Assembly (NCBI RefSeq): GCF_900104245.1
Contig: NZ_FMXN01000002.1
Coordinates: forward strand, 62,001-126,000
From: Pseudidiomarina indica
GTDB lineage: Bacteria > Pseudomonadota > Gammaproteobacteria > Enterobacterales > Alteromonadaceae
Direction of reading: 5' to 3'
Length of the DNA: 64,000 bases
The notes under the pieces are model-generated. The model saw only the letters and a list, made by a program, of their open reading frames with translations. It made no database searches and had not been told where the DNA came from. Positions 1-64,000 of the stretch are shown here, in pieces (position 1 is the first letter of the stretch; every line of letters begins with the position of its first letter). The position numbers and the translations under genes were made by a program.

Positions 1-834
1 GTTCAGCTTACGCTTACTCATCACGGTGTATTGCAAGTTCAAGCGAGAGAACTCAATTTGCTGCGGGTGACAATCAATGGTGATGTTTTCTAGCACCCAG
101 TCATACAAACGGCGGTTATCTTGGAACTCCAGCGTACACAACGAGTGAGTAATGCCTTCAATCGCATCGGAAATACAATGGGTGAAGTCGTACATCGGGT
201 AGACACACCAGCGGTCACCCGTTTGGTGGTGATGCGCAAAACGAATTCGGTAGATCACCGGGTCACGCATACACATAAACGGCGAACTCATATCGATTTT
301 CGCCCGCAGACACACTTCCCCTTCCTGATATTTTCCGGCAGTCATATCCGCGAAAATTTTCAGGTTTTCTTCAACAGGGGTATCGCGATAAGGGCTATGG
401 GTGCCTGGCTCGGTTAAGGTACCGCGCATGGCGCGCATTTCTTCTTGGGAAGAAAAATCACAATACGCCAAGCCTTTTTCGATCAATTCCACCGCGTACC
501 CGTGCAGGCGATCAAAATAGTCCGATGAATAACGAACGTCACCGTCCCATTGGTAGCCTAACCACTTCACATCGGCTTGAATCGATTCAACGTAATCGAC
601 TTTTTCTTTTAGCGGATTGGTGTCATCAAAGCGTAGATTACAGCGCCCCTGGTAGTCTTGCGCAATGCCAAAGTTTAAAACGATCGACTTGGCATGCCCA
701 ATATGCAGAAATCCGTTCGGTTCAGGCGGAAAACGAGTCTGCACATGGTTGTGCTTACCACTCGCCAAATCACTATCAATAATTTGTCGGATAAAATTAC
801 TACGTGGTGTACTTGCTGCCTTATCTGCGGCCAT
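1..834 (-). CDS. glnS: Glutaminyl-tRNA synthetase, 5' half (cut by window edge)
   Basis: Charges tRNA-Gln with glutamine in the cytoplasm. The first 278 codons are present and the rest lies outside the window; E. coli GlnRS is about 554 residues. The class I signature HIGH is at residues 44-47 in the context [15 protein letters not shown]. The KMSKS-equivalent VMSKRKLN is the last thing visible, ending at base 1. The ATG at 834 is preceded by GGAG about 11 bases upstream; a nearby ATG at 842 is out of frame. Family assignment is secure because both ATP-site motifs and the GlnRS-type spacing are present. The remaining anticodon-binding domain cannot be judged. Confidence 0.97.
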
Positions 835-920
835 GAATTCATCTACTCCGAAGTTCATCCAAAAAAATGACGACTATGATCGCAGTTTATCGAGGGCGAC
901 GCAAGAGTTAAGCCCTCGCC

Positions 921-1214
921 TTAAGCGCTCGCAATGACCTGAACCACCACAATTAATAGAATCACAATCACCGGCATCCAAACCACCGGAGCTTGATACC
1001 ATTTTAACGGTCGTCGTTCGAACGGTTCCTGTGAATCGTCCGTTGCGGTGGTGCGGTGTTGGCGTAATAACCAGAACACCCCGAGGGCTAAAAGCACCAC
1101 CCCCACTTGACGGTAACTACTGACGGCTTCCCCTGCTGGGGCAAGCACAGCGAACAATATACCAGTGACAATAACAGCCAAAGCCCCAATACGAGTTGCG
1201 ATTGTTGATTTCAT
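921..1214 (-). CDS. Small inner-membrane protein of unknown function
   Basis: A 97-residue protein with three likely membrane segments: about residues 7-25 (IGALAVIVTGILFAVLAP), 34-52 (VGVVLLALGVFWLL) and the C-terminus (VVWMPVIVILLIVVVQVI). A charged linker rich in D, E and R joins the second and third. I chose the ATG at 1214 because AAGGA lies just upstream; a longer reading from 1241 has no comparable site. I do not recognise the family. It stands alone, upstream of glnS on the same strand with 86 bases between them, so co-transcription with glnS is possible but not shown. Confidence 0.7.
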   Translation of the reverse strand: MKSTIATRIGALAVIVTGILFAVLAPAGEAVSSYRQVGVVLLALGVFWLLRQHRTTATDDSQEPFERRPLKWYQAPVVWMPVIVILLIVVVQVIASA

Positions 1215-1366
1215 AGTTCCTTGTCTACCTTGTTCAAACAATAACTGGTGATCTTCACCTTACTGAAAACAAACGCTCGGGGAAAGACTTAACGGATTAA
1301 ATTCGACTAATAATCAAGCAACTGTCATACTCAATAACATCGAGTCGGCTATTTTCTGGAGCTCTT

Positions 1367-2275
1367 ATGTCGCGTGCTTACGACGAACATCAATTGGCTG
1401 ACAGCATTTATGCTGCTTTGGAACGCCCGTTAACCCCCGAGCTAAGCGTACGCCGCGTGTTTCCACAGCGCGCCATTCGCATGCTTGGTCCGTGGTGCTT
1501 CTTGGATCACTTCGGCCCTTTGGCGCCCAGCAGCTATCGGTTATTCGATGTGCCGCCGCATCCTCATATTGGGCTACAAACCATTACCTGGCTTCTGTCC
1601 GGTGAACTCATGCACTTTGATAGTTTGGGCTATCAACAACCGTTGCATCCAGGCCAATTAAACCTGATGACCTCCGGCCGCGGCATTAGCCACGCCGAAG
1701 TCGCCCAACCCAACCCCACCACTCCGCTGCACGGGTTGCAGTTGTGGTGTGCTTTGCCACCCGCCCATGAAGAAACCGATCCACGGTTTGATCATTATCC
1801 GAGCGTGCCAAGCTTCACGCTCGGACAATGCCAGGCCACCTTAATTACTGGCAGTTATGCAACCGCCACGCAAAGCTGGCACAGCCCAGCATTAAGTTTT
1901 AGTCCGCATATTGCCTTGTTACTAGAAGCTGCTGCGGCAGACACCCTCACCTTGCACCTGCAACCCGAGTTCGAGCACGGAATTTATGTGCTCCATGGTA
2001 ATGTACGGGTCAATGGCACTGGGGTTCCGGCGCACCATTTGTTAGACTTAGGCGCACAGCGCGACGCAGTCACGCTAGAGCTGAGTCAGGGCTGCACCCT
2101 CCTGCTCTTAGGAGGCGAACCTTTCGCCCAACCAGTGAAGATTTGGTGGAACTTTGTCAGCGCCTCGCAAGCGCGTGTAGAACAAGCGCAGCGCGATTGG
2201 GATGCGGGGCATCCGCGCTTCGGCAAGGTTCCAAACTATACGGTTGAACCCCGCGAGGCATCGACAGGAAAATGA
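1367..2275 (+). CDS. Pirin family protein
   Basis: A 302-residue bicupin of the pirin family. The N-terminal cupin carries the family's metal ligands: the two histidines of PHPHIGLQT (about residues 63-71) and the His and Glu of SGRGISHAE (about 107-115). In characterised pirins these bind iron or another divalent metal. Some bacterial members act as quercetinase-like dioxygenases and others as redox-responsive regulators, so the function here is open. GGAG lies 6-8 bases before the ATG. The next gene starts inside its last codons (ATGATG junction), which implies translational coupling. Confidence 0.88.
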   Translation: MSRAYDEHQLADSIYAALERPLTPELSVRRVFPQRAIRMLGPWCFLDHFGPLAPSSYRLFDVPPHPHIGLQTITWLLSGELMHFDSLGYQQPLHPGQLNLMTSGRGISHAEVAQPNPTTPLHGLQLWCALPPAHEETDPRFDHYPSVPSFTLGQCQATLITGSYATATQSWHSPALSFSPHIALLLEAAAADTLTLHLQPEFEHGIYVLHGNVRVNGTGVPAHHLLDLGAQRDAVTLELSQGCTLLLLGGEPFAQPVKIWWNFVSASQARVEQAQRDWDAGHPRFGKVPNYTVEPREASTGK

Positions 2276-2754
2276 TGACAGTGTGGCAGAAATTAACCGC
2301 GGCAGTACGACGGCTTGGTAGTTGGCTACTGGCCGCGGCCATTCTCTTAAGCGTGCTGTTTGTCAGCGTGCTCATTTATAAGTACCTTGGTGCGCATCCC
2401 AGCCCTCCTGACACCGCGCAGTGCCACCGCATTCAACAGCTGAACACCGCCGATGAGGGCGCTGAAGTTCATTTATACCAATGCCAACGCGGCAGTCTAG
2501 AACAACCCTGGATGGGCTACGAAGTGTGGCTCTACAATGTTGGGGAACGAGACTGGGAACGGCTCGCCACCGCCCCCCACGCCGCCTGTTTATCGCTCAG
2601 CTGGCACCGCCCGCAACACTTGCTAATCAGCCATACCGGCCAGCGCAGCGAGGTGTACATTGTGCGGCCATCAGCAGTGTATCAAACCCCAACCGGAGCT
2701 CCCGATACCCTGAGCATTGATACCCGCGTGCAAGCCCAATGTGAACACCAATAA
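2272..2754 (+). CDS. Hypothetical membrane-anchored protein coupled to pirin
   Basis: A 160-residue protein I do not recognise. Residues about 17-37 form one hydrophobic segment (WLLAAAILLSVLFVSVLIY) preceded by basic residues, giving an N-in, C-out anchor. The rest is a soluble region with cysteines at CHRIQQ, YQCQRG, HAACLS and QAQCEH, spaced as two possible disulfide pairs, consistent with a periplasmic location. Its ATG overlaps the pirin stop codon by four bases, so the two are very probably one transcript. Its 3' end lies 7 bases from the convergent LysR gene with no terminator visible between them. Confidence 0.65.
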   Translation: MMTVWQKLTAAVRRLGSWLLAAAILLSVLFVSVLIYKYLGAHPSPPDTAQCHRIQQLNTADEGAEVHLYQCQRGSLEQPWMGYEVWLYNVGERDWERLATAPHAACLSLSWHRPQHLLISHTGQRSEVYIVRPSAVYQTPTGAPDTLSIDTRVQAQCEHQ

Positions 2755-2761
2755 GTGCCGC

Positions 2762-3703
2762 TTAACGCGTCACCGGTACTTGCAGAGAGCTGCGCGCAGC
2801 CTGCGGCAGCCGCTCTGCTAAAAAGTCAATTAATGCTCGTACGGCAGGCAGTAACCCACGGCGGTACGGATACACCATGTGCATAATTCCGACCGGCAAT
2901 GACCAGTCCGGCAACACCCGTTCAAGCACCCCATCTTGGAGTTCTTGCTGACACAAATAATTGGGTAGCGACACAATCCCAAGCCCTTCAATCGCCGCCT
3001 CACGTAGGACCATCAAATCATCGGTGATCAGTCGTGGGCGATAACTTACGTTAAGTTTATCCCCTTGCTTCGAGCGCAGCTCATAATGATAGCGTCCACT
3101 CGTAAAATGCAAACTCAGATGAGGAAAGTGAACCAAGTCCAGTGGGTGCTGCAACGGCTTGTTGATTTTCGCCACATCTCCCCGCGAGGGGCTGCGCACC
3201 AAGGTGGCCGGTGCATCCGCCAGCGGCCGCGCAATCAACGACGAATCTTCAATGTGGGAGCGTACCCGTAATGCCACATCAATGCCTTCATCAATCAAGC
3301 TCACTGGCCGATTGGTCACCATCAAATTCACCGTCACCTCGGGATACAACGCCATAAACTCCGGCAGTAAATTCACCAACATGCTCTGGCTAATTGCGTA
3401 AGGTGAACTTAAGTTGATTTCCCCACGAGGTGTTTCCAGCACCAGTTGCGCCACCTGCTGCGCGGCTTCTGCGGCAGCCACCAAGGACTCACAATGCACC
3501 AGAAATGCTTGCCCCACATCGGTAAGTTTCAACCCTCGGGTACTGCGATGCATCAAGCGCACGCCCTGACTTTCCTCCAACGCTGTTAAGCGCCGGCTTA
3601 CCGTCGATTTTGGCATATTCAATTCACGCGCACCGGCACTAATACTTCCTGCGGCCGCGACCCGGGCAAACAGATAGTAATTGGTTAAATCAGGGATGCT
3701 CAT
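2762..3703 (-). CDS. LysR-family transcriptional regulator
   Basis: A 313-residue LysR regulator. The N-terminal winged helix-turn-helix reads YYLFARVAAAGSISAGAREL followed by NMPKSTVSRRLTALEES. The rest is the periplasmic-binding-like effector domain (residues about 90-300), with the family's usual length. I chose the ATG at 3703 because GAGGA lies 7-8 bases upstream and it puts the HTH at the normal distance; a start at 3763 would add 20 unlikely residues. It is divergent from the azoreductase gene, with 141 bases between the starts. This is the classic arrangement of a LysR protein regulating its neighbour and itself. Inferred target: azoR. Effector unknown, probably a quinone or electrophile. 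Confidence 0.9.
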   Translation of the reverse strand: MSIPDLTNYYLFARVAAAGSISAGARELNMPKSTVSRRLTALEESQGVRLMHRSTRGLKLTDVGQAFLVHCESLVAAAEAAQQVAQLVLETPRGEINLSSPYAISQSMLVNLLPEFMALYPEVTVNLMVTNRPVSLIDEGIDVALRVRSHIEDSSLIARPLADAPATLVRSPSRGDVAKINKPLQHPLDLVHFPHLSLHFTSGRYHYELRSKQGDKLNVSYRPRLITDDLMVLREAAIEGLGIVSLPNYLCQQELQDGVLERVLPDWSLPVGIMHMVYPYRRGLLPAVRALIDFLAERLPQAARSSLQVPVTR

Positions 3704-3734
3704 GGTTTCATCCTCAGGTTGATAGGGAGTCGAG

Positions 3735-3792
3735 CGTTCCATTAATGAAACGATTCTTTCCAACCTAGCACACTACCCTAACGAATGGAACG
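3735..3792. promoter_or_regulatory. Candidate LysR operator between lysR-type gene and azoR
   Basis: Two related inverted elements lie in the divergent promoter region. CGTTCCATTAATGAAACG (3735-3752) is an 18-base near-palindrome with one mismatched pair. The half-site ATGGAACG recurs at 3785-3792, an exact inverse of CGTTCCAT at 3735-3742. LysR proteins usually bind two such sites about 50 bases apart in a divergent intergenic region, which fits. This is a sequence-pattern inference; no binding data. Confidence 0.45.
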
Positions 3793-3844
3793 CCAGTAGA
3801 CTGCCCCCTAGTATCAGCAGTTGCCATTGATTTTTAGAGGTATT

Positions 3845-4405
3845 ATGAAAATTCTTCATTTGGATTCAGGTATTTTTGTCGAGCAATCCGTGAGTCGTAA
3901 AATTAGCCGTGATATTGTCCAACACTTAAGCCAACAACAACCCACGGAAGTCATTTATCGTGACTTAATTCATGAGCCGATTCCCCATTTAACCGCAGAC
4001 AGCTTATTAGCCGAGCGTGACCCACTTAGCGAGACCCTAATCGCCGAGCTGCAAGCCGCTGATATTGTGGTGATTGGTGCGCCTATGTATAACTTCACCA
4101 TTCCAACGCAGCTGAAAGCCTGGTTAGATCGCGTGTTGAAAGCTGGGGTTACTTTCTCTTACTCTGAACAAGGCCCGCAAGGTTTATTAACGGGTAAAAC
4201 TGCCTATATCGCTTCGGGACGCGGGGGCATCTTTACCTCAGGTGACCAAGTGGCATGGGACCACCAAGAAACCTACTTGCAGCAAGTGCTTCAATTCATC
4301 GGTATCACCGACGTTCATATTATCCGAGCCGAAGGCGTTTCCATGGGAGACGAACCCCGCCAGCAAGCGTTGCATGCTGCCAAAGCAGCCATTGCCGCCA
4401 TTTAA
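3845..4405 (+). CDS. azoR: FMN-dependent NADH-azoreductase
   Basis: A 186-residue flavodoxin-fold quinone/azo reductase that uses NADH and FMN for two-electron reduction of quinones and azo compounds in the cytoplasm. The AcpD/AzoR signatures are visible: an FMN-phosphate region near the N-terminus (residues about 9-17), GAPMYNFTIPTQLKAWLDRV (about 80-99) and ASGRGGIF (about 121-128). I start at the ATG at 3845, behind AGAGG; a start at 3821 lacks a ribosome site. It is divergent from a LysR regulator and followed by a strong shared terminator. Inference: an inducible defence against quinone stress. Confidence 0.9.
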   Translation: MKILHLDSGIFVEQSVSRKISRDIVQHLSQQQPTEVIYRDLIHEPIPHLTADSLLAERDPLSETLIAELQAADIVVIGAPMYNFTIPTQLKAWLDRVLKAGVTFSYSEQGPQGLLTGKTAYIASGRGGIFTSGDQVAWDHQETYLQQVLQFIGITDVHIIRAEGVSMGDEPRQQALHAAKAAIAAI

Positions 4406-4421
4406 TTCCCATCACACCAAC

Positions 4422-4451
4422 AAAAAAGCCGCTCCTAGGAGCGGCTTTTTT
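4422..4451. terminator. Bidirectional terminator between azoR and sucD
   Basis: AGCCGCTCC and GGAGCGGCT form a 9-bp stem with a two-base TA loop, flanked by an A-run on the left and a T-run on the right. It therefore works as a rho-independent terminator for azoR (plus) and for the sdh/suc transcript (minus). Confidence 0.92.
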
Positions 4452-4465
4452 ACGAGTCAGAAAAC

Positions 4466-5338
4466 TTACCAACCGGTTTTCTCACGGAGTGCTTTACCGA
4501 TGTCGGCTAAGCTACGAACCGTTTTCACACCCGCTGCTTCAAGGGCCGCGAATTTCTCATCCGCAGTACCTTGACCACCGGAGATAATTGCACCTGCGTG
4601 ACCCATCCGCTTACCTGGAGGAGCTGTCACACCAGCAATGTAAGAAACAACCGGCTTAGTGACGTTGTGCTTGATGTACTCTGCAGCTTCTTCTTCTGCA
4701 GTTCCACCAATTTCACCGATCATCACAATGGCTTCAGTTTCAGGATCTTTCTCGAACAGTTCAAGAATATCAATGAAGCTTGAACCTGGAATCGGGTCAC
4801 CGCCAATACCAACACAGGTAGACTGACCGAAGCCTTCGTCCGTGGTTTGCTTCACTGCTTCATAGGTTAAGGTTCCAGAACGTGACACGATACCTACTTT
4901 GCCTTTCATGTGAATGTGACCTGGCATAATACCAATTTTACACTCATCTGGCGTGATCACGCCTGGGCAGTTAGGACCGATCATGCGCACGCCTTTGTGC
5001 GTTAAGTACTCTTTCACGTACAACATGTCGAGCGTTGGAATTCCTTCGGTAATACAAACAATCAGTTCGATTCCCGCGTCCGCCGCTTCAATGATAGAGT
5101 CTTTACAGAAAGGTGCTGGTACATAAATAACCGACGCTGTTGCGCCCGTTGCTTCAACCGCTTCACGAACGGTGTTGAATACCGGCAAGCCTAAGTGCGT
5201 TTGACCACCTTTACCTGGAGTGACACCGCCAACCATCTGGGTACCGTAAGCAATGGCTTGTTCAGAGTGGAACGTGCCCTGACCACCGGTAAAACCTTGA
5301 CAGATAACTTTCGTGTTTTTGTCGATCAAGATTGACAT
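4466..5338 (-). CDS. sucD: Succinyl-CoA synthetase alpha subunit
   Basis: Converts succinyl-CoA to succinate with nucleotide phosphorylation, as the alpha subunit with SucC. Its 290 residues match the family length. The CoA-binding Rossmann region is at the N-terminus ([19 protein letters not shown]). The phosphorylated histidine lies in the [10 protein letters not shown] segment near residue 246. The start ATG overlaps the sucC stop codon by one base (TAATG), so translation is coupled. It is the last gene of the sdh-suc cluster and is followed by a bidirectional terminator. Confidence 0.97.
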
Positions 5339-6504
5339 TATTGACCTCCTGCTGCGGCAACAACTTTCTCAGCAGCGTCGAACAAGCCTTCTGCTGGAAT
5401 GATATTCAGGCCACTTTCTGCTAACTTCTGACGGCCTAGTTCAGCGTTGTTACCTTCTAAACGAACAACCACAGGAACTTTAACGCCTACTTCTTCAACT
5501 GCGCCCATAATGCCTTCAGCAATCATGTCACAGCGTACGATACCACCGAAAATGTTCACCAAAACGGCTTTCACTTCAGTATCAGATAAAATGATTTTGA
5601 ACGCTTCAGTTACGCGCTCTTTGGTCGCACCGCCACCAACGTCAAGGAAGTTCGCTGGTTGGCCGCCCGCCAACTTAACGATATCCATGGTGCCCATGGC
5701 CAAACCTGCACCGTTCACCATACAGCCGATGTTACCGTCCAATGCAACGTAGTTCAGTTCCCACTGTGCCGCACGTGCTTCACGCTCGTCTTCTTGGCTC
5801 GGGTCATGCATTTCACGGATTTTTGGCTGACGGTATAAGGCGTTGCTATCAATATTGATTTTGCCGTCTAGGCAGTGCAAGTTACCTTGGTCAGTAATTA
5901 CCAATGGGTTGATTTCTAACAAAGCGAAATCGTATTGCTCAAACATTTTCGCTAAGCCCATGAAGATTTTAGTGAATTGCTTCACTTGCTCTTGGTTCAG
6001 GCCTAACTTAAACGCCAGCTCACGCGCTTGGTAAGGTTGTGCACCCACAATTGGGTCGATAATTGCTTTCAAGATTTTTTCTGGTGTTTCTTCAGCAACT
6101 TTCTCGATTTCAACACCACCTTCTGTTGACGCCATAAACACGATTTTACGTGTTGCACGGTCAACAACTGCGCCCAAGTAAAGCTCAGAAGCGATGTCGG
6201 TTAAGCTTTCCACAAGAATTTTAGAAACTGGCTGACCGTTCGCATCCGTTTGATAGGTTACGAGGTTTTTACCCAACCAGTTGCTCGCAAACGCGTGGAC
6301 TTCGTCCAAGCTGGAAACTAATTTAACACCGCCCGCTTTACCACGGCCACCGGCGTGTACTTGGGCTTTAACGACCCAACGGTCTCCGCCGATTTTTTTT
6401 GCAGCTTCTACGGCTTCATCCGCAGTATCTACTGCAAAGCCTTCAGACACTGGCAATCCGAACTCTCTAAAGAGTTGTTTAGCCTGATACTCATGCAAGT
6501 TCAT
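5338..6504 (-). CDS. sucC: Succinyl-CoA synthetase beta subunit
   Basis: A 388-residue ATP-grasp subunit that binds nucleotide and succinate and pairs with SucD. Visible family features are the N-terminal [12 protein letters not shown], the ATP-grasp segment [17 protein letters not shown], the metal-binding ALLEINPL and the C-terminal [16 protein letters not shown]. The length equals E. coli SucC. It sits 148 bases downstream of sucB, an unusually long gap for this operon, and that gap contains two hairpins that could end or slow transcription. sucCD may therefore be expressed partly apart from sucAB. Confidence 0.97.
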
Positions 6505-6533
6505 GATGATCTTCCGATTCGTTTGAACAACAA

Positions 6534-6552
6534 AAGCAGCGAAGTGCTGCTT
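6534..6552 (-). terminator. Small hairpin in the sucB-sucC gap
   Basis: Read on the minus strand, AAGCAGC and GCTGCTT form a 7-bp stem around a five-base loop, followed by TTTGTTG. It lies about 30 bases before the sucC start. It could be a weak terminator, an mRNA end-stabilising structure, or the stem left after processing. Confidence 0.4.
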
Positions 6553-6586
6553 ACCCGAAAATTCGCACGTATTTTACATTCTCGTA

Positions 6587-6641
6587 CGCAAAAAATACAG
6601 CCGCTGTTTGAAGTTGATGGACCAGTTCAAAACAGCGGCTG
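6587..6641 (-). terminator. Terminator-like hairpin after sucB
   Basis: CAGCCGCTGTTT (6598-6609) pairs perfectly with AAACAGCGGCTG (6630-6641), giving a 12-bp stem with a 20-base loop. On the minus strand it is followed by TATTTTTTGCG, so it has the layout of a rho-independent terminator directly after sucB and before sucC. The large loop could make it partial, acting as an attenuator rather than a full stop. Confidence 0.65.
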
Positions 6642-6652
6642 CGGTTATTGGA

Positions 6653-8143
6653 TTATAAATCCAGTAACAAACGGTGTGGATCTTCTAACAAGTCTTTAAT
6701 AGTGACTAAGAATCCAACCGACTCTTTCCCGTCAATGATGCGGTGGTCGTAAGATAACGCCAGGTACATCATCGGTAAGATTTCTACTTTACCATTCACC
6801 GCCATAGGGCGATCTTGGATTTTATGCATGCCCAAAATTGCGCTCTGTGGTGGGTTCAGAATCGGTGTTGATAACAATGAACCGAACACCCCGCCATTGG
6901 TGATGGTGAAGTTACCACCTTGCATTTCATCCAAGGTCAACTTACCGTCACGCCCTTTAATGGCTAGGTCACGGATGCCGTTTTCAATTTCGGCCAAACT
7001 TAACTTATCGGTATCTCGCAATACCGGAGTTACTAACCCACGTGGGGTGGATACCGCAATGCTGATATCGAAGTAGTTGTGATACACAATATCATCACCG
7101 TCAATGGACGCGTTCACTTCAGGGAAGCGCTTCAACGCTTCAGTCACAGCCTTCACATAGAAGCCCATGAAGCCTAAACGAGCATCATGACGTTTTTCAA
7201 ACTCGTCTTTGTACTTCGCGCGTAAATCCATGATCGGCTTCATGTTCACTTCGTTAAACGTGGTTAACATGGCTGTGGAGTTTTTCGCTTCTAAAAGACG
7301 CGTTGCAATGGTCTTACGTAAGCGTGTCATCGGGACACGTTTTTCTTCACGCTCGCCCAATACCGGCGCTGGTGCTGCTGCCGCCGCTGCAGGTGCTGCC
7401 GCTGACTTTTTGCTCAGGTGGTTTTCAACGTCTTCTTTGGTGACGCGACCGCCTTTGCCAGTGCCTTTCACGTCTGCAACTTGCAAGCCATGCTCGGCCA
7501 ATAGACGGCGAACTGCTGGGCCTGCAACTTCGGTATCGTTGTCGCTGTCAGCTGCTGCAGCACTTGCCGCTGCTGGAGCTGCCGCTGCCGTAGCACCTGC
7601 CATCACAATGCCGATAACTTCGTCAGCACCGACAGTGGCACCTTCAGCTTGGCGAATTTCTGCCAATACACCATCGGCTGGTGCAACGACTTCTAACACC
7701 ACTTTGTCTGTTTCAATATCGACCAAGTTTTGGTCACGAGTCACTGCTTGACCCGGTTGGACGTGCCAAGTCGCGATGGTTGCGTCAGCAACTGACTCAG
7801 GTAACTGTGGCACTTTCACTTCCAGTGCTTCACCGCCTGTTGCTGCGGCTGGAGCTGCTGCTTCAGCGGCTGCTGGAGCTGCTGCTGGAGCTGCTGCAGC
7901 GCCTTCACCTTCGACCAACTGGCCAATCACTTCTTCTGCTAGCACTGTGGTGCCTTCCGCAGCAATGATTTCGCCAATGACGCCGTCGGCGGGTGCAACC
8001 ACTTCAAGCACGACTTTATCTGTTTCAATGTCGACCAAGTTTTGATCGCGCGAAACTTTATCACCTGGCTTTACGTGCCAAGTAGCGACTGTTGCATCAG
8101 CAACAGATTCTGGGAGTTGTGGAACTTTAATTTCAATTGCCAT
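6653..8143 (-). CDS. sucB: 2-oxoglutarate dehydrogenase E2 (succinyltransferase) with two lipoyl domains
   Basis: Core of the 2-oxoglutarate dehydrogenase complex; it moves the succinyl group from lipoyl-lysine to CoA. Its 496 residues carry, in order: lipoyl domain 1 (lipoyl Lys43 in ETDKVV), an Ala/Pro linker, lipoyl domain 2 (Lys147), a second linker, the E1/E3-binding domain ([19 protein letters not shown]) and the catalytic domain with HRIIDG near the C-terminus. E. coli SucB has one lipoyl domain and about 405 residues, so the second domain is an addition. The two domains match at 44 of 49 residues over the core, suggesting a recent or homogenised duplication. The ATG at 8143 is used; a TTG two codons upstream is unlikely. 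It sits 13 bases after sucA. Confidence 0.96.
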
Positions 8144-8156
8144 GGTCAATTATCAC

Positions 8157-10961
8157 CTATTTAATGGTTAGCGCGTCATCGACTAATTGCTGTTGCTGTT
8201 TGTTGTGTTCGGACAGATAACCTACCGCAGGTGCCGCGGATGCTGCACGTCCTGCATAAGTTAATTCAGCGCCGGCTGGAATTGCTGCACGGAAATGATG
8301 CTGGCTACTGTACCAAGCACCTTGGTTCTGTGGCTCTTCCTGACACCAAACAAAATCTTTCACGTGTTGATAATCTTTCATTATCTCGTTCACTTCGTCC
8401 GCTGGGAACGGATACAGTTGCTCAATTCGAATAATGGCAACATCGTCTTGTTCCCGCTTGCGGCGTTCTTGTAGCAAGTCAAAGTAAACTTTACCTGAAC
8501 AGATTACCACGCGCTTGACTTTTTTAGGCGCTAAAGAATCGATCTCTCCAATCGCATTTTGGAATACACCATTGGTCAGTTCGTCCATTGAAGACACTGC
8601 CAGCGGGTTCCGTAATAATGATTTCGGCGTCATCACAATCAATGGGCGACGAACTGGGCGAATGTGTTGACGACGCAGCATATGGAATACCTGTGCTGGC
8701 GTTGTCGGCACACACACTGACCAGTTGTGGTCAGCCGACAATTGTAAGAATCGTTCCAAACGCGCCGAGCTATGCTCTGGGCCCTGACCTTCATAGCCGT
8801 GTGGCAATAATAGGGTTAAGCCACAGAGACGGCCCCATTTTTGCTCACCCGAACTTAAGAACTGGTCAATCACCACTTGTGCACCGTTCGCAAAGTCACC
8901 GAACTGTGCTTCCCACATGACCAGCGACTTCGGTTCTGCCGTTGCGTAACCGTATTCGAATGCAACCACAGCTGCTTCCGATAACACCGAGTCATAAATT
9001 TCGATTTGGCCTTGGCCGTCACGAATATGGTTCAGTGGCATGTAGGTGCTCGCATCATTTTGGTTATGCAACACCGCGTGGCGATGGAAGAAGGTTCCGC
9101 GCCCACTATCTTGACCGGTTAACCGAATATGAACACCGGCGTCGACCAATGAGGCATAAGCTAAGTTTTCTGCAAAGCCCCAATCCATTGGCTTTTCACC
9201 CAATGCCATTTGCATACGGTCTTCATACACCTTGGCCACCCGCGAGTGGAGCTTGTGCGTTGCTGGCACGGTACTCATCGCGACTCCAAGCTCTTTCAAT
9301 TTATCAAGGCTGAGGCTCGCATCGTATTCTGCATCCCACTCATGACCGATGTATGACGCCCAACTGGAAGAATGCTTTTTAATTTCACGCCACTCGTCCA
9401 CCACAATGTCACCTCGGTCGAGGGCATCACGGTAGTTGTTCACCAGTTGCTCACTGAATGCGGCATCAATCACACCGGCTTTTTCTAAGCGTTCTGCGTA
9501 CAAAGCACGTGCCACTGGATGTTTTTTCACTTGCTTGTACATCAACGGCTGAGTTGCACTCGGCTCATCCGCTTCGTTGTGACCATGACGACGGTAACAA
9601 ACCAAATCGATCATTACGTCACGCTTAAAGGTGTTACGGAAATCAACCGCTAGTTGCGTCACAAACACAACCGCTTCAGGATCATCCGCATTCACGTGGA
9701 AAATTGGTGCTTGGACCATTTTCGCAATATCAGTACAGTATTGCGTTGAGCGTGTGTCTTCCCGCTTCGAGGTGGTGAAACCGACTTGGTTATTAACCAC
9801 AATACGGATTGAACCGCCCACTTGGTACGCACGGGTTTGTGACATGTTAAAGGTTTCTTGAACAATGCCTTGGCCCGCAATCGCAGAGTCACCGTGAATG
9901 GTAATCGGCAATACTTTAGCACCAGTTGTGTCACCTAAACGGTCCATCCGCGCCCGCACCGAGCCCATCACAACTGGGTTTACGATTTCCAAGTGCGACG
10001 GGTTAAACGCCAACGCTAAATGAACATTACCGCCTGGGGTTTCAAAATCGGAAGAGAAGCCAGAGTGGTATTTAACGTCACCGGAACCTTTGGTTGGGTT
10101 TTTGCCAGCAAACTCATCAAACAAGTCTTGTGGCTTTTTACCTAACACGTTCACCAGCACGTTCAAACGGCCACGGTGCGCCATGCCAATAACGACTTCT
10201 TTACTTCCTTGCTCACCGGCTCGGCTAATAATCGCTTTCAACATTGGAATCAGGCTATCACCGCCTTCCAGCGAGAATCGCTTCGCCCCTGGGAATTTCG
10301 CTCCCAAGTATTTTTCCAAGCCGTCTGCAGCAACCAATTCCTTCAGAATTTTACGCTGCCACTCCTGGTCAAATTTAGGGGTTCCACGCACGCCTTCAAG
10401 ACGTTGCTGAATCCAACGTTTTTCTTCGGTCGACACAATGTGCATGTATTCCGCACCAATCGAACCGCAGTAAATTTTATTGAGCAGCTCATGAATCTCA
10501 CCCAGTTTCATGGTTTCTTGGCCAATCGCCAACGACCCCACGTTGTACTCGGTGTTGAAATCATCTTTGCTTAAACCGTGATGTTCTAAGGCCAAATCTG
10601 GAACAGATTCTTGTTTCCAGAGCCCTAACGGGTCAAGGTTCGCGTGCTGATGGCCTCTGAAACGGTAGGCGTTGATCAATTGCAAGACTTTCACTTGCTT
10701 ATGATCAGGAGCACCTGCCATTACCGTGCCAGCCTGCTTTAGCTTATTCTTCGCAAGCGAACGGAATTGTTCACGAATCAAACTATGCTTTGTATCTACG
10801 GCGACGCCATCACGCGGTAGTTGGTCAAAGAAATTACGCCAATCATCACTAACCGCTGTTGGATCATCCAGATATAACTCGAATAATTCCTCGACATAAG
10901 CCATGTTACCACCAGCAAGGTGGGAGGATTCTAGCCAGGCTTGCATTACGCCATCTTGCAT
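8157..10961 (-). CDS. sucA: 2-oxoglutarate dehydrogenase E1 component
   Basis: Thiamine-diphosphate enzyme that decarboxylates 2-oxoglutarate and succinylates the SucB lipoyl arms. With the ATG at 10961 the protein has 934 residues, practically the E. coli length, and AAGGAA lies 7-8 bases upstream. The N-terminus MQDGVMQAWLESSHLAGGNMAYVEELF is the typical E2-docking segment. The ThDP/metal region includes GDSAIAGQGIVQET and a NNQVGFTT segment, and the transketolase-like domain contains LLPHGYEGQGPEHSSARLER. No E3 (lpd) gene lies in this window, so dihydrolipoyl dehydrogenase must be encoded elsewhere. Confidence 0.97.
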   Translation of the reverse strand: MQDGVMQAWLESSHLAGGNMAYVEELFELYLDDPTAVSDDWRNFFDQLPRDGVAVDTKHSLIREQFRSLAKNKLKQAGTVMAGAPDHKQVKVLQLINAYRFRGHQHANLDPLGLWKQESVPDLALEHHGLSKDDFNTEYNVGSLAIGQETMKLGEIHELLNKIYCGSIGAEYMHIVSTEEKRWIQQRLEGVRGTPKFDQEWQRKILKELVAADGLEKYLGAKFPGAKRFSLEGGDSLIPMLKAIISRAGEQGSKEVVIGMAHRGRLNVLVNVLGKKPQDLFDEFAGKNPTKGSGDVKYHSGFSSDFETPGGNVHLALAFNPSHLEIVNPVVMGSVRARMDRLGDTTGAKVLPITIHGDSAIAGQGIVQETFNMSQTRAYQVGGSIRIVVNNQVGFTTSKREDTRSTQYCTDIAKMVQAPIFHVNADDPEAVVFVTQLAVDFRNTFKRDVMIDLVCYRRHGHNEADEPSATQPLMYKQVKKHPVARALYAERLEKAGVIDAAFSEQLVNNYRDALDRGDIVVDEWREIKKHSSSWASYIGHEWDAEYDASLSLDKLKELGVAMSTVPATHKLHSRVAKVYEDRMQMALGEKPMDWGFAENLAYASLVDAGVHIRLTGQDSGRGTFFHRHAVLHNQNDASTYMPLNHIRDGQGQIEIYDSVLSEAAVVAFEYGYATAEPKSLVMWEAQFGDFANGAQVVIDQFLSSGEQKWGRLCGLTLLLPHGYEGQGPEHSSARLERFLQLSADHNWSVCVPTTPAQVFHMLRRQHIRPVRRPLIVMTPKSLLRNPLAVSSMDELTNGVFQNAIGEIDSLAPKKVKRVVICSGKVYFDLLQERRKREQDDVAIIRIEQLYPFPADEVNEIMKDYQHVKDFVWCQEEPQNQGAWYSSQHHFRAAIPAGAELTYAGRAASAAPAVGYLSEHNKQQQQLVDDALTIK

Positions 10962-10982
10962 CGCTGTTCCTTCACACTCGTT

Positions 10983-11018
10983 TATAAAAAAATAGCCACC
11001 CAAGCTGGATGGCTATTT
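10983..11018 (-). terminator. Terminator between sdhB and sucA
   Basis: On the minus strand AAATAGCCATCC and GGGTGGCTATTT form a 12-bp stem (one U-G pair) with a five-base loop, followed by seven Ts. It lies between the sdhB stop and the sucA ribosome site. It is a textbook rho-independent structure inside the sdh-suc cluster, so sucA needs read-through or its own promoter. Confidence 0.8.
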
Positions 11019-11057
11019 CGATACAGCTCGGCCAATACTATCGCAGCGCAATTAAAC

Positions 11058-11777
11058 TTAAATTGCGCGGCTCAATAGCATGGATTTGATGTTACCAATA
11101 GCCTTCGTTGGATTGAGGCCCTTCGGGCACACGTTGACACAGTTCATAATACCGTGGCAACGGAACACACTAAAGGCATCATCGAGTTCGCTCAGACGCT
11201 CTTCAGTGGCCGTATCACGGCTATCAATTAAGAACCGGTACGCGTTCAACAGCCCTGCTGGACCGATAAACTTGTCCGGGTTCCACCAGAACGAAGGACA
11301 CGAAGATGAACAGCATGCACAAAGAATACACTCGTACAGGCCGTCCAATTTCGCCCGATCTTCAATCGACTGCAAACGCTCACGCGCAGGTGGCGTTTTG
11401 TCATCGTTGATCAGATAAGGCTTAATTTTTTCATACTGGGCAAAGAACTGGCTTAAATCCACGATTAAATCGCGAATTACCGGCATGCCAGGTAACGGAC
11501 GAATCACAATTTTCTTATCGCCGCCCTTCAGCGCACTTAATGGCGTGATACACGCCAAGCCGTTCTTACCGTTCATATTCAAACCGTCAGAACCACACAC
11601 ACCTTCACGGCATGAGCGACGGAACGCCAATGTTGGATCTTGCTCTTTCAATAACAACAGCAGATCAAGCACCATCATGTCACGATCTTTCTCCACCTCA
11701 ATGGTGTAGTCTTTCATGTAGGGTGCGTTATCAACATCTGGGTTGTAACGATAAACTGAAACGTTCAACTTCTTCAT
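11058..11777 (-). CDS. sdhB: Succinate dehydrogenase iron-sulfur subunit
   Basis: Carries electrons from SdhA to the membrane quinone site through three iron-sulfur clusters. Its 239 residues hold the [2Fe-2S] ligands in CREGVCGSDGLNMNG, then CILCACCSSSCPSFWWN and CHGIMNCVNVCPKGLNP for the [4Fe-4S] and [3Fe-4S] centres. I use the ATG at 11777 because AGGTGA lies 6-7 bases before it; a GTG at 11786 overlaps that ribosome site. It follows sdhA after 15 bases. Confidence 0.97.
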   Translation of the reverse strand: MKKLNVSVYRYNPDVDNAPYMKDYTIEVEKDRDMMVLDLLLLLKEQDPTLAFRRSCREGVCGSDGLNMNGKNGLACITPLSALKGGDKKIVIRPLPGMPVIRDLIVDLSQFFAQYEKIKPYLINDDKTPPARERLQSIEDRAKLDGLYECILCACCSSSCPSFWWNPDKFIGPAGLLNAYRFLIDSRDTATEERLSELDDAFSVFRCHGIMNCVNVCPKGLNPTKAIGNIKSMLLSRAI

Positions 11778-11792
11778 CGTTGTCACCTAACC

Positions 11793-13559
11793 TTAGTAAG
11801 TCCGCGCTTTCGGCGGGAATGCTTCACGCAACTTCGGTTGCATGTTCACTTCGCGCTTCGCCATGCTTTCATCCTGCGGATTATACACGGTATGAACTAA
11901 CCAGTTTTCGTCATCACGCTCTGGGTAGTCAGCACGGCTATGAGCACCACGGCTTTCAGTACGGTAGTTTGCAGCAACTGCGGTTGCATAAGCAGTTTCC
12001 ATCAAGTTATCTAACTCCAAGCACTCGATGCGCTGGGTGTTAAACTCTTTACTGGTGTCATCCAAACGAGCATTTTTCAAGCGCTCACGGATTTCTTTCA
12101 ACTGCTCCAGACCTTCAGCCATCGCGTCACCTTCACGGAATACCGAGAAGTTCAGCTGCATGCACTGCTGCAAGTCTTTCTTAATTTGTACTGGATCTTC
12201 ACCGTTTTGGTTATTTTCCCAACGACGAACACGAGCTAATGCAGCATCGATTTGATCTTGATTGGCTTCTTTGTTTTCTGCCAACGCTTTGATTTCGTCT
12301 GCCAATTTCAAGCCCGTTGCACGGCCAAAGACCACCAAGTCAAGCAACGAGTTACCGCCTAAACGGTTCGCACCGTGCACGGACACACACGCCACTTCAC
12401 CACAAGCAAACAGCCCTGGAATTGGCTTAATTTGACCGTCAGCATCAATATGTAATGCTTGGCCATTCACGTCTGTAGGAATACCACCCATCATGTAGTG
12501 ACAGGTTGGAATAACTGGAATTGGCTCTTCTGCTGGGTCAACGTGAGCAAAGGTTTTCGCCAGGTCACAGACGCCTGGTAAACGGCTTTCTAAGACTTCG
12601 CGACCTAAGTGATCCAGCTTCAGTTTCAAGTGTGGACCGAGTGGACCATCGAAGCCACGGCCTTCACGGATTTCAGTCATCATTGAACGCGCAACCACGT
12701 CACGTGACGCTAAGTCTTTCGCATTCGGGGCATAACGCTCCATGAAGCGCTCGCCGTCTTTGTTCAACAGGTAACCACCTTCACCACGGCACCCTTCAGT
12801 AACCAAGGTACCGGCACCGGCAATCCCGGTTGGGTGGAACTGCCACATTTCCATGTCTTGCATTGGAATGCCAGCACGGATCGCCATTCCGATACCGTCA
12901 CCGGTGTTGATGTGGGCGTTCGTGGTTGAGGCATAAATACGTCCAGCACCGCCCGTCGCTAACACGACTGCTTTGGCTTTCACGTGGAACAACTCACCGG
13001 TTTCAATATTGATGGTGGTCACACCAACAATAGCGCCTTCATCGTTCTTCACTAAATCAAGCGCATACCACTCCGAAAACACCGTGGTTTTGTTCTTAAC
13101 GTTTTGTTGATAAAGCAAGTGCAATAAGGCGTGGCCAGTCCGGTCAGCTGCTGCTGCAGTACGCGCTGCTTGCTCACCACCGAAGTTTTTCGATTGACCA
13201 CCAAACGGACGCTGATACACGCGGCCATTTTCAAAACGAGAGAACGGCAGGCCCATGTTTTCGAGTTCTAGAATAGCTTCTGGACCGGTCTTACACATGT
13301 ATTCGATAGCGTCTTGGTCACCAATGTAGTCGGACCCTTTAACGGTATCAAACATGTGCCATTCCCAGTTATCTTCGTGCGCGTTACCTAACGCAACGGT
13401 AATACCACCTTGCGCTGATACGGTGTGCGACCGCGTTGGGAAAACTTTTGACATCAGAGCACAGGTCATGCCGGCTTCTGAAATTTGTAGCGCAGCGCGC
13501 ATGCCCGCACCACCAGCACCAATTACTACCGCATCAAATTCGAGAGTTTGTACGCTCAC
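11793..13559 (-). CDS. sdhA: Succinate dehydrogenase flavoprotein subunit
   Basis: A 588-residue FAD subunit oxidising succinate to fumarate. The dinucleotide fold is [11 protein letters not shown]. The His that binds FAD covalently lies in [11 protein letters not shown] (about residue 45), and the C-terminal FAD/substrate segment is [18 protein letters not shown]. The start is a GTG directly abutting the sdhD TAA stop, with GGAGGG about 10 bases upstream inside the end of sdhD; no better ATG exists nearby. Length and motifs match E. coli SdhA. Confidence 0.97.
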
Positions 13560-13916
13560 TTAGACACCCTCCACTGGCCACACAACCAATAAACCGACTA
13601 ACCAGTAAACGATTAATGCGACACATACAACGAATTGAAGAAAAGCTCGTAACCCTGCTTTTTTCACGTAGTCAGTTAGCACTTGGAAAATCCCAATCCA
13701 ACCGTGAATTAAAATCGCAGTTAGCGCTAACATGGTGAAGATTTTCATTCCCAAATGAGCGAAAAGATTGGTTAACGAGGCATGTGTAACGGCGTCTGCC
13801 GAAACGAAGAAGCTCACCATGAAGATGGTGTACAACGCCATGATGATGGCTGTCGCACGAAGCAAGATAAAGTCGTGGCTTCCAGTACGACCAAATGTCG
13901 ACGCAGAGCTTACCAT
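13560..13916 (-). CDS. sdhD: Succinate dehydrogenase membrane anchor subunit
   Basis: A 118-residue, three-helix membrane anchor that, with SdhC, holds heme b and forms the quinone site. Three hydrophobic segments are visible (ATAIIMALYTIFMVSFFV, GMKIFTMLALTAILIHGWIGIF and FLQFVVCVALIVYWLVGLLVV). The His in ILIHGWIG is at the expected heme-ligand position. AGGAG precedes the ATG at 13916. That ATG lies inside the last codons of sdhC, overlapping it by 7 bases. Confidence 0.93.
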   Translation of the reverse strand: MVSSASTFGRTGSHDFILLRATAIIMALYTIFMVSFFVSADAVTHASLTNLFAHLGMKIFTMLALTAILIHGWIGIFQVLTDYVKKAGLRAFLQFVVCVALIVYWLVGLLVVWPVEGV

Positions 13917-14284
13917 AACCACACTCCTACCAAGATTGACCAAATAATTGCCAAGCCAATAATTGCTTGTGCACTGACTCGACCAGAGGCGAGTTCACCA
14001 AAGCAACCCATGTCCATCAACATATGACGTACCCCTGCAAGCAGGTGGTAGCCCAATGCTGTGAGAATGCCCCAGGCAATGAACTTAGCAACGAAGCCAG
14101 TTAATAACCCTTGTACTAAAGCAAACCCTTCCGCGGACTGAAGTGCAGTTGCTAAAGCCCAAATCAAGAACCCAACGCCCACCAACATGATGACGCCGGA
14201 TACACGATGAAGAATGGAACTTATAGCTGCAGCTGGAAAGCTGATTGTTGTTAATTCTAAATTTACAGGTCTTTGTTTTTTCAC
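13910..14284 (-). CDS. sdhC: Succinate dehydrogenase cytochrome b556 subunit
   Basis: A 124-residue membrane subunit with the SdhC signatures RPVNLEL at the N-terminus, ILHRVSG (quinone-site Ser/Arg region) and HLLAGVRHMLMD, which carries the heme-ligand His. Three transmembrane helices are evident. It is the first gene of the minus-strand sdhCDAB-sucABCD cluster. It begins with GTG, with AAGG about 14 bases upstream; the spacing is loose, so the start is less certain than the family assignment. Confidence 0.94.
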   Translation of the reverse strand: MKKQRPVNLELTTISFPAAAISSILHRVSGVIMLVGVGFLIWALATALQSAEGFALVQGLLTGFVAKFIAWGILTALGYHLLAGVRHMLMDMGCFGELASGRVSAQAIIGLAIIWSILVGVWLW

Positions 14285-14385
14285 GATTGCTGTGCCTTAA
14301 CGAAAAGCATTGTAAATATGCTCGGAACTTCAAACATCCTCTCCAGATATGAATGATTGAGAGGACCCTGTGAGATCGCTGTCAA

Positions 14386-14414
14386 AGTATATAAGCCAAG
14401 CTCAAGAATTACAA
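14386..14414 (-). promoter_or_regulatory. sigma70 promoter for the sdh-suc operon
   Basis: On the minus strand TTGTAA (14414-14409) is separated by exactly 17 bases from TATACT (14391-14386). This would start RNA near 14378 and give a leader of roughly 95 bases before the sdhC GTG. Confidence 0.6.
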
Positions 14415-14697
14415 TTCTTTAGCGCCCTTTTCGTCTCAAAACCCAAGATATTGGCAGCTTTTATGAAACAGTCACTGAATGTGGTAAAATAACAATTCTA
14501 CCTTAGTATGATTCCACCTAACGTGGATTTAGCGTATAACTTGCGCTGGATAATTTTTATGGTTTCGACCAGTGTCACCAAACATTCATTTCATGATGCG
14601 ACCATGGCGTTTGAATCATCCATCTGTCTGCACCGCATCGAGTGACATTGTCTAACCTAGTGTCGGTTCATGCAGTTGGTTTAAACAACCGTTTGAA

Positions 14698-14727
14698 TTG
14701 ACAGGAACGGTTAAGATCAAGTAAATT
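14698..14727 (+). promoter_or_regulatory. sigma70 promoter for gltA
   Basis: A perfect TTGACA (14698-14703) is followed after 18 bases by TAAATT (14722-14727). The predicted start near 14734 gives a leader of about 40 bases to the gltA ATG. Confidence 0.6.
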
Positions 14728-14773
14728 CTAACGCCCTTAGTGATGAAGCAGACTTAAACAAGGAGATTTCCTT

Positions 14774-16057
14774 ATGGCTGATCGTAAAGCCACCCTGCAG
14801 ATTGACGGCCAATCCATTGAATTGCCAGTATTATCTGGTACAGCCGGCTATGACGTAGTTGACGTGCGTACTTTAGGTAAACATGGTTATTTCACTTTCG
14901 ACCCAGGCTTTTTAGCCACCGGTGCTTGCGAATCAAAAATCACCTACATTGATGGTGAGCAAGGTGTTCTTCTGCATCGGGGATATCCGATTGATCAGCT
15001 CGCGATGCATGCGGATTATCTCGAAGTATGTTACATGCTGCTCCACGGAGAAGCTCCAACCCAAGCCCAGTATGCTGAGTTTAAAGAAAATATTACGAAG
15101 CACACCATGATTCATCAAGGGCTGCATAACTTCTTTAATGGGTTCCGTCGTGATGCTCACCCAATGGCCATGTTATGTGCCGTAACGGGTGCTTTGTCAT
15201 CGTTCTACCATGACGATTTAGATATTTCAGATGAACAACAACGGTTGCGCAGTGCCTATCGTTTGATTGCCAAAATGCCCACCATTGCGGCAATGGCTTA
15301 CAAATTTAGCATTGGCCAACCTTTTGTTTATCCACGCAATGATTTGTCGTACTCTGAAAACTTCCTCAATATGATGTTTTCAGTGCCAGCGGAAGAATAC
15401 AAAATCAGCCCAACCATTGCTAAAGCAATGGATCGGATTTTCATTCTGCACGCTGACCACGAACAAAACGCTTCAACCTCAACCGTGCGTTTAGCAGGTT
15501 CATCCGGTGCCAACCCTTATGCGTGTATCGCAGCGGGTGTTGCCTCGTTATGGGGACCAGCTCACGGTGGTGCTAACGAAGCATGTTTACGCATGTTGAG
15601 CGAAATCGGTAGCGTGGAAAACATTCCAATGTACATCGAAAAAGCCAAAGACAAGAACGATCCGTTCCGTCTGATGGGCTTCGGTCACCGCGTGTACAAG
15701 AACTTTGACCCACGTGCTACGGTCATGCGTGAAAGTGCTCACGAAGTATTAAAAGAGCTGAACATCAATGACCCACTGTTGGATATTGCGATGGAACTCG
15801 AGCGCATTGCGCTGGAAGACCCATACTTCATTGAGAAGAAGCTGTATCCAAACGTTGACTTCTACTCCGGAATCATTTTGAAAGCGATTGGTATTCCAAC
15901 CAATATGTTTACAGTGATTTTCGCGCTATCGCGCACCGTAGGTTGGATTTCACACTGGCATGAAATGTTAGGCGAGGAAAACCAAAAGATTGGTCGTCCA
16001 CGTCAGTTATATACCGGTGAAACACAACGTGAGTTTAAACCACTAAAAAGTCGCTAA
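14774..16057 (+). CDS. gltA: Citrate synthase (type II)
   Basis: Condenses acetyl-CoA and oxaloacetate to open the TCA cycle. Its 427 residues equal the length of hexameric, NADH-sensitive gammaproteobacterial enzymes. The catalytic His lies in [11 protein letters not shown], the second His in [14 protein letters not shown] and the catalytic Asp in [16 protein letters not shown] stands 8 bases before the ATG. It is divergent from the sdh-suc operon, so TCA genes radiate from one control region, and it ends in a strong terminator. Confidence 0.98.
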
Positions 16058-16088
16058 GTGTGACTGGTTAAACAAACTAATTATTAGT

Positions 16089-16117
16089 AAAAAGCACTCT
16101 TCGGAGTGCTTTTTTTA
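16089..16117 (+). terminator. gltA terminator
   Basis: AAAAAGCACTC and GAGTGCTTTTT pair around a TTCG tetraloop and are followed by a run of Ts; a strong rho-independent terminator. Confidence 0.95.
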
Positions 16118-16319
16118 TTTCTAGCGTTCTTTCTTTATTCTTAAAATCTCGCAAAATAACAGATTAAGCAATTGATTTTAAATAAAATAATTCAAAGCAT
16201 CGCAGCCATCATAAAGTGCTGGCATAAAACTTGCTTATCATTCTGGTGAGAACATTTTTTCGAGTCGTTTAAAACACTCAACGAGTCCAATAACAACCAG
16301 AGATAACCAGGATTTGACC

Positions 16320-17408
16320 ATGACGAAGACTATTCACCGCCTCCATGCCGTTGCGCTTGCGACCTTGCTCAGTCTGTCACTGAGTGCTTGTAGTAACGCC
16401 GACGCAATCCAGGCGCCAACCCCATCACCACAGGCCGAGTCCGTGGCCCGTATTCCAGTGGCGACTCAGCAAGTTGTAGCAGGCTCCATTACCGCGAGTT
16501 TTAAAACCACCGCCACGCTTGAAGCCCGTGACGAAGCTGATGTCACCAGTAAAGCGACCGGGATTATTGAAACGATTTTAGTCGAAGAAGGCGATTACGT
16601 TGAAGCAGGCCAAATTCTTGCGTATATGCGGGATGACGAGTACCAAATTCAACTGGCGCAAGCCAATGCGGAGCTGAACTCCATTAAGCAAGAACTGCGT
16701 CGCGTGAAAGACATGGCAGAGCGGGACATGATCAGTGCTGATGCCTACGACAAACTGCGGTTTCAAGCGGAACTATTGCAAGCGCGCTATGACATGGCGG
16801 CTCTGAATTTAGCTGAAACAAATATTCGCGCGCCCATTAGCGGCTATGTGGCCCATCGCTATGTCAAACCCGGCAACTTAGTACGCCAATATGAGCAGAA
16901 CAAACTCTTTCATATCGTTGCGTCACAAAGCCTTCAAGGCAATGTGTACTTACCAGAGCGTGAGCTGCAACGGGTGCAAGTGGGACAAACCGCACAATTA
17001 AAAATCGGTGCGTTGGACCATCAAGTCATCCAAGCAACGGTGGCACGCATTAGTCCCGTTATCGATACTGCTTCTGGCACCGTCAAAGTCGTGCTGCACG
17101 TGGATAATGAAGACAATCAGCTGAAACCGGGCATGTTCGCTCACGTCAATCTCAACTACGCCACCCGCGAAGCGACCGTCACCGTTCCACGCTACGCCGT
17201 GCAAAGCTTAGATAACCAGCACAGCGTCTTTACCATCGATAGCGATAACGTGGCGCATAAAGTTGATGTGCAAATTGGGTTTGCCGATGAAACCCATTTA
17301 GAGATTATTTCAGGGCTAAAAATCGGCGATACCATTGTGGTCAATGGCCAAGCCAACTTGAAAGATGCTGCCCCAGTAGAAATTGTGAAGAGTGAGCAGC
17401 AGTCATGA
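16320..17408 (+). CDS. RND efflux periplasmic adaptor (lipoprotein)
   Basis: A 362-residue membrane-fusion protein linking an RND pump to an outer-membrane channel. It has a lipoprotein signal with the lipobox LSAC (Cys at about residue 24). The biotinyl-lipoyl half-motifs are ATGIIETILVEEGDYVEAGQ and IRAPISGYVAHRYVKPGN. A short coiled hairpin lies between them, followed by a beta-barrel and a C-terminal membrane-proximal domain. I start at the ATG at 16320, with AGGA upstream. Its stop overlaps the next gene by four bases (ATGA). No outer-membrane factor is encoded nearby, so a TolC-like protein elsewhere is expected. Confidence 0.92.
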   Translation: MTKTIHRLHAVALATLLSLSLSACSNADAIQAPTPSPQAESVARIPVATQQVVAGSITASFKTTATLEARDEADVTSKATGIIETILVEEGDYVEAGQILAYMRDDEYQIQLAQANAELNSIKQELRRVKDMAERDMISADAYDKLRFQAELLQARYDMAALNLAETNIRAPISGYVAHRYVKPGNLVRQYEQNKLFHIVASQSLQGNVYLPERELQRVQVGQTAQLKIGALDHQVIQATVARISPVIDTASGTVKVVLHVDNEDNQLKPGMFAHVNLNYATREATVTVPRYAVQSLDNQHSVFTIDSDNVAHKVDVQIGFADETHLEIISGLKIGDTIVVNGQANLKDAAPVEIVKSEQQS

Positions 17409-20400
17409 GTATTGTGAGTCTGGCGGTACGCCGCCCCGTCACCATTTCGATGCTGACCATTGCGGTATTACTATTCGGCTTTGTCTCGCTCGCCCGCATT
17501 CCGGTCACCTTATTACCAGACTTGGCCTACCCCACGCTTACCGTGCGCACGGATTATCCTGGCGGTGCGCCCAGCGAAGTGGAGCAGCTGGTCAGTAAAC
17601 CCATTGAAGAAATCTTAGGGACGGTGAAAGGAATCCGCCGCATCGAATCCATTTCTCGTGCGGGTCAAAGTGATGTGCTGCTGGAGTTTAGCTGGGGCAC
17701 GGACATGGATATGGCCAGCCTCGATGTGCGGGAAAAGCTGGATTGGATCGACTTACCATTGGATCTTGATAAACCAGTTTTGCTGCGCTTCAACCCCAGT
17801 GAAGATCCGGTGTTTAGACTCGCTTTCGGTCGGCAAGATGGCGCCCAAAGCGCGGCCGCCTTGAAACAGCTACGAACCTTCGCTGAAGAAGAGCTAAAGC
17901 GTCAACTAGAAAGTATTGAAGGGGTGGCCTCGGTTCGTTTAGGCGGTGGCCTGGAAGACGAAATTCAAGTATTGGTCAATGAACGCCAAGCGGCCGCCTT
18001 ACAAATTCCAATGACATTAATTACCCAACGGCTGCAGGAAGAGAATATCAACTTATCTGGCGGGCGCATTGAAGCAGAACGCTCGGAATATTTAGTACGA
18101 ACCCTGAATCAATTCCAAAATCTCGATGATATCCGCAATATCTACCTCACCACGCGCAATGACCGCCCTATCTTTTTACGGGATGTTGCGGTCATTGAAG
18201 ACGGTTATAAAGAACGCAACGCCATTAGCCGCGTAGGCAATATGGAAGCCGTGGAATTATCCCTTTACAAAGAAGGCGATGCCAACACGGTCCAAGTGTC
18301 CAAAGCAATCAAGGCACACCTAAACCACATGCAACAGGCCGAACTGCTGCCCGCGCAATACACGGTGAAGCCCATATACGATCAAGCGGTATTTATCAGT
18401 GCCGCCATTGATGAAGTGAAAGGTGCGGCTATTTCCGGTGGGTTGCTCGCCATGGTCATCATTTACCTATTTTTGCAGCGGGTCTGGCCAACCATTGTCA
18501 TTAGTATTGCCATCCCAGTTTCAATTATCGCCACCTTTAACCTCATGTATGGCAACAATGTCACCCTGAATATGATGTCCTTGGGGGGCATTGCGTTAGC
18601 CGTGGGCATGTTGGTGGATAACGCCATTGTGGTGTTGGAAAACATCGCCCGTCATCAGACCCAGGCACCCATTGAACAAGCTGCAGAACAAGGCACCAAA
18701 GAAGTCGCCGGAGCCATCACTGCCTCCACCCTCACCACCCTTGCGGTATTCTTTCCGCTGGTGTTTGTCGAGGGCATTGCGGGCCAGTTGTTCCGCGACC
18801 AAGCACTGACCGTTAGTTTTTCCCTGTTGGTCTCTTTGGTTGTCGCCTTAACCCTCATTCCGATGTTGTCTTGTCGTCGTAAAGCCGCCAACACAACCAT
18901 CACACCCTTTGTTTATGCCAAAGGCTGGAGGTTTTGGGTGAAAACCCCGGGGTACCTGCTATTTCGCTGGTTACCGCTCGGCGTGGTCAGCCTCCTGGTG
19001 TTGCTCAGCCGTTTGATCGCACGGGGCTTTAACGCCATCAGTCGCCCACTGTTAGCCGCGTTTAATTGGGCCTACGCAGGCTTTGCGGCAGCCTATCACC
19101 GCCTATTGGTCAGCGCTTTAAATCGCGCTCGTATAACCTTGAGCGTCATTTTACTCAGCGCGCTTGGTTGCTACGCCTTGCTCCCCTTGCTGCCCATGTC
19201 GTTGATGCCAACGATGACCCAAGGGGAGTTCTATGCCGAAATAGAATTACCACCGGGTGCCACCATTGATGAAACCGACCGCACCTTGCAAGCCCTAGGC
19301 CATGTCATTAGCAATCATTCCGAGCTGGCTGACCGGGTCGAACGTTTCTATTCAGTCGCTGGTACGGGTAGCTTACTGAATGCAGCGCCGGGGCAAAGCG
19401 GCAACCAATGGGGCCGACTCAACATTGTGCTGAAGTCCGCCAGTGCAACCGATACCGCTTTGGTCCAAGAGCACTTACGCCAAGCCATCGCCAAAATGCC
19501 TGGAGTCACCGCTAAGTTTGGCACGCCTGAACTGTTTAATTTCGCCAGCCCAATCATGGTGGAGTTTGTCGGCTATCATTTGGAGTCGATCCAGCATGCC
19601 GCCCAGCACTATGCCCAACTGTTGGAGCAGCAGCCTAACTTTGCTGATGTGCGCGTCAACATGACGGATGGCCAGCCCGAATTAGCCATTCATTTTGACC
19701 ACGCCAAACTCAGCCAATACGGGCTTACCAGCGCGGCTGTCTCCGACCTGTTAGCCACCAAAATTGGCGGCCGAGTGGCTACCCAATTTAGCTTGGACGA
19801 TCGCAAAATTGATATTTTGGTTCGCAGCCAATCGGCGGATAGAAACTCTGTTCAAGATCTCCAACAGGTCATTATTAATCCCGGCGCTGCACGAGAAATT
19901 CCGCTGCTCGCCGTCGCAGAAATTCAGCCTATTTTAGGGCCCAGCCAAATCACCCGCATTAACCAACAGCGCACGGCAGTTGTCGAAGCCAATTTAGCAG
20001 AGGGAGATTTGGGGGTTGCCGTCCAGTACGCTCAACAACTGCTCGATGGCATGAATTTACCGCTCACGGTGAACGCCCGTATTGCCGGACAAAACGAAGA
20101 AATGGAAAGTTCGTTCCGTTCCTTACAATACGCCCTGATTTTTGCGGTTTTCTTAGTGTATCTAGTCATGGCCTCACAATTTGAGTCCTTACTCCACCCG
20201 TTTTTTATTCTGCTAACCGTCCCTTTAGCGGGGGCTGGCTCTATCTTGGGCTTGTACCTTGCTGGCACAGAACTCAGCGTGATTGTGTTTATTGGGCTCA
20301 TTATGCTGGCCGGTATTGTAGTAAATAACGCCATTGTCTTAGTCGACCGCATTAATCAGTTGCGCCACGAGGGGCACGACCGCTATCAAGCGATTGTCAA

Positions 20401-20641
20401 CGCCGCGAACCATCGCCTACGGCCCATCATGATGACCATGCTCACCACGGTTCTCGGGTTGCTTCCCTTGGCGTTGGGCTTAGGTGAAGGCGCAGAAGTA
20501 AGAGCGCCCATGGCGATTAGCGTGATTGCCGGGTTATTCTTTTCAACCTTGTTAACGCTGCTGTTTATCCCCTGCTTGTACTTACTCATTGATCGGAAGC
20601 AAGTCACTCATAAGCAAATGGCACAGGAGCAGCAATCATGA
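17405..20641 (+). CDS. RND efflux permease, first of two
   Basis: A 1078-residue proton-driven exporter of the AcrB/MdtB superfamily with 12 transmembrane helices and two large periplasmic loops. The TM4 proton-relay motif is GMLVDNAIVVLEN (Asp at about residue 403; the second Asp of AcrB's pair is Asn). The TM10 motif is GIVVNNAIVLVDRIN (about 969), without the AcrB-type Lys. Both substitutions are common in one RND subgroup. An extra stretch of about 80 residues with added hydrophobic segments separates the halves near residues 500-580, making it longer than its neighbour. It is translationally coupled to the adaptor and to the next permease. Confidence 0.94.
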   Translation: MSIVSLAVRRPVTISMLTIAVLLFGFVSLARIPVTLLPDLAYPTLTVRTDYPGGAPSEVEQLVSKPIEEILGTVKGIRRIESISRAGQSDVLLEFSWGTDMDMASLDVREKLDWIDLPLDLDKPVLLRFNPSEDPVFRLAFGRQDGAQSAAALKQLRTFAEEELKRQLESIEGVASVRLGGGLEDEIQVLVNERQAAALQIPMTLITQRLQEENINLSGGRIEAERSEYLVRTLNQFQNLDDIRNIYLTTRNDRPIFLRDVAVIEDGYKERNAISRVGNMEAVELSLYKEGDANTVQVSKAIKAHLNHMQQAELLPAQYTVKPIYDQAVFISAAIDEVKGAAISGGLLAMVIIYLFLQRVWPTIVISIAIPVSIIATFNLMYGNNVTLNMMSLGGIALAVGMLVDNAIVVLENIARHQTQAPIEQAAEQGTKEVAGAITASTLTTLAVFFPLVFVEGIAGQLFRDQALTVSFSLLVSLVVALTLIPMLSCRRKAANTTITPFVYAKGWRFWVKTPGYLLFRWLPLGVVSLLVLLSRLIARGFNAISRPLLAAFNWAYAGFAAAYHRLLVSALNRARITLSVILLSALGCYALLPLLPMSLMPTMTQGEFYAEIELPPGATIDETDRTLQALGHVISNHSELADRVERFYSVAGTGSLLNAAPGQSGNQWGRLNIVLKSASATDTALVQEHLRQAIAKMPGVTAKFGTPELFNFASPIMVEFVGYHLESIQHAAQHYAQLLEQQPNFADVRVNMTDGQPELAIHFDHAKLSQYGLTSAAVSDLLATKIGGRVATQFSLDDRKIDILVRSQSADRNSVQDLQQVIINPGAAREIPLLAVAEIQPILGPSQITRINQQRTAVVEANLAEGDLGVAVQYAQQLLDGMNLPLTVNARIAGQNEEMESSFRSLQYALIFAVFLVYLVMASQFESLLHPFFILLTVPLAGAGSILGLYLAGTELSVIVFIGLIMLAGIVVNNAIVLVDRINQLRHEGHDRYQAIVNAANHRLRPIMMTMLTTVLGLLPLALGLGEGAEVRAPMAISVIAGLFFSTLLTLLFIPCLYLLIDRKQVTHKQMAQEQQS

Positions 20642-23600
20642 CCGCCGCAGAATTAGGTTCAGCACTCGCTCGCTGGGCTCTTCGGCGCCCTGTGACCACG
20701 TGCATGTTATTTTTATCAATGATTTTGCTGGGAGCCATCAGCTCCCGCTTACTCCCGCTGGAAAAATTTCCCGGCGTTGATATTCCACAAATTGTGGTTC
20801 AAGTGAGCTACCCCAACTCCACCCCCGTGGAAATTGAACGGCTCATTACTCGCCCCTTGGAAGAGGCTCTGGCCACGCTCAGCAACGTCAGTCGCATGCG
20901 TTCTACCTCCACTTCGGAAATGGGACAAGTCCTGCTAGAGTTTGAGTGGGGGCAAGATATCCGCACCAAAACAGTAGATGCTCGGGAAAAAGTTGATGCC
21001 ATCAAGCACCTGTTACCAGCAGATGCCGGCCGGGTGGTAGTTTTTCAATTTAACACCGAAGACATGCCCGTCTTTCAGTTGCGGATTAGTAGTCAGCGTG
21101 ATTTAACCAACGCCTACGATCTGCTCGATCGCAGCTTACGCAAACCCATTGAGCGAGTCGACGGGGTCTCACGCGTGACCCTGTATGGCGTGGAGCCCCA
21201 ACACATTGTGATTCGGCTGAATCGTGATGTGCTGTTGGCCAATCAACTTGATCCCGCCCAGGTCACTGCCGCCCTGCAACAAGCAAACTTTTCGCTCACC
21301 GCCGGCTATTTAGAAAATGAGCATGAACGGATTTTGGTGAATCCAGTTGGTGAGTTCCGTTCGGAATACGAAATTGGGGAGCTCCCGATCCGTCCTGGCT
21401 TAAAGCTGCGCGATATTGCGGATATTTCACGGGAAATGCCTCGTAAAACCGATGCACGGCACCTCGATCAAAGTTATGCCATTGGCATGGAAATCTTTAA
21501 AGAATCTAATGCCAATTTAGTCGAAGTGTCGACCAGAGTCATGAAAGTGATTGAAGAAATCCGTCAAGACCCGCAATTTAACGGCATTCATTTGTTCATT
21601 ATGGACGATACGGCCAAAGGGGTGACCTCATCACTCAGTGACTTGGTGAACGCCGGCTTAGTCGGTGCGCTGCTTTCATTCATCATACTGTTCCTATTTC
21701 TGCGAGATATCGTCACCACCTTGGTGATAGTGCTCAGTGTTCCCATCGCCATTTGTATCGCCTTGGGCGGCATGTATTTTCTCGGCTATTCATTGAATAT
21801 TTTGTCGCTGATGGGCCTGATGCTGGCAGTAGGCATGCTCATTGATAACGCGGTGGTCATGACCGAAAGCATTTTGTTCGAACGTGAACAAGGAGCCACC
21901 CCAGAGCAGGCAACCATCCGCGGTGTTGGACAAGTGTCATTGGCGGTGATCACCGGCACCGTGACCACCGCAATCGTGTTCCTGCCGAATATTTTTGGTC
22001 AACAAACCGATTTGACCATCTTCTTGGAACATACCGCGGTATCCATTTGTATTTCCTTGTTTGCCTCCTTGTTACTGTCGCAAACCTTGGTGCCGTTGCT
22101 GATTACCAAGTTGCCCAAACTGAATGCAAGCAAACCGGGTGATTACCAGCAGTTTCCTCGCTATCGAAAGGCCCTGCAGTGGACCCTGAACCACCCTGGC
22201 TGGACGGGAACCATTGCCTTGGTACTGTTGGTTAGCATCGCAGTTCCACTAGGAGCCATTTCGGGGGATGGCGAAGGCCAAGATTTTGGGAATCGGCTGT
22301 ATTTGAATTACCAAATTAATTCCCAATACACCTTGCCAGAAGTGGCTGACGAAGTGAACCAGCTGGAAACTTACCTGTATGCCAATAAGGATAATTTCCA
22401 TATTGACTCGGTCTACAGCTATTACACGTCCAACTACGCCATATCGACGCTGTTGCTAAAAGATGATTTACCAGAGAAAACCACCGAACTCATGCAACGA
22501 ATTCGCGCTGATCTCCCCACCATGTTACGCAGTAATCCTAAGTTTGGTTTTGGCGGCGGGCGGGACGGCGTCCAAGTTACTTTAAGCGGTCAATCCACCG
22601 ACGTACTCCAACGCTTAGCTCAGCAAATGGTTCCAGTATTGAGTCAAATTAACGGGCTTACCGACGTGCAAACGGAGCTTGAAGCCGGTCAATTTGAGCT
22701 GGTGATTCATGTTGATCGGGAACGTGCGTACCATTTTGGTCTCAGCTCGGCTGATGTGGCCCGCACCGTTGCTACGGCTTTACGAGGTCAGCGGCTACGT
22801 TCCTATCGCGGTGATCCCAATGGTGAAATAGAATTACGCGTCGCTTTTGATCGGGAACTGGAATATTCACTGGCCGCACTTTATCAACTGCCCGTGACCC
22901 AACTCGAGCACAAAGTCGTACGGTTGCAAGATATTGCTACCTTGGTGAAGCAACCGCAGCAATCACAAATTCGCCGTATTGACCGCCGGACCGCCCTGCA
23001 AATCAATGCCAATTTGAATGAGCTAACCTTAGGGGCAGCGCGCGAGCAAATCACCGCAGTATTAAGCCAGTTGGAACTCCCAGCGGGTTACATGTGGAGC
23101 TTAGACGGCAGTTTTCAGCGGCAGCGAGATAATGAGAACGTCATGCTCATGAACTCGTTGTTAGCAGTGGCGCTCATCTACATTGTTATGGCAGCCCTGT
23201 TTGAATCGCTGATTTTGCCAACCGCCATTATCACCTCGCTGGTGTATTCCATTGTGGGGGTGTTCTGGACCTTAATGCTCATGGGAGAGTCCATGGGCAT
23301 TATGGCCATGATTGGCATTTTGATTCTGATGGGAATTGTGGTGAACAATGGCATTGTGATGGTGGATAGGATCAATCAACTGCGCCAAGAAGGCATGGCG
23401 CTCAATGATGCCATTATCGAAGGCAGTTTAAACCGTTTCCGCCCTATTTTGATGACGGTTGCGACCACAGTGGCAGGGTTGATTCCATTGGCCGTGGGCA
23501 ATACTCAATTTGGCGGCGATGGCCCGTCCTACACCCCCATGGCGATTGCGATCATTGGTGGATTACTGTTTTCCACCATCACCAGTTTGTTCCTGGTGCC

Positions 23601-23694
23601 TTATGTGTACGCCCGCTTACTGGGGCTGCGCGCACGCTGGCAACGGTTAATCCAGCATGCGCAACAACAGGTTAATCGGTTACTGCCTGGTTAG
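20638..23694 (+). CDS. RND efflux permease, second of two
   Basis: A 1018-residue RND exporter, a diverged paralogue of the gene before it, starting within that gene's stop codon (ATGA). TM4 reads [13 protein letters not shown] (Asp near residue 402) and TM10 reads [15 protein letters not shown]. Two unlike permeases coupled to a single adaptor resemble the MdtABC layout, where MdtB and MdtC form a mixed trimer, so a heteromeric pump is the natural inference. Its last 23 bases overlap the 3' end of kdsB on the opposite strand; no terminator is visible between them. Confidence 0.94.
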
Positions 23695-24424
23695 CCCGTG
23701 CTAAGTCGGCTGGTGTATCCACGCCAGCCGGCGGCGCTTCCAGCGCGGTGGCGACATGGATTTTTTCACCGTGCCACAACACCCGTAACTGCTCCAACGA
23801 TTCAATGTGCTCAAGCGGACTGGCGGGCCACTCCACATAACGGCGAATAAAGCCGGCACGATACGCATAAATGCCAATATGACGTTGATAATTTGCCAGA
23901 GCGCCTAAGCGGTTCTCCGCCATTCCATCTCGTTCATACGGAATTGGCGCACGGCTAAAATAGAGTGCATAGCCTTGCTGATCTGTCACAACTTTCACCG
24001 CATGCGGGCTTAAAATTTCTGCCAACTCGGTGAGTGGCACTGCCAGCGTTGCCATGCCCGCCTGCTGTTGGCTGGCCAAGTTTTCCGCCACTTGGCGAAT
24101 AATCGCGGGGGGAATAAAAGGTTCGTCACCTTGCACGTTCACGACCACTTCATCATCGGCAAGCTGTAACTGCTCAATCACTTCCGCCAACCGCTCGGTT
24201 CCCGATTGATGGTCCGCTGACGTCAACATGGCTTGCCCACCAAATTCATGCACCGCCGTGACAATGCGTGGATCATCGGTGGCAACAATCACCGCTCGTG
24301 CACCGGCTGCCAGCGCCCGCTCATAAACCCGTTGAATCATTGGCTTGGTGCCAATCATTGCCAAAGGCTTTCCAGGTAAGCGCTGGGACGCATAGCGCGC
24401 TGGAATAATGACGGTATAATTCAT
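23672..24424 (-). CDS. kdsB: 3-deoxy-manno-octulosonate cytidylyltransferase
   Basis: Activates Kdo with CTP to CMP-Kdo for lipopolysaccharide core synthesis. The 250 residues show the nucleotidyltransferase fold: [15 protein letters not shown] at the CTP site, [18 protein letters not shown] and [10 protein letters not shown]. It is the last gene of the minus-strand comEC-msbA-lpxK-ycaR-kdsB series, which places lipid A and Kdo steps together. Its ATG overlaps the end of the ycaR-like gene by 4 bases. The C-terminal end overlaps the convergent RND gene. Confidence 0.96.
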
Positions 24425-24618
24425 GATGGCAGTTGCTCAAGTTCCGCTAAACTCAGTTCCCGCGCTTCATGACTCAGGAGCATGGGAATGCCTTGTTGCA
24501 CCGGGTAAGCTAACCGATCACCACGACAAATCAACGCTTGTTGTTCTGCCACCCAAATGAGTTTTCCCTTGCACAAAGGGCATGCCAAAATAGCTAATGT
24601 TTTTTCGTCGACCATCAT
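24421..24618 (-). CDS. ycaR: Trm112/YcaR family small protein
   Basis: A 65-residue protein of the Trm112 (UPF0434/YcaR) family. It carries the zinc-ribbon-like pair CPLC near residue 13, a third Cys ([11 protein letters not shown]) and the typical tail [13 protein letters not shown]. The fourth Cys of zinc-binding homologues is not seen. The molecular role in bacteria is not settled; the family is conserved between lpxK and kdsB in gammaproteobacteria, as here. The ATG at 24618 overlaps the lpxK stop (TGATG), with AGGAG five bases upstream; a second ATG one codon later is also possible. Confidence 0.88.
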
Positions 24619-25604
24619 CAAGTCTCCTGTGTCATTCGGCTTAAGTGCTGGCTAAATTGGTGCCAAAAAGCATCCTCAAAGGTTGCCGTGACACTTAAGT
24701 AATACCAATTTTCTTGGGCAAATTCTCGGCATTTAGCCGCATCTTTTTCAGTCATCACTACCGGCAATGCTGGATCAAAACCTGCAAAATCAGCGGCCGT
24801 ATACGGGTGATGGTCGGCAAAAGCACGACATTCGACCAAGGTCATTGAGAGCTGTTGCAGGGTGCTAAAAAACCGCTGCGGGTACCCTATGCCGGCCACG
24901 GCAATGGCGCGCCCGGTCGGCATCGCCACCGGTTCGTCATCCAACACACGGCGCCAATCATTGGGTTGTAACGTGAAACGGTGCCCAAAGCGCGCCTGCT
25001 CACCGCCATTTTGCACCACCAAATCCACCTGCTGCAAACGCTGCACTGGGTCACGCAGTGGCCCCATGGGTAACCGCCAACCGTTGCCCACACCGCGTTC
25101 ACCATCTACCACCGCAATTTCTAAATCACGATGCAACGGTTCGTGTTGTAAACCATCATCACTTAAGATCAGATTGGTGTCCGGAAAGTGTTGCAGAATG
25201 AGTTCAATGGCATGTTGCCGATTCGGGCTCACCGCTACCGGCACCTGCGTTCGCTGCGCCAGCAATTTGGGTTCATCCCCCACCGCTTGGGGGACCGACT
25301 GGGCAGTCACTAATTGCGGGAACGGGCCACTGGCCCCATAGCCACGTGAAATAATGGCAGGCCGATAGCCCTGTTGCTTCAGCCACTGGACCAAGGCTTC
25401 AGTCACCGGTGTTTTCCCGGTGCCGCCTACACTAATATTGCCCACTACAATCACCGGCACGGGAGCCCGATAGCGCGCGCACCATCCCCATTGATAACAC
25501 CAACGGCGGCACTGGCTCACACCCACAAACAACGCCTGCAGTGGCAGTAACAACAACAGCCACGCTGACAGTTTGGGGCGATACCATGCGCGCTGTAACG
25601 CCAT
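24618..25604 (-). CDS. lpxK: Tetraacyldisaccharide 4'-kinase
   Basis: Phosphorylates the 4' position of the lipid A disaccharide at the inner membrane. Its 328 residues have an N-terminal membrane helix (LSAWLLLLLPLQALFVGV), then the P-loop VVGNISVGGTGKTPV and the family motif ILSDDGLQHEPLHRDLEIAVVDG. I start at the ATG at 25604 because it lies one base after the msbA stop and gives the usual MALQRAWYRP-type N-terminus; a reading from 25703 would run 99 bases into msbA. Confidence 0.95.
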   Translation of the reverse strand: MALQRAWYRPKLSAWLLLLLPLQALFVGVSQCRRWCYQWGWCARYRAPVPVIVVGNISVGGTGKTPVTEALVQWLKQQGYRPAIISRGYGASGPFPQLVTAQSVPQAVGDEPKLLAQRTQVPVAVSPNRQHAIELILQHFPDTNLILSDDGLQHEPLHRDLEIAVVDGERGVGNGWRLPMGPLRDPVQRLQQVDLVVQNGGEQARFGHRFTLQPNDWRRVLDDEPVAMPTGRAIAVAGIGYPQRFFSTLQQLSMTLVECRAFADHHPYTAADFAGFDPALPVVMTEKDAAKCREFAQENWYYLSVTATFEDAFWHQFSQHLSRMTQET

Positions 25605-25605
25605 C

Positions 25606-27378
25606 TTACTCAGCACCACCAAATTGCAGGCGATAAAGCTGACAGTAGGCGCCTTGCTTCGCCAATAAGGTTTCGTGATCACCCCGTTCCAGCACTTTGC
25701 CATCTTCCATCACTAAGATTTCATCGGCATTTTCAATGGTGGATAACCGATGCGCAATAACAATCGAAGTACGGTTTTTCTGTAAGCGGCTGAGGGCTTT
25801 CTGAATATGACGTTCCGATTCGGTATCCAACGCAGAAGTTGCTTCATCCAGAATCAAAATGGGCGCATCGCGCAATAATGCTCGAGCAATTGCGATCCGT
25901 TGGCGCTGCCCACCGGACAGCATCACCCCGTTCTCACCCACCATGGTGTCGAGCCCCAACGGCAAGTTATCGGTGAACTCAGTAATAAACGCTTGCTCCG
26001 CCACTTCACGAATCCGTTCCGGCGAAATTTCGCCACGGGCGCCATAGGTAATATTGTTAGCAATGGTATCGTTAAATAACGTGACATGCTGTGACACCAG
26101 CGCAAACTGACGACGCAAACACTTCAACCGATAGTCGTAAATATCCACGTCATCCAAATAAATTTTGCCACCTTGTGGAGCGTAAAACCGCGTCAATAGG
26201 TTAGAAATGGTGGACTTACCACTCCCCGAACGCCCAACCAGTGCCAATACCCGCCCCGGTTGTACATCAAAACTAACCTGATCCAAGGCCGGCGTTTCAG
26301 CTTCAGCGTAGGTAAAGGTAACATTTTCAAAGCGAATATGCCCTTTCACTCGGTCCACTTCGTGCTTGCCTTGATTCGGCTCCGCAGCTTCGTCCAACAC
26401 TTCAAAAATACTCTGTGCGGCAGCAATACCCCGCTGAAAATCACTGTTCACCGTGGTTAACTGCTTCAACGGCCGCAATAACATGATCATCGAGGTCAAT
26501 AAGGTGGTAAATGCCCCTGCCGACAGTTTTTCCAGCATTTCTGGATAACTGGCCAAAATCAACACCATCGACAAACTAAAGGATGCAATCAACTGAATCA
26601 GCGAGGTGCTCACGGTTTGTGCATTAATGAGCTTCATATTCTGATTGCGGGTGACGTCGTTAGTATCCCGGAAGCGCTGTGATTCACGCTCTTGCCCTTC
26701 GTACATCACCACCACTTTATGACCATTCAGCATTTGTTCAGCAGTGGTCGTCACATTGCCCATCGCGGTCTGAATCCGGCGCGAGACTTGGCGGAAACGC
26801 TTAGAGACCACCGACACGATTTTGGCAATCAACGGCCCCACCACCAAGAACACCAACGAAAGCTGCCAGCTAATGTAGAACATCAGGCCCAACAACCCGA
26901 TCACAAAGGCGCCTTCACGAATCAGCACTAAAATGGCACGCGAACTCGCTTCTGCCACCTGCTGAGTGGTGTAGGTAATTTTAGACAGCAAATCACCGGT
27001 GGAGTGTCGATCATGGAAGGACACCGGCAACTTCATCATGTGGTCAAACAATTGCTGTCGCAGCGTGGTGATCACTCGGAAGCCCACCCAGTTCAATAGG
27101 TAGGTCGAGACAAAGTTAAAGGTTCCCCGCGCAATAAACACCAGCGGCACAAAAATAGCGCCATACACCAGAATCTGGGAGTTTTGCTGGGTGAGTCCCT
27201 CATCAATGAGCGTCTCAATTTGTGAAAAGAAAAAAGTATCCACGGCTGCGTACCCGATCATGGCAAAAATCGAGAAAATAAACGCAGTTCGATACGGCTT
27301 GATATACCCTAATAAGCGACGAAATGTCCGTTTCTTTTGGGCTTCTGTTAAGTTTTCAGAAAGAATTTCAGCGTTCAT
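25606..27378 (-). CDS. msbA: Lipid A export ABC transporter/flippase
   Basis: A 590-residue half-transporter that flips lipid A-core across the inner membrane. Six membrane helices occupy the first 320 residues. The nucleotide domain has Walker A GRSGSGKST (about residue 385), signature MLSGGQRQR (about 487), Walker B ILILDEATSALD (about 510) and the H-loop IVIAHRLST. It lies directly before lpxK, as in many gammaproteobacteria, so lipid A modification and export are made together. The ATG at 27378 has only a weak upstream purine stretch (GATAAGA). Confidence 0.96.
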   Translation of the reverse strand: MNAEILSENLTEAQKKRTFRRLLGYIKPYRTAFIFSIFAMIGYAAVDTFFFSQIETLIDEGLTQQNSQILVYGAIFVPLVFIARGTFNFVSTYLLNWVGFRVITTLRQQLFDHMMKLPVSFHDRHSTGDLLSKITYTTQQVAEASSRAILVLIREGAFVIGLLGLMFYISWQLSLVFLVVGPLIAKIVSVVSKRFRQVSRRIQTAMGNVTTTAEQMLNGHKVVVMYEGQERESQRFRDTNDVTRNQNMKLINAQTVSTSLIQLIASFSLSMVLILASYPEMLEKLSAGAFTTLLTSMIMLLRPLKQLTTVNSDFQRGIAAAQSIFEVLDEAAEPNQGKHEVDRVKGHIRFENVTFTYAEAETPALDQVSFDVQPGRVLALVGRSGSGKSTISNLLTRFYAPQGGKIYLDDVDIYDYRLKCLRRQFALVSQHVTLFNDTIANNITYGARGEISPERIREVAEQAFITEFTDNLPLGLDTMVGENGVMLSGGQRQRIAIARALLRDAPILILDEATSALDTESERHIQKALSRLQKNRTSIVIAHRLSTIENADEILVMEDGKVLERGDHETLLAKQGAYCQLYRLQFGGAE

Positions 27379-27435
27379 GCAAGTCTTATCAAGTGAAACG
27401 ATTGCTGCATTCTAACCGCTTTGCCTAGTGAGTTG

Positions 27436-29712
27436 CTAGTTATCCGCATCAAACCATGGCCGACCCCGCCCTGCCCAAGGCTGTTCCACGGTCCATCCTT
27501 GGGCTTCAAAACGCACCGTAATTTGCCCACCCAAGGCCGTATCAAGTAAGGGAATTTGCAGCTGTCGCAAGCGCTCTTTCACCGGTTCGGCCACCATGCC
27601 ATACGCATTGTTGCGCCCTCGGCTGGCCAGCGCCAATTGCGGCTGCACCGCACGTAAAAATATTTCTTCACTGGAGCTATTACTGCCATGGTGAGCCAAT
27701 ACCAAGATATCGCTGGCGACCGGCGCGACATACGCCAATAACTGACGTTCGGCCCGATACGTGATGTCGCCTGGCACCAACACTGAGGCGTCCCCAATTT
27801 GTAGCCGAATCACGCAGGATTCATCGTTGTGCCGGTTCTCCGTCACGCGGCGTGGGTGCAACACCTGCCAACTCACCCGCCGCCATTGGCCTGTTTGCCC
27901 TGCGGTACACGGCAAGCCAGTGCCGCTGCCAAACCACCGCAGGTGCGGGTAGCGAGCGGCCAATAGCGTATAGCCCCCGAGGTGATCGTTGTCACGATGA
28001 CTCACAAAGGCGATCTTTGGTGTTAGCCGATGCTGTTCTAGAAAAGGAATAATGGCGCGTTCGGCCATGGAGCCACCCAACGCCCAGTTGGCGCCGGTAT
28101 CGATTAATAGAGCCTCTTGGCCCTGCTGAATCACGATCGCACTGCCCTGTTCCACATCCAACACGTGCAACTTAACGCTAGCATCGCGCTGTTGCAGCTC
28201 CACACTCACCAGTTGCAGTAACACAAAGCCAATGCTCGTCGCCACCTTATATCGCCACCGCCACGGCCATAACCAACTCAGTAGCAGTAGGCTTAGTCCA
28301 ACGCCAGCACCGCTCACATGGGTTGGCAACCATTGCCAAGGGGCATGGGCCAATGTTGTTAACAACGGAGTGAGCAGCGTTAGTGGTAGCTCGGCCCAGT
28401 GCAATAACACCGCTGCTAAAGGTTCTGCCGTGACTATCAGTGCCAACGTTCCTAATAGCGCCAGCGGCAGCACCCAAAAAGAAACCAGTGGAATCACCAC
28501 TAAATTAACCAGCGGGGCCAACACCGGCACACCGCCAAACCACAAGGCGGTTAATGGCCATAACGCGAGCGTCAACACCCATTCCAAGCGCCATAATGAA
28601 CGCAGCCACGCCCACTTCCCCCGAATCACCGGCCAGCGCCAATGCATCATTAAAATTGTCGCAACCGCCCCCACCGACAGCCAGAATCCCGCCTGCAAGG
28701 GAGCCATCGGTTCCACCAACACCACCACCGCCACCGCGCGCAACAGCACCCGCGAGGGCGGCGTATGAACCGCATAATACTTGTGCACCAACAGCACCGA
28801 AAACATGGCAAAGGCACGCACGGTCGCGGTGGCGAAACCAGCCAATGACGCGTAATAAAACGTTGCGACTAACGCAATCAAGGTGGCCCAATACCAGCTA
28901 TTCATGGTTTCCCGGCGGCTGCGATGAGATGCCCGCTGCCGCACCAACCGTTGCCCCAACCAAATCACGCCGGCCGCAACTAAACTTAAATGGAGCCCAG
29001 AAATAGCAATCAGATGAGCCAATCCCGTGCGCTGATAGATCATCCACTGCTCGCGAGAGATCTGTTGTCGTTCCCCCAGCGTGAGCGCCTGCAAAATGCC
29101 ACCATGTGGAGATTCTTGAAGTAGCTGCGCCATGCGATCAAACAGCCGTTGGCGATACGTGGGTTGCCCCGCTAACCATTGCCCGCTACGAATGGTTCCC
29201 AGTGCCTGAATTCCTTGTCCGATCAAGTAACGATGGTATAAGAAGCCGCCATCGTTGCGCACCCCTTGTGGGGCTCTTAAGCGCGCTTCAAACAGCCAAC
29301 GGGTGCCTGCGGCAGGAGGTGAGAGTGCTGGCGGTGGTTGGTACCAATTTAACCGCACACGTGGCGCAGGACGTTGTGGCTCCCCGCGTACCGCGACAAG
29401 CTTGCCTTCAATGCGCCAAAAATGCTGCTCCACTTGGGTGATCGATTGCACGGCCACTTCAATGGGTAGCGTGACGCCATATCGTTCGGGAGGCAATTGC
29501 GCCAGCTGGTGGAAATAACTATTGCCACTTCCCCACACGATGCCGCACAATACACCCACAATAAGCGCCCGATTCAGGTATAATGGCGCCAAATTGCTAG
29601 CAATAATTCCCGTGATACCGAGCACCAAGCTCCACTGCAAGAGTAGGATGGGCTGGCTCATAAAGAATGTAAGAGCATAGCCTGTTAGCGCTGCGCTCAA
29701 CCACCGATCCAT
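27436..29712 (-). CDS. comEC: DNA internalisation competence protein ComEC/Rec2
   Basis: A 758-residue polytopic membrane channel for uptake of single-stranded DNA. Domains in order: an N-terminal DUF4131/OB-like periplasmic region, the Competence helices with the hallmark HLIAISGLHLSL (about residues 230-241), and a C-terminal metallo-beta-lactamase-like domain with SHRDNDHLGGY, VPGDI and LAHHGSNSS. The metal ligands are present, so the nuclease-like domain appears intact. It heads the comEC-msbA-lpxK order typical of the group. Presence implies potential natural transformation, but pilus genes are not in this window. Confidence 0.94.
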   Translation of the reverse strand: MDRWLSAALTGYALTFFMSQPILLLQWSLVLGITGIIASNLAPLYLNRALIVGVLCGIVWGSGNSYFHQLAQLPPERYGVTLPIEVAVQSITQVEQHFWRIEGKLVAVRGEPQRPAPRVRLNWYQPPPALSPPAAGTRWLFEARLRAPQGVRNDGGFLYHRYLIGQGIQALGTIRSGQWLAGQPTYRQRLFDRMAQLLQESPHGGILQALTLGERQQISREQWMIYQRTGLAHLIAISGLHLSLVAAGVIWLGQRLVRQRASHRSRRETMNSWYWATLIALVATFYYASLAGFATATVRAFAMFSVLLVHKYYAVHTPPSRVLLRAVAVVVLVEPMAPLQAGFWLSVGAVATILMMHWRWPVIRGKWAWLRSLWRLEWVLTLALWPLTALWFGGVPVLAPLVNLVVIPLVSFWVLPLALLGTLALIVTAEPLAAVLLHWAELPLTLLTPLLTTLAHAPWQWLPTHVSGAGVGLSLLLLSWLWPWRWRYKVATSIGFVLLQLVSVELQQRDASVKLHVLDVEQGSAIVIQQGQEALLIDTGANWALGGSMAERAIIPFLEQHRLTPKIAFVSHRDNDHLGGYTLLAARYPHLRWFGSGTGLPCTAGQTGQWRRVSWQVLHPRRVTENRHNDESCVIRLQIGDASVLVPGDITYRAERQLLAYVAPVASDILVLAHHGSNSSSEEIFLRAVQPQLALASRGRNNAYGMVAEPVKERLRQLQIPLLDTALGGQITVRFEAQGWTVEQPWAGRGRPWFDADN

Positions 29713-29760
29713 GGACGTTGTACCTGTTTAATTGATTCAATTCGAAACGACGGATTAAAG

Positions 29761-30321
29761 ATGCCACGTAAGTTCATTCAACGCATCATGCCCAAGCATG
29801 AAACGATTAAAAACAGCAAAAGCTTAAAGATTTTTGGTTCGTTATTGCACGATGCAAACCTTTGGCATCTCAATCGTCGCTCAGCGGCAGGTGCTTTTGC
29901 AGTCGGTCTGTTTTGTGCCTTTATTCCAGTGCCGTTTCAAATGGCATTAGCAGCGGCAGCAGCCATTCCCTTTCGCGTCAACTTACCCTTATCCGTGGCC
30001 ATGGTTTGGGTGACGAACCCAATCACCATGCCGGTTATTTTTTACCTCTGCTACGTGTTAGGCACCTGGATTCTGGGGCAGCCCGAGCAAACATTTACCT
30101 TTGAATTATCATGGCAATGGCTCGGCCAAAGTATCACCACCATTGGGCCGGCGTTCTTGTTAGGCTGTTTTATTATGGCGGTGGTCAGCAGTATTGTGGG
30201 GTATTTTGTGATTAGTTTACTGTGGCGTCAGGCGGTGGTGAATGCTTGGCGGGAACGCACGCGCCGCATGCTGGAAAAAGCCAAGCAGCGCGCCAAACAC
30301 GGATCAGACGCTAATCATTAA
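29761..30321 (+). CDS. DUF2062 family membrane protein
   Basis: A 186-residue inner-membrane protein of the DUF2062 family. The family core is visible: NRRSAAGAFAVGLFCAFIPVPFQM (about 38-61), LPLSVAMVWVTNPITMPVIFYLCY (about 74-99) and a second pair of hydrophobic helices, with a basic tail. The biochemical role is not known. It is divergent from comEC, with only 48 bases between the starts, and its last 11 bases overlap the convergent lolE. Confidence 0.87.
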   Translation: MPRKFIQRIMPKHETIKNSKSLKIFGSLLHDANLWHLNRRSAAGAFAVGLFCAFIPVPFQMALAAAAAIPFRVNLPLSVAMVWVTNPITMPVIFYLCYVLGTWILGQPEQTFTFELSWQWLGQSITTIGPAFLLGCFIMAVVSSIVGYFVISLLWRQAVVNAWRERTRRMLEKAKQRAKHGSDANH

Positions 30322-31540
30322 TTGCGTTAATTACGTCGATTTTCCCTGCTCGCCAAGCCGGGTATAAGGTCGCCAGCAAGCTCAGCACTAATGCTACCGC
30401 GGCGACCGTCACCACATCACGCCATTGCAGTGCGACAGGAATTTGGTCAATAAAGTACACATCACTATTTAGCAATGGCTCGCCGCTGAACCATTGCAGC
30501 AAGCCCATCACATCAGGCAGCGCCCAGGTAAGCAGCACGCCACTCAGGCAACCAATACCAATGCCGATCAGGCCATTTTGCAGCCCTTGCAGCATGAACA
30601 CCCGCATTAAATAGCGAGACCGCAGGCCCATGGTGCGTAAAATACCGATCTGACGTTGTTTTTCTTGCACCGTCATCACCAGCGTCGAAATAATATTGAA
30701 GCACGCCACCGCCAGCACGAGCACCAACACCAGATACATCACCAAGCGCACCAACTGAATGTCCTGATACAAATGGCCTTGCGAACGCATCCAATGGTCC
30801 AAGTACACATAATCAGTCAGCTGCTGCCCGACTTCAGCCGCCACGCGTTGCGCCGCCATAATGTCATTCAAACTCACTTCGATGGCAGTCACGCCGGAAT
30901 CAATGCCGACCATTTGCTGAGCCGTGGCGAGCGACACATAAGCAAACTGATGATCCACCTGGCCACCAAACTCAAAGGTCCCGGCTAGCTGCAAGCGAAT
31001 CCGTTGCGGCTCACGAAAATCAGCGTTTTTCGCCACCAACACCACAAAGTGTTGCCCCACTTCCACCTGCAATTGGGTGGCGAGTTTACTGCCCAACACC
31101 ACTTGCAAGGGCTCACCTTGCAGTTGCTGCCAGGTCGTTTCCGGCATGTACTCTTGAATGGCTTGGGGCTGGTCCAAATCAATGCCGTGTACTTGAATGC
31201 CAGTAAATTGAGTGCCCTGCTGAATCATCGCTTGAGTTCGAATCACAGGTTTTGCGCTGACCACATTCGGGTGCGCTAAACTGCGCTCAATGATCTCATC
31301 CGGATCACGTAATTGCTGCGTTACTGCACTAAACTCTACGTGTGGGACCAAGCTTAAAAAGCGTTCAGCCAACACTTTCTCAAAGCCGTTCATCACGCTT
31401 AATCCTGCAATAAACACCATGCAGCCTAAGGCGATTCCCACCGTCGATGACGCAGAAATAAACGAAATAAAATGATGACGCTGCCGCCCTTTGCGAAATC
31501 GGTGCGCTAACTGCCACAGCAGCGACCAAGGTGCGGTCAT
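30311..31540 (-). CDS. lolE: Lipoprotein-releasing ABC transporter permease (LolE)
   Basis: A 409-residue inner-membrane subunit of LolCDE, which extracts outer-membrane lipoproteins and hands them to LolA. It has one N-terminal helix followed by the conserved [21 protein letters not shown], a large periplasmic MacB-like domain, and three C-terminal FtsX helices ([23 protein letters not shown] marks the coupling region). Its ATG overlaps the lolD stop (ATGA). LolC and LolE are paralogues; I call this one LolE by position as last gene, which is convention rather than proof. Confidence 0.93.
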
Positions 31541-32220
31541 AACACCGGCTCCCGTGGCTGCAGTTGGCCATGGTGCAAGGTCAAGGTGCGTGGCAATTTG
31601 GCAGCCAAGGCCTGATCATGGGTGACAATCACAAAGGCCGTTTCCAATTCCTGATTGAGCTCCACTAACAAATCAACCACTTGTTCGGCCGTGGTGTCAT
31701 CTAAGTTTCCGGTGGGTTCATCGGCCAACACCAGTCGCGGCTGATTCGCCAACGCACGCGCAATCGCCACCCGTTGCCGTTCGCCGCCCGATAATTCCGC
31801 AGGGCGATGGTGCTGACGCTGGCTTAAGCCAACCCGTTCCAACAACTGTTGCGCCCGTGCTTGTGCTGCGGGCACCGCCTTACCAGCAATCAGCAAGGGC
31901 ATGGCGACGTTTTCTAACGCCGTAAATTCCGGCAGTAAGTGGTGAAACTGATAAATAAATCCTAATTCTTGATTACGCCAATCCGCCAATTGATTCGCAT
32001 GCCATTGGTGAATCGCACGCCCTTGGTAAATGATCTCGCCTGAAGTTGGCCGATCCAAACCGCCCATGCAATGCAATAAGGTACTTTTTCCCGAGCCTGA
32101 GCTGCCCACAATGGCCAGCATTTCCCCGGCCGCAATCTGCAAATCAATATCCTTGAGCACATCCAGATACTGATCGCCATCTTGGTAGCGACGTGACACG
32201 CGGCGACATTCCATTAACAT
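31537..32220 (-). CDS. lolD: Lipoprotein-releasing ABC transporter ATPase
   Basis: A 227-residue ATPase driving LolCDE. It shows Walker [10 protein letters not shown], the Q-loop [25 protein letters not shown], the LolD-type signature [19 protein letters not shown], Walker [13 protein letters not shown] and the H-loop VTHD. The ATG at 32220 has AAGGAA nine bases upstream; another ATG two codons later cannot be excluded. It overlaps lolE and follows lolC by 29 bases. Confidence 0.95.
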
Positions 32221-32249
32221 GACTTCGATTCCTTACCGTTATTCAGCGG

Positions 32250-33491
32250 TTATTCGTAACGTAACATTTGTGCTGGCAGCACGCGGCTTGCGCGCCACGC
32301 TGGATATAGGGTTGCCAACAGGGTCAGTAACAACGCCAGCCCCACCACCAGCGCAATTTGCCCCGGCTGCATCAGCACGGGCAAACCATTCTGCCCCGCA
32401 AAGCTTAAATTAATTTGCAGCAGCCCCATCAACTCATTCAGGTAACGGGCGCCTAATACGCCTAACACCAGCCCACCTAAACTGCCAATCACGCCACAAG
32501 TCACGCCCTGCACCAAAAACATTTCGTATAACTGGCGTGGTCGCAGCCCCATGGTTTGTAAAATCGCAATGTCAGCCTCTTTATCTTGAATGACCATCAT
32601 CAACGCCGACACCACATTAAACACCGCCACCGCAATAATCAGACTCAACAATAGCCCGACCATGCGCTTTTCCATGCTAACGGCATCGAACAGCTCGCCG
32701 TAGCGCTCACGCCACGTTACCGTACGGTACTCATCCCCCAACAGCTGTTGCACTTGCGCTTCTGCCGTTAACGCGGCAAATGGGTCAGCAAAATAAAAGC
32801 GCAGTTCTGACACATGGTCCGCGGGCAGCCGCAGCAAGCGCGCGGCATCGGTGCCATGCATCACCAACAAATGGTTATCAGCTTCGGACTGCATGGCAAC
32901 AATGCCCACCACGGTAAATTGCCGTTGGGCGGGCATTAACCCAAGTGGGGTAAACACCCCGCCTCCAGCCGCAATAATTCGCAGCGAATCACCGGGCCAC
33001 ACATTTAATTGCTGCGCCAGCGCCTGCCCTAATACCACGTGATAACTGCCTGCCTGTAGCGCCCCAATATCACCATACAATAGATTCTCGGTCAGGGGCG
33101 CCCACTGCACCTCAGCAGCGGCAGCTTCGGGAAATAGCCCTTGGATCATCACCGGCCGCAGCGTGCCTTGGCTTTGCACCACGCCGGCACTGCTCACTTG
33201 CGGCACAATCCCCACGCTTGGTACCTTGGCCGCTAACTGCGTCGCCAACGGCTGCCAATCCGCCAAGGTATTTTGCGCCGCCGAGGTCACCGTTAATTGT
33301 GGCACTACGCCCAAAATACGTTGTTTTAATTGGTGTTCGAAACCATTCATCACCGAACTGACAATAATTAAGGCTGCAACGCCAATCAAAATGCCCACGA
33401 GTGCAATGCGATTGATAAACCGCGTAAAGCGATTCCCGTAGCGCGCGCGGCTATATCGTAAGCCTAAAAAAAGTGTGGCCGGTTTAAACAT
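32250..33491 (-). CDS. lolC: Lipoprotein-releasing ABC transporter permease (LolC)
   Basis: A 413-residue paralogue of LolE and first gene of lolCDE. The N-terminus MFKPATLFLGLRYSRARYGNRF fits the family. It is followed by one helix, SSVMNGFEHQLKQRILGVVPQL, a periplasmic domain and three helices with DIAILQTMGLRPRQLYEMFLVQG. I chose the ATG at 33491 behind AGGGA; a start at 33548 would add 19 residues and remove most of the spacing to mfd. It is divergent from mfd, sharing a 116-base control region. Confidence 0.94.
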   Translation of the reverse strand: MFKPATLFLGLRYSRARYGNRFTRFINRIALVGILIGVAALIIVSSVMNGFEHQLKQRILGVVPQLTVTSAAQNTLADWQPLATQLAAKVPSVGIVPQVSSAGVVQSQGTLRPVMIQGLFPEAAAAEVQWAPLTENLLYGDIGALQAGSYHVVLGQALAQQLNVWPGDSLRIIAAGGGVFTPLGLMPAQRQFTVVGIVAMQSEADNHLLVMHGTDAARLLRLPADHVSELRFYFADPFAALTAEAQVQQLLGDEYRTVTWRERYGELFDAVSMEKRMVGLLLSLIIAVAVFNVVSALMMVIQDKEADIAILQTMGLRPRQLYEMFLVQGVTCGVIGSLGGLVLGVLGARYLNELMGLLQINLSFAGQNGLPVLMQPGQIALVVGLALLLTLLATLYPAWRASRVLPAQMLRYE

Positions 33492-33550
33492 GTGAATCCC
33501 TAAAATAAGATGCGTTGCAAGCATAATGAAAACTGAACACTGATCCAAGC

Positions 33551-33570
33551 TGCAACTTCAGTTATACTCC
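33551..33570 (+). promoter_or_regulatory. Promoter-region motif upstream of mfd, shared with the folK-like gene
   Basis: TGCAACTTCAGTTATACTCC contains a good -10 (TATACT, 33563-33568) placed for a start near 33575, about 33 bases before the mfd ATG. No convincing -35 lies 16-18 bases upstream. The same 20 bases recur with one change at 48466-48485, again in a divergent gap just upstream of a plus-strand gene. Confidence 0.5.
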
Positions 33571-33607
33571 CCCATTATTTTTTGCAGCAGTAGAGATTTT
33601 GTAACTC

Positions 33608-36600
33608 ATGACCCTTGCGTCTCCTTTTGCACCGCCCCTTCCAAAGTCGGCACAGCAGGATATTACTTGGCAACAACTGGTCGGCAGCAGCATTGCGTTG
33701 GCACTTGCACAGGCCATTGACCAGCATGATGGCCCGGTGGTGATTGTCGCGCCGGATACGCCCACTGCCTTGCGCTTGGAGCATGAAGTGCAATATTTTG
33801 CACAGCCGCAGCAGCACCCGATCATGATGTTCCCAGACTGGGAAACCTTGCCCTACGATAGTTTTTCGCCGCATCATGACATTATTTCAGAGCGGCTACG
33901 GGTATTAACACGCCTGCCTGATTTAACCAAAGGTGGGGTGATTGTTTCCCTTAGCACCCTGCTGCACCGGTTAGCACCGACGGATTATATTGCCGGGCAA
34001 AGCATTCAAATCCAACCGGGACAAACCGTCGATATTCATCGCCTGCGGCAGCGCTTAGAGCGCGCGGGCTATCGCCATGTAGCGCAAGTGATGGAACATG
34101 GTGAGTTTTGCGTGCGCGGCTCGCTGTTGGACCTCTACCCTATGGGCAGTGAGCAGCCTTATCGCATTGATTTTTTCGATGACGAAATCGACTCTATCCG
34201 CGTGTTTGATGCCGACACCCAACTTTCCGCGGGCGTGGTGGATGCCATTGACTTACTACCGGCCCATGAATTCCCCACCGACCCAACCGCCATCGAACGG
34301 TTTCGGGTGAATTATCGCGAGCAATTCGATGCGTCCAACGATCGTGAATCGATCTACATGCAAGTGTCCAATCAGCAGTTCCCCGGGGGCATTGAGTACT
34401 ATTTACCCCTGTTTTTTGAGCAAACAGCCAGCTTGTTTGACTATCTGCCTGACAACACCTTGCTGATCACCTTGGGCGACTTACAAACCCATTTGGATCA
34501 TTTGTGGCATGACATTCATCAACGCTACGAGCAGCGCCGCTATGACGTACAACGTCCCATTTTAACGCCGCAGCAACTGTATTTAAGCGTGGACCAAGTG
34601 CATGCCGGGTTCAAAGCCTTGCCACGCATTCGTGCGCTGGTTCCAGCCGATAAACCGCAACCGGGAGCCACCCCTTTTGGCACCGCTGCGGTGGGTGAAA
34701 TTGCAGTCAATCATCAGCTGAAAAACCCGCTCGAAAAACTGGCAGAACGGTTAACCCGCGACGATTACCAGCGTATTATTTTTATGGTGGAGTCGGCCGG
34801 TCGGCGCGAATCACTGCGTGAGTTATTGAGCCCTCTGCAATTGGGCCTTACCCCGGTCGAACACTTCCAAGACGCGCGCACCCAAAACCTTGACGTGGCC
34901 ATCGCCATTGGCCCCATTGGCAATTCGTTTTTACTGACCGACGAGCAACTGTTGGTGATCACCGAAACCGAATTATTGGGCCAACGTATTGTGCAGCGCC
35001 GGCGCCGTGATCAAAAAGCCACGGTGAATGCCGAGAACATGGTGCGCAACCTGGCCGAACTGCGAATTGGCCAACCCGTGGTGCATTTAGAACATGGGGT
35101 GGGACGCTACCAAGGGTTGCAAACCCTGCCCGCAGGCGGCATCACGACTGAATTCGTGACCATTGAATATGCCAATAACAGCAAGCTTTATGTGCCCGTG
35201 GCCTCTTTGCACTTGCTTAGTCGCTACAGCGGCGGCGAAGAAGCCAGCGCTCCGTTACACAAATTAGGCAGCGATCAGTGGGAAAAAGCCAAACGCAAAG
35301 CCGCTGAAAAAATCCGTGATGTGGCCGCCGAGTTGCTAGAAATTTATGCCCGTCGTGAAGCCAAGCCGGGCCATCCGTTCAAATTGGATGAAACCGATTA
35401 TCAGCGATTCGCCAATAGCTTCCCGTTTGAAGAGACCGAAGACCAAGCGGTGGCCATTATGGCCGTGCTCAACGACATGCAAAGTGACCGTGCCATGGAC
35501 CGCTTGGTGTGTGGGGATGTGGGCTTTGGTAAAACCGAGGTCGCCATGCGTGCCGCCTTTGTTGCGGTCAATGACAACAAACAAGTGGCTGTGCTGGTTC
35601 CCACCACCCTGTTGGCACAGCAGCACTATGATAACTTTAAAGACCGCTTTGCCGACTGGCCGATTCGGGTAGAAGTATTGTCGCGGTTTAAAACCGCCAA
35701 ACAAACCCAACAAGTGTTAGCTGATTTAGCCGAAGGCAAAATTGATTTAGTGATTGGCACCCACAAGCTGTTAAGCCCCGATGTGCAGTTCCATGATTTA
35801 GGCTTACTGATTGTGGACGAAGAACACCGCTTTGGGGTGCGCCAAAAAGAAGCCATCAAACGTCTGCGGGCCGATGTGGATATTTTAACGCTCACCGCCA
35901 CGCCAATTCCGCGTACCTTGAATATGGCCATGCATGGTGTCCGCGATCTCTCCATTATCGCCACTCCACCGGCCAAGCGCTTAGCAGTGAAAACCTTTGT
36001 TCGTGAATATGACGAGCTCACCGTACGAGAAGCCGTGCTGCGTGAAATTCTGCGGGGCGGGCAAGTGTATTTCTTACACAACAACGTCGAAACCATTGAA
36101 AAAACTGCCGACGAGCTCGCAGCTCTGGTTCCTGAAGCTCGCATTACTGTGGCCCATGGCCAAATGCGTGAGCGTGAACTGGAACGCATTATGTCGGATT
36201 TTTACCATCAACGCTTTAACGTGTTGGTGTGTACCACCATTGTTGAAACCGGCATTGATATTCCTACCGCCAATACCATTATTATGGATCGCGCGGACAA
36301 GCTCGGACTGGCACAATTACACCAATTACGGGGGCGAGTCGGTCGTTCTCATCACCAAGCCTATGCCTATTTGCTCACTCCGTCGCCTAAGCGCATGACC
36401 AAAGATGCCTTGAAACGTTTGGATGCCATTTCACAATTAGAAGATTTAGGCGCAGGCTTTATGTTGGCCACCCACGACCTTGAAATCCGTGGCGCAGGCG
36501 AACTCTTAGGCGATGTGCAAAGTGGGCAAATCGAAACCATCGGTTTCACCTTGTATATGGAAATGCTGGAACAGGCGGTGACGGCGTTGCGGGAAGGCAA

Positions 36601-37075
36601 AGAGCCTTCGTTGGATCACCTATTGGCCGAGCAAACCGATGTGGATTTACGAATCCCGGCGTTGTTGCCAGATACGTACATTGCCGACGTCAACACTCGC
36701 TTAAGCTTTTACAAGCGCATTGCCAGCCGTAGCGAGAACGAGACCTTGGATGATATCCAAGTGGAATTGATTGATCGCTTTGGCTTATTGCCAGAACCGG
36801 TCAAAAACCTGATCCGCGTGGCTGAAATCCGCCAGCAGGCGCAACAATTGGGCATTCGTAAAATTGATGGCGGCCCACAAGGCATCACCATCGAATTTGC
36901 TGAAAATAATGCGGTATCGCCGGCCTACTTGATTCAGTTGATTCAGCAAGCCCCGCAAGAGTACCGCATTGATGGCCCCATGCGTTTACGTGTTCTTCGT
37001 AAAATTGACGATACTCAAGAACGTTTGAAACTGGTAGAGTCATTACTGGAAGAATTTGGTCGAGGACAACTATGA
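33608..37075 (+). CDS. mfd: Transcription-repair coupling factor
   Basis: A 1155-residue DNA translocase that removes stalled RNA polymerase and recruits UvrA. In order: UvrB-homology domains (residues 1 to about 340, with ILFPDWETLPYD-type motif written here as MMFPDWETLPYD), the RNA-polymerase-interacting domain with VVHLEHGVGRYQGL (about 495-508), and RecG-like helicase domains. The latter have Walker A GDVGFGKTEVAMRAAF (about 636), DEEHRFGV (about 738), TATPIPRTLNMAMHGVRDLS and QLRGRVGRS. The C-terminal TRCF domain is complete. The stop overlaps the next gene's ATG. Confidence 0.97.
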   Translation: MTLASPFAPPLPKSAQQDITWQQLVGSSIALALAQAIDQHDGPVVIVAPDTPTALRLEHEVQYFAQPQQHPIMMFPDWETLPYDSFSPHHDIISERLRVLTRLPDLTKGGVIVSLSTLLHRLAPTDYIAGQSIQIQPGQTVDIHRLRQRLERAGYRHVAQVMEHGEFCVRGSLLDLYPMGSEQPYRIDFFDDEIDSIRVFDADTQLSAGVVDAIDLLPAHEFPTDPTAIERFRVNYREQFDASNDRESIYMQVSNQQFPGGIEYYLPLFFEQTASLFDYLPDNTLLITLGDLQTHLDHLWHDIHQRYEQRRYDVQRPILTPQQLYLSVDQVHAGFKALPRIRALVPADKPQPGATPFGTAAVGEIAVNHQLKNPLEKLAERLTRDDYQRIIFMVESAGRRESLRELLSPLQLGLTPVEHFQDARTQNLDVAIAIGPIGNSFLLTDEQLLVITETELLGQRIVQRRRRDQKATVNAENMVRNLAELRIGQPVVHLEHGVGRYQGLQTLPAGGITTEFVTIEYANNSKLYVPVASLHLLSRYSGGEEASAPLHKLGSDQWEKAKRKAAEKIRDVAAELLEIYARREAKPGHPFKLDETDYQRFANSFPFEETEDQAVAIMAVLNDMQSDRAMDRLVCGDVGFGKTEVAMRAAFVAVNDNKQVAVLVPTTLLAQQHYDNFKDRFADWPIRVEVLSRFKTAKQTQQVLADLAEGKIDLVIGTHKLLSPDVQFHDLGLLIVDEEHRFGVRQKEAIKRLRADVDILTLTATPIPRTLNMAMHGVRDLSIIATPPAKRLAVKTFVREYDELTVREAVLREILRGGQVYFLHNNVETIEKTADELAALVPEARITVAHGQMRERELERIMSDFYHQRFNVLVCTTIVETGIDIPTANTIIMDRADKLGLAQLHQLRGRVGRSHHQAYAYLLTPSPKRMTKDALKRLDAISQLEDLGAGFMLATHDLEIRGAGELLGDVQSGQIETIGFTLYMEMLEQAVTALREGKEPSLDHLLAEQTDVDLRIPALLPDTYIADVNTRLSFYKRIASRSENETLDDIQVELIDRFGLLPEPVKNLIRVAEIRQQAQQLGIRKIDGGPQGITIEFAENNAVSPAYLIQLIQQAPQEYRIDGPMRLRVLRKIDDTQERLKLVESLLEEFGRGQL

Positions 37076-38151
37076 TTCGTTGGTTACGAACTGGAGCAAT
37101 GCTTTTCGCTGTGCTGCTAAGCGGACCCTTGGCAGCGCAAGAATCACCCGCTGACTGGCGCTGGTTTGAAGTGGAAGTTATGGTCTTCAAACATCACGCG
37201 AACCGTGAACTGGAGTCATTCCCGTGGCACGCTCCGCGACAGTTCACGCCAGCGGTTGACTTATTAAGCCCGCACTACGTGCCCAACTTTTTTGGTTACC
37301 TCAATGGGCTACCAGTTTGCCCTGAGCCGCAAGAAGGCTCGTTCGCACTGCAAGTCCTTTGCGCCCACGCCCATGAAATCGATCCATTTGCTCCGCCTTG
37401 GTACCAACCCGAGCAAATGCTCAACCGCTATCAAACGGCCCCCACCACCATTGTCGATGGCCGTGGTGGGGACATGCGCACTAGCTTTAGCCCGTTTTTA
37501 ATGCCCCGTGACAATCATGAATTCAACGATTTCCGGCAACAACTCATTCGTCGCCAAGTCGGCACCCCATTGCTTCACCTAAGCTACCGGCTGCCGGTCT
37601 TTAATCGCAACCAAGGGCAGACCATTCGCTTATTCGGCGGGCGCAACTTTGGCCATGAGTTTTTACCCAACGGCTACCCTATTCCGCTAGCAGAAACCGA
37701 AGAACCTACCGCCTACCAAGGCGAAGCACAGTTATTCGCTGAATTGCAGGAGCTGTTCGAACAACTTTCGAACCAGCAGTTACAACTCAGTTACCGTGAC
37801 CATGGCACACCGAACCCCCCGCCCTTTTTAACTGAACAGGAAAGCGAAGCGCTGCAGCAAGCAGTGTGGGAGTTGGACGGCTTATTGCATATCTATTTGG
37901 TCGGGAACTACCTGCATATTGATACCGACCTTGAGTTGCGAGTGCCTCAACAGGTTCGTTTCAATCAACGGGAATTAACCGGGCAAATTGAGCACGCTCT
38001 GCAAACGGATCAGGTCACCTCAGAGTTTCTACGCAGCTACCGGTTAAATCAGCTGCGCCGTGTGATTAGTCATGAAACCCATTATTTTGATCACCCCAAA
38101 CTCGGACTGGTGGTGCAAATTCGGCGTACGGATTTATCAGCACGTCGCTAA
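37072..38151 (+). CDS. CsiV-family periplasmic protein
   Basis: A 359-residue exported protein with a signal peptide ending near AAQES (residues about 1-24) and the family opening WRWFEVEVMVFKHH. Proteins of this type (CsiV, formerly DUF2803) include a Vibrio cholerae peptidoglycan-binding factor that supports PBP1A activity together with LpoA. Assignment rests on the N-terminal signature, the length, and the position right behind mfd. It is coupled to mfd by a four-base overlap. Activity on peptidoglycan is inferred from the family, not visible in this sequence. Confidence 0.72.
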   Translation: MIRWLRTGAMLFAVLLSGPLAAQESPADWRWFEVEVMVFKHHANRELESFPWHAPRQFTPAVDLLSPHYVPNFFGYLNGLPVCPEPQEGSFALQVLCAHAHEIDPFAPPWYQPEQMLNRYQTAPTTIVDGRGGDMRTSFSPFLMPRDNHEFNDFRQQLIRRQVGTPLLHLSYRLPVFNRNQGQTIRLFGGRNFGHEFLPNGYPIPLAETEEPTAYQGEAQLFAELQELFEQLSNQQLQLSYRDHGTPNPPPFLTEQESEALQQAVWELDGLLHIYLVGNYLHIDTDLELRVPQQVRFNQRELTGQIEHALQTDQVTSEFLRSYRLNQLRRVISHETHYFDHPKLGLVVQIRRTDLSARR

Positions 38152-38175
38152 CAGGACCCGACAATTTTTTTCATT

Positions 38176-39978
38176 ATGAAGTTGGATGTTATGAAAATTC
38201 AGAAAATAACAACGCTCATTCTTAGCACCTTGGTGTTAACCCTAGTTGGCTGTGTGCAATTCAAGCAGCCTCCGTTATGCGATGCAGAAATTACACCTAT
38301 CGCCACCATTCAAGGCAGTGCGGCACAATCGCCGTTGCTGGATCAAAACGTCACCACGCGCGGCATTGTCACCGCAGTCTGGCAAGGTGCGGATCAATTA
38401 CAAGGCTTCTTTATTCGCAGCATCGAACAAGACGATGACTTGAACCCCGCCACCTCCGAAGGGTTATTTATTCATGTGGGCGACACCCCGCAGTTGGTCA
38501 CCGTGGGCGATTTAGTCTACGTTAGCGGCACCGTGGCTGAAACCAATCAGCTCACCCAGCTGACGCAAGTGCAACAAGTCGTGGTGTGCAAGCAACAACA
38601 AGAGTTTGCCTACCAGCCTGTACAACTGCCATTCAGCTCAACCGCAGCGTTTGAAGCGCTAGAAGCCATGCCAATTCGGTTCGAGCAAAACTTAGTGGTA
38701 AATGGCCATTATCGCTTAGCTCGACACGGCCAATTTACCGTGGCCCATGAGCGCTTATACACGCCTACGCAGCATGTAAAACCGGGTGAAGCGGCACGGT
38801 TACAGGCGCTACAAAACGAACTCGCACAATTAGTCATTGATGATAACGTCACCACCGCAGGCGCCACGGCGATGGCTGCACAGCTTGGTTTAACCGCCGA
38901 CCAACCACTGCGCAGCGGCGATCAATTGGCACCGGTGCAAGGCATCCTGAACCAGCACCACGCCCAATATCAATTGCAGCCAACCAGTGCCATCAGCGTG
39001 GTGGCACGGCATGAGCGCCCTGCTGCGCCCACCGCTCCGGCAACGAACACCATTCGTGTGGCAGCCTTTAACGTGCTGAATTACTTCAATGGCGAAGGTG
39101 CAACGAAAACCTTCCCGACCAAACGCGGCGCACGTACTCATGCTGAGTTTGAGCGCCAGCATACCAAAATCATTGCGGCATTAAGTCAACTCAATGCCGA
39201 TGTGATTGGTCTCTTAGAAATTGAAAACGACGGCTATGGCCCGAACAGCGCCATCGTTGAGTTGGTGACAGCGTTGCGCGAAGCAACCGGGCAACCCTGG
39301 GAATTTATTCAACCCAGTGCCAAAGGCTTTGGCACCGACCAAATCACCAATGGTTTAATTTATCGTAGCGACAAAGTAATTCCGCAAGGCGACGCCGTTA
39401 CCCTACAAAAAGGCCCGTTTGGCACCCGCAGTCGGCTACCGTTAATTCAACGGTTTTCACCCTATAATACCGTGGAAAACATCGTGGTAGCGGTCAATCA
39501 CTTTAAATCCAAAGGGGGTTGCCCCAAACAAGCAGGTAGTGCGAATGCCGACCAAGGCGACGGCCAAGGCTGCTGGAACCCCGTTCGCCTGCAATCATCT
39601 CAATTGCTGGCCGACTTTATTGAAGAACACCCTGATTTACGTCGTCACTCATTGCGCGTGCTGATGGGCGACTTTAATGCCTATGCCCAAGAAGACCCAA
39701 TCCAACACCTGCTTGAGCGCGGCTATTACAACCGTATTGATGTGTTCGATACCCAAGCTTATACCTATGTATTCAATGCCCAAGCCGGCAGCTTGGACCA
39801 TATTTTGGTATCGAGCAACTTAGCGCCGCGTGTGGTGCAACAAGGGGTCTGGGCCATCAATGCTGATGAGCCGAGCTTACTGCAATATCAATACGCCACG
39901 CCGGACACGCCGTGGTTTGCGCCAACCCCTTACCGTTCTTCGGATCATGATCCGGTGTACGCGGATATTCAATTCTAA
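38176..39978 (+). CDS. ExeM/NucH-type extracellular endonuclease, probable lipoprotein
   Basis: A 600-residue exported nuclease. It has a lipoprotein-type signal (LTLVGC), an N-terminal OB-fold like that of YhcR/ExeM proteins (VTTRGIVTAVWQGADQLQGFFI), and a C-terminal endonuclease/exonuclease/phosphatase domain. The catalytic markers are RVAAFNVLNYF, GLLEIENDGYG, LMGDFNAYAQEDP, SLDHILVS and SSDHDPVY. A disulfide-prone segment (GGCPKQAGS...GQGCWNP) is typical of the group. Relatives degrade extracellular DNA in biofilms and for phosphate supply. An ATG at 38191 is an alternative start; neither has a strong ribosome site. Confidence 0.9.
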   Translation: MKLDVMKIQKITTLILSTLVLTLVGCVQFKQPPLCDAEITPIATIQGSAAQSPLLDQNVTTRGIVTAVWQGADQLQGFFIRSIEQDDDLNPATSEGLFIHVGDTPQLVTVGDLVYVSGTVAETNQLTQLTQVQQVVVCKQQQEFAYQPVQLPFSSTAAFEALEAMPIRFEQNLVVNGHYRLARHGQFTVAHERLYTPTQHVKPGEAARLQALQNELAQLVIDDNVTTAGATAMAAQLGLTADQPLRSGDQLAPVQGILNQHHAQYQLQPTSAISVVARHERPAAPTAPATNTIRVAAFNVLNYFNGEGATKTFPTKRGARTHAEFERQHTKIIAALSQLNADVIGLLEIENDGYGPNSAIVELVTALREATGQPWEFIQPSAKGFGTDQITNGLIYRSDKVIPQGDAVTLQKGPFGTRSRLPLIQRFSPYNTVENIVVAVNHFKSKGGCPKQAGSANADQGDGQGCWNPVRLQSSQLLADFIEEHPDLRRHSLRVLMGDFNAYAQEDPIQHLLERGYYNRIDVFDTQAYTYVFNAQAGSLDHILVSSNLAPRVVQQGVWAINADEPSLLQYQYATPDTPWFAPTPYRSSDHDPVYADIQF

Positions 39979-40011
39979 CGAAAAGAAAGACAAACCCCTT
40001 GTCACACTCCT

Positions 40012-40053
40012 GCCCTTTGTTGCATCTTTCTATCTAGCAGATGCAACAAGGGC
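40012..40053 (+). promoter_or_regulatory. Hairpin that buries the ribosome site of the ECF sigma gene
   Basis: GCCCTTTGTTGCATCT (40012-40027) pairs with AGATGCAACAAGGGC (40039-40053): 15 base pairs with one bulged T and an 11-base loop. The right arm ends in AAGGG (40048-40052), the only good ribosome site for the GTG at 40060, so the folded RNA would hide it. No T-run follows, which argues against a terminator. As DNA it could equally be an operator. Confidence 0.7.
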
Positions 40054-40059
40054 GATAAC

Positions 40060-40617
40060 GTGAGTAAGGAAACCTCTGGCTTTGGGCAACCCACCGACGC
40101 GGCCACCATTCGTGCCGCCAGTCGTGGTAATCAGCGTGCACAACACACGATTTTTGAGCGCTATAAAAATGCCGTGTTACGGACTTTAATTGGCATGTGC
40201 CATGATCGGGAACTCGCTCGTGATCTCGCCCAAGAGGTGTTTATTCAAGCCTTTCGCAAGTTACATCAAGTAAATCAGCCCCAAGCCTTTGGCGCTTGGC
40301 TGAAGCGGTTAACGGTGCGCGCTGCGCTGAGCTATTTTCGCTCGCAGCCGCCGCCCCATGAACCACTTGATGAAGCCCTTCATGCCCAACCGGCATGGAC
40401 CCAGCCGATAGACCAATTGCTTCAGGTGCGTGACATCGCCACCTTAATCAATCAGCTCACGGCCCCAGAACGGTATTCGGTGTGGTTGTATTTAGGCGAA
40501 GGATACAGCCATGAAGAAATTGCAACACTCACTGGTGAAGCGGCAGCCACGGTGCGCAAGCGTTATCAACGCGCGCTTGCCAAGCTGCAAGCTTATGTAT
40601 CCCAGAAGGAATCATGA
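40060..40617 (+). CDS. ECF-type RNA polymerase sigma factor
   Basis: A 185-residue group IV sigma factor. Region 2 runs from about residue 22 to 90, with the core-binding segment DRELARDLAQEVFIQAFRKLHQ. Region 4 (about 118-180) holds the helix-turn-helix YSHEEIATLTGEAAATVRKRYQRALAKL. No region 1 or 3 is present. It starts with GTG behind AAGGG. Its stop overlaps the next gene by four bases. Co-transcribed one-TM and PDZ proteins suggest envelope signalling, with the one-TM protein as the likely anti-sigma; the signal and the regulon are unknown. Confidence 0.9.
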   Translation: MSKETSGFGQPTDAATIRAASRGNQRAQHTIFERYKNAVLRTLIGMCHDRELARDLAQEVFIQAFRKLHQVNQPQAFGAWLKRLTVRAALSYFRSQPPPHEPLDEALHAQPAWTQPIDQLLQVRDIATLINQLTAPERYSVWLYLGEGYSHEEIATLTGEAAATVRKRYQRALAKLQAYVSQKES

Positions 40618-41003
40618 TGAAAACACCCTTAGAGCAACAATTACGCCAACAATGGCAACAATACGTTGCCGAACAAGCAGAACAAACAACGCTGGAGTTT
40701 GAACCGCAACCAGCCACCGCTCGGCAGCGCTTCTACTCACCACTACGCCCCTACTGGTTAACGGCCGCCGCCGTCGTGTTAGGGGTCAGTGCCGTGTGGT
40801 GGGTGCAGCTCACCCCGTTCGAAGCTGCGACCGACTCAGCTTTTGCTGATGTTGCCACACCGCCACCGCCGCCACCGATGTTACTGGCCGGGGACTACCA
40901 CCTCGATGCGCTAGAGCGGCGCTTGCAACAAGCCTATCTGCAAGGCGCCAATGAGGCCGAGTTGGCCCAACTGTGGGCGCACTATCACGCGTTAACGCAA
41001 TAG
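40614..41003 (+). CDS. One-TM protein, putative anti-sigma factor
   Basis: A 129-residue protein: a charged, Gln-rich N-terminal half (residues 1-45, probably cytoplasmic), one helix (YWLTAAAVVLGVSAVWWV, about 44-61), then a short periplasmic part with a six-proline run (TPPPPPPMLL) and an amphipathic C-terminus (LDALERRLQQAYLQG). I see no HxxxCxxC zinc motif, so it is not a ZAS-type anti-sigma. Its position directly behind and overlapping an ECF sigma gene, and its topology, are the only grounds for the role proposed. ATG at 40614 or 40617. Confidence 0.6.
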   Translation: MMKTPLEQQLRQQWQQYVAEQAEQTTLEFEPQPATARQRFYSPLRPYWLTAAAVVLGVSAVWWVQLTPFEAATDSAFADVATPPPPPPMLLAGDYHLDALERRLQQAYLQGANEAELAQLWAHYHALTQ

Positions 41004-41014
41004 GAGGTAGAATC

Positions 41015-41845
41015 ATGCGTTGGATAACCTTTCTTTTGATCATCACGCTCAGTGGCCTTAACCCGAGTGCCGCAGCGCAAGAACTCGATGCGCGCGAACA
41101 TGCGCGCGCCGCCGCTGTCGCTGCCAGTAAAACGGTCAGCTCGCGAGAACCGATAACCTTACAAGAGCCGGCGCGCAGCTATTTTGAATGGGGCGCTATT
41201 GTGGCTGACAATGGCCAAGTACTGTCAGTGCGACCCGGCAGTGTGGCGGCCACCATGGGGCTGCAACCCCAAGATCAGCTGATTCATGTCAACGAATTCC
41301 CGTTTGAGCCCGGGCAGTTGTCACAATTTCTAACCAAAATTTCCGAGTTAGAACACAACCAATCCTTCGTGGTCGGCGTGCGCCGAGACCAGCAAACCTT
41401 GGATCTAACCGGCACGGTTCGAGCCACGGTGATCCCAGGCTGGCGTTTGGAAGTATTCCATGAGGTCGAAGAAACATCGTTAGCCCCAGAGACTGCCCAG
41501 CAATGTGGGCGAATCAGCGTGTTTTTCACCCCGCCCGCCGCCGCTGATTTACACCCAGCATTCATTAATAGCATTGACGGCACCAATGTGCGGATTCAAA
41601 ACCCCACCCTCAAACTGGCGGCACAAGAATACCAAGTGGGCGTGCATGAACTCATTCAAGATCCCAGCGTTCGCCGTGGTCGTGGTATTGCTCCAGAAAA
41701 GTACCTGACATTGACCATTGAACCCAACAAGGTGTATCACATTGGCGCACGTTTTATCCCCGCCAAGCGGTTTAAATATATCCGCGGGGACTACTGGGAA
41801 CCGGAAGTTTGGAAAGTGACCGAGCAAAACTGTCAATTGGACTAA
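41015..41845 (+). CDS. Exported PDZ-domain protein
   Basis: A 276-residue protein with a clear signal peptide (MRWITFLLIITLSGLNPSAAA). One PDZ-like domain follows at about residues 55-130, with the ligand loop GAIVADNGQVLSVRPGSVAATMGLQPQDQLIHVN. A C-terminal domain of about 120 residues I do not recognise begins at CGRISVFF. I find no protease domain or catalytic triad, so it should bind rather than cut. The ATG at 41015 has AGGAGG 8 bases upstream, 11 bases after the one-TM gene. Inferred role: the periplasmic sensor or effector of the sigma unit. Confidence 0.75.
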   Translation: MRWITFLLIITLSGLNPSAAAQELDAREHARAAAVAASKTVSSREPITLQEPARSYFEWGAIVADNGQVLSVRPGSVAATMGLQPQDQLIHVNEFPFEPGQLSQFLTKISELEHNQSFVVGVRRDQQTLDLTGTVRATVIPGWRLEVFHEVEETSLAPETAQQCGRISVFFTPPAAADLHPAFINSIDGTNVRIQNPTLKLAAQEYQVGVHELIQDPSVRRGRGIAPEKYLTLTIEPNKVYHIGARFIPAKRFKYIRGDYWEPEVWKVTEQNCQLD

Positions 41846-41846
41846 T

Positions 41847-41880
41847 TCGTCATCCGACTGTCATCTGCGCGTGATATACT
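41847..41880 (+). promoter_or_regulatory. Pho-box-like promoter of the alkaline phosphatase gene
   Basis: Units TCGTCAT (41847), CTGTCAT (41858) and GCGTGAT (41869) repeat with an 11-base period. They match the PhoB consensus CTGTCAT at 5, 7 and 4 of 7 positions. A -10 TATACT (41875-41880) begins 10 bases after the perfect unit, the spacing seen in phoA-type promoters where PhoB replaces the -35. Confidence 0.65.
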
Positions 41881-41921
41881 GCGCGCAACATCAGATGTTT
41901 TAGTAAAGGATGATCAATCAC

Positions 41922-43283
41922 ATGAAATCGCGCGCCTTATTTTCGCTAACGGCTCTGTCCGTGTTCGTACTCAGTAGCTGTGCGACCACAGCTCCATCCA
42001 CGTCAGCGGTCACCGCTGAAAGCACCGCTCCCAATATTATTTTTATGATTGGCGATGGCATGGGCTTTGAATATATCTCTGCCTATCGTTACGCCATTAG
42101 TGAGTTGGGGCAAGATGAACTGGCGCCGACGCCATTTGATGATTTACTGGTAGGTGCCGCCACCACCTATCCTGATGACGATACCTGGGTCACGGATTCT
42201 GCTGCCGGTGCCACGGCCTTAGCCACTGGCTATAAAAGTTACAATGGTGCCATTGGTCTGGATACCCATAAGAACCCGCAGCAAACATTGATGGAACGTG
42301 CGCGTGAGCACGGCTGGGGCACGGGTGCGGTCGTGACCGTGCAAGTGAACCACGCCACCCCTGCCAGCTTCTTTACCCATCATCCATCGCGCAGTCTTTA
42401 TAACGACATCGCCGATAGTTACGCCACGCAAGTGACCAACGGCGGTTGGAGTTATGATGTGTTGCTCGGCGGCGGTTACAGCTATTTTCATCGCGACGAT
42501 GTGAATTGGTTGCCGCAACTGACCGAGCAAGGCATGCAAGTGATCACCCAACTCGACCAATTGGACGAGATTCAGCAAACCCCAGTGTTGGGACTATTTG
42601 CGCCCAAAGCACTGCCGCTTGCCATTGATACCCGCACCGATCGCTTGGCGGACATGACCCAACACGCACTGCGCCTGCTGGATCAACAATCGGAGCAAAA
42701 CGGTAAGCCGTTTGCGCTCATGATTGAAGGCAGCATGATTGACTGGTGTGGCCACGCCAACGATATCGCCTGCGCTGTGCATGAAATGGCCGACTTTGCC
42801 AATGCCGTGCAAGTGGTGCGTGATTACATGGCCAACAACCCCAACACCTTATTGGTGATCACTGCAGACCATTCCACTGGTGGTTTAACACTGGGCCAAG
42901 GCGGTGAATACGCATGGCATACCGACAAAGTGATGGGAATTCAAAACTCCTTTGAAGTCATGGCTGGCGAATTGGCCAAACGGCCACGGTCTGAATGGCG
43001 CGAGTACCTGACGCCGGTGTTGAACTTGCCACTCACCGATGCCCAGTGGGACAGCTTAATGGCGGTGCAATTAGATGAGTCCGTGCAAGGTCGTGAACGG
43101 TTGTATCCGATTCATCAGGCACTGCTGGCTATCGTCACCGAACACACCCGCACTGGTTGGACCACCTCAGGTCATACTGCGGTCGACGTCCCCATTATGG
43201 CGGCCGGCCCAGGTGCTGACCTGTTCGGTGGCTATATGAACAACACTGAAATCGCGAAGGCGTTATTGAAGTTGGTGCGCTAA
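41922..43283 (+). CDS. Alkaline phosphatase (PhoA family), lipoprotein
   Basis: A 453-residue phosphomonoesterase with a lipoprotein signal (VFVLSSCATT). Active-site features of the PhoA family are visible: IFMIGDGMGFEY (metal Asp), TDSAAGATALATG with the nucleophile Ser, NHATPASFF, MIEGSMIDWCGHAND (metal Glu/Asp/His), ADHSTGGL and SGHTAVDVP. I start at the ATG at 41922, 11 bases after AAGGA; an ATG at 41910 overlaps that site. It lies behind a Pho-box-like promoter, so phosphate starvation is the likely inducer. The nearby exported nuclease could supply its nucleotide substrates. Confidence 0.92.
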   Translation: MKSRALFSLTALSVFVLSSCATTAPSTSAVTAESTAPNIIFMIGDGMGFEYISAYRYAISELGQDELAPTPFDDLLVGAATTYPDDDTWVTDSAAGATALATGYKSYNGAIGLDTHKNPQQTLMERAREHGWGTGAVVTVQVNHATPASFFTHHPSRSLYNDIADSYATQVTNGGWSYDVLLGGGYSYFHRDDVNWLPQLTEQGMQVITQLDQLDEIQQTPVLGLFAPKALPLAIDTRTDRLADMTQHALRLLDQQSEQNGKPFALMIEGSMIDWCGHANDIACAVHEMADFANAVQVVRDYMANNPNTLLVITADHSTGGLTLGQGGEYAWHTDKVMGIQNSFEVMAGELAKRPRSEWREYLTPVLNLPLTDAQWDSLMAVQLDESVQGRERLYPIHQALLAIVTEHTRTGWTTSGHTAVDVPIMAAGPGADLFGGYMNNTEIAKALLKLVR

Positions 43284-43290
43284 GCGCACC
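43274..43290. terminator. Palindrome spanning both stop codons of convergent genes
   Basis: GGTGCGC, TAA, GCGCACC forms a perfect 7-bp stem with a three-base loop. The loop TAA is the phosphatase stop. The asnB stop (TAG on the minus strand) covers the same place. There is no U-run on either strand, so it is at most a weak bidirectional end signal. Confidence 0.4.
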
Positions 43291-45295
43291 ACCCCAATTC
43301 CTCCGCACGTTGCTGGGCAACTTTGGGCACATCGGTTGCCACAAAGTGTTGGTGTAAAATCTGCACCCCCAGCACGTGATTCACCATGGCATCCAACTGC
43401 ACTTTTTCTTCTGCCGACGTACGCTCATCGCCATAACGCTCGAGCATTCGCTGCACCTCAGCTGCATCTAAAATCCCTGCCTCAGCAATGGCTTCTGCCG
43501 ATAAGTAGTGGCGTGCAAGCTGCTGTACCGCCTGCCATTTATGCGGATCGGTGTGAGCTGGTGGAGCCATAAAGGCAAACTTCTCACGATAATATAAGGT
43601 GTCCGGTAACAAGCCCCTCATGGCCTCACGCAGCACGTGCTTCTCACGCTTGCCCTTAATGCGCAAATGAGGCGGAATGGTGGCCGCATATTCAGCCAAG
43701 TGATGGTCTAAAAATGCCGGCCGTGCTTCCATGGAATGAGCCATATCCACCCGATCCCCACCCCAGGTTAAAATTTGCCCCTCCAACATGGTCTTAATCC
43801 ACACGTACTGCGCTTTATCCAGCGGGTGACGATCGGCCAACATGCTGGCATCCAAGGTATCCGCAATGGCTTGGCCGGCGTCATAGCCCTGCAACTGGTC
43901 TCGATGAGCAGGCGCCAGCAAGGGCATGGCCAGTTCACTACAAGACAGCCAAGGTTGTAAACAGCTTGGCGTAAAACCCACTTTGGCCGTCAGCGCAGCA
44001 CTTTCCCATTCTTCACGGGCCAACATGGCGCCCTTCACCAACTGATTCGACTCGGCCAGGTGTTGTTGCCAAGCTTCACGCTCTGCCGCTGGCAAATGGG
44101 CCAAGCCATGCTTAAACATATCCAACCGAAACGACGGGTAGCCGCCAAAGAGTTCATCGGAGCCCTCGCCCGTCAACACCACTTTATAACCGGCCTGCTG
44201 CACCTGTTGGCTCATCAGGTACTTCGCCACCCCTAAGGTGTTATAAATGGTGCGTTCGGTGTGCCATAAAGTATCGACAAAATGGTCGTACAGTTCTTCC
44301 CCGGATAAACTCATCACATGGTGGTCTGCCCCAGTGACTGCTGCCATTTCTTTGGCAATGGCCGTTTCATCATAGTCGGCTGAGTTAAAACCAATGGTGA
44401 ACGCTTTGATCGGGTTTTGTGACACCGCCGCGGCCAATCCTAAGATGGCACAAGAGTCGATGCCGCCGGACAAATAACAGCCCACGGGCACATCCGCATT
44501 CAAACGTAATTCTACGGCTTCCAAGAGCTTTTCACGCACGCCATCCACGTACTCCTGCTCCATCGCAGCATCGGTGTCTTGCACATGAGATGTGGGAAAG
44601 GTCATATCCCAATACTTGCTCTGGCTTATCGTCAGCTGCCCTTGCGCACGCTGGATTTTAACCATATGCCCCGGCGGGACTTGCTGAACCCCCGCAAATG
44701 CGGTGGTACCTGGCACCATCACTTGAATCAACTGATGGAATAGCCCCTCACTGGAAAACTCACGCGGCACCTCAGGGTGCGCAAACAAGGCTTTAAGTTC
44801 TGAGCCAAACACCACGCCTGACTCGGTTTCTGCGTAGTACAGGGGTTTCACCCCAAAGCGGTCACGCACCAAATACAAGGTATCCAACGCGCGGTCGTAC
44901 AAGGCAAAAGCAAACTCGCCGCGCAACTGGGTTAAGGTTTGCTCCAGTCCATCCCGTTGATACAGGTGCAATGCAATCTCGGTATCCGCTTTACTGCGGA
45001 ACTGAACGCCCTGCGCCGTCAAATCAGCACGGATGCGTTGAAAATCATAAAACTCGCCATTCACCGCCAACATCACCTGTTGGTTCTCGCTCACAAAGGG
45101 TTGGCGAGCCCGTTGTTCATTTAAATCAATAATCGACAAGCGCGCATGGCTGAACCCGACGCCACACTCCGGCAGCACCTGGTAACCAAACCCATCAGGC
45201 CCGCGATGGGACATCATGGCAACCATATTCACCAATTGCTGCGGTTGCGGTTGCTGCTGCACATCGCGCTTAAATATTCCGGCAATTCCACACAT
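43280..45295 (-). CDS. asnB: Glutamine-dependent asparagine synthetase (AsnB-like)
   Basis: A 671-residue amidotransferase/ligase. The N-terminal class II glutaminase has Cys2 as nucleophile (MCGIAGIF), with HRGPDGFG and NGEFYD. The C-terminal synthetase has the PP-loop YLSGGIDSCAIL (about 270-281) and LTGEGSDELFGGY. It is longer than E. coli AsnB (554) and resembles the large B. subtilis AsnB/AsnO group, some of which amidate other carboxylates such as peptidoglycan or polysaccharide precursors. AGGAG precedes the ATG. It is the last gene of a five-gene minus-strand operon, 23 bases after the carbamoyltransferase, so its substrate may be the product of that pathway. Confidence 0.88.
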   Translation of the reverse strand: MCGIAGIFKRDVQQQPQPQQLVNMVAMMSHRGPDGFGYQVLPECGVGFSHARLSIIDLNEQRARQPFVSENQQVMLAVNGEFYDFQRIRADLTAQGVQFRSKADTEIALHLYQRDGLEQTLTQLRGEFAFALYDRALDTLYLVRDRFGVKPLYYAETESGVVFGSELKALFAHPEVPREFSSEGLFHQLIQVMVPGTTAFAGVQQVPPGHMVKIQRAQGQLTISQSKYWDMTFPTSHVQDTDAAMEQEYVDGVREKLLEAVELRLNADVPVGCYLSGGIDSCAILGLAAAVSQNPIKAFTIGFNSADYDETAIAKEMAAVTGADHHVMSLSGEELYDHFVDTLWHTERTIYNTLGVAKYLMSQQVQQAGYKVVLTGEGSDELFGGYPSFRLDMFKHGLAHLPAAEREAWQQHLAESNQLVKGAMLAREEWESAALTAKVGFTPSCLQPWLSCSELAMPLLAPAHRDQLQGYDAGQAIADTLDASMLADRHPLDKAQYVWIKTMLEGQILTWGGDRVDMAHSMEARPAFLDHHLAEYAATIPPHLRIKGKREKHVLREAMRGLLPDTLYYREKFAFMAPPAHTDPHKWQAVQQLARHYLSAEAIAEAGILDAAEVQRMLERYGDERTSAEEKVQLDAMVNHVLGVQILHQHFVATDVPKVAQQRAEELGWCA

Positions 45296-45318
45296 TTAAT
45301 TCTCCTGCTTAATTCTGG

Positions 45319-46383
45319 TTACACCACATCAATCACGTGCTCGGTACGCTCCACCATACAAGTGAGCAGCGCCATCCGCAGAAACACCGCACCGCGCGCT
45401 TGGCTGAAATACCAATTGTGCGGGGTATGATCGAGATCGGTCGCAAGTTCTTCACCGCGAGCCAGCGGGTGTAAAATAATGGCGTCGGGTTTCAACGGAG
45501 AGGCCGCATTCAGGTGAAAGCGCCGACCGTAGGTATGCACACAATCCCCTTCCCACGAAATCGCATTGATGTAGATAACATCCAACTCAGGTAATTCGGG
45601 CTCCAGCTGGTGGCTGGTGGTAATTTTCAAGCCACGCTGCTCCAACTCTTCCCGCTGGCCTGGAGCAAATAACTCGGTCTCTGCCGCGTCATCGTAAATC
45701 ACCACCACTTCGGCAACCGCGTGCGAGAACACGGACAAACACTTCAAAAAGCTCCGTACCGTGCGCATTTTATTGGGCACCCCAATCACACCCACACGAA
45801 TTTTGTTGGTCACCGTAGGGTCCAACAAATCTGGGCGCCATTTAAAAATGGCATACATATCCGCCAAAGCTTGGGTTGGGTGCTCATCGGTGCCATTGCC
45901 CGCATTAATAATCGGGATCCGTAAAGAATCCATCATGTCGTACAAGGAATGATTGCAATTGTCCCGCAGCACCACACAGTCACCGTAGTTATTGAACATT
46001 TCGGCAACGTCCGCCAAGCCTTCACCCTTGGCAATTCCCGTGGTGGAACGGTCGGTAATCGACATGATATCGCCCCCCAAGCGATGCCAAGCACTCTCAA
46101 AGGACAAGCGGGTGCGCGTACTCGGCTCATAAAAAGCACTGATTAAAATTTTATTGCGCAGCGGGGTATGAAAGCGCTTCGGGTTACTTTCAATTTTGGC
46201 CGCCAACCGAAAGAGTTGCTGCATGGTGTGCTGATCAAACTGATCACCCGAAACGATATGCTGGTTGGCCAATTGAATCAGGCAATCGCCCTCTTCTTGG
46301 ATAGCCCGCAGTAACGCCTTTGGGTGCGCATCACCATAAACATCAGGACGAGCGCGTTGAAACGAAATATCTTGCAACGTCAT
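45319..46383 (-). CDS. Aspartate carbamoyltransferase-like enzyme with altered substrate site
   Basis: A 354-residue transcarbamylase. Carbamoyl-phosphate residues are kept: STRTR (88-92), the lysine of IAKGEGLAD (80s loop), the Arg of VVLRDN, GTDEHPTQAL and NKMRTVRSFL. But where ATCases have the aspartate-binding TRVQKE (Arg229/Gln231 in E. coli), this protein has NAISWEGD (273-280), and HPLPR is HPLAR. The N-terminus is about 30 residues longer than E. coli PyrB, and no pyrI follows. I therefore doubt that free aspartate is its substrate, though it may be a divergent PyrB. The ATG at 46383 is 6 bases after the small peptide gene; its ribosome site is weak. Confidence 0.8.
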   Translation of the reverse strand: MTLQDISFQRARPDVYGDAHPKALLRAIQEEGDCLIQLANQHIVSGDQFDQHTMQQLFRLAAKIESNPKRFHTPLRNKILISAFYEPSTRTRLSFESAWHRLGGDIMSITDRSTTGIAKGEGLADVAEMFNNYGDCVVLRDNCNHSLYDMMDSLRIPIINAGNGTDEHPTQALADMYAIFKWRPDLLDPTVTNKIRVGVIGVPNKMRTVRSFLKCLSVFSHAVAEVVVIYDDAAETELFAPGQREELEQRGLKITTSHQLEPELPELDVIYINAISWEGDCVHTYGRRFHLNAASPLKPDAIILHPLARGEELATDLDHTPHNWYFSQARGAVFLRMALLTCMVERTEHVIDVV

Positions 46384-46389
46384 TATCAA

Positions 46390-46509
46390 TTACCATAGTT
46401 GATTAGAAAGGAGGTCTCGCAACCATAAAATAAGAAGGTAAACGGGGCTGATTGCAGCAAAGAGCAAACATCCCAGAATCAGTAAGTTAAATGCAGTGAG
46501 CCCTAGCAT
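46390..46509 (-). CDS. Symporter small accessory peptide (39 aa)
   Basis: A single-helix membrane peptide: MLGLTAFNLLILGCLL, a helix to about residue 30, then a short charged tail (RDLLSNQLW). Its ATG lies inside the last codons of the symporter gene (overlap 7 bases), and AGGAG sits about 9 bases upstream within that gene. Very small proteins of this kind are known beside SSS-family symporters, where they are thought to be accessory subunits. Position, overlap, ribosome site and composition all support a real gene. A longer in-frame reading up to 46833 is out of frame with, and inside, the symporter. Confidence 0.8.
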   Translation of the reverse strand: MLGLTAFNLLILGCLLFAAISPVYLLILWLRDLLSNQLW

Positions 46510-47936
46510 CCGTCCGACTCCTGTAATTGCTGCCAACGAAAGCTGGTGGTCGACCACCGCAAGCCCAGCACACACACCAGCATCGACACCACACTGGAGG
46601 TGAGCGCTGCCACGTAAAAACCCACCACAAAGTAGCTGATTAACCCCAGCGTACTCCCGGCAATCATGGCAAGGGTGGCGGTGCGACCGCTCAGTTTCGG
46701 GTGATAAAGCCCCAACACAATGGGGAAAATAGTGCTGGCAACAAAGGCCCCGGTGAAATGCAGTAAGGCGGCCAACGTCGCAACCTGAGGTAAGCACAGC
46801 AGCCAGGTAAACACCCCTAAGCCAATCAGGCACAGGCGATTCCAGCGAATAAGCTGCTGATCGTTCGCTTCGGGATTAAAAAATTGGCAATAAATATCTC
46901 GGGTAATCAAATCGGAGGTAGCTGCCAACAGGGAATCAAGGCTAGAAGCCAGCGCTGAAAACACCACAACCAGCACAATCACGGCACCGACTTTGCCGAG
47001 CACTTGCGCCGTCACCATGGGCCCAATCATGTCCGCGCTGGGTGGGTAGATGCCGAGTTGCGGCGCCGCCAGCGCAATAAAGCCCGTGACGATAGGAATG
47101 GGTAACCACAGGAGCCCGCCAATAAGAAAGGCTTTAAACGCAATCCCCTTGCGGAAGGCCTGCGCACGGGACCACCACACATTGGAGTGAAAAATCTCCC
47201 CCAGCCCAAAGAAAATATTATTAAATAAAAACATCAAGGCAGCAGGAAACAGTAAATCCAATAACTTAGGGTGATTATCCGATAGGTTTTGATGGATGCT
47301 TGCTAAGGACACCTTATCGATTAAGAACCACGCTGTGACCACCACGCCAATGATAATGACTACGGTTTGAATAAAGTCCGTGGCAATCACCGCGCGCAGG
47401 CCACCGAACAAGGTGTAACCAACACAAATAAACAGAATCACCGACATGCCAATGTGATAATCCAGGCCGGTCAATGCTTGCAGCAAAATGCCACCCGCCA
47501 TGCCCAAACTGACCAACCACCCCAAGGCATAGATCAATGAAATCACAATAAACGGCCACCATGCTGCACGCCCAAACCGCAAGCGAATAAAGTCACCGGA
47601 GGTGTAGCCCATGGGCATCAGCTGTTTGATACGTGCCGCTAACGGGGCAAATAAAATTAAGCCAAGGGCGGCGAAGGAATACCCCACCATGCCCCAAATA
47701 CCCAACTGATAGGCCAGTTGCGGCGCGACTAAGGTGGTGTTACTGGTCACCCAAGTGGCCATGGCCGTTGCCATGGCTAACGCTAAGCCCACCTGCCTAC
47801 CAGCGAGGGCAAAGTCATCATGGGTTTGATTCTTGCGGCCTAAATACCAGCCATAAAAAATCCACAGAATCCCAAAGGCGATAATCAGGGCCACCCCAAG
47901 GGAGGTGGGCAATGCATAGCTGATGGGTTCACTCAT
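46503..47936 (-). CDS. Sodium:solute symporter (SSS family)
   Basis: A 477-residue transporter with about 13 hydrophobic segments. SSS-family features include YGWYLGRKNQTHDDFALAGRQVG near the N-terminus, ATWVTSNTTLVAP on helix 2, YTLFGGLRAVIATDFIQTVVI (about 180-200) and FSALASSLDSLLAATSDLITRDIY on the sodium-site helix. The substrate cannot be read from sequence; neighbours suggest an amino acid, ureido or amide compound. The ATG at 47936 overlaps the upstream FN3-like gene by 8 bases, with GGAG about 12 bases upstream. It is the presumed uptake step of the operon. Confidence 0.9.
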   Translation of the reverse strand: MSEPISYALPTSLGVALIIAFGILWIFYGWYLGRKNQTHDDFALAGRQVGLALAMATAMATWVTSNTTLVAPQLAYQLGIWGMVGYSFAALGLILFAPLAARIKQLMPMGYTSGDFIRLRFGRAAWWPFIVISLIYALGWLVSLGMAGGILLQALTGLDYHIGMSVILFICVGYTLFGGLRAVIATDFIQTVVIIIGVVVTAWFLIDKVSLASIHQNLSDNHPKLLDLLFPAALMFLFNNIFFGLGEIFHSNVWWSRAQAFRKGIAFKAFLIGGLLWLPIPIVTGFIALAAPQLGIYPPSADMIGPMVTAQVLGKVGAVIVLVVVFSALASSLDSLLAATSDLITRDIYCQFFNPEANDQQLIRWNRLCLIGLGVFTWLLCLPQVATLAALLHFTGAFVASTIFPIVLGLYHPKLSGRTATLAMIAGSTLGLISYFVVGFYVAALTSSVVSMLVCVLGLRWSTTSFRWQQLQESDGC

Positions 47937-48414
47937 AACGACTACGACTCCAATGACCTCGAACAATCATCACCACCAACAACCCAAACATGGCGCCCCC
48001 AAAACACAATAATCCAATCGCCAAGTTCAAGGGATAATGCTGCACCCTGACCATCACCACCGGCCCTACTTGGTTAGGTGCCGAGCCATCAACGCCCGCC
48101 TGAGCCAAACGGAAATAGTGTTGGCCGTTGGGAAAACCAGACAACGTCATCTGAGAAAAGTCAGCAAACCACGGGTATTGAGCAGTGACTTGAGTAAACT
48201 GGGGGTCGGTCGAATATTCCACCACCAAGGGAACGGTAGGAAGTGACTGTAATTGAAGGGTAAAGTATCCTTCGCGACTGATAGCTGGGGCGGTTAATAG
48301 CGGCAGTTCGGCGCGCACTGAGGGGGGTGCTTCATGCGCAGCGGGAGGGCGCGCGTGCAGCGTGATTAAAAATAGCAAAATAATCTGAACAATAAACCTT
48401 GCGCGGTTTGGCAC
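47929..48414 (-). CDS. Membrane-anchored FN3-like periplasmic protein
   Basis: A 161-residue protein with an N-terminal signal (FIVQIILLFLITLHARPPAA), one beta-rich domain of about 90 residues with fibronectin type III character (LVVEYSTDPQFTQVTAQYPWF and GQHYFRLAQAGVDG), and a C-terminal helix (LAIGLLCFGGAMFGLLVVMIV) followed by a basic tail. It starts with GTG, with GGAGGA upstream. It is the first gene of the symporter operon, overlapping it by 8 bases. A periplasmic binding or docking role beside the symporter is inferred; the family itself I do not recognise. Confidence 0.75.
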   Translation of the reverse strand: MPNRARFIVQIILLFLITLHARPPAAHEAPPSVRAELPLLTAPAISREGYFTLQLQSLPTVPLVVEYSTDPQFTQVTAQYPWFADFSQMTLSGFPNGQHYFRLAQAGVDGSAPNQVGPVVMVRVQHYPLNLAIGLLCFGGAMFGLLVVMIVRGHWSRSRYE

Positions 48415-48465
48415 AATTCCTCCCAGGCTGATTCGTTATTTAGGCTAACAAGTGAGGAAAAGCAT

Positions 48466-48485
48466 TGCAACTTCAGTTATGCTCC
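48466..48485 (+). promoter_or_regulatory. Promoter-region motif upstream of the folK-like gene
   Basis: TGCAACTTCAGTTATGCTCC differs by one base from the motif before mfd. Its TATGCT (48478-48483) would place the start near 48490, about 22 bases before the ATG. It lies in the 97-base divergent gap between the symporter operon and the pterin genes. Confidence 0.5.
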
Positions 48486-48511
48486 TTGCCATTGAATTGA
48501 AAAGGTTGGCT

Positions 48512-48907
48512 ATGAATTATCGTTATCTATGCACCATGGGCGCAAATATTGCCCCAGAGGCTAATTTTGCTGCAGCCAGAGAGCTGCTTTCACAATTCGG
48601 ACACGCCTATTATTCACGGGCGGTGTACACCCAACCGGTGGCCATGACCACCAACCACCAGTTCTTGAATGCACTCTTTATTTTTGTAACCGACTTAGAC
48701 CCAGTGTCGTTAAAAGAACAATTTAATACCATTGAACAGCGCCTAGGACGGGATCGTGATGACCCGTTAAGCGCCCAAAAAGATCGGCCCATGGATATTG
48801 ATATTTTAGGTGATTGCTGCTCATCCGAGGCATGGCAACAAGTGCCATCCTACCTGCAATGTGTCGTTCCCAACCTGCGTCCGATTGTCGAACAACTCAG
48901 CCATTAA
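48512..48907 (+). CDS. Short HPPK-like protein (pterin pyrophosphokinase family)
   Basis: A 131-residue relative of 6-hydroxymethyl-7,8-dihydropterin pyrophosphokinase (FolK). Matching elements: MGANIAPEANFAAARELL at the N-terminus, YSRAVYTQPVAM, NHQFLNALFIFVTDLDP, QRLGRDRDDP and the metal-binding RPMDIDIL with both Asp residues. True FolK is about 160 residues, so this is a short form, missing much of the C-terminus. AAGG stands 7 bases before the ATG at 48512; a start at 48452 is unlikely. Co-oriented with a FolM-like reductase, it probably works on pterins; whether it is the organism's main FolK is unclear. Confidence 0.75.
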   Translation: MNYRYLCTMGANIAPEANFAAARELLSQFGHAYYSRAVYTQPVAMTTNHQFLNALFIFVTDLDPVSLKEQFNTIEQRLGRDRDDPLSAQKDRPMDIDILGDCCSSEAWQQVPSYLQCVVPNLRPIVEQLSH

Positions 48908-48932
48908 CTCAGGAATTCAGCGAGGAAGCTTC

Positions 48933-49646
48933 ATGAACGCACGCACAAAAACTGCATTAATTACGGGGGCGGGTCGCCGTTTAGGCTTCGCTTTAGGTCA
49001 AGCGCTGCTCAATGAGGGGTATCAAGTGATTGCCCATTATCATTCATCGGCGACGGGAGTGGCCGAGTTAGTGGCACAGGGGGCCGTTGCCCTGCAAGCA
49101 GATTTGGCCGATTTAACCCAGGTGCGCCAGTTGATCCAACAAGTTCAGCAACTGGCTCCCCAACTCGACCTATTAATCAACAATGCCTCGTGCTTTTTTG
49201 ACAACGACAAAGTTGCCACAAGCGATGAACACTTGCAGGCCGTTTTTAGTGTGCACACCATGGCCCCTTACTTGCTGATGGAGCAGTTAACGCCCCAACT
49301 TACCCAAGCGCAGGGATGTGTGATTAATCTGACAGATATTTACGTGGAAAGCCCCAACCCACAGTACATTGCGTACTGTGCTGCCAAAGCAGGGTTGGCA
49401 AACTTAACCTTAAGTTTCGCCAAAAAATTAGCCCCGGCCGTGCGCGTTAACGCCATTCAGCCAGGGCCTATTCTGTTTCTACCAGAGCATGAATCCGATT
49501 ACCGGCAGCAAGTTTTAGCCGAAACCCCGTTGCAACTTGAAGGTGGCTTAGAGCCGGTGATTCAAGCCATGCGTTTATTACGCGACAACCCCTTTATCAC
49601 CGGCGAATCCATCAAAGTTGACGGCGGCAGAGCATTATTAATTTAA
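48933..49646 (+). CDS. folM: FolM-like short-chain reductase (dihydromonapterin reductase type)
   Basis: A 237-residue short-chain dehydrogenase. It has the NADP(H) motif [12 protein letters not shown] with the double Arg typical of FolM/PTR1 proteins, LINNASCFF, and the active-site segment NLTDIYVE followed by [11 protein letters not shown] (Tyr-x3-Lys). In place of the usual catalytic Ser the TD dipeptide occurs, as in E. coli FolM. FolM reduces dihydromonapterin and, less well, dihydrofolate. The ATG at 48933 follows GAGGAAG, 25 bases after the HPPK-like gene, supporting a pterin role. The gene overlaps acnA tail to tail by 4 bases. Confidence 0.82.
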
Positions 49647-52324
49647 CGCTCAATTAATTGCCGTAACACGTAGTGCAAAATGCCGCCACTACGGAAGTAG
49701 CTCAACTCATTTTGCGTGTCGATGCGGCATTTCACCTCAAACTCACGCATGCTGCCATCTGCTCGAAAAGCTTGCACTCGGAGCATTTGGCCTGGCTGCA
49801 GTTGGTCATTGATACCCACAATGTTGATTTGCTCGTCGCCCTTCAACCCATGAGTATGTGCGCCTTCGCCCGCAACAAATTGCAGCGGCAACACGCCCAT
49901 GCCAACCAAGTTCGAGCGGTGAATACGCTCAAAGCTCTCCGCCACCACTGCCTTCACGCCCAATAAGTTCGCGCCTTTGGCAGCCCAGTCACGGCTTGAA
50001 CCGGTCCCGTATTCCTTGCCCGCAAACACCACCAGTGGCGTGTTTGACTCTTGGTACAACATAGCCGCATCGTAAATCGACATCTCTTGCCCGGTCGGGA
50101 TATGGCGGGTATACCCCCCTTCCACCCCATCCAACATGAGGTTCTTAATACGAATATTGGCAAAGGTACCGCGCATCATCACTTCATGGTTACCACGGCG
50201 AGAACCGTAGGAGTTAAAGTCTGGCACCGCCACCCCATGGGATTGCAAGTATTGCCCCGCCGGGGAATCAGGCTTAATGGAACCAGCCGGTGAAATGTGG
50301 TCGGTGGTAATGGAATCTCCAAACACCGCCAGCACCCGCGCTTCGGTAATATCTTGCAACGCTGGCAACGGCTTCTCGATGTCCGCAAAATACGGTGGAT
50401 TCTTCACATAGGTTGAGGAATCGCTCCAATCGTAGGTTTTGCCATCGCCAACTGGAATGGAACGCCAATGTTCATCACCGCTAAATACTTCACTGTATTC
50501 TCTGCTGAACATGTCGCCGTCAACCCACTGCACGGCATCTGCAATTTCTTGACTGGTCGGCCAAATCTCATACAAGTACACGGGTTTGCCGTCAGCATCG
50601 TAGCCTAGCGGCTCCTTGCTTAAATCAACGCGCGTGGTGCCCGCTAAAGCAAACGCCACCACCAACGGCGGCGACGCCAACCAGTTGGCTTTCACTTCTT
50701 GGTGAATTCGGCCTTCAAAGTTACGGTTGCCCGATAACACCGAGCTGACCGTTAAATTCCCGTCACGAATGGCCGCACTAATGGGCGGTGGTAAAGGCCC
50801 TGAGTTCCCGATACAGGTGGTACAGCCGTAGCCAACCAAGTGGAAACCCAACTGCTCTAAGTAATCGGTGAGCCCTGCTTTGGCTAAATAGTCAGTCACC
50901 ACTTTCGAGCCGGGTGCCAATGAGGATTTTACCCATGGCTTCCGCTGTAAGCCGCGCTCGACCGCCTTCTTCGCCACTAACCCAGCCGCCATCATCACGC
51001 TGGGGTTCGAGGTGTTGGTACAGGAGGTAATGGCGGCAATCACCACATCACCGTGCCCCAAAGTGTAATCTTCACCTGGGACCGGCACTCGCACGTCTTT
51101 TTCAGCGGCTTGGCCAGAGGTTTCTAAGAACAGATCAAAGGCCGCACCAAGCTGCGGTAAGTTCACCCGATCTTGCGGACGTTTTGGTCCCGCCAAGGAC
51201 GCATTCACCGTGCTTAAATCCAGCTCTAATGAATCGGCAAACACTGGCTCCTGCCCCGCTTCACGCCACAACCCTTGCGCTTTCGCATAGGCTTCAGCCA
51301 AGGCCACGGTTTGCTCATCACGACCGGTAAGGCGCAAATAACGCATGGTTTCTTGGTCAATCGGGAAGAACCCACAAGTTGCGCCATATTCTGGCGACAT
51401 GTTGCCAATGGTCGCACGGTCGGCCAAGGGTAAGTGATCCAACCCGGGGCCATAAAACTCAACAAACTTCCCGACGACGCCATGCGCACGAAGCTGTTCG
51501 GTCACGGTTAATACCAAGTCGGTGGCCGTGACGCCTTCACGCAGCTTTCCAACCAAGCGGAAGCCGACCACTTCAGGAATTAACATGGACACCGGCTGCC
51601 CCAACATGGCGGCTTCTGCTTCAATACCGCCCACACCCCAACCGAGCACGCCCAAGCCGTTAATCATGGTGGTGTGTGAATCCGTGCCCACCAAGGTATC
51701 TGGCATGACATAGGTGCGATCGCCTTGCGGTTGGGTCCACGCCACTTTCGCCAAGTATTCCAAGTTAACCTGGTGACAAATACCGGTGCCAGGCGGAACC
51801 ACGCGGAAGTTTTCAAAGGCTCGCTGACCCCAACGTAAAAACTGGTAGCGTTCAAAGTTACGTTCCATTTCAATGCGCACGTTTTCTTCAAACGCATCGG
51901 GAGACGCGAATTTATCCACCATCACCGAGTGGTCAATCACCAAGTCGACGGCCGACAACGGATTAATTTGTTCTGGGTCATGACCGGCTTTCGCCACCGC
52001 ATCACGCATCGCAGCCAAGTCCACCACCGCAGGAACCCCGGTAAAGTCTTGCATCAACACCCGCGCCGGGCGATATTGAATTTCACGATTTTCAGGAGTT
52101 TTTCCTAACGACTTTGCGACCGCTTCAATATCTTGCACTGTCACCGTGGTGCCATCTTCGTGGCGCAACAGGTTTTCCAGCAGCACCTTCATTGACACCG
52201 GCAACTTACGGATATCAGCCACTCCAGCCAGCTGTTCAGCGGCTTTAGCGAGACTAAAGTAGTGATAGGTTTGCCCATTCACTTCGAGTGTACTCAAGGT
52301 TTTCAAACTATCATTACTCGACAT
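49643..52324 (-). CDS. acnA: Aconitate hydratase A
   Basis: Isomerises citrate to isocitrate using a [4Fe-4S] cluster. The 893 residues match E. coli AcnA (891). The cluster cysteines are in [13 protein letters not shown] and [40 protein letters not shown] and the C-terminal swivel-domain segment [18 protein letters not shown] are also present. I start at the ATG at 52324, directly behind AAGGAGTG; the open frame extends to 52480 but without a ribosome site. It is divergent from tesB. As a cluster enzyme it can double as an iron/oxidation-responsive RNA binder in relatives. Confidence 0.96.
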
Positions 52325-52360
52325 AAAAACACTCCTTACGATAAAAATATCATGACTCTT

Positions 52361-52389
52361 ACTATGGATACTCCCTGCTGAAAGATCAA
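52361..52389 (-). promoter_or_regulatory. Candidate acnA promoter
   Basis: On the minus strand TTGATC (52389-52384) and CATAGT (52366-52361) are 17 bases apart, 4 of 6 matches each, giving a start about 30 bases before the acnA ATG. Confidence 0.4.
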
Positions 52390-52410
52390 CCGAATTCCCC
52401 AGTGAAAACC

Positions 52411-52438
52411 TTGTACCGAATTGGCGAGCCTTTATAAT
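52411..52438 (+). promoter_or_regulatory. sigma70 promoter for tesB
   Basis: TTGTAC (52411-52416) and a perfect TATAAT (52433-52438) are 16 bases apart. The start near 52445 gives a leader of about 36 bases. Confidence 0.65.
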
Positions 52439-52480
52439 GGAATGTTCATTGCTGTTAATTATCGAAACAAAGGAATACAC

Positions 52481-53350
52481 ATGAGTCAGGTGTTGGACGA
52501 TCTTCTCAATCTGCTAAAGCTAGAAACTATCGAGCAAGGGATTTACCGGGGTCAAAGTCAGGATCTTGGGTTTGGCGCGGTGTTTGGTGGGCAAGTGATT
52601 GGGCAAGCCTTATCTGCCGCCAAAGAAACCCTACCTGAAGATCGCAAAGTGCACTCCTTGCACACCTACTTTTTACGCCCCGGCGATGCGCACCAACCGA
52701 TTGTTTATGATGTGGAAGCCATTCGTGACGGCAAAAGTTACTCCACCCGCCGGGTGCAAGCCATCCAATTCGGCAAACCGATTTTCTACATGACCGCTTC
52801 GTTTAAAATTGACGAAGAAGGGTTTGAGCACCAAGATCAGATGCCCGACGTTCCGGGCCCGGAGGATCTGATTTCAGATATTGAAATTTATCGCCAGCAT
52901 GCCGAGTTGATCCCCGCGCATTTACGCCCCAAGTTTATTTGTGAAAAGCCCATCGAAATGCGCTTTGTCACTCCTTACAACCCGTTTAAACCCACGGTGG
53001 ATGCGCCACGGCGTTATGTTTGGTTGAAAGCCAATGGCCCCATGCCTGACGATTCACGGGTGCACAAATACCTGCTGGCCTACGCGTCGGACTTTAACTT
53101 TTTACCGACGGCGCTCCAGCCACATGGCTGTAGCTTCGCCCAACCCAACATGCAAATGGCCACCATTGACCATTCCATGTGGTTCCATAAAGAGTTTCGC
53201 ATGGACGACTGGTTGCTATACGCCATTGACAGCCCCATCGCCACCGATGCACGCGGCTTAGTCCGTGGACAAATCTTTAATCGCGAAGGCGTGTTGGTCG
53301 CATCAACCATGCAAGAAGGCGTGATTCGCGACCGTTCAAAGAAGAATTAA
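52481..53350 (+). CDS. tesB: Acyl-CoA thioesterase II
   Basis: Hydrolyses medium- and long-chain acyl-CoA. Its 289 residues form a double hot-dog protein, close to E. coli TesB (286). Visible elements: [45 protein letters not shown], and in the second half the Asp of TIDHSMWFH with the Gln-containing [16 protein letters not shown] end. The ATG at 52481 sits behind AAAGGAA; a start at 52421 precedes the promoter's own start point and is rejected. A strong terminator follows. Confidence 0.95.
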
Positions 53351-53358
53351 GCCCATAA

Positions 53359-53395
53359 AAAAAGGTGCTGCCCTGGAAGGTGGGCAGCACCTTTT
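53359..53395. terminator. Bidirectional terminator between tesB and nupC
   Basis: AAAGGTGCTGCCC and GGGCAGCACCTTT form a 13-bp stem with an eight-base loop. A run of As lies on the left and Ts on the right, so it serves both convergent genes. Confidence 0.92.
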
Positions 53396-53427
53396 ACGTT
53401 CACACTTTACCTTCGGCTAGCGCTTGT

Positions 53428-54672
53428 TTAACCAAGCGATACGAAGAATCCCGCAATGGCTGCACTCATCAAGTTCGCGAGTGTGGCTGCGAGCAAAGCT
53501 TTCAGACCTAACCGGGCAATATCATGGCGACGGCTTGGTGCCATTCCGCCTAACCCGCCCAACAAGATAGCAATGGATGAAAAGTTTGCAAATCCACATA
53601 GTGCGAAGGTGATGATGACTTGGCTATGGTGGCTCAATTCACCTTGGAAGTTCACAAAGTCAAGGAAGGCAACAAACTCGTTAATCACCAGCTTTTGACC
53701 AATAAAGCTTCCCGCCAATTGCGCTTCTTCCCAATTCACCCCCACAATGTAAGCCACTGGCTGGAACAAGTAGCCAAACAATTGCTGCAAGGATAAATCC
53801 GGGTAGCCAAACCAGCCGCCCACCCAGCCAAACATGCCATTGATCAACGCAATTAACGCCACAAACGCAATCAGCATCGCACCCACGTTAATGGCCAGTT
53901 GCATCCCGCTGGATGCACCCGCAGCGGCTGCATCAATCACGTTCACCGAACGTTCTTCAACAATCACATCGGTGTTGCCGTCGGCCCCTTTGCCAGCAAT
54001 AATATCGTCAATATCTTCACGGGGCTTTTCGGTTTCAGGAATAATCATTTTGGCCATCAACAACCCGGCTGGGGCGGCCATAAAGCTTGCTGCGATTAAG
54101 TATTTCAGCTCAACGCCAACGCCCGCATAGCCGGCCAATACTGACCCTGAAACAGACGCCATACCACCCACCATGACGGCAAACAGCTCAGAACGGGTCA
54201 TGCTGGCAATAAACGGCCGCACCATCATGGGTGCTTCGGTTTGTCCCACAAAAATATTCGCCGCAGCAGACATGGATTCAGGACGGCTACTGCCAATAAT
54301 CTTGTGTAACGTGCCTCCTAAAATCCGAATCACCCATTTCATAATGCCCAAGTAATAAAGCACTGAAATGAGCGACGAGAAGAACACAATCACACTCAAC
54401 ACGTGAATGGCAAACACAAAGCCCGTGTTCTCTGAGGCTAAGCCGCCAAACATAAAATCAATGCCCGCATTGGTGAACCCAATGACTTTCGACACGCCAG
54501 AGGCCACCGAATACAACACGTCTTGTCCAAAGGGCACGTACAACACAAACGCCCCCAGCCCCACTTGAAACGCAAACGCCGCGCCCACAGTGCGCCAGCG
54601 GATTTGTTTACGATTGGTGGAACATAAATAGGCGATAAATAAAATGATGGCAATGCCGAGGAAACTATTCAT
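53428..54672 (-). CDS. nupC: NupC-family concentrative nucleoside transporter
   Basis: A 414-residue inner-membrane nucleoside:cation symporter. CNT-family features are [43 protein letters not shown] (substrate-site helices; read here in pieces), [12 protein letters not shown], and near the end [13 protein letters not shown] and [27 protein letters not shown] hydrophilic insert (about residues 215-245) joins the halves. It follows udk by 22 bases, so uptake and phosphorylation of uridine/cytidine form one salvage operon. Confidence 0.93.
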
Positions 54673-54694
54673 AGTGGAACCGTGTCACTTGTTA

Positions 54695-55327
54695 TTATTC
54701 TGCCAATAACTGGCGGATTTTAGATTTGATAAGGTCAATTGCGATTTCATTTTGGCCACCACGGGTGACAACCAAATCGGCAAACTGCTTCGAGGGTAAT
54801 ATAAATTCAAAAAAGGCAGGACGCACGGTTTCTTCATACTGCTCAGCAACCGATTGAATGGTTCGGCCTCGTTCTTCAACGTCCCGTAACATTCGGCGCA
54901 ACAAACACACATCCAATGGCGTGTCCATAAACACTGAAATATCAAACATGGTGCGCAGTTTCGGTTCCGTCAGCAACAAAATCCCTTCCACCATAATCAC
55001 TTTGCCGGGGTTCACCCGAATGGTGTCGCTTAAGCGCGTATGGGTTTTATAGCTGTACTGCGGCATTTCAACGGACTGACCTTGGCGTAACAGTTCCAAA
55101 TGGCGAACTAACAGGTCATGTTCAAAGGCCGACGGATGGTCATAGTTAGTCAGCTGACGCTGCTCAAAACTCAAATGGCTTTGGTCACGGTAATAAGAAT
55201 CCTCGGCGAGTATGGCAATTCCTTGCCCGCCTAATTCTGCAACTAACTCTTGATAGACTGTTGATGCAAATAGGCTTTTTCCTGAAGCCGATGCACCAGC
55301 AATAGCAATGATGGTTGTTTTTCCCAC
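54695..55327 (-). CDS. udk: Uridine kinase
   Basis: A 210-residue P-loop kinase phosphorylating uridine and cytidine. It has the Walker [12 protein letters not shown] (residues 11-21), [21 protein letters not shown], and the lid segment [24 protein letters not shown]. It begins with GTG, and only a weak AAAGAAA lies upstream. It is encoded before nupC, giving a transporter-kinase salvage unit, and is divergent from the M16 peptidase gene. Confidence 0.94.
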
Positions 55328-55510
55328 GCGTGATTTCTTTCAGTTGTCCGATAACGGTGCGCAATTATCGTTGATTAAGCCCATAAATGGAAGTGCTGTC
55401 ACCAATAGCACAATCTTGTTACATATTTTTATCATCAAAAAGTGGGAGTCTGCACCAAGCTTAGGTAATATCAAAATAGATACCAAATTAAATGAAGAAG
55501 GATTCTTACC

Positions 55511-60365
<4,855 letters not shown>

Positions 60366-60373
<8 letters not shown>

Positions 60374-61304
60374 CCTCAGTTAAATCGCCAAAAACAGGGA
60401 TAGAAGCCACTTTAATCTGGTTCTTACCCTGCTTTTTGGCCTCATACATGGCTTTATCCGCCGCCCGTAGAATCAAGGATGCATCACGATGCAACATGGG
60501 GTCATAGCAATAGCAAATGCCCATGGATAAGGTGACGGGCCATTCATGGCGGGCAAAGGCTTTCACCAAGTTCTCACGAATCCGTTCCAGCACATGCATG
60601 GCATCGTCTAACTGCGCCCCGGTATGCAAGGTGGCGAATTCATCCCCGCCAATGCGCGCTACGAGATCATGAGAACGGCAACTGGCTTCAATCACATGTG
60701 CCACCTGCTGTAACACACGGTCGCCCACATCATGCCCCAGGTTGTCATTGACCTGTTTAAAATCATCTAAATCAATAAAGCAGACGGAGAAACAACGATC
60801 ATTGGCCTGCAATTCTTTAATGCAGCCTTCCAACGAACGCACAAAGGCACGGCGGTTGAGGAGTCCGGTCAGGTGATCGGTTTGAGCTAAGATTCGCTCG
60901 CGTTCCAGCTCTCGGCGGATTCTATCTTCCGTAACCCGGTAGCTGGTTGCATCACGCACAAAGGCAATGGCGTAATGCGCATTTTCAAAGACGACATGGC
61001 TGAGCATGATTTCAACGTACAGGGTGCTGCCATCTTTTCGTTGGCCAAAAAAGCGCAGCCCGCTGCCCATCGGTCGGCTTTCACCATCGGCAAAGAACGC
61101 CGCCACATGGTGACCATGCATTTCTCGCGCCGCTTCCGGCAATAAAATATTTAAGGGCTGGCCGATCATCTCTTTTGGCGAGTCATAACCAAACATATCC
61201 GCCAACATTTGGTTGACCAAAACCAAACGGTTATGACGATTGATGATTAATGCAGCGTCAGGAATAATCTCAATTAATTCAGCGACCGTTCGATCTGTTT
61301 TCAT
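60366..61304 (-). CDS. PAS-GGDEF diguanylate cyclase
   Basis: A 312-residue signalling protein making cyclic di-GMP. One PAS domain (about residues 5-125, with [29 protein letters not shown]) precedes a GGDEF domain with [12 protein letters not shown], the metal/substrate segment [13 protein letters not shown], and an intact [11 protein letters not shown] active-site loop near 220. The family's RxxD inhibitory site is not obvious ahead of GGDEF. No membrane segment, so it is cytoplasmic. Its start overlaps the small membrane-peptide gene upstream by 26 bases, implying co-translation with it. Confidence 0.93.
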
Positions 61305-61470
61305 GTTGCCTTTGTGAATTACTACTGGCAGCAGCTAGGGCTTCTTCGGCGTCTGCAGCCTTCTTGATAAAGAACCAAGTATAGAATATCCCCATGGCTA
61401 TTAAAATAGCTAAGCCAGTAAACGAGAAAAATAGCACTGGATCAGTGAAGAACTCGCGTAAAATATTCAT
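61279..61470 (-). CDS. Small membrane protein of DUF3149 type
   Basis: A 63-residue protein with one helix (FFSFTGLAILIAMGIFYTWFFI, about 14-35) and a short cytoplasmic tail rich in Ala, Gln and Arg. The opening MNILREFFTDPVLFF and the helix-plus-KKAAD pattern resemble DUF3149 peptides. AGGAGT stands 8 bases before the ATG. It overlaps the diguanylate cyclase start by 26 bases, so it may localise or tune the cyclase at the membrane; that is inference from gene order alone. Confidence 0.72.
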   Translation of the reverse strand: MNILREFFTDPVLFFSFTGLAILIAMGIFYTWFFIKKAADAEEALAAASSNSQRQHENRSNGR

Positions 61471-61540
61471 AACCTTACTCCTTTTGTGGTTTTATGAATA
61501 TCATAGCGAGAGCCATGTCGAGAATATTGATTTAGATCAA

Positions 61541-62740
61541 TTATTTTGCTTTCGTCTGCTGGGCTGAAATCAGGAAGTTGCGCGGCGTCAAGTTGTAGTC
61601 ACAAAACTCCTTAATTTGTACCTGATAGCCCTGCTCTTGCAAATACTGAGCGCGATCTAACACCAACATGGCTTCCAACGGCCGACGGAACAAATGCCGC
61701 ACTAAATCCATCCGTGCGACTCGGATACGCTCCGCCTCGCCACTGGCTAATAAATAAGGCACATCAACTTCAGCCGGGAGCTCAATGCCATGTTGCTGCG
61801 CTGCCCACTTGGCAAAATCCAAAAACTCACCACTGAACCAGTGCTTGCTCACCGACGGCAACGGCCGATAGTGTAACTGCCCAGAAACTATTTGGTACAG
61901 CTGTTGATACGCCAACCGCCACTGCACTTCTTGCTGCCGCAAGCGTGCCACCCGCGCCCCTGCCGTGACCTGCTCTTGCACCGCCAATTTCAAATCGGCG
62001 CGGGTCAGCGGACGCCCCACATACATAAAGTGCCGCCGCAACAACTGTTGCCCATACGCAGACAGCCCCGCGTAAGTATCCGCTTGAATTAAATGATAAC
62101 AACAGGGTGCCACATACAAGTTTTGCACCTGATGCTCGGCTCCTGAACGCAGCAATTGCAGATGCAGATCACCACAGGCATGCAAGGCCACCGCGCCATC
62201 CACTTGCGCCCACTGCTCATCCAGCCCATGCTGCAACACATCGGCTTGAATAAACTGCTGCGGCAATTGGTGCTGTTGCGCCAGTTGCTGGCCCGCTTCA
62301 CACAACGCTGGCTGCCATTCCACACTGCACACTGAATGCTGGTGGGTAAAACTTAGCAAACGCCCTAAATGCCCTTTGCCTGCACACCATTCCATCAGCC
62401 GTTGCGGCTGCGTGGGTAACTGCGCCAGCAAAGCTTCGATTTGCGCCAGTTTGCGCCCGCCAATGCCATTGGTGAGCCAAAATGGGATGTCGTACGAAGG
62501 CGGTGCAGCGTCGGCCACCTCATCGGCAATATCAGGCAGTACCAATAATTTCGGAAACCAAGGAGAAAAACAGGCAAAACTCAGCCGGCTGTCGGCCGCC
62601 AGTTCCTCAATTTCTGCTTCGCTCAAGTTCACCAGGTAGTGAACCAGCGTGGGGTTCCAGTCGGGGCGAGAACACTCAAAGGGCGAAAATTGCCAGTACT
62701 TGGCGTACTCAGCAAGCGTGGTGACGTACTGCTTCAGCAT
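61541..62740 (-). CDS. SAM-dependent methyltransferase of the METTL25/GSTCD type
   Basis: A 399-residue protein with a Rossmann methyltransferase core in the middle: LMEWCAGKGHLGRLLSF (SAM motif I, about 114-130), then VCSVEWQPALCEAG, VALHACGDLHLQLLR and the unusual YVAPCCYHLI (about 210-219). The CAGKGHL plus PCCYH pair is typical of this little-studied family, in which the target is not established. The flanking N- and C-terminal regions are not recognisable. It overlaps the ABC ATPase gene by 7 bases, which suggests co-expression but no obvious functional tie. Confidence 0.8.
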   Translation of the reverse strand: MLKQYVTTLAEYAKYWQFSPFECSRPDWNPTLVHYLVNLSEAEIEELAADSRLSFACFSPWFPKLLVLPDIADEVADAAPPSYDIPFWLTNGIGGRKLAQIEALLAQLPTQPQRLMEWCAGKGHLGRLLSFTHQHSVCSVEWQPALCEAGQQLAQQHQLPQQFIQADVLQHGLDEQWAQVDGAVALHACGDLHLQLLRSGAEHQVQNLYVAPCCYHLIQADTYAGLSAYGQQLLRRHFMYVGRPLTRADLKLAVQEQVTAGARVARLRQQEVQWRLAYQQLYQIVSGQLHYRPLPSVSKHWFSGEFLDFAKWAAQQHGIELPAEVDVPYLLASGEAERIRVARMDLVRHLFRRPLEAMLVLDRAQYLQEQGYQVQIKEFCDYNLTPRNFLISAQQTKAK

Positions 62741-63405
62741 GAGCTCACACGGCCATCAATCACTTGAATCACTCTTGAGGCATAGCTCAACTCCGCCGGG
62801 TTGTGCGTGACCATCACAATGGTTTGCCCCTGCTCATTCAGAGTTTTAAAAATACCCATGATGTTTTCACTGTTCACAGAATCTAAGTTGCCCGTGGGCT
62901 CATCGGCAAAAATTATCTTGGGTTGGGTGATGAGCGCCCGCGCAATCGCAACGCGCTGCTGCTGACCGCCCGAAAGCTGATGCGGATAATGATTGTATTT
63001 TTCTTCCAAATCAACTTGCCGCAAATAATCCCGCGCCTTCTCAATTCGTTCTTGTTTCTTCAACTTGGCATGGTAGGTAAGCGGCAAAGAAACATTTTCC
63101 CACACCGTTAATTGAGGAATCAGATTGTAGCTTTGAAACACATAGCCAAAGTACTGATTGCGAATGGCCGCAGCCAGCTCATCATCAAAATAAACGGTGG
63201 GCTCTCCCGCCAGCTGATAGTGCCCAGAGCTGGGCGTATCCAATAAACCCAGAATGGTGAGTAAGGTTGATTTCCCGCCCCCCGAAGGGCCGGTAATTGC
63301 GACAAACTCCCCCTCATTAATGGTTAAGTTCACATCAAACAACACTTGTTGCTCAATGCCACCTAGCTGAAATGATTTCGTTAATTGTTCAACCCGAAGT
63401 AACAT
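62734..63405 (-). CDS. MacB-type ABC transporter ATP-binding protein
   Basis: A 223-residue ATPase of the LolD/MacB/FtsE group: Walker A TGPSGGGKST, Q-loop GYVFQSYNLIPQLTVWENVSLPL, signature [19 protein letters not shown], Walker [13 protein letters not shown] and H-loop VTHN. It stands 12 bases after the adaptor gene. This group exports peptides, antibiotics or lipid-linked substrates with a separate MacB-like permease, presumably encoded just beyond the window or elsewhere; no permease lies downstream here. Confidence 0.9.
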   Translation of the reverse strand: MLLRVEQLTKSFQLGGIEQQVLFDVNLTINEGEFVAITGPSGGGKSTLLTILGLLDTPSSGHYQLAGEPTVYFDDELAAAIRNQYFGYVFQSYNLIPQLTVWENVSLPLTYHAKLKKQERIEKARDYLRQVDLEEKYNHYPHQLSGGQQQRVAIARALITQPKIIFADEPTGNLDSVNSENIMGIFKTLNEQGQTIVMVTHNPAELSYASRVIQVIDGRVSSC

Positions 63406-63417
63406 CCACCGCCCCCG

Positions 63418-64000
63418 TTACTGAACCACTGTTGGGGGTGTGTTGCGCCACTGCCGCCCTTGTTCAAAACTCACCACCAGCTCACCAGCGTTGACCCCAT
63501 CAACAATCACCACTTTCTGCTGCGACACCACCCCAAGGTTCACGCTCCGTTTGGTTAAGGTTTGGTTGTGCGGATCAAACACCCACACATCTTGCCGACT
63601 CTGTTCAGTATTCGCGATACGGCGGTCGGCAAACAAGGTGTTTTCAAGCACTTCAGTCGTGATCTCGACAGTGGCTGATAAATCCTGCCGCAGCAACAAC
63701 CCTGGAGTTGGCTCAAACCGAATAAACACGCTGACAAAGCCGTTATCCACGTTCGGGCTCACCCGTTCCACATCCCCCTCCAGCCAAGTGCCATCCACCC
63801 GAATTCGCGCCTGACTTAAATTGCGAATACGCTGAGCTTCCCGCTCGGGAACTTGGGCGACAAACTGCAAGTCATCGCTGCGTGATAAGGCAACAGCGGC
63901 CGCACCAATGGTCAAATTCTCACCCAACTGAGCATTGATTTTCTGCACTTGCCCGGCTTCATTTGCCACCAGTGTTAATTCCTCGATGTCACGCTCGATG
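63418..64000 (-). CDS. HlyD/MacA-like periplasmic adaptor, C-terminal part (cut by window edge)
   Basis: The visible 194 or so residues are the C-terminal half of a periplasmic adaptor. They show the second lipoyl half (TLVANEAGQVQKINAQLGENLTIGAA), a beta-barrel (VAQVPEREAQRIRNLSQARIRVDGTWLEGDVERVSP) and the membrane-proximal domain ending in TKRSVNLGVVSQQKVVIVDGVNAGELVV. The reading frame stays open past base 64000, so the true start is outside. It lies directly before the ABC ATPase, making a MacA-type tripartite export system the likely context. Confidence 0.88.
   Translation of the reverse strand, partial: IERDIEELTLVANEAGQVQKINAQLGENLTIGAAAVALSRSDDLQFVAQVPEREAQRIRNLSQARIRVDGTWLEGDVERVSPNVDNGFVSVFIRFEPTPGLLLRQDLSATVEITTEVLENTLFADRRIANTEQSRQDVWVFDPHNQTLTKRSVNLGVVSQQKVVIVDGVNAGELVVSFEQGRQWRNTPPTVVQ

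Follow-up and report, generated by a model that had tools for sequence, protein, structure and literature searches.

What would a bacterium do with a carbamoyltransferase, an asparagine synthetase-like enzyme and a sodium symporter encoded in one operon? The question is raised by five genes of Pseudidiomarina indica in the window (the whole stretch of DNA analysed, 64,000 nucleotides), which all lie on the minus strand in the order FN3-like protein, symporter, 39-aa peptide, carbamoyltransferase (CT) and AsnB-like protein:

47929..48414, minus strand: FN3-like single-pass membrane protein, 161 aa, with a GTG start after GGAGG (AF2 and Foldseek)
46503..47936, minus strand: SSS-family sodium:solute symporter, 477 aa, with its ATG at 47936 (PF00474, 99 bits)
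46390..46509, minus strand: hydrophobic peptide of 39 aa, a predicted small membrane subunit of the symporter (conserved small ORF)
45319..46383, minus strand: CT, 354 aa, with an ATCase fold and an altered acceptor site, ATG at 46383 (OTCace_N/OTCace, 134/43.5 bits)
43280..45295, minus strand: AsnB-like glutamine-dependent amidotransferase, 671 aa (Asn_synthase, 316 bits, and GATase_7)

The genes for the FN3-like protein and the symporter overlap by 8 bases and those for the symporter and the 39-aa peptide by 7, followed by gaps of 6 bases before the CT and 23 bases between the CT and the AsnB-like gene; the coordinates of the window's ORFs bear out all of these genes and spacings as the first-pass annotation gave them. 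No RNA element reached its gathering score in 41800-49700, and a sigma-70 scan gave 5 matches where 5.1 were expected, all on the plus strand (the operon is on the minus strand). Judging from sequence comparison, the operon probably serves the synthesis and (re)uptake of carbamoyl-glutamine amide (CGA) or a close analogue, for which we give a rough probability of 0.64.

The CT shares with PyrB its fold, the carbamoyl-phosphate site, the K84 loop and an R167 equivalent, and differs in having A274 and S276 in place of R229 and Q231 (E. coli numbering) and HPLAR in place of HPLPR. Across the 81 rows of the CT family the carbamoyl-phosphate site motifs are kept (STRTR and [AK]KGE in 81/81, EHPTQ in 80/81), as is MRT[VI]RS (80/81), and TR[VI]Q, the motif that holds E. 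coli R229 and Q231, is found in 0/81; the genome's own PyrB has TRIQ. These two are the residues with which PyrB reads aspartate, and their loss speaks against aspartate without specifying glutamine. The 'aspartate-like' compound proposed earlier is disfavoured by the same count, and the 'ureido' compound proposed beside it fits. By its sequence the CT is not PyrB: the carbamoyl-phosphate site is kept and the Arg229/Gln231 pair is absent. It scores below both NCBIfam PyrB cut-offs (189.9 v. 236.95 and 190.8 v. 263 bits) and below those of the best two ornithine carbamoyltransferase (ArgF) models (110 v. 306 and 88 v. 281 bits). The genome has three carbamoyltransferases, namely the operon CT, a canonical PyrB on C4 and an ArgF (C9, adjoining argB and argC), and the separate PyrB rules out that the CT is the sole PyrB, which would have spoken against the first-pass annotation. 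In a tree of 21/81 CT rows, 7/8 order-level PyrB loci (L030, which contains a stop, was left out) and the genome's own PyrB and ArgF, the PyrB rows group by themselves; no single branch sets the CT rows apart, since five paralogues fall among them with moderate support (86/92). Structure models took in 24/81 CT rows. For the CT we predict a reaction in which glutamine, or an amino acid like it, is carbamoylated at its alpha-amino group.

The AsnB-like protein lies above the NCBIfam cut-off for asparagine synthase (TIGR01536, 454 v. 267 bits), and the rows of its family have an MCG N-terminus (79/79) and the PP-loop SGGIDS (77/79). It shares the GATase Cys, this PP-loop and glutamine-dependent amide formation with AsnB and the XrtA/PEP-CTERM amidotransferases; it differs from both in that its gene travels with the CT, and it scores 426 bits against the TIGR03108 cut-off of 817. 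Among the genome's three PF00733 matches it is the only full-length one. AsnA is encoded on C15, which rules the AsnB-like gene out as the only asparagine synthetase of this genome, and the AsnB-like enzyme is therefore not needed here for asparagine. This argument holds for this genome only, because AsnA is absent in 12/19 CT-positive genomes checked, where the AsnB-like enzyme could therefore also make asparagine. Its predicted role in the operon is to amidate the carbamoylated amino acid at its carboxylate.

A comparable arrangement is the NAGGN operon (PA3459-PA3461 / asnO-ngg), which in the available text of PMC8070244 also combines an AsnB-like amidotransferase, which amidates a glutamine-based osmolyte at the C-terminus, with a linked enzyme that blocks the N-terminus and a linked hydrolase (a peptidase). 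That text has a GNAT enzyme where our operon has a carbamoyltransferase, and mentions no symporter. The AsnB-like protein misses the cut-off for the NAGGN amidotransferase (TIGR03104, 323.8 v. 570.1 bits) and none of the five operon proteins has a Pfam match to a GNAT acetyltransferase, which rules out a NAGGN operon.

The gene set is not peculiar to one strain. Among the best 80 of 576 CT relatives, kept as those nearest to the query's first row and including some loci that end at contig edges, an AsnB-like gene lies in the same cluster as the CT in 78/80 and the symporter is present in 69/80. The gene order is thus widespread, whereas its restriction to this strain would have counted against the first-pass annotation. 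The CT and AsnB-like genes are at most 300 bases apart in 71 of these 78 loci and 2.0-2.7 kb apart in the other 7, where the interval holds two hydrolase genes. We take most isolates among these 80 to belong to marine, saline or soda-lake genera. In 369 class-level genomes, with thresholds of E <= 1e-180 for the AsnB-like protein and E <= 1e-70 for the CT, the former was found in 20, all of them CT-positive, and in 0/346 CT-negative genomes (Fisher p 3e-30, uncorrected for kinship); the CT and AsnB samples were treated here as one draw, their size and listed handles being in agreement. The two genes are 21-552 bases apart in 18/20 of these pairs and on different contigs in the other two. Their sequence distances correlate as well (r 0.84, against a maximum of 0.16 in 2000 permutations), as calculated from 73/79 pairs with truncated sequences left out. 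The pair stays together in many families, also in MAGs labelled spirochaetes; in the 19-kb locus of Thiorhodospira sibirica the CT stands without an AsnB gene.

CGA, a rare and nitrogen-rich compound that protects against salt, is, to our knowledge, the only known compound of the N-carbamoyl amino acid amide type, and has reportedly been known since 1991. Its structure calls for a carbamoyltransferase and an amidotransferase. We know of no carrier outside the purple sulfur bacteria that makes it, and of none from the Idiomarinaceae, and the link between CGA genotype and chemotype is thin because of this. The available text of the sources describes CGA from Ectothiorhodospira marismortui and lists DSM 4180T under that name. 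The genome of E. mobilis DSM 4180 carries a member of the CT family at locus L085, where M20, isochorismatase, CT and AsnB genes stand in a row, as they do in 8/8 Ectothiorhodospira loci among the best 80 of 576. The query's first row came from a phototroph chosen via PF00124 and matches the DSM 4180 protein with 100% identity. That this strain ranks first is therefore by design; the result proper is that a CT family member is present in DSM 4180, within this cluster. Reviews differ in the text available: one has CGA as a minor solute known from one organism, and another has it accumulating in other purple sulfur bacteria too. CGA is named as one possible solute of Thiorhodospira sibirica in the accessible text of PMC7824335; that of PMC5818414 holds nothing on it, and in the open-licence literature, as far as accessible, no genes assigned to CGA were found. 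The words 'carbamoyl' and 'asparagine' are absent from the main texts, as available, of two papers on Thioalkalivibrio; one of them reports that nitrogen-assimilation genes including glnA are up at high salt, which is compatible with CGA and not specific to it. Ectoine synthase is absent from the genome of P. indica and occurs in 3/49 genomes checked, which is weak support, because four CT-negative genomes checked also lack it.

Most of the 80 loci (best 80 of 576) also hold an M20 carbamoylase-type and an isochorismatase-type hydrolase, but the window cluster and the loci of the Idiomarinaceae, with their CT and AsnB, have neither of the two. The families concerned are the HyuC/AllC-type amidohydrolases and the BiuH/RutB-type cysteine amidohydrolases. 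The nearest PDB entry of the M20 protein is an N-carbamoyl-L-amino acid hydrolase (1.3e-77); it passes NF006771, an allantoate amidohydrolase subfamily (537 v. 399 bits), and TIGR01879, and lies below the equivalog cut-offs compared (ErtE 387 v. 520, AllC 271 v. 598 bits). The isochorismatase-type hydrolase is well under the BiuH cut-off (66-78 v. 370 bits). Together they are likely to provide the reverse activities of the CT and the AsnB-like enzyme. No M20 gene was found in this genome, in a search without a positive control, and its single isochorismatase-family protein (C19) does not truly resemble the hydrolase of the cluster (best E 0.39). Neither the hydrolase genes of other lineages nor the match to a known osmolyte formed part of the first-pass annotation.

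The symporter passes the PF00474 gathering score (99 v. 22.8 bits) and stays below TIGR00813 (139 v. 184). Among the best 80 of 576 loci, a small hydrophobic ORF fills 69/69 of the gaps between symporter and CT and ends in Trp in 69/69, with a called length of 39-40 aa in 60/69 and of 25-60 aa in the others; this conservation marks the 39-aa ORF as a real gene, to judge by sequence, and neither it nor the relatives tried match any Pfam or NCBIfam family. The FN3-like protein has no Pfam match at E <= 0.01, and a homologue was detected in 63/80 loci (best 80 of 576). In its AlphaFold model (pLDDT 86, pTM 0.65) a beta-sandwich lies between an N-terminal helix and a single C-terminal helix, and the best PDB matches are mostly FN3 domains and monobodies (Foldseek, best E 2.9e-4); structure models took in 23/64 FN3 rows. 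The protein, with a signal-like N-terminal helix, an FN3-like domain and a C-terminal TM helix, is a predicted accessory of the symporter. Symporter and FN3-like protein are both absent from all 8 Ectothiorhodospira loci (among the best 80 of 576), and transport is therefore not universal to the cluster. Of the earlier proposal of a dedicated uptake and carbamoyl/amide-transfer pathway, the transfer pathway with a linked symporter stands by gene content; that the symporter takes solute up is what we infer.

The osmolyte or nitrogen store might instead be another N-carbamoyl amino acid amide, e.g. of asparagine, glycine or a beta-amino acid, with the CGA of Ectothiorhodospira made elsewhere or being one variant. 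The sequence reveals the loss of the aspartate-reading residues and not a new specificity, and the motif YIN[AS]I[AS]W is not kept in 8/81 CT rows, which include 5 with INT, 1 with INK and 1 with TNS; the one compound of this type known to us has, however, been described in a species with the cluster, and we consider a different amide unlikely. A catabolic role would have the symporter import a ureido compound (allantoate-like or other), the hydrolases strip it, the CT run backwards to carbamoyl phosphate, and AsnB serve asparagine or nitrogen balance. Symporter, M20 protein and isochorismatase-type hydrolase would suit such scavenging, as would the allantoate amidohydrolase name of the subfamily model that M20 passes, yet the hydrolases are missing beside CT and AsnB in the window and the Idiomarinaceae, and an AsnB-type enzyme, of a kind that uses up ATP in making amides, accompanies the CT in 78/80 loci (best 80 of 576), which makes catabolism very improbable.

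Ordinary metabolism, with a second aspartate carbamoyltransferase, a glutamine-dependent asparagine synthetase and a general amino acid symporter, would agree with the asparagine synthase score of the AsnB-like protein, with ATCases as the nearest solved relatives of the CT and with the 12/19 CT-positive genomes without AsnA. It hardly seems credible, however, for a CT that lacks R229/Q231 and falls under the PyrB cut-offs (190 v. 237-263 bits), in a genome with separate PyrB and AsnA, and for a CT-AsnB pair that stays together across many families, MAGs with a spirochaete label included. The CT, the AsnB-like enzyme, both hydrolases and the separate PyrB and AsnA thus indicate an N-carbamoyl amino acid amide, since a carbamoyltransferase, an amide-forming enzyme and hydrolases of carbamoylase and amidase type fit one such compound.

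For CGA, the CT would pass the carbamoyl group of carbamoyl phosphate to the alpha-amino group of glutamine, and the AsnB-like enzyme would then activate the alpha-carboxylate with ATP and form the 1-amide with ammonia from a second glutamine, so that both amino acid charges would be masked. Driven by sodium, the symporter may recapture leaked solute or scavenge it, and the 39-aa peptide and the FN3-like protein would serve as its accessory subunits. On the way back, in other lineages, the isochorismatase-type hydrolase is predicted to strip the 1-amide, and M20 (carbamoylase/allantoate amidohydrolase type) to free the amino acid, CO2 and NH3.

More tentatively, and at somewhat less than even odds, CGA or a close carbamoyl-amino-acid amide may be widespread among marine and saline bacteria as an osmolyte and nitrogen carrier that is also transported. 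A repurposed ATCase and an AsnB-like enzyme would make it, a dedicated carbamoylase and amidase would recycle it, and an SSS transporter of three parts (symporter, 40-aa peptide and FN3 protein) would move it, with Idiomarinaceae, Kangiellaceae, Thioalkalivibrio, clam symbionts and spirochaete MAGs among its carriers. If this is true, CGA would not be a curiosity of purple bacteria. The two-enzyme candidate makes the genetic basis of CGA testable and predicts producers across many marine lineages, and it would give a new function to homologues of transcarbamoylase whose present annotation is probably aspartate carbamoyltransferase, next to partners annotated as asparagine synthase.

The first-pass annotation described five genes on one strand with overlaps of 8 and 7 bases followed by gaps of 6 and 23, and the open reading frame (ORF) coordinates agree exactly; its family calls for the symporter, the carbamoyltransferase (CT, 354 aa) and the AsnB-like amidotransferase (671 aa) are borne out by Pfam.

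Genes of the operon and its boundaries
47929-48414, minus: FN3-like protein (ORF)
46503-47936, minus: SSS symporter (Pfam SSF)
46390-46509, minus: 39-aa peptide (ORF)
45319-46383, minus: CT (Pfam OTCace_N/OTCace)
43280-45295, minus: AsnB-like protein (Pfam GATase_7/Asn_synthase)
41910-43283, plus: PhoA-type alkaline phosphatase, convergent with the AsnB-like gene (one operon boundary)
48452-49646, plus: folK-like gene, divergent from the operon (other boundary), then a pteridine-reductase-like SDR

The alkaline phosphatase and AsnB-like genes overlap by 4 bases at their 3' ends. The short HPPK/FolK-like protein scores just under its NCBIfam cut-off (50.7 vs 54.1 bits). Among the best 80 of 576 CT relatives from a scan of named genomes, in which some loci end at contig ends, the phosphatase gene also neighbours the cluster in two Pseudidiomarina loci, and a folK-like gene precedes the operon in nine Idiomarina and Pseudidiomarina loci.

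The earlier possibility that CT is the genome's sole PyrB falls away: the 2.2-Mb genome (31 contigs, 99.9% complete) encodes three carbamoyltransferases, namely a separate, canonical PyrB on contig C4, ArgF on C9 (adjoining argB and argC) and CT. When the window CT was aligned with those of the 80 loci (best 80 of 576), STRTR and the KGE loop were present in 81/81 sequences, and EHPTQ and MRT[VI]RS (the R167 region) in 80/81 each. TR[VI]Q, the motif holding R229 and Q231, was found in 0/81, with YIN[AS]I[AS]W at that stretch in 73. In an alignment to the solved E. coli ATCase, A274 and S276 of the window CT occupy the positions of R229 and Q231, which we take to be the residues reading the aspartate side-chain carboxylate. 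The first matches of an AlphaFold model of CT (pLDDT 82) are ATCases. In the tree, a branch (100/96) sets eight PyrB sequences apart, with the CT sequences elsewhere, and five STRTR-poor paralogues branch within CT with moderate support. Loci L076-L080 (genomes G595, G486, G519, G665 and G570) encode transcarbamoylase-like paralogues that share 36-44% identity with the window CT and look catalytically altered or dead: STRTR is lost in four, the fifth (L079) being a fragment that begins past it, and HPLxR is missing in all five. G570 has a normal CT besides.

Counting relatives that score far above PyrB level, CT occurs in this genome and 20 of 25 sampled congeners, in 17/295 order-level genomes and, at E <= 1e-70, in 23/369 class-level genomes, this one included in both. 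The AsnB-like enzyme travels with CT. It is present (E <= 1e-180) in 20 of the 369, all CT-positive (Fisher p 3e-30, computed without regard to kinship), and lies 21-552 bases from CT in 18 of the 20 pairs; the three genomes with CT only are G357 (86% complete, 270 contigs), G564 (98%, 150) and G659 (75%, 260). Four of the 25 congeners have neither gene: G001 and G016, and the 99% complete G014 and G025. G023 has nothing but a piece of AsnB where a contig ends. Distances computed for CT and for AsnB correlate, r being 0.84 against at most 0.16 in 2000 permutations.

Taxa among the best 80 of 576 include Ectothiorhodospira (eight records), Thiorhodospira, Thioalkalivibrio (many), Thiohalobacter, Thiohalophilus, Idiomarina, Aliidiomarina, Pseudidiomarina, Kangiella, Aliikangiella, Pleionea, Ctena orbiculata clam symbionts, and MAGs labelled as Leptospiraceae or Spirochaetaceae. 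AsnB is present in 78 of the 80 loci, the symporter in 69, the FN3-like gene in 63, and M20 and isochorismatase-family hydrolases in 57 and 52; AsnB was not found in L092 (Thiorhodospira, 19 kb read) or L096 (a 3.2-kb contig). AsnB follows CT within 300 bases in 71/78 loci, and both hydrolases sit between them in the other seven. The window operon's order FN3-symporter-peptide-CT-AsnB, whose recurrence the first-pass annotation proposed to check, is shared by Idiomarinaceae; Thioalkalivibrio and others have FN3-M20-isochorismatase-symporter-peptide-CT-AsnB, and all eight Ectothiorhodospira M20-isochorismatase-CT-AsnB. The spirochaete-labelled MAGs (L119, L150, L151, L155, L156, L158) differ in order, with FN3-symporter-peptide-CT-M20-isochorismatase-AsnB, and their cluster suggests inter-phylum transfer or mislabelled bins.

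The best NCBIfam match of M20 is a subfamily named allantoate amidohydrolase (537 vs cut-off 399); it also exceeds the hydantoinase/carbamoylase family cut-off (369 vs 204) and falls below that of the next-ranked N-carbamyl-L-glutamate amidohydrolase model (387 vs 520). Among solved structures it lies closest to an N-carbamoyl-L-amino acid hydrolase (1.3e-77). For the isochorismatase-family protein the nearest matches, all weak and under cut-offs, are biuret and ureidoacrylate amidohydrolases and putative amidases. An M20 search of the Pseudidiomarina indica genome, run without a positive control, gave no match.

A hydrophobic ORF fills the symporter-CT gap in all 69 loci (best 80 of 576) with a symporter upstream of CT, called at 39-40 aa in 60 and ending in Trp in 69; neither the window peptide nor any relative tried reached the cut-off of a Pfam or NCBIfam family. 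The FN3-like protein is modelled as a signal-like helix, an FN3-like sandwich and a TM helix. Both are best read as predicted accessory subunits of the symporter, whose substrate we infer from genetic linkage alone.

Three PF00733 matches occur in this genome, full-length only in the AsnB-like protein, which is dispensable here for asparagine because AsnA is encoded on C15. This is not general, AsnA being missing from 12/19 CT-positive genomes checked, and in such carriers the AsnB-like enzyme might also produce asparagine. Congener G014 has AsnA; G025 has no AsnA (PF03590) and no AsnB at E <= 1e-60, and perhaps obtains asparagine by tRNA-dependent amidation. Of 49 genomes checked for ectoine synthase, 46 lack it, this one and four CT-negative ones among them; matches in the other three show that the search works.

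CT without the aspartate-reading pair is predicted to carbamoylate an amino acid, its co-travelling partner would form an amide using ATP and glutamine, and in many lineages two hydrolases would act in the opposite direction; together these point to a predicted N-carbamoyl amino acid amide. In E. mobilis DSM 4180 the M20, isochorismatase, CT and AsnB genes lie consecutively; the strain tops the best 80 of 576 by design because the query's first row, a phototroph sequence, was later found 100% identical to its CT. The 1991 work on carbamoyl-glutamine amide (CGA) reportedly used this strain. An excerpt lists E. marismortui as DSM 4180T (PMC7824335), and in excerpts of other sources its CGA is glutamine with the charged alpha groups masked (PMC1224877, PMC3857566). 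Searches of open-licence literature, with most subscription journals outside their reach, turned up neither a gene assignment for CGA nor an account of these genes as a set, which does not prove absence. The main rival is that CT's acceptor is a different neutral amino acid, which the lost aspartate-reading pair would suit as well; one producer species and the enzyme logic make CGA the candidate product. Such a CGA pathway would resemble in plan the NAGGN osmolyte operon, where, as excerpted, amidation falls to an AsnB-like enzyme and blocking of the N-terminus to a linked one (PMC8070244), the latter role being predicted here for CT.
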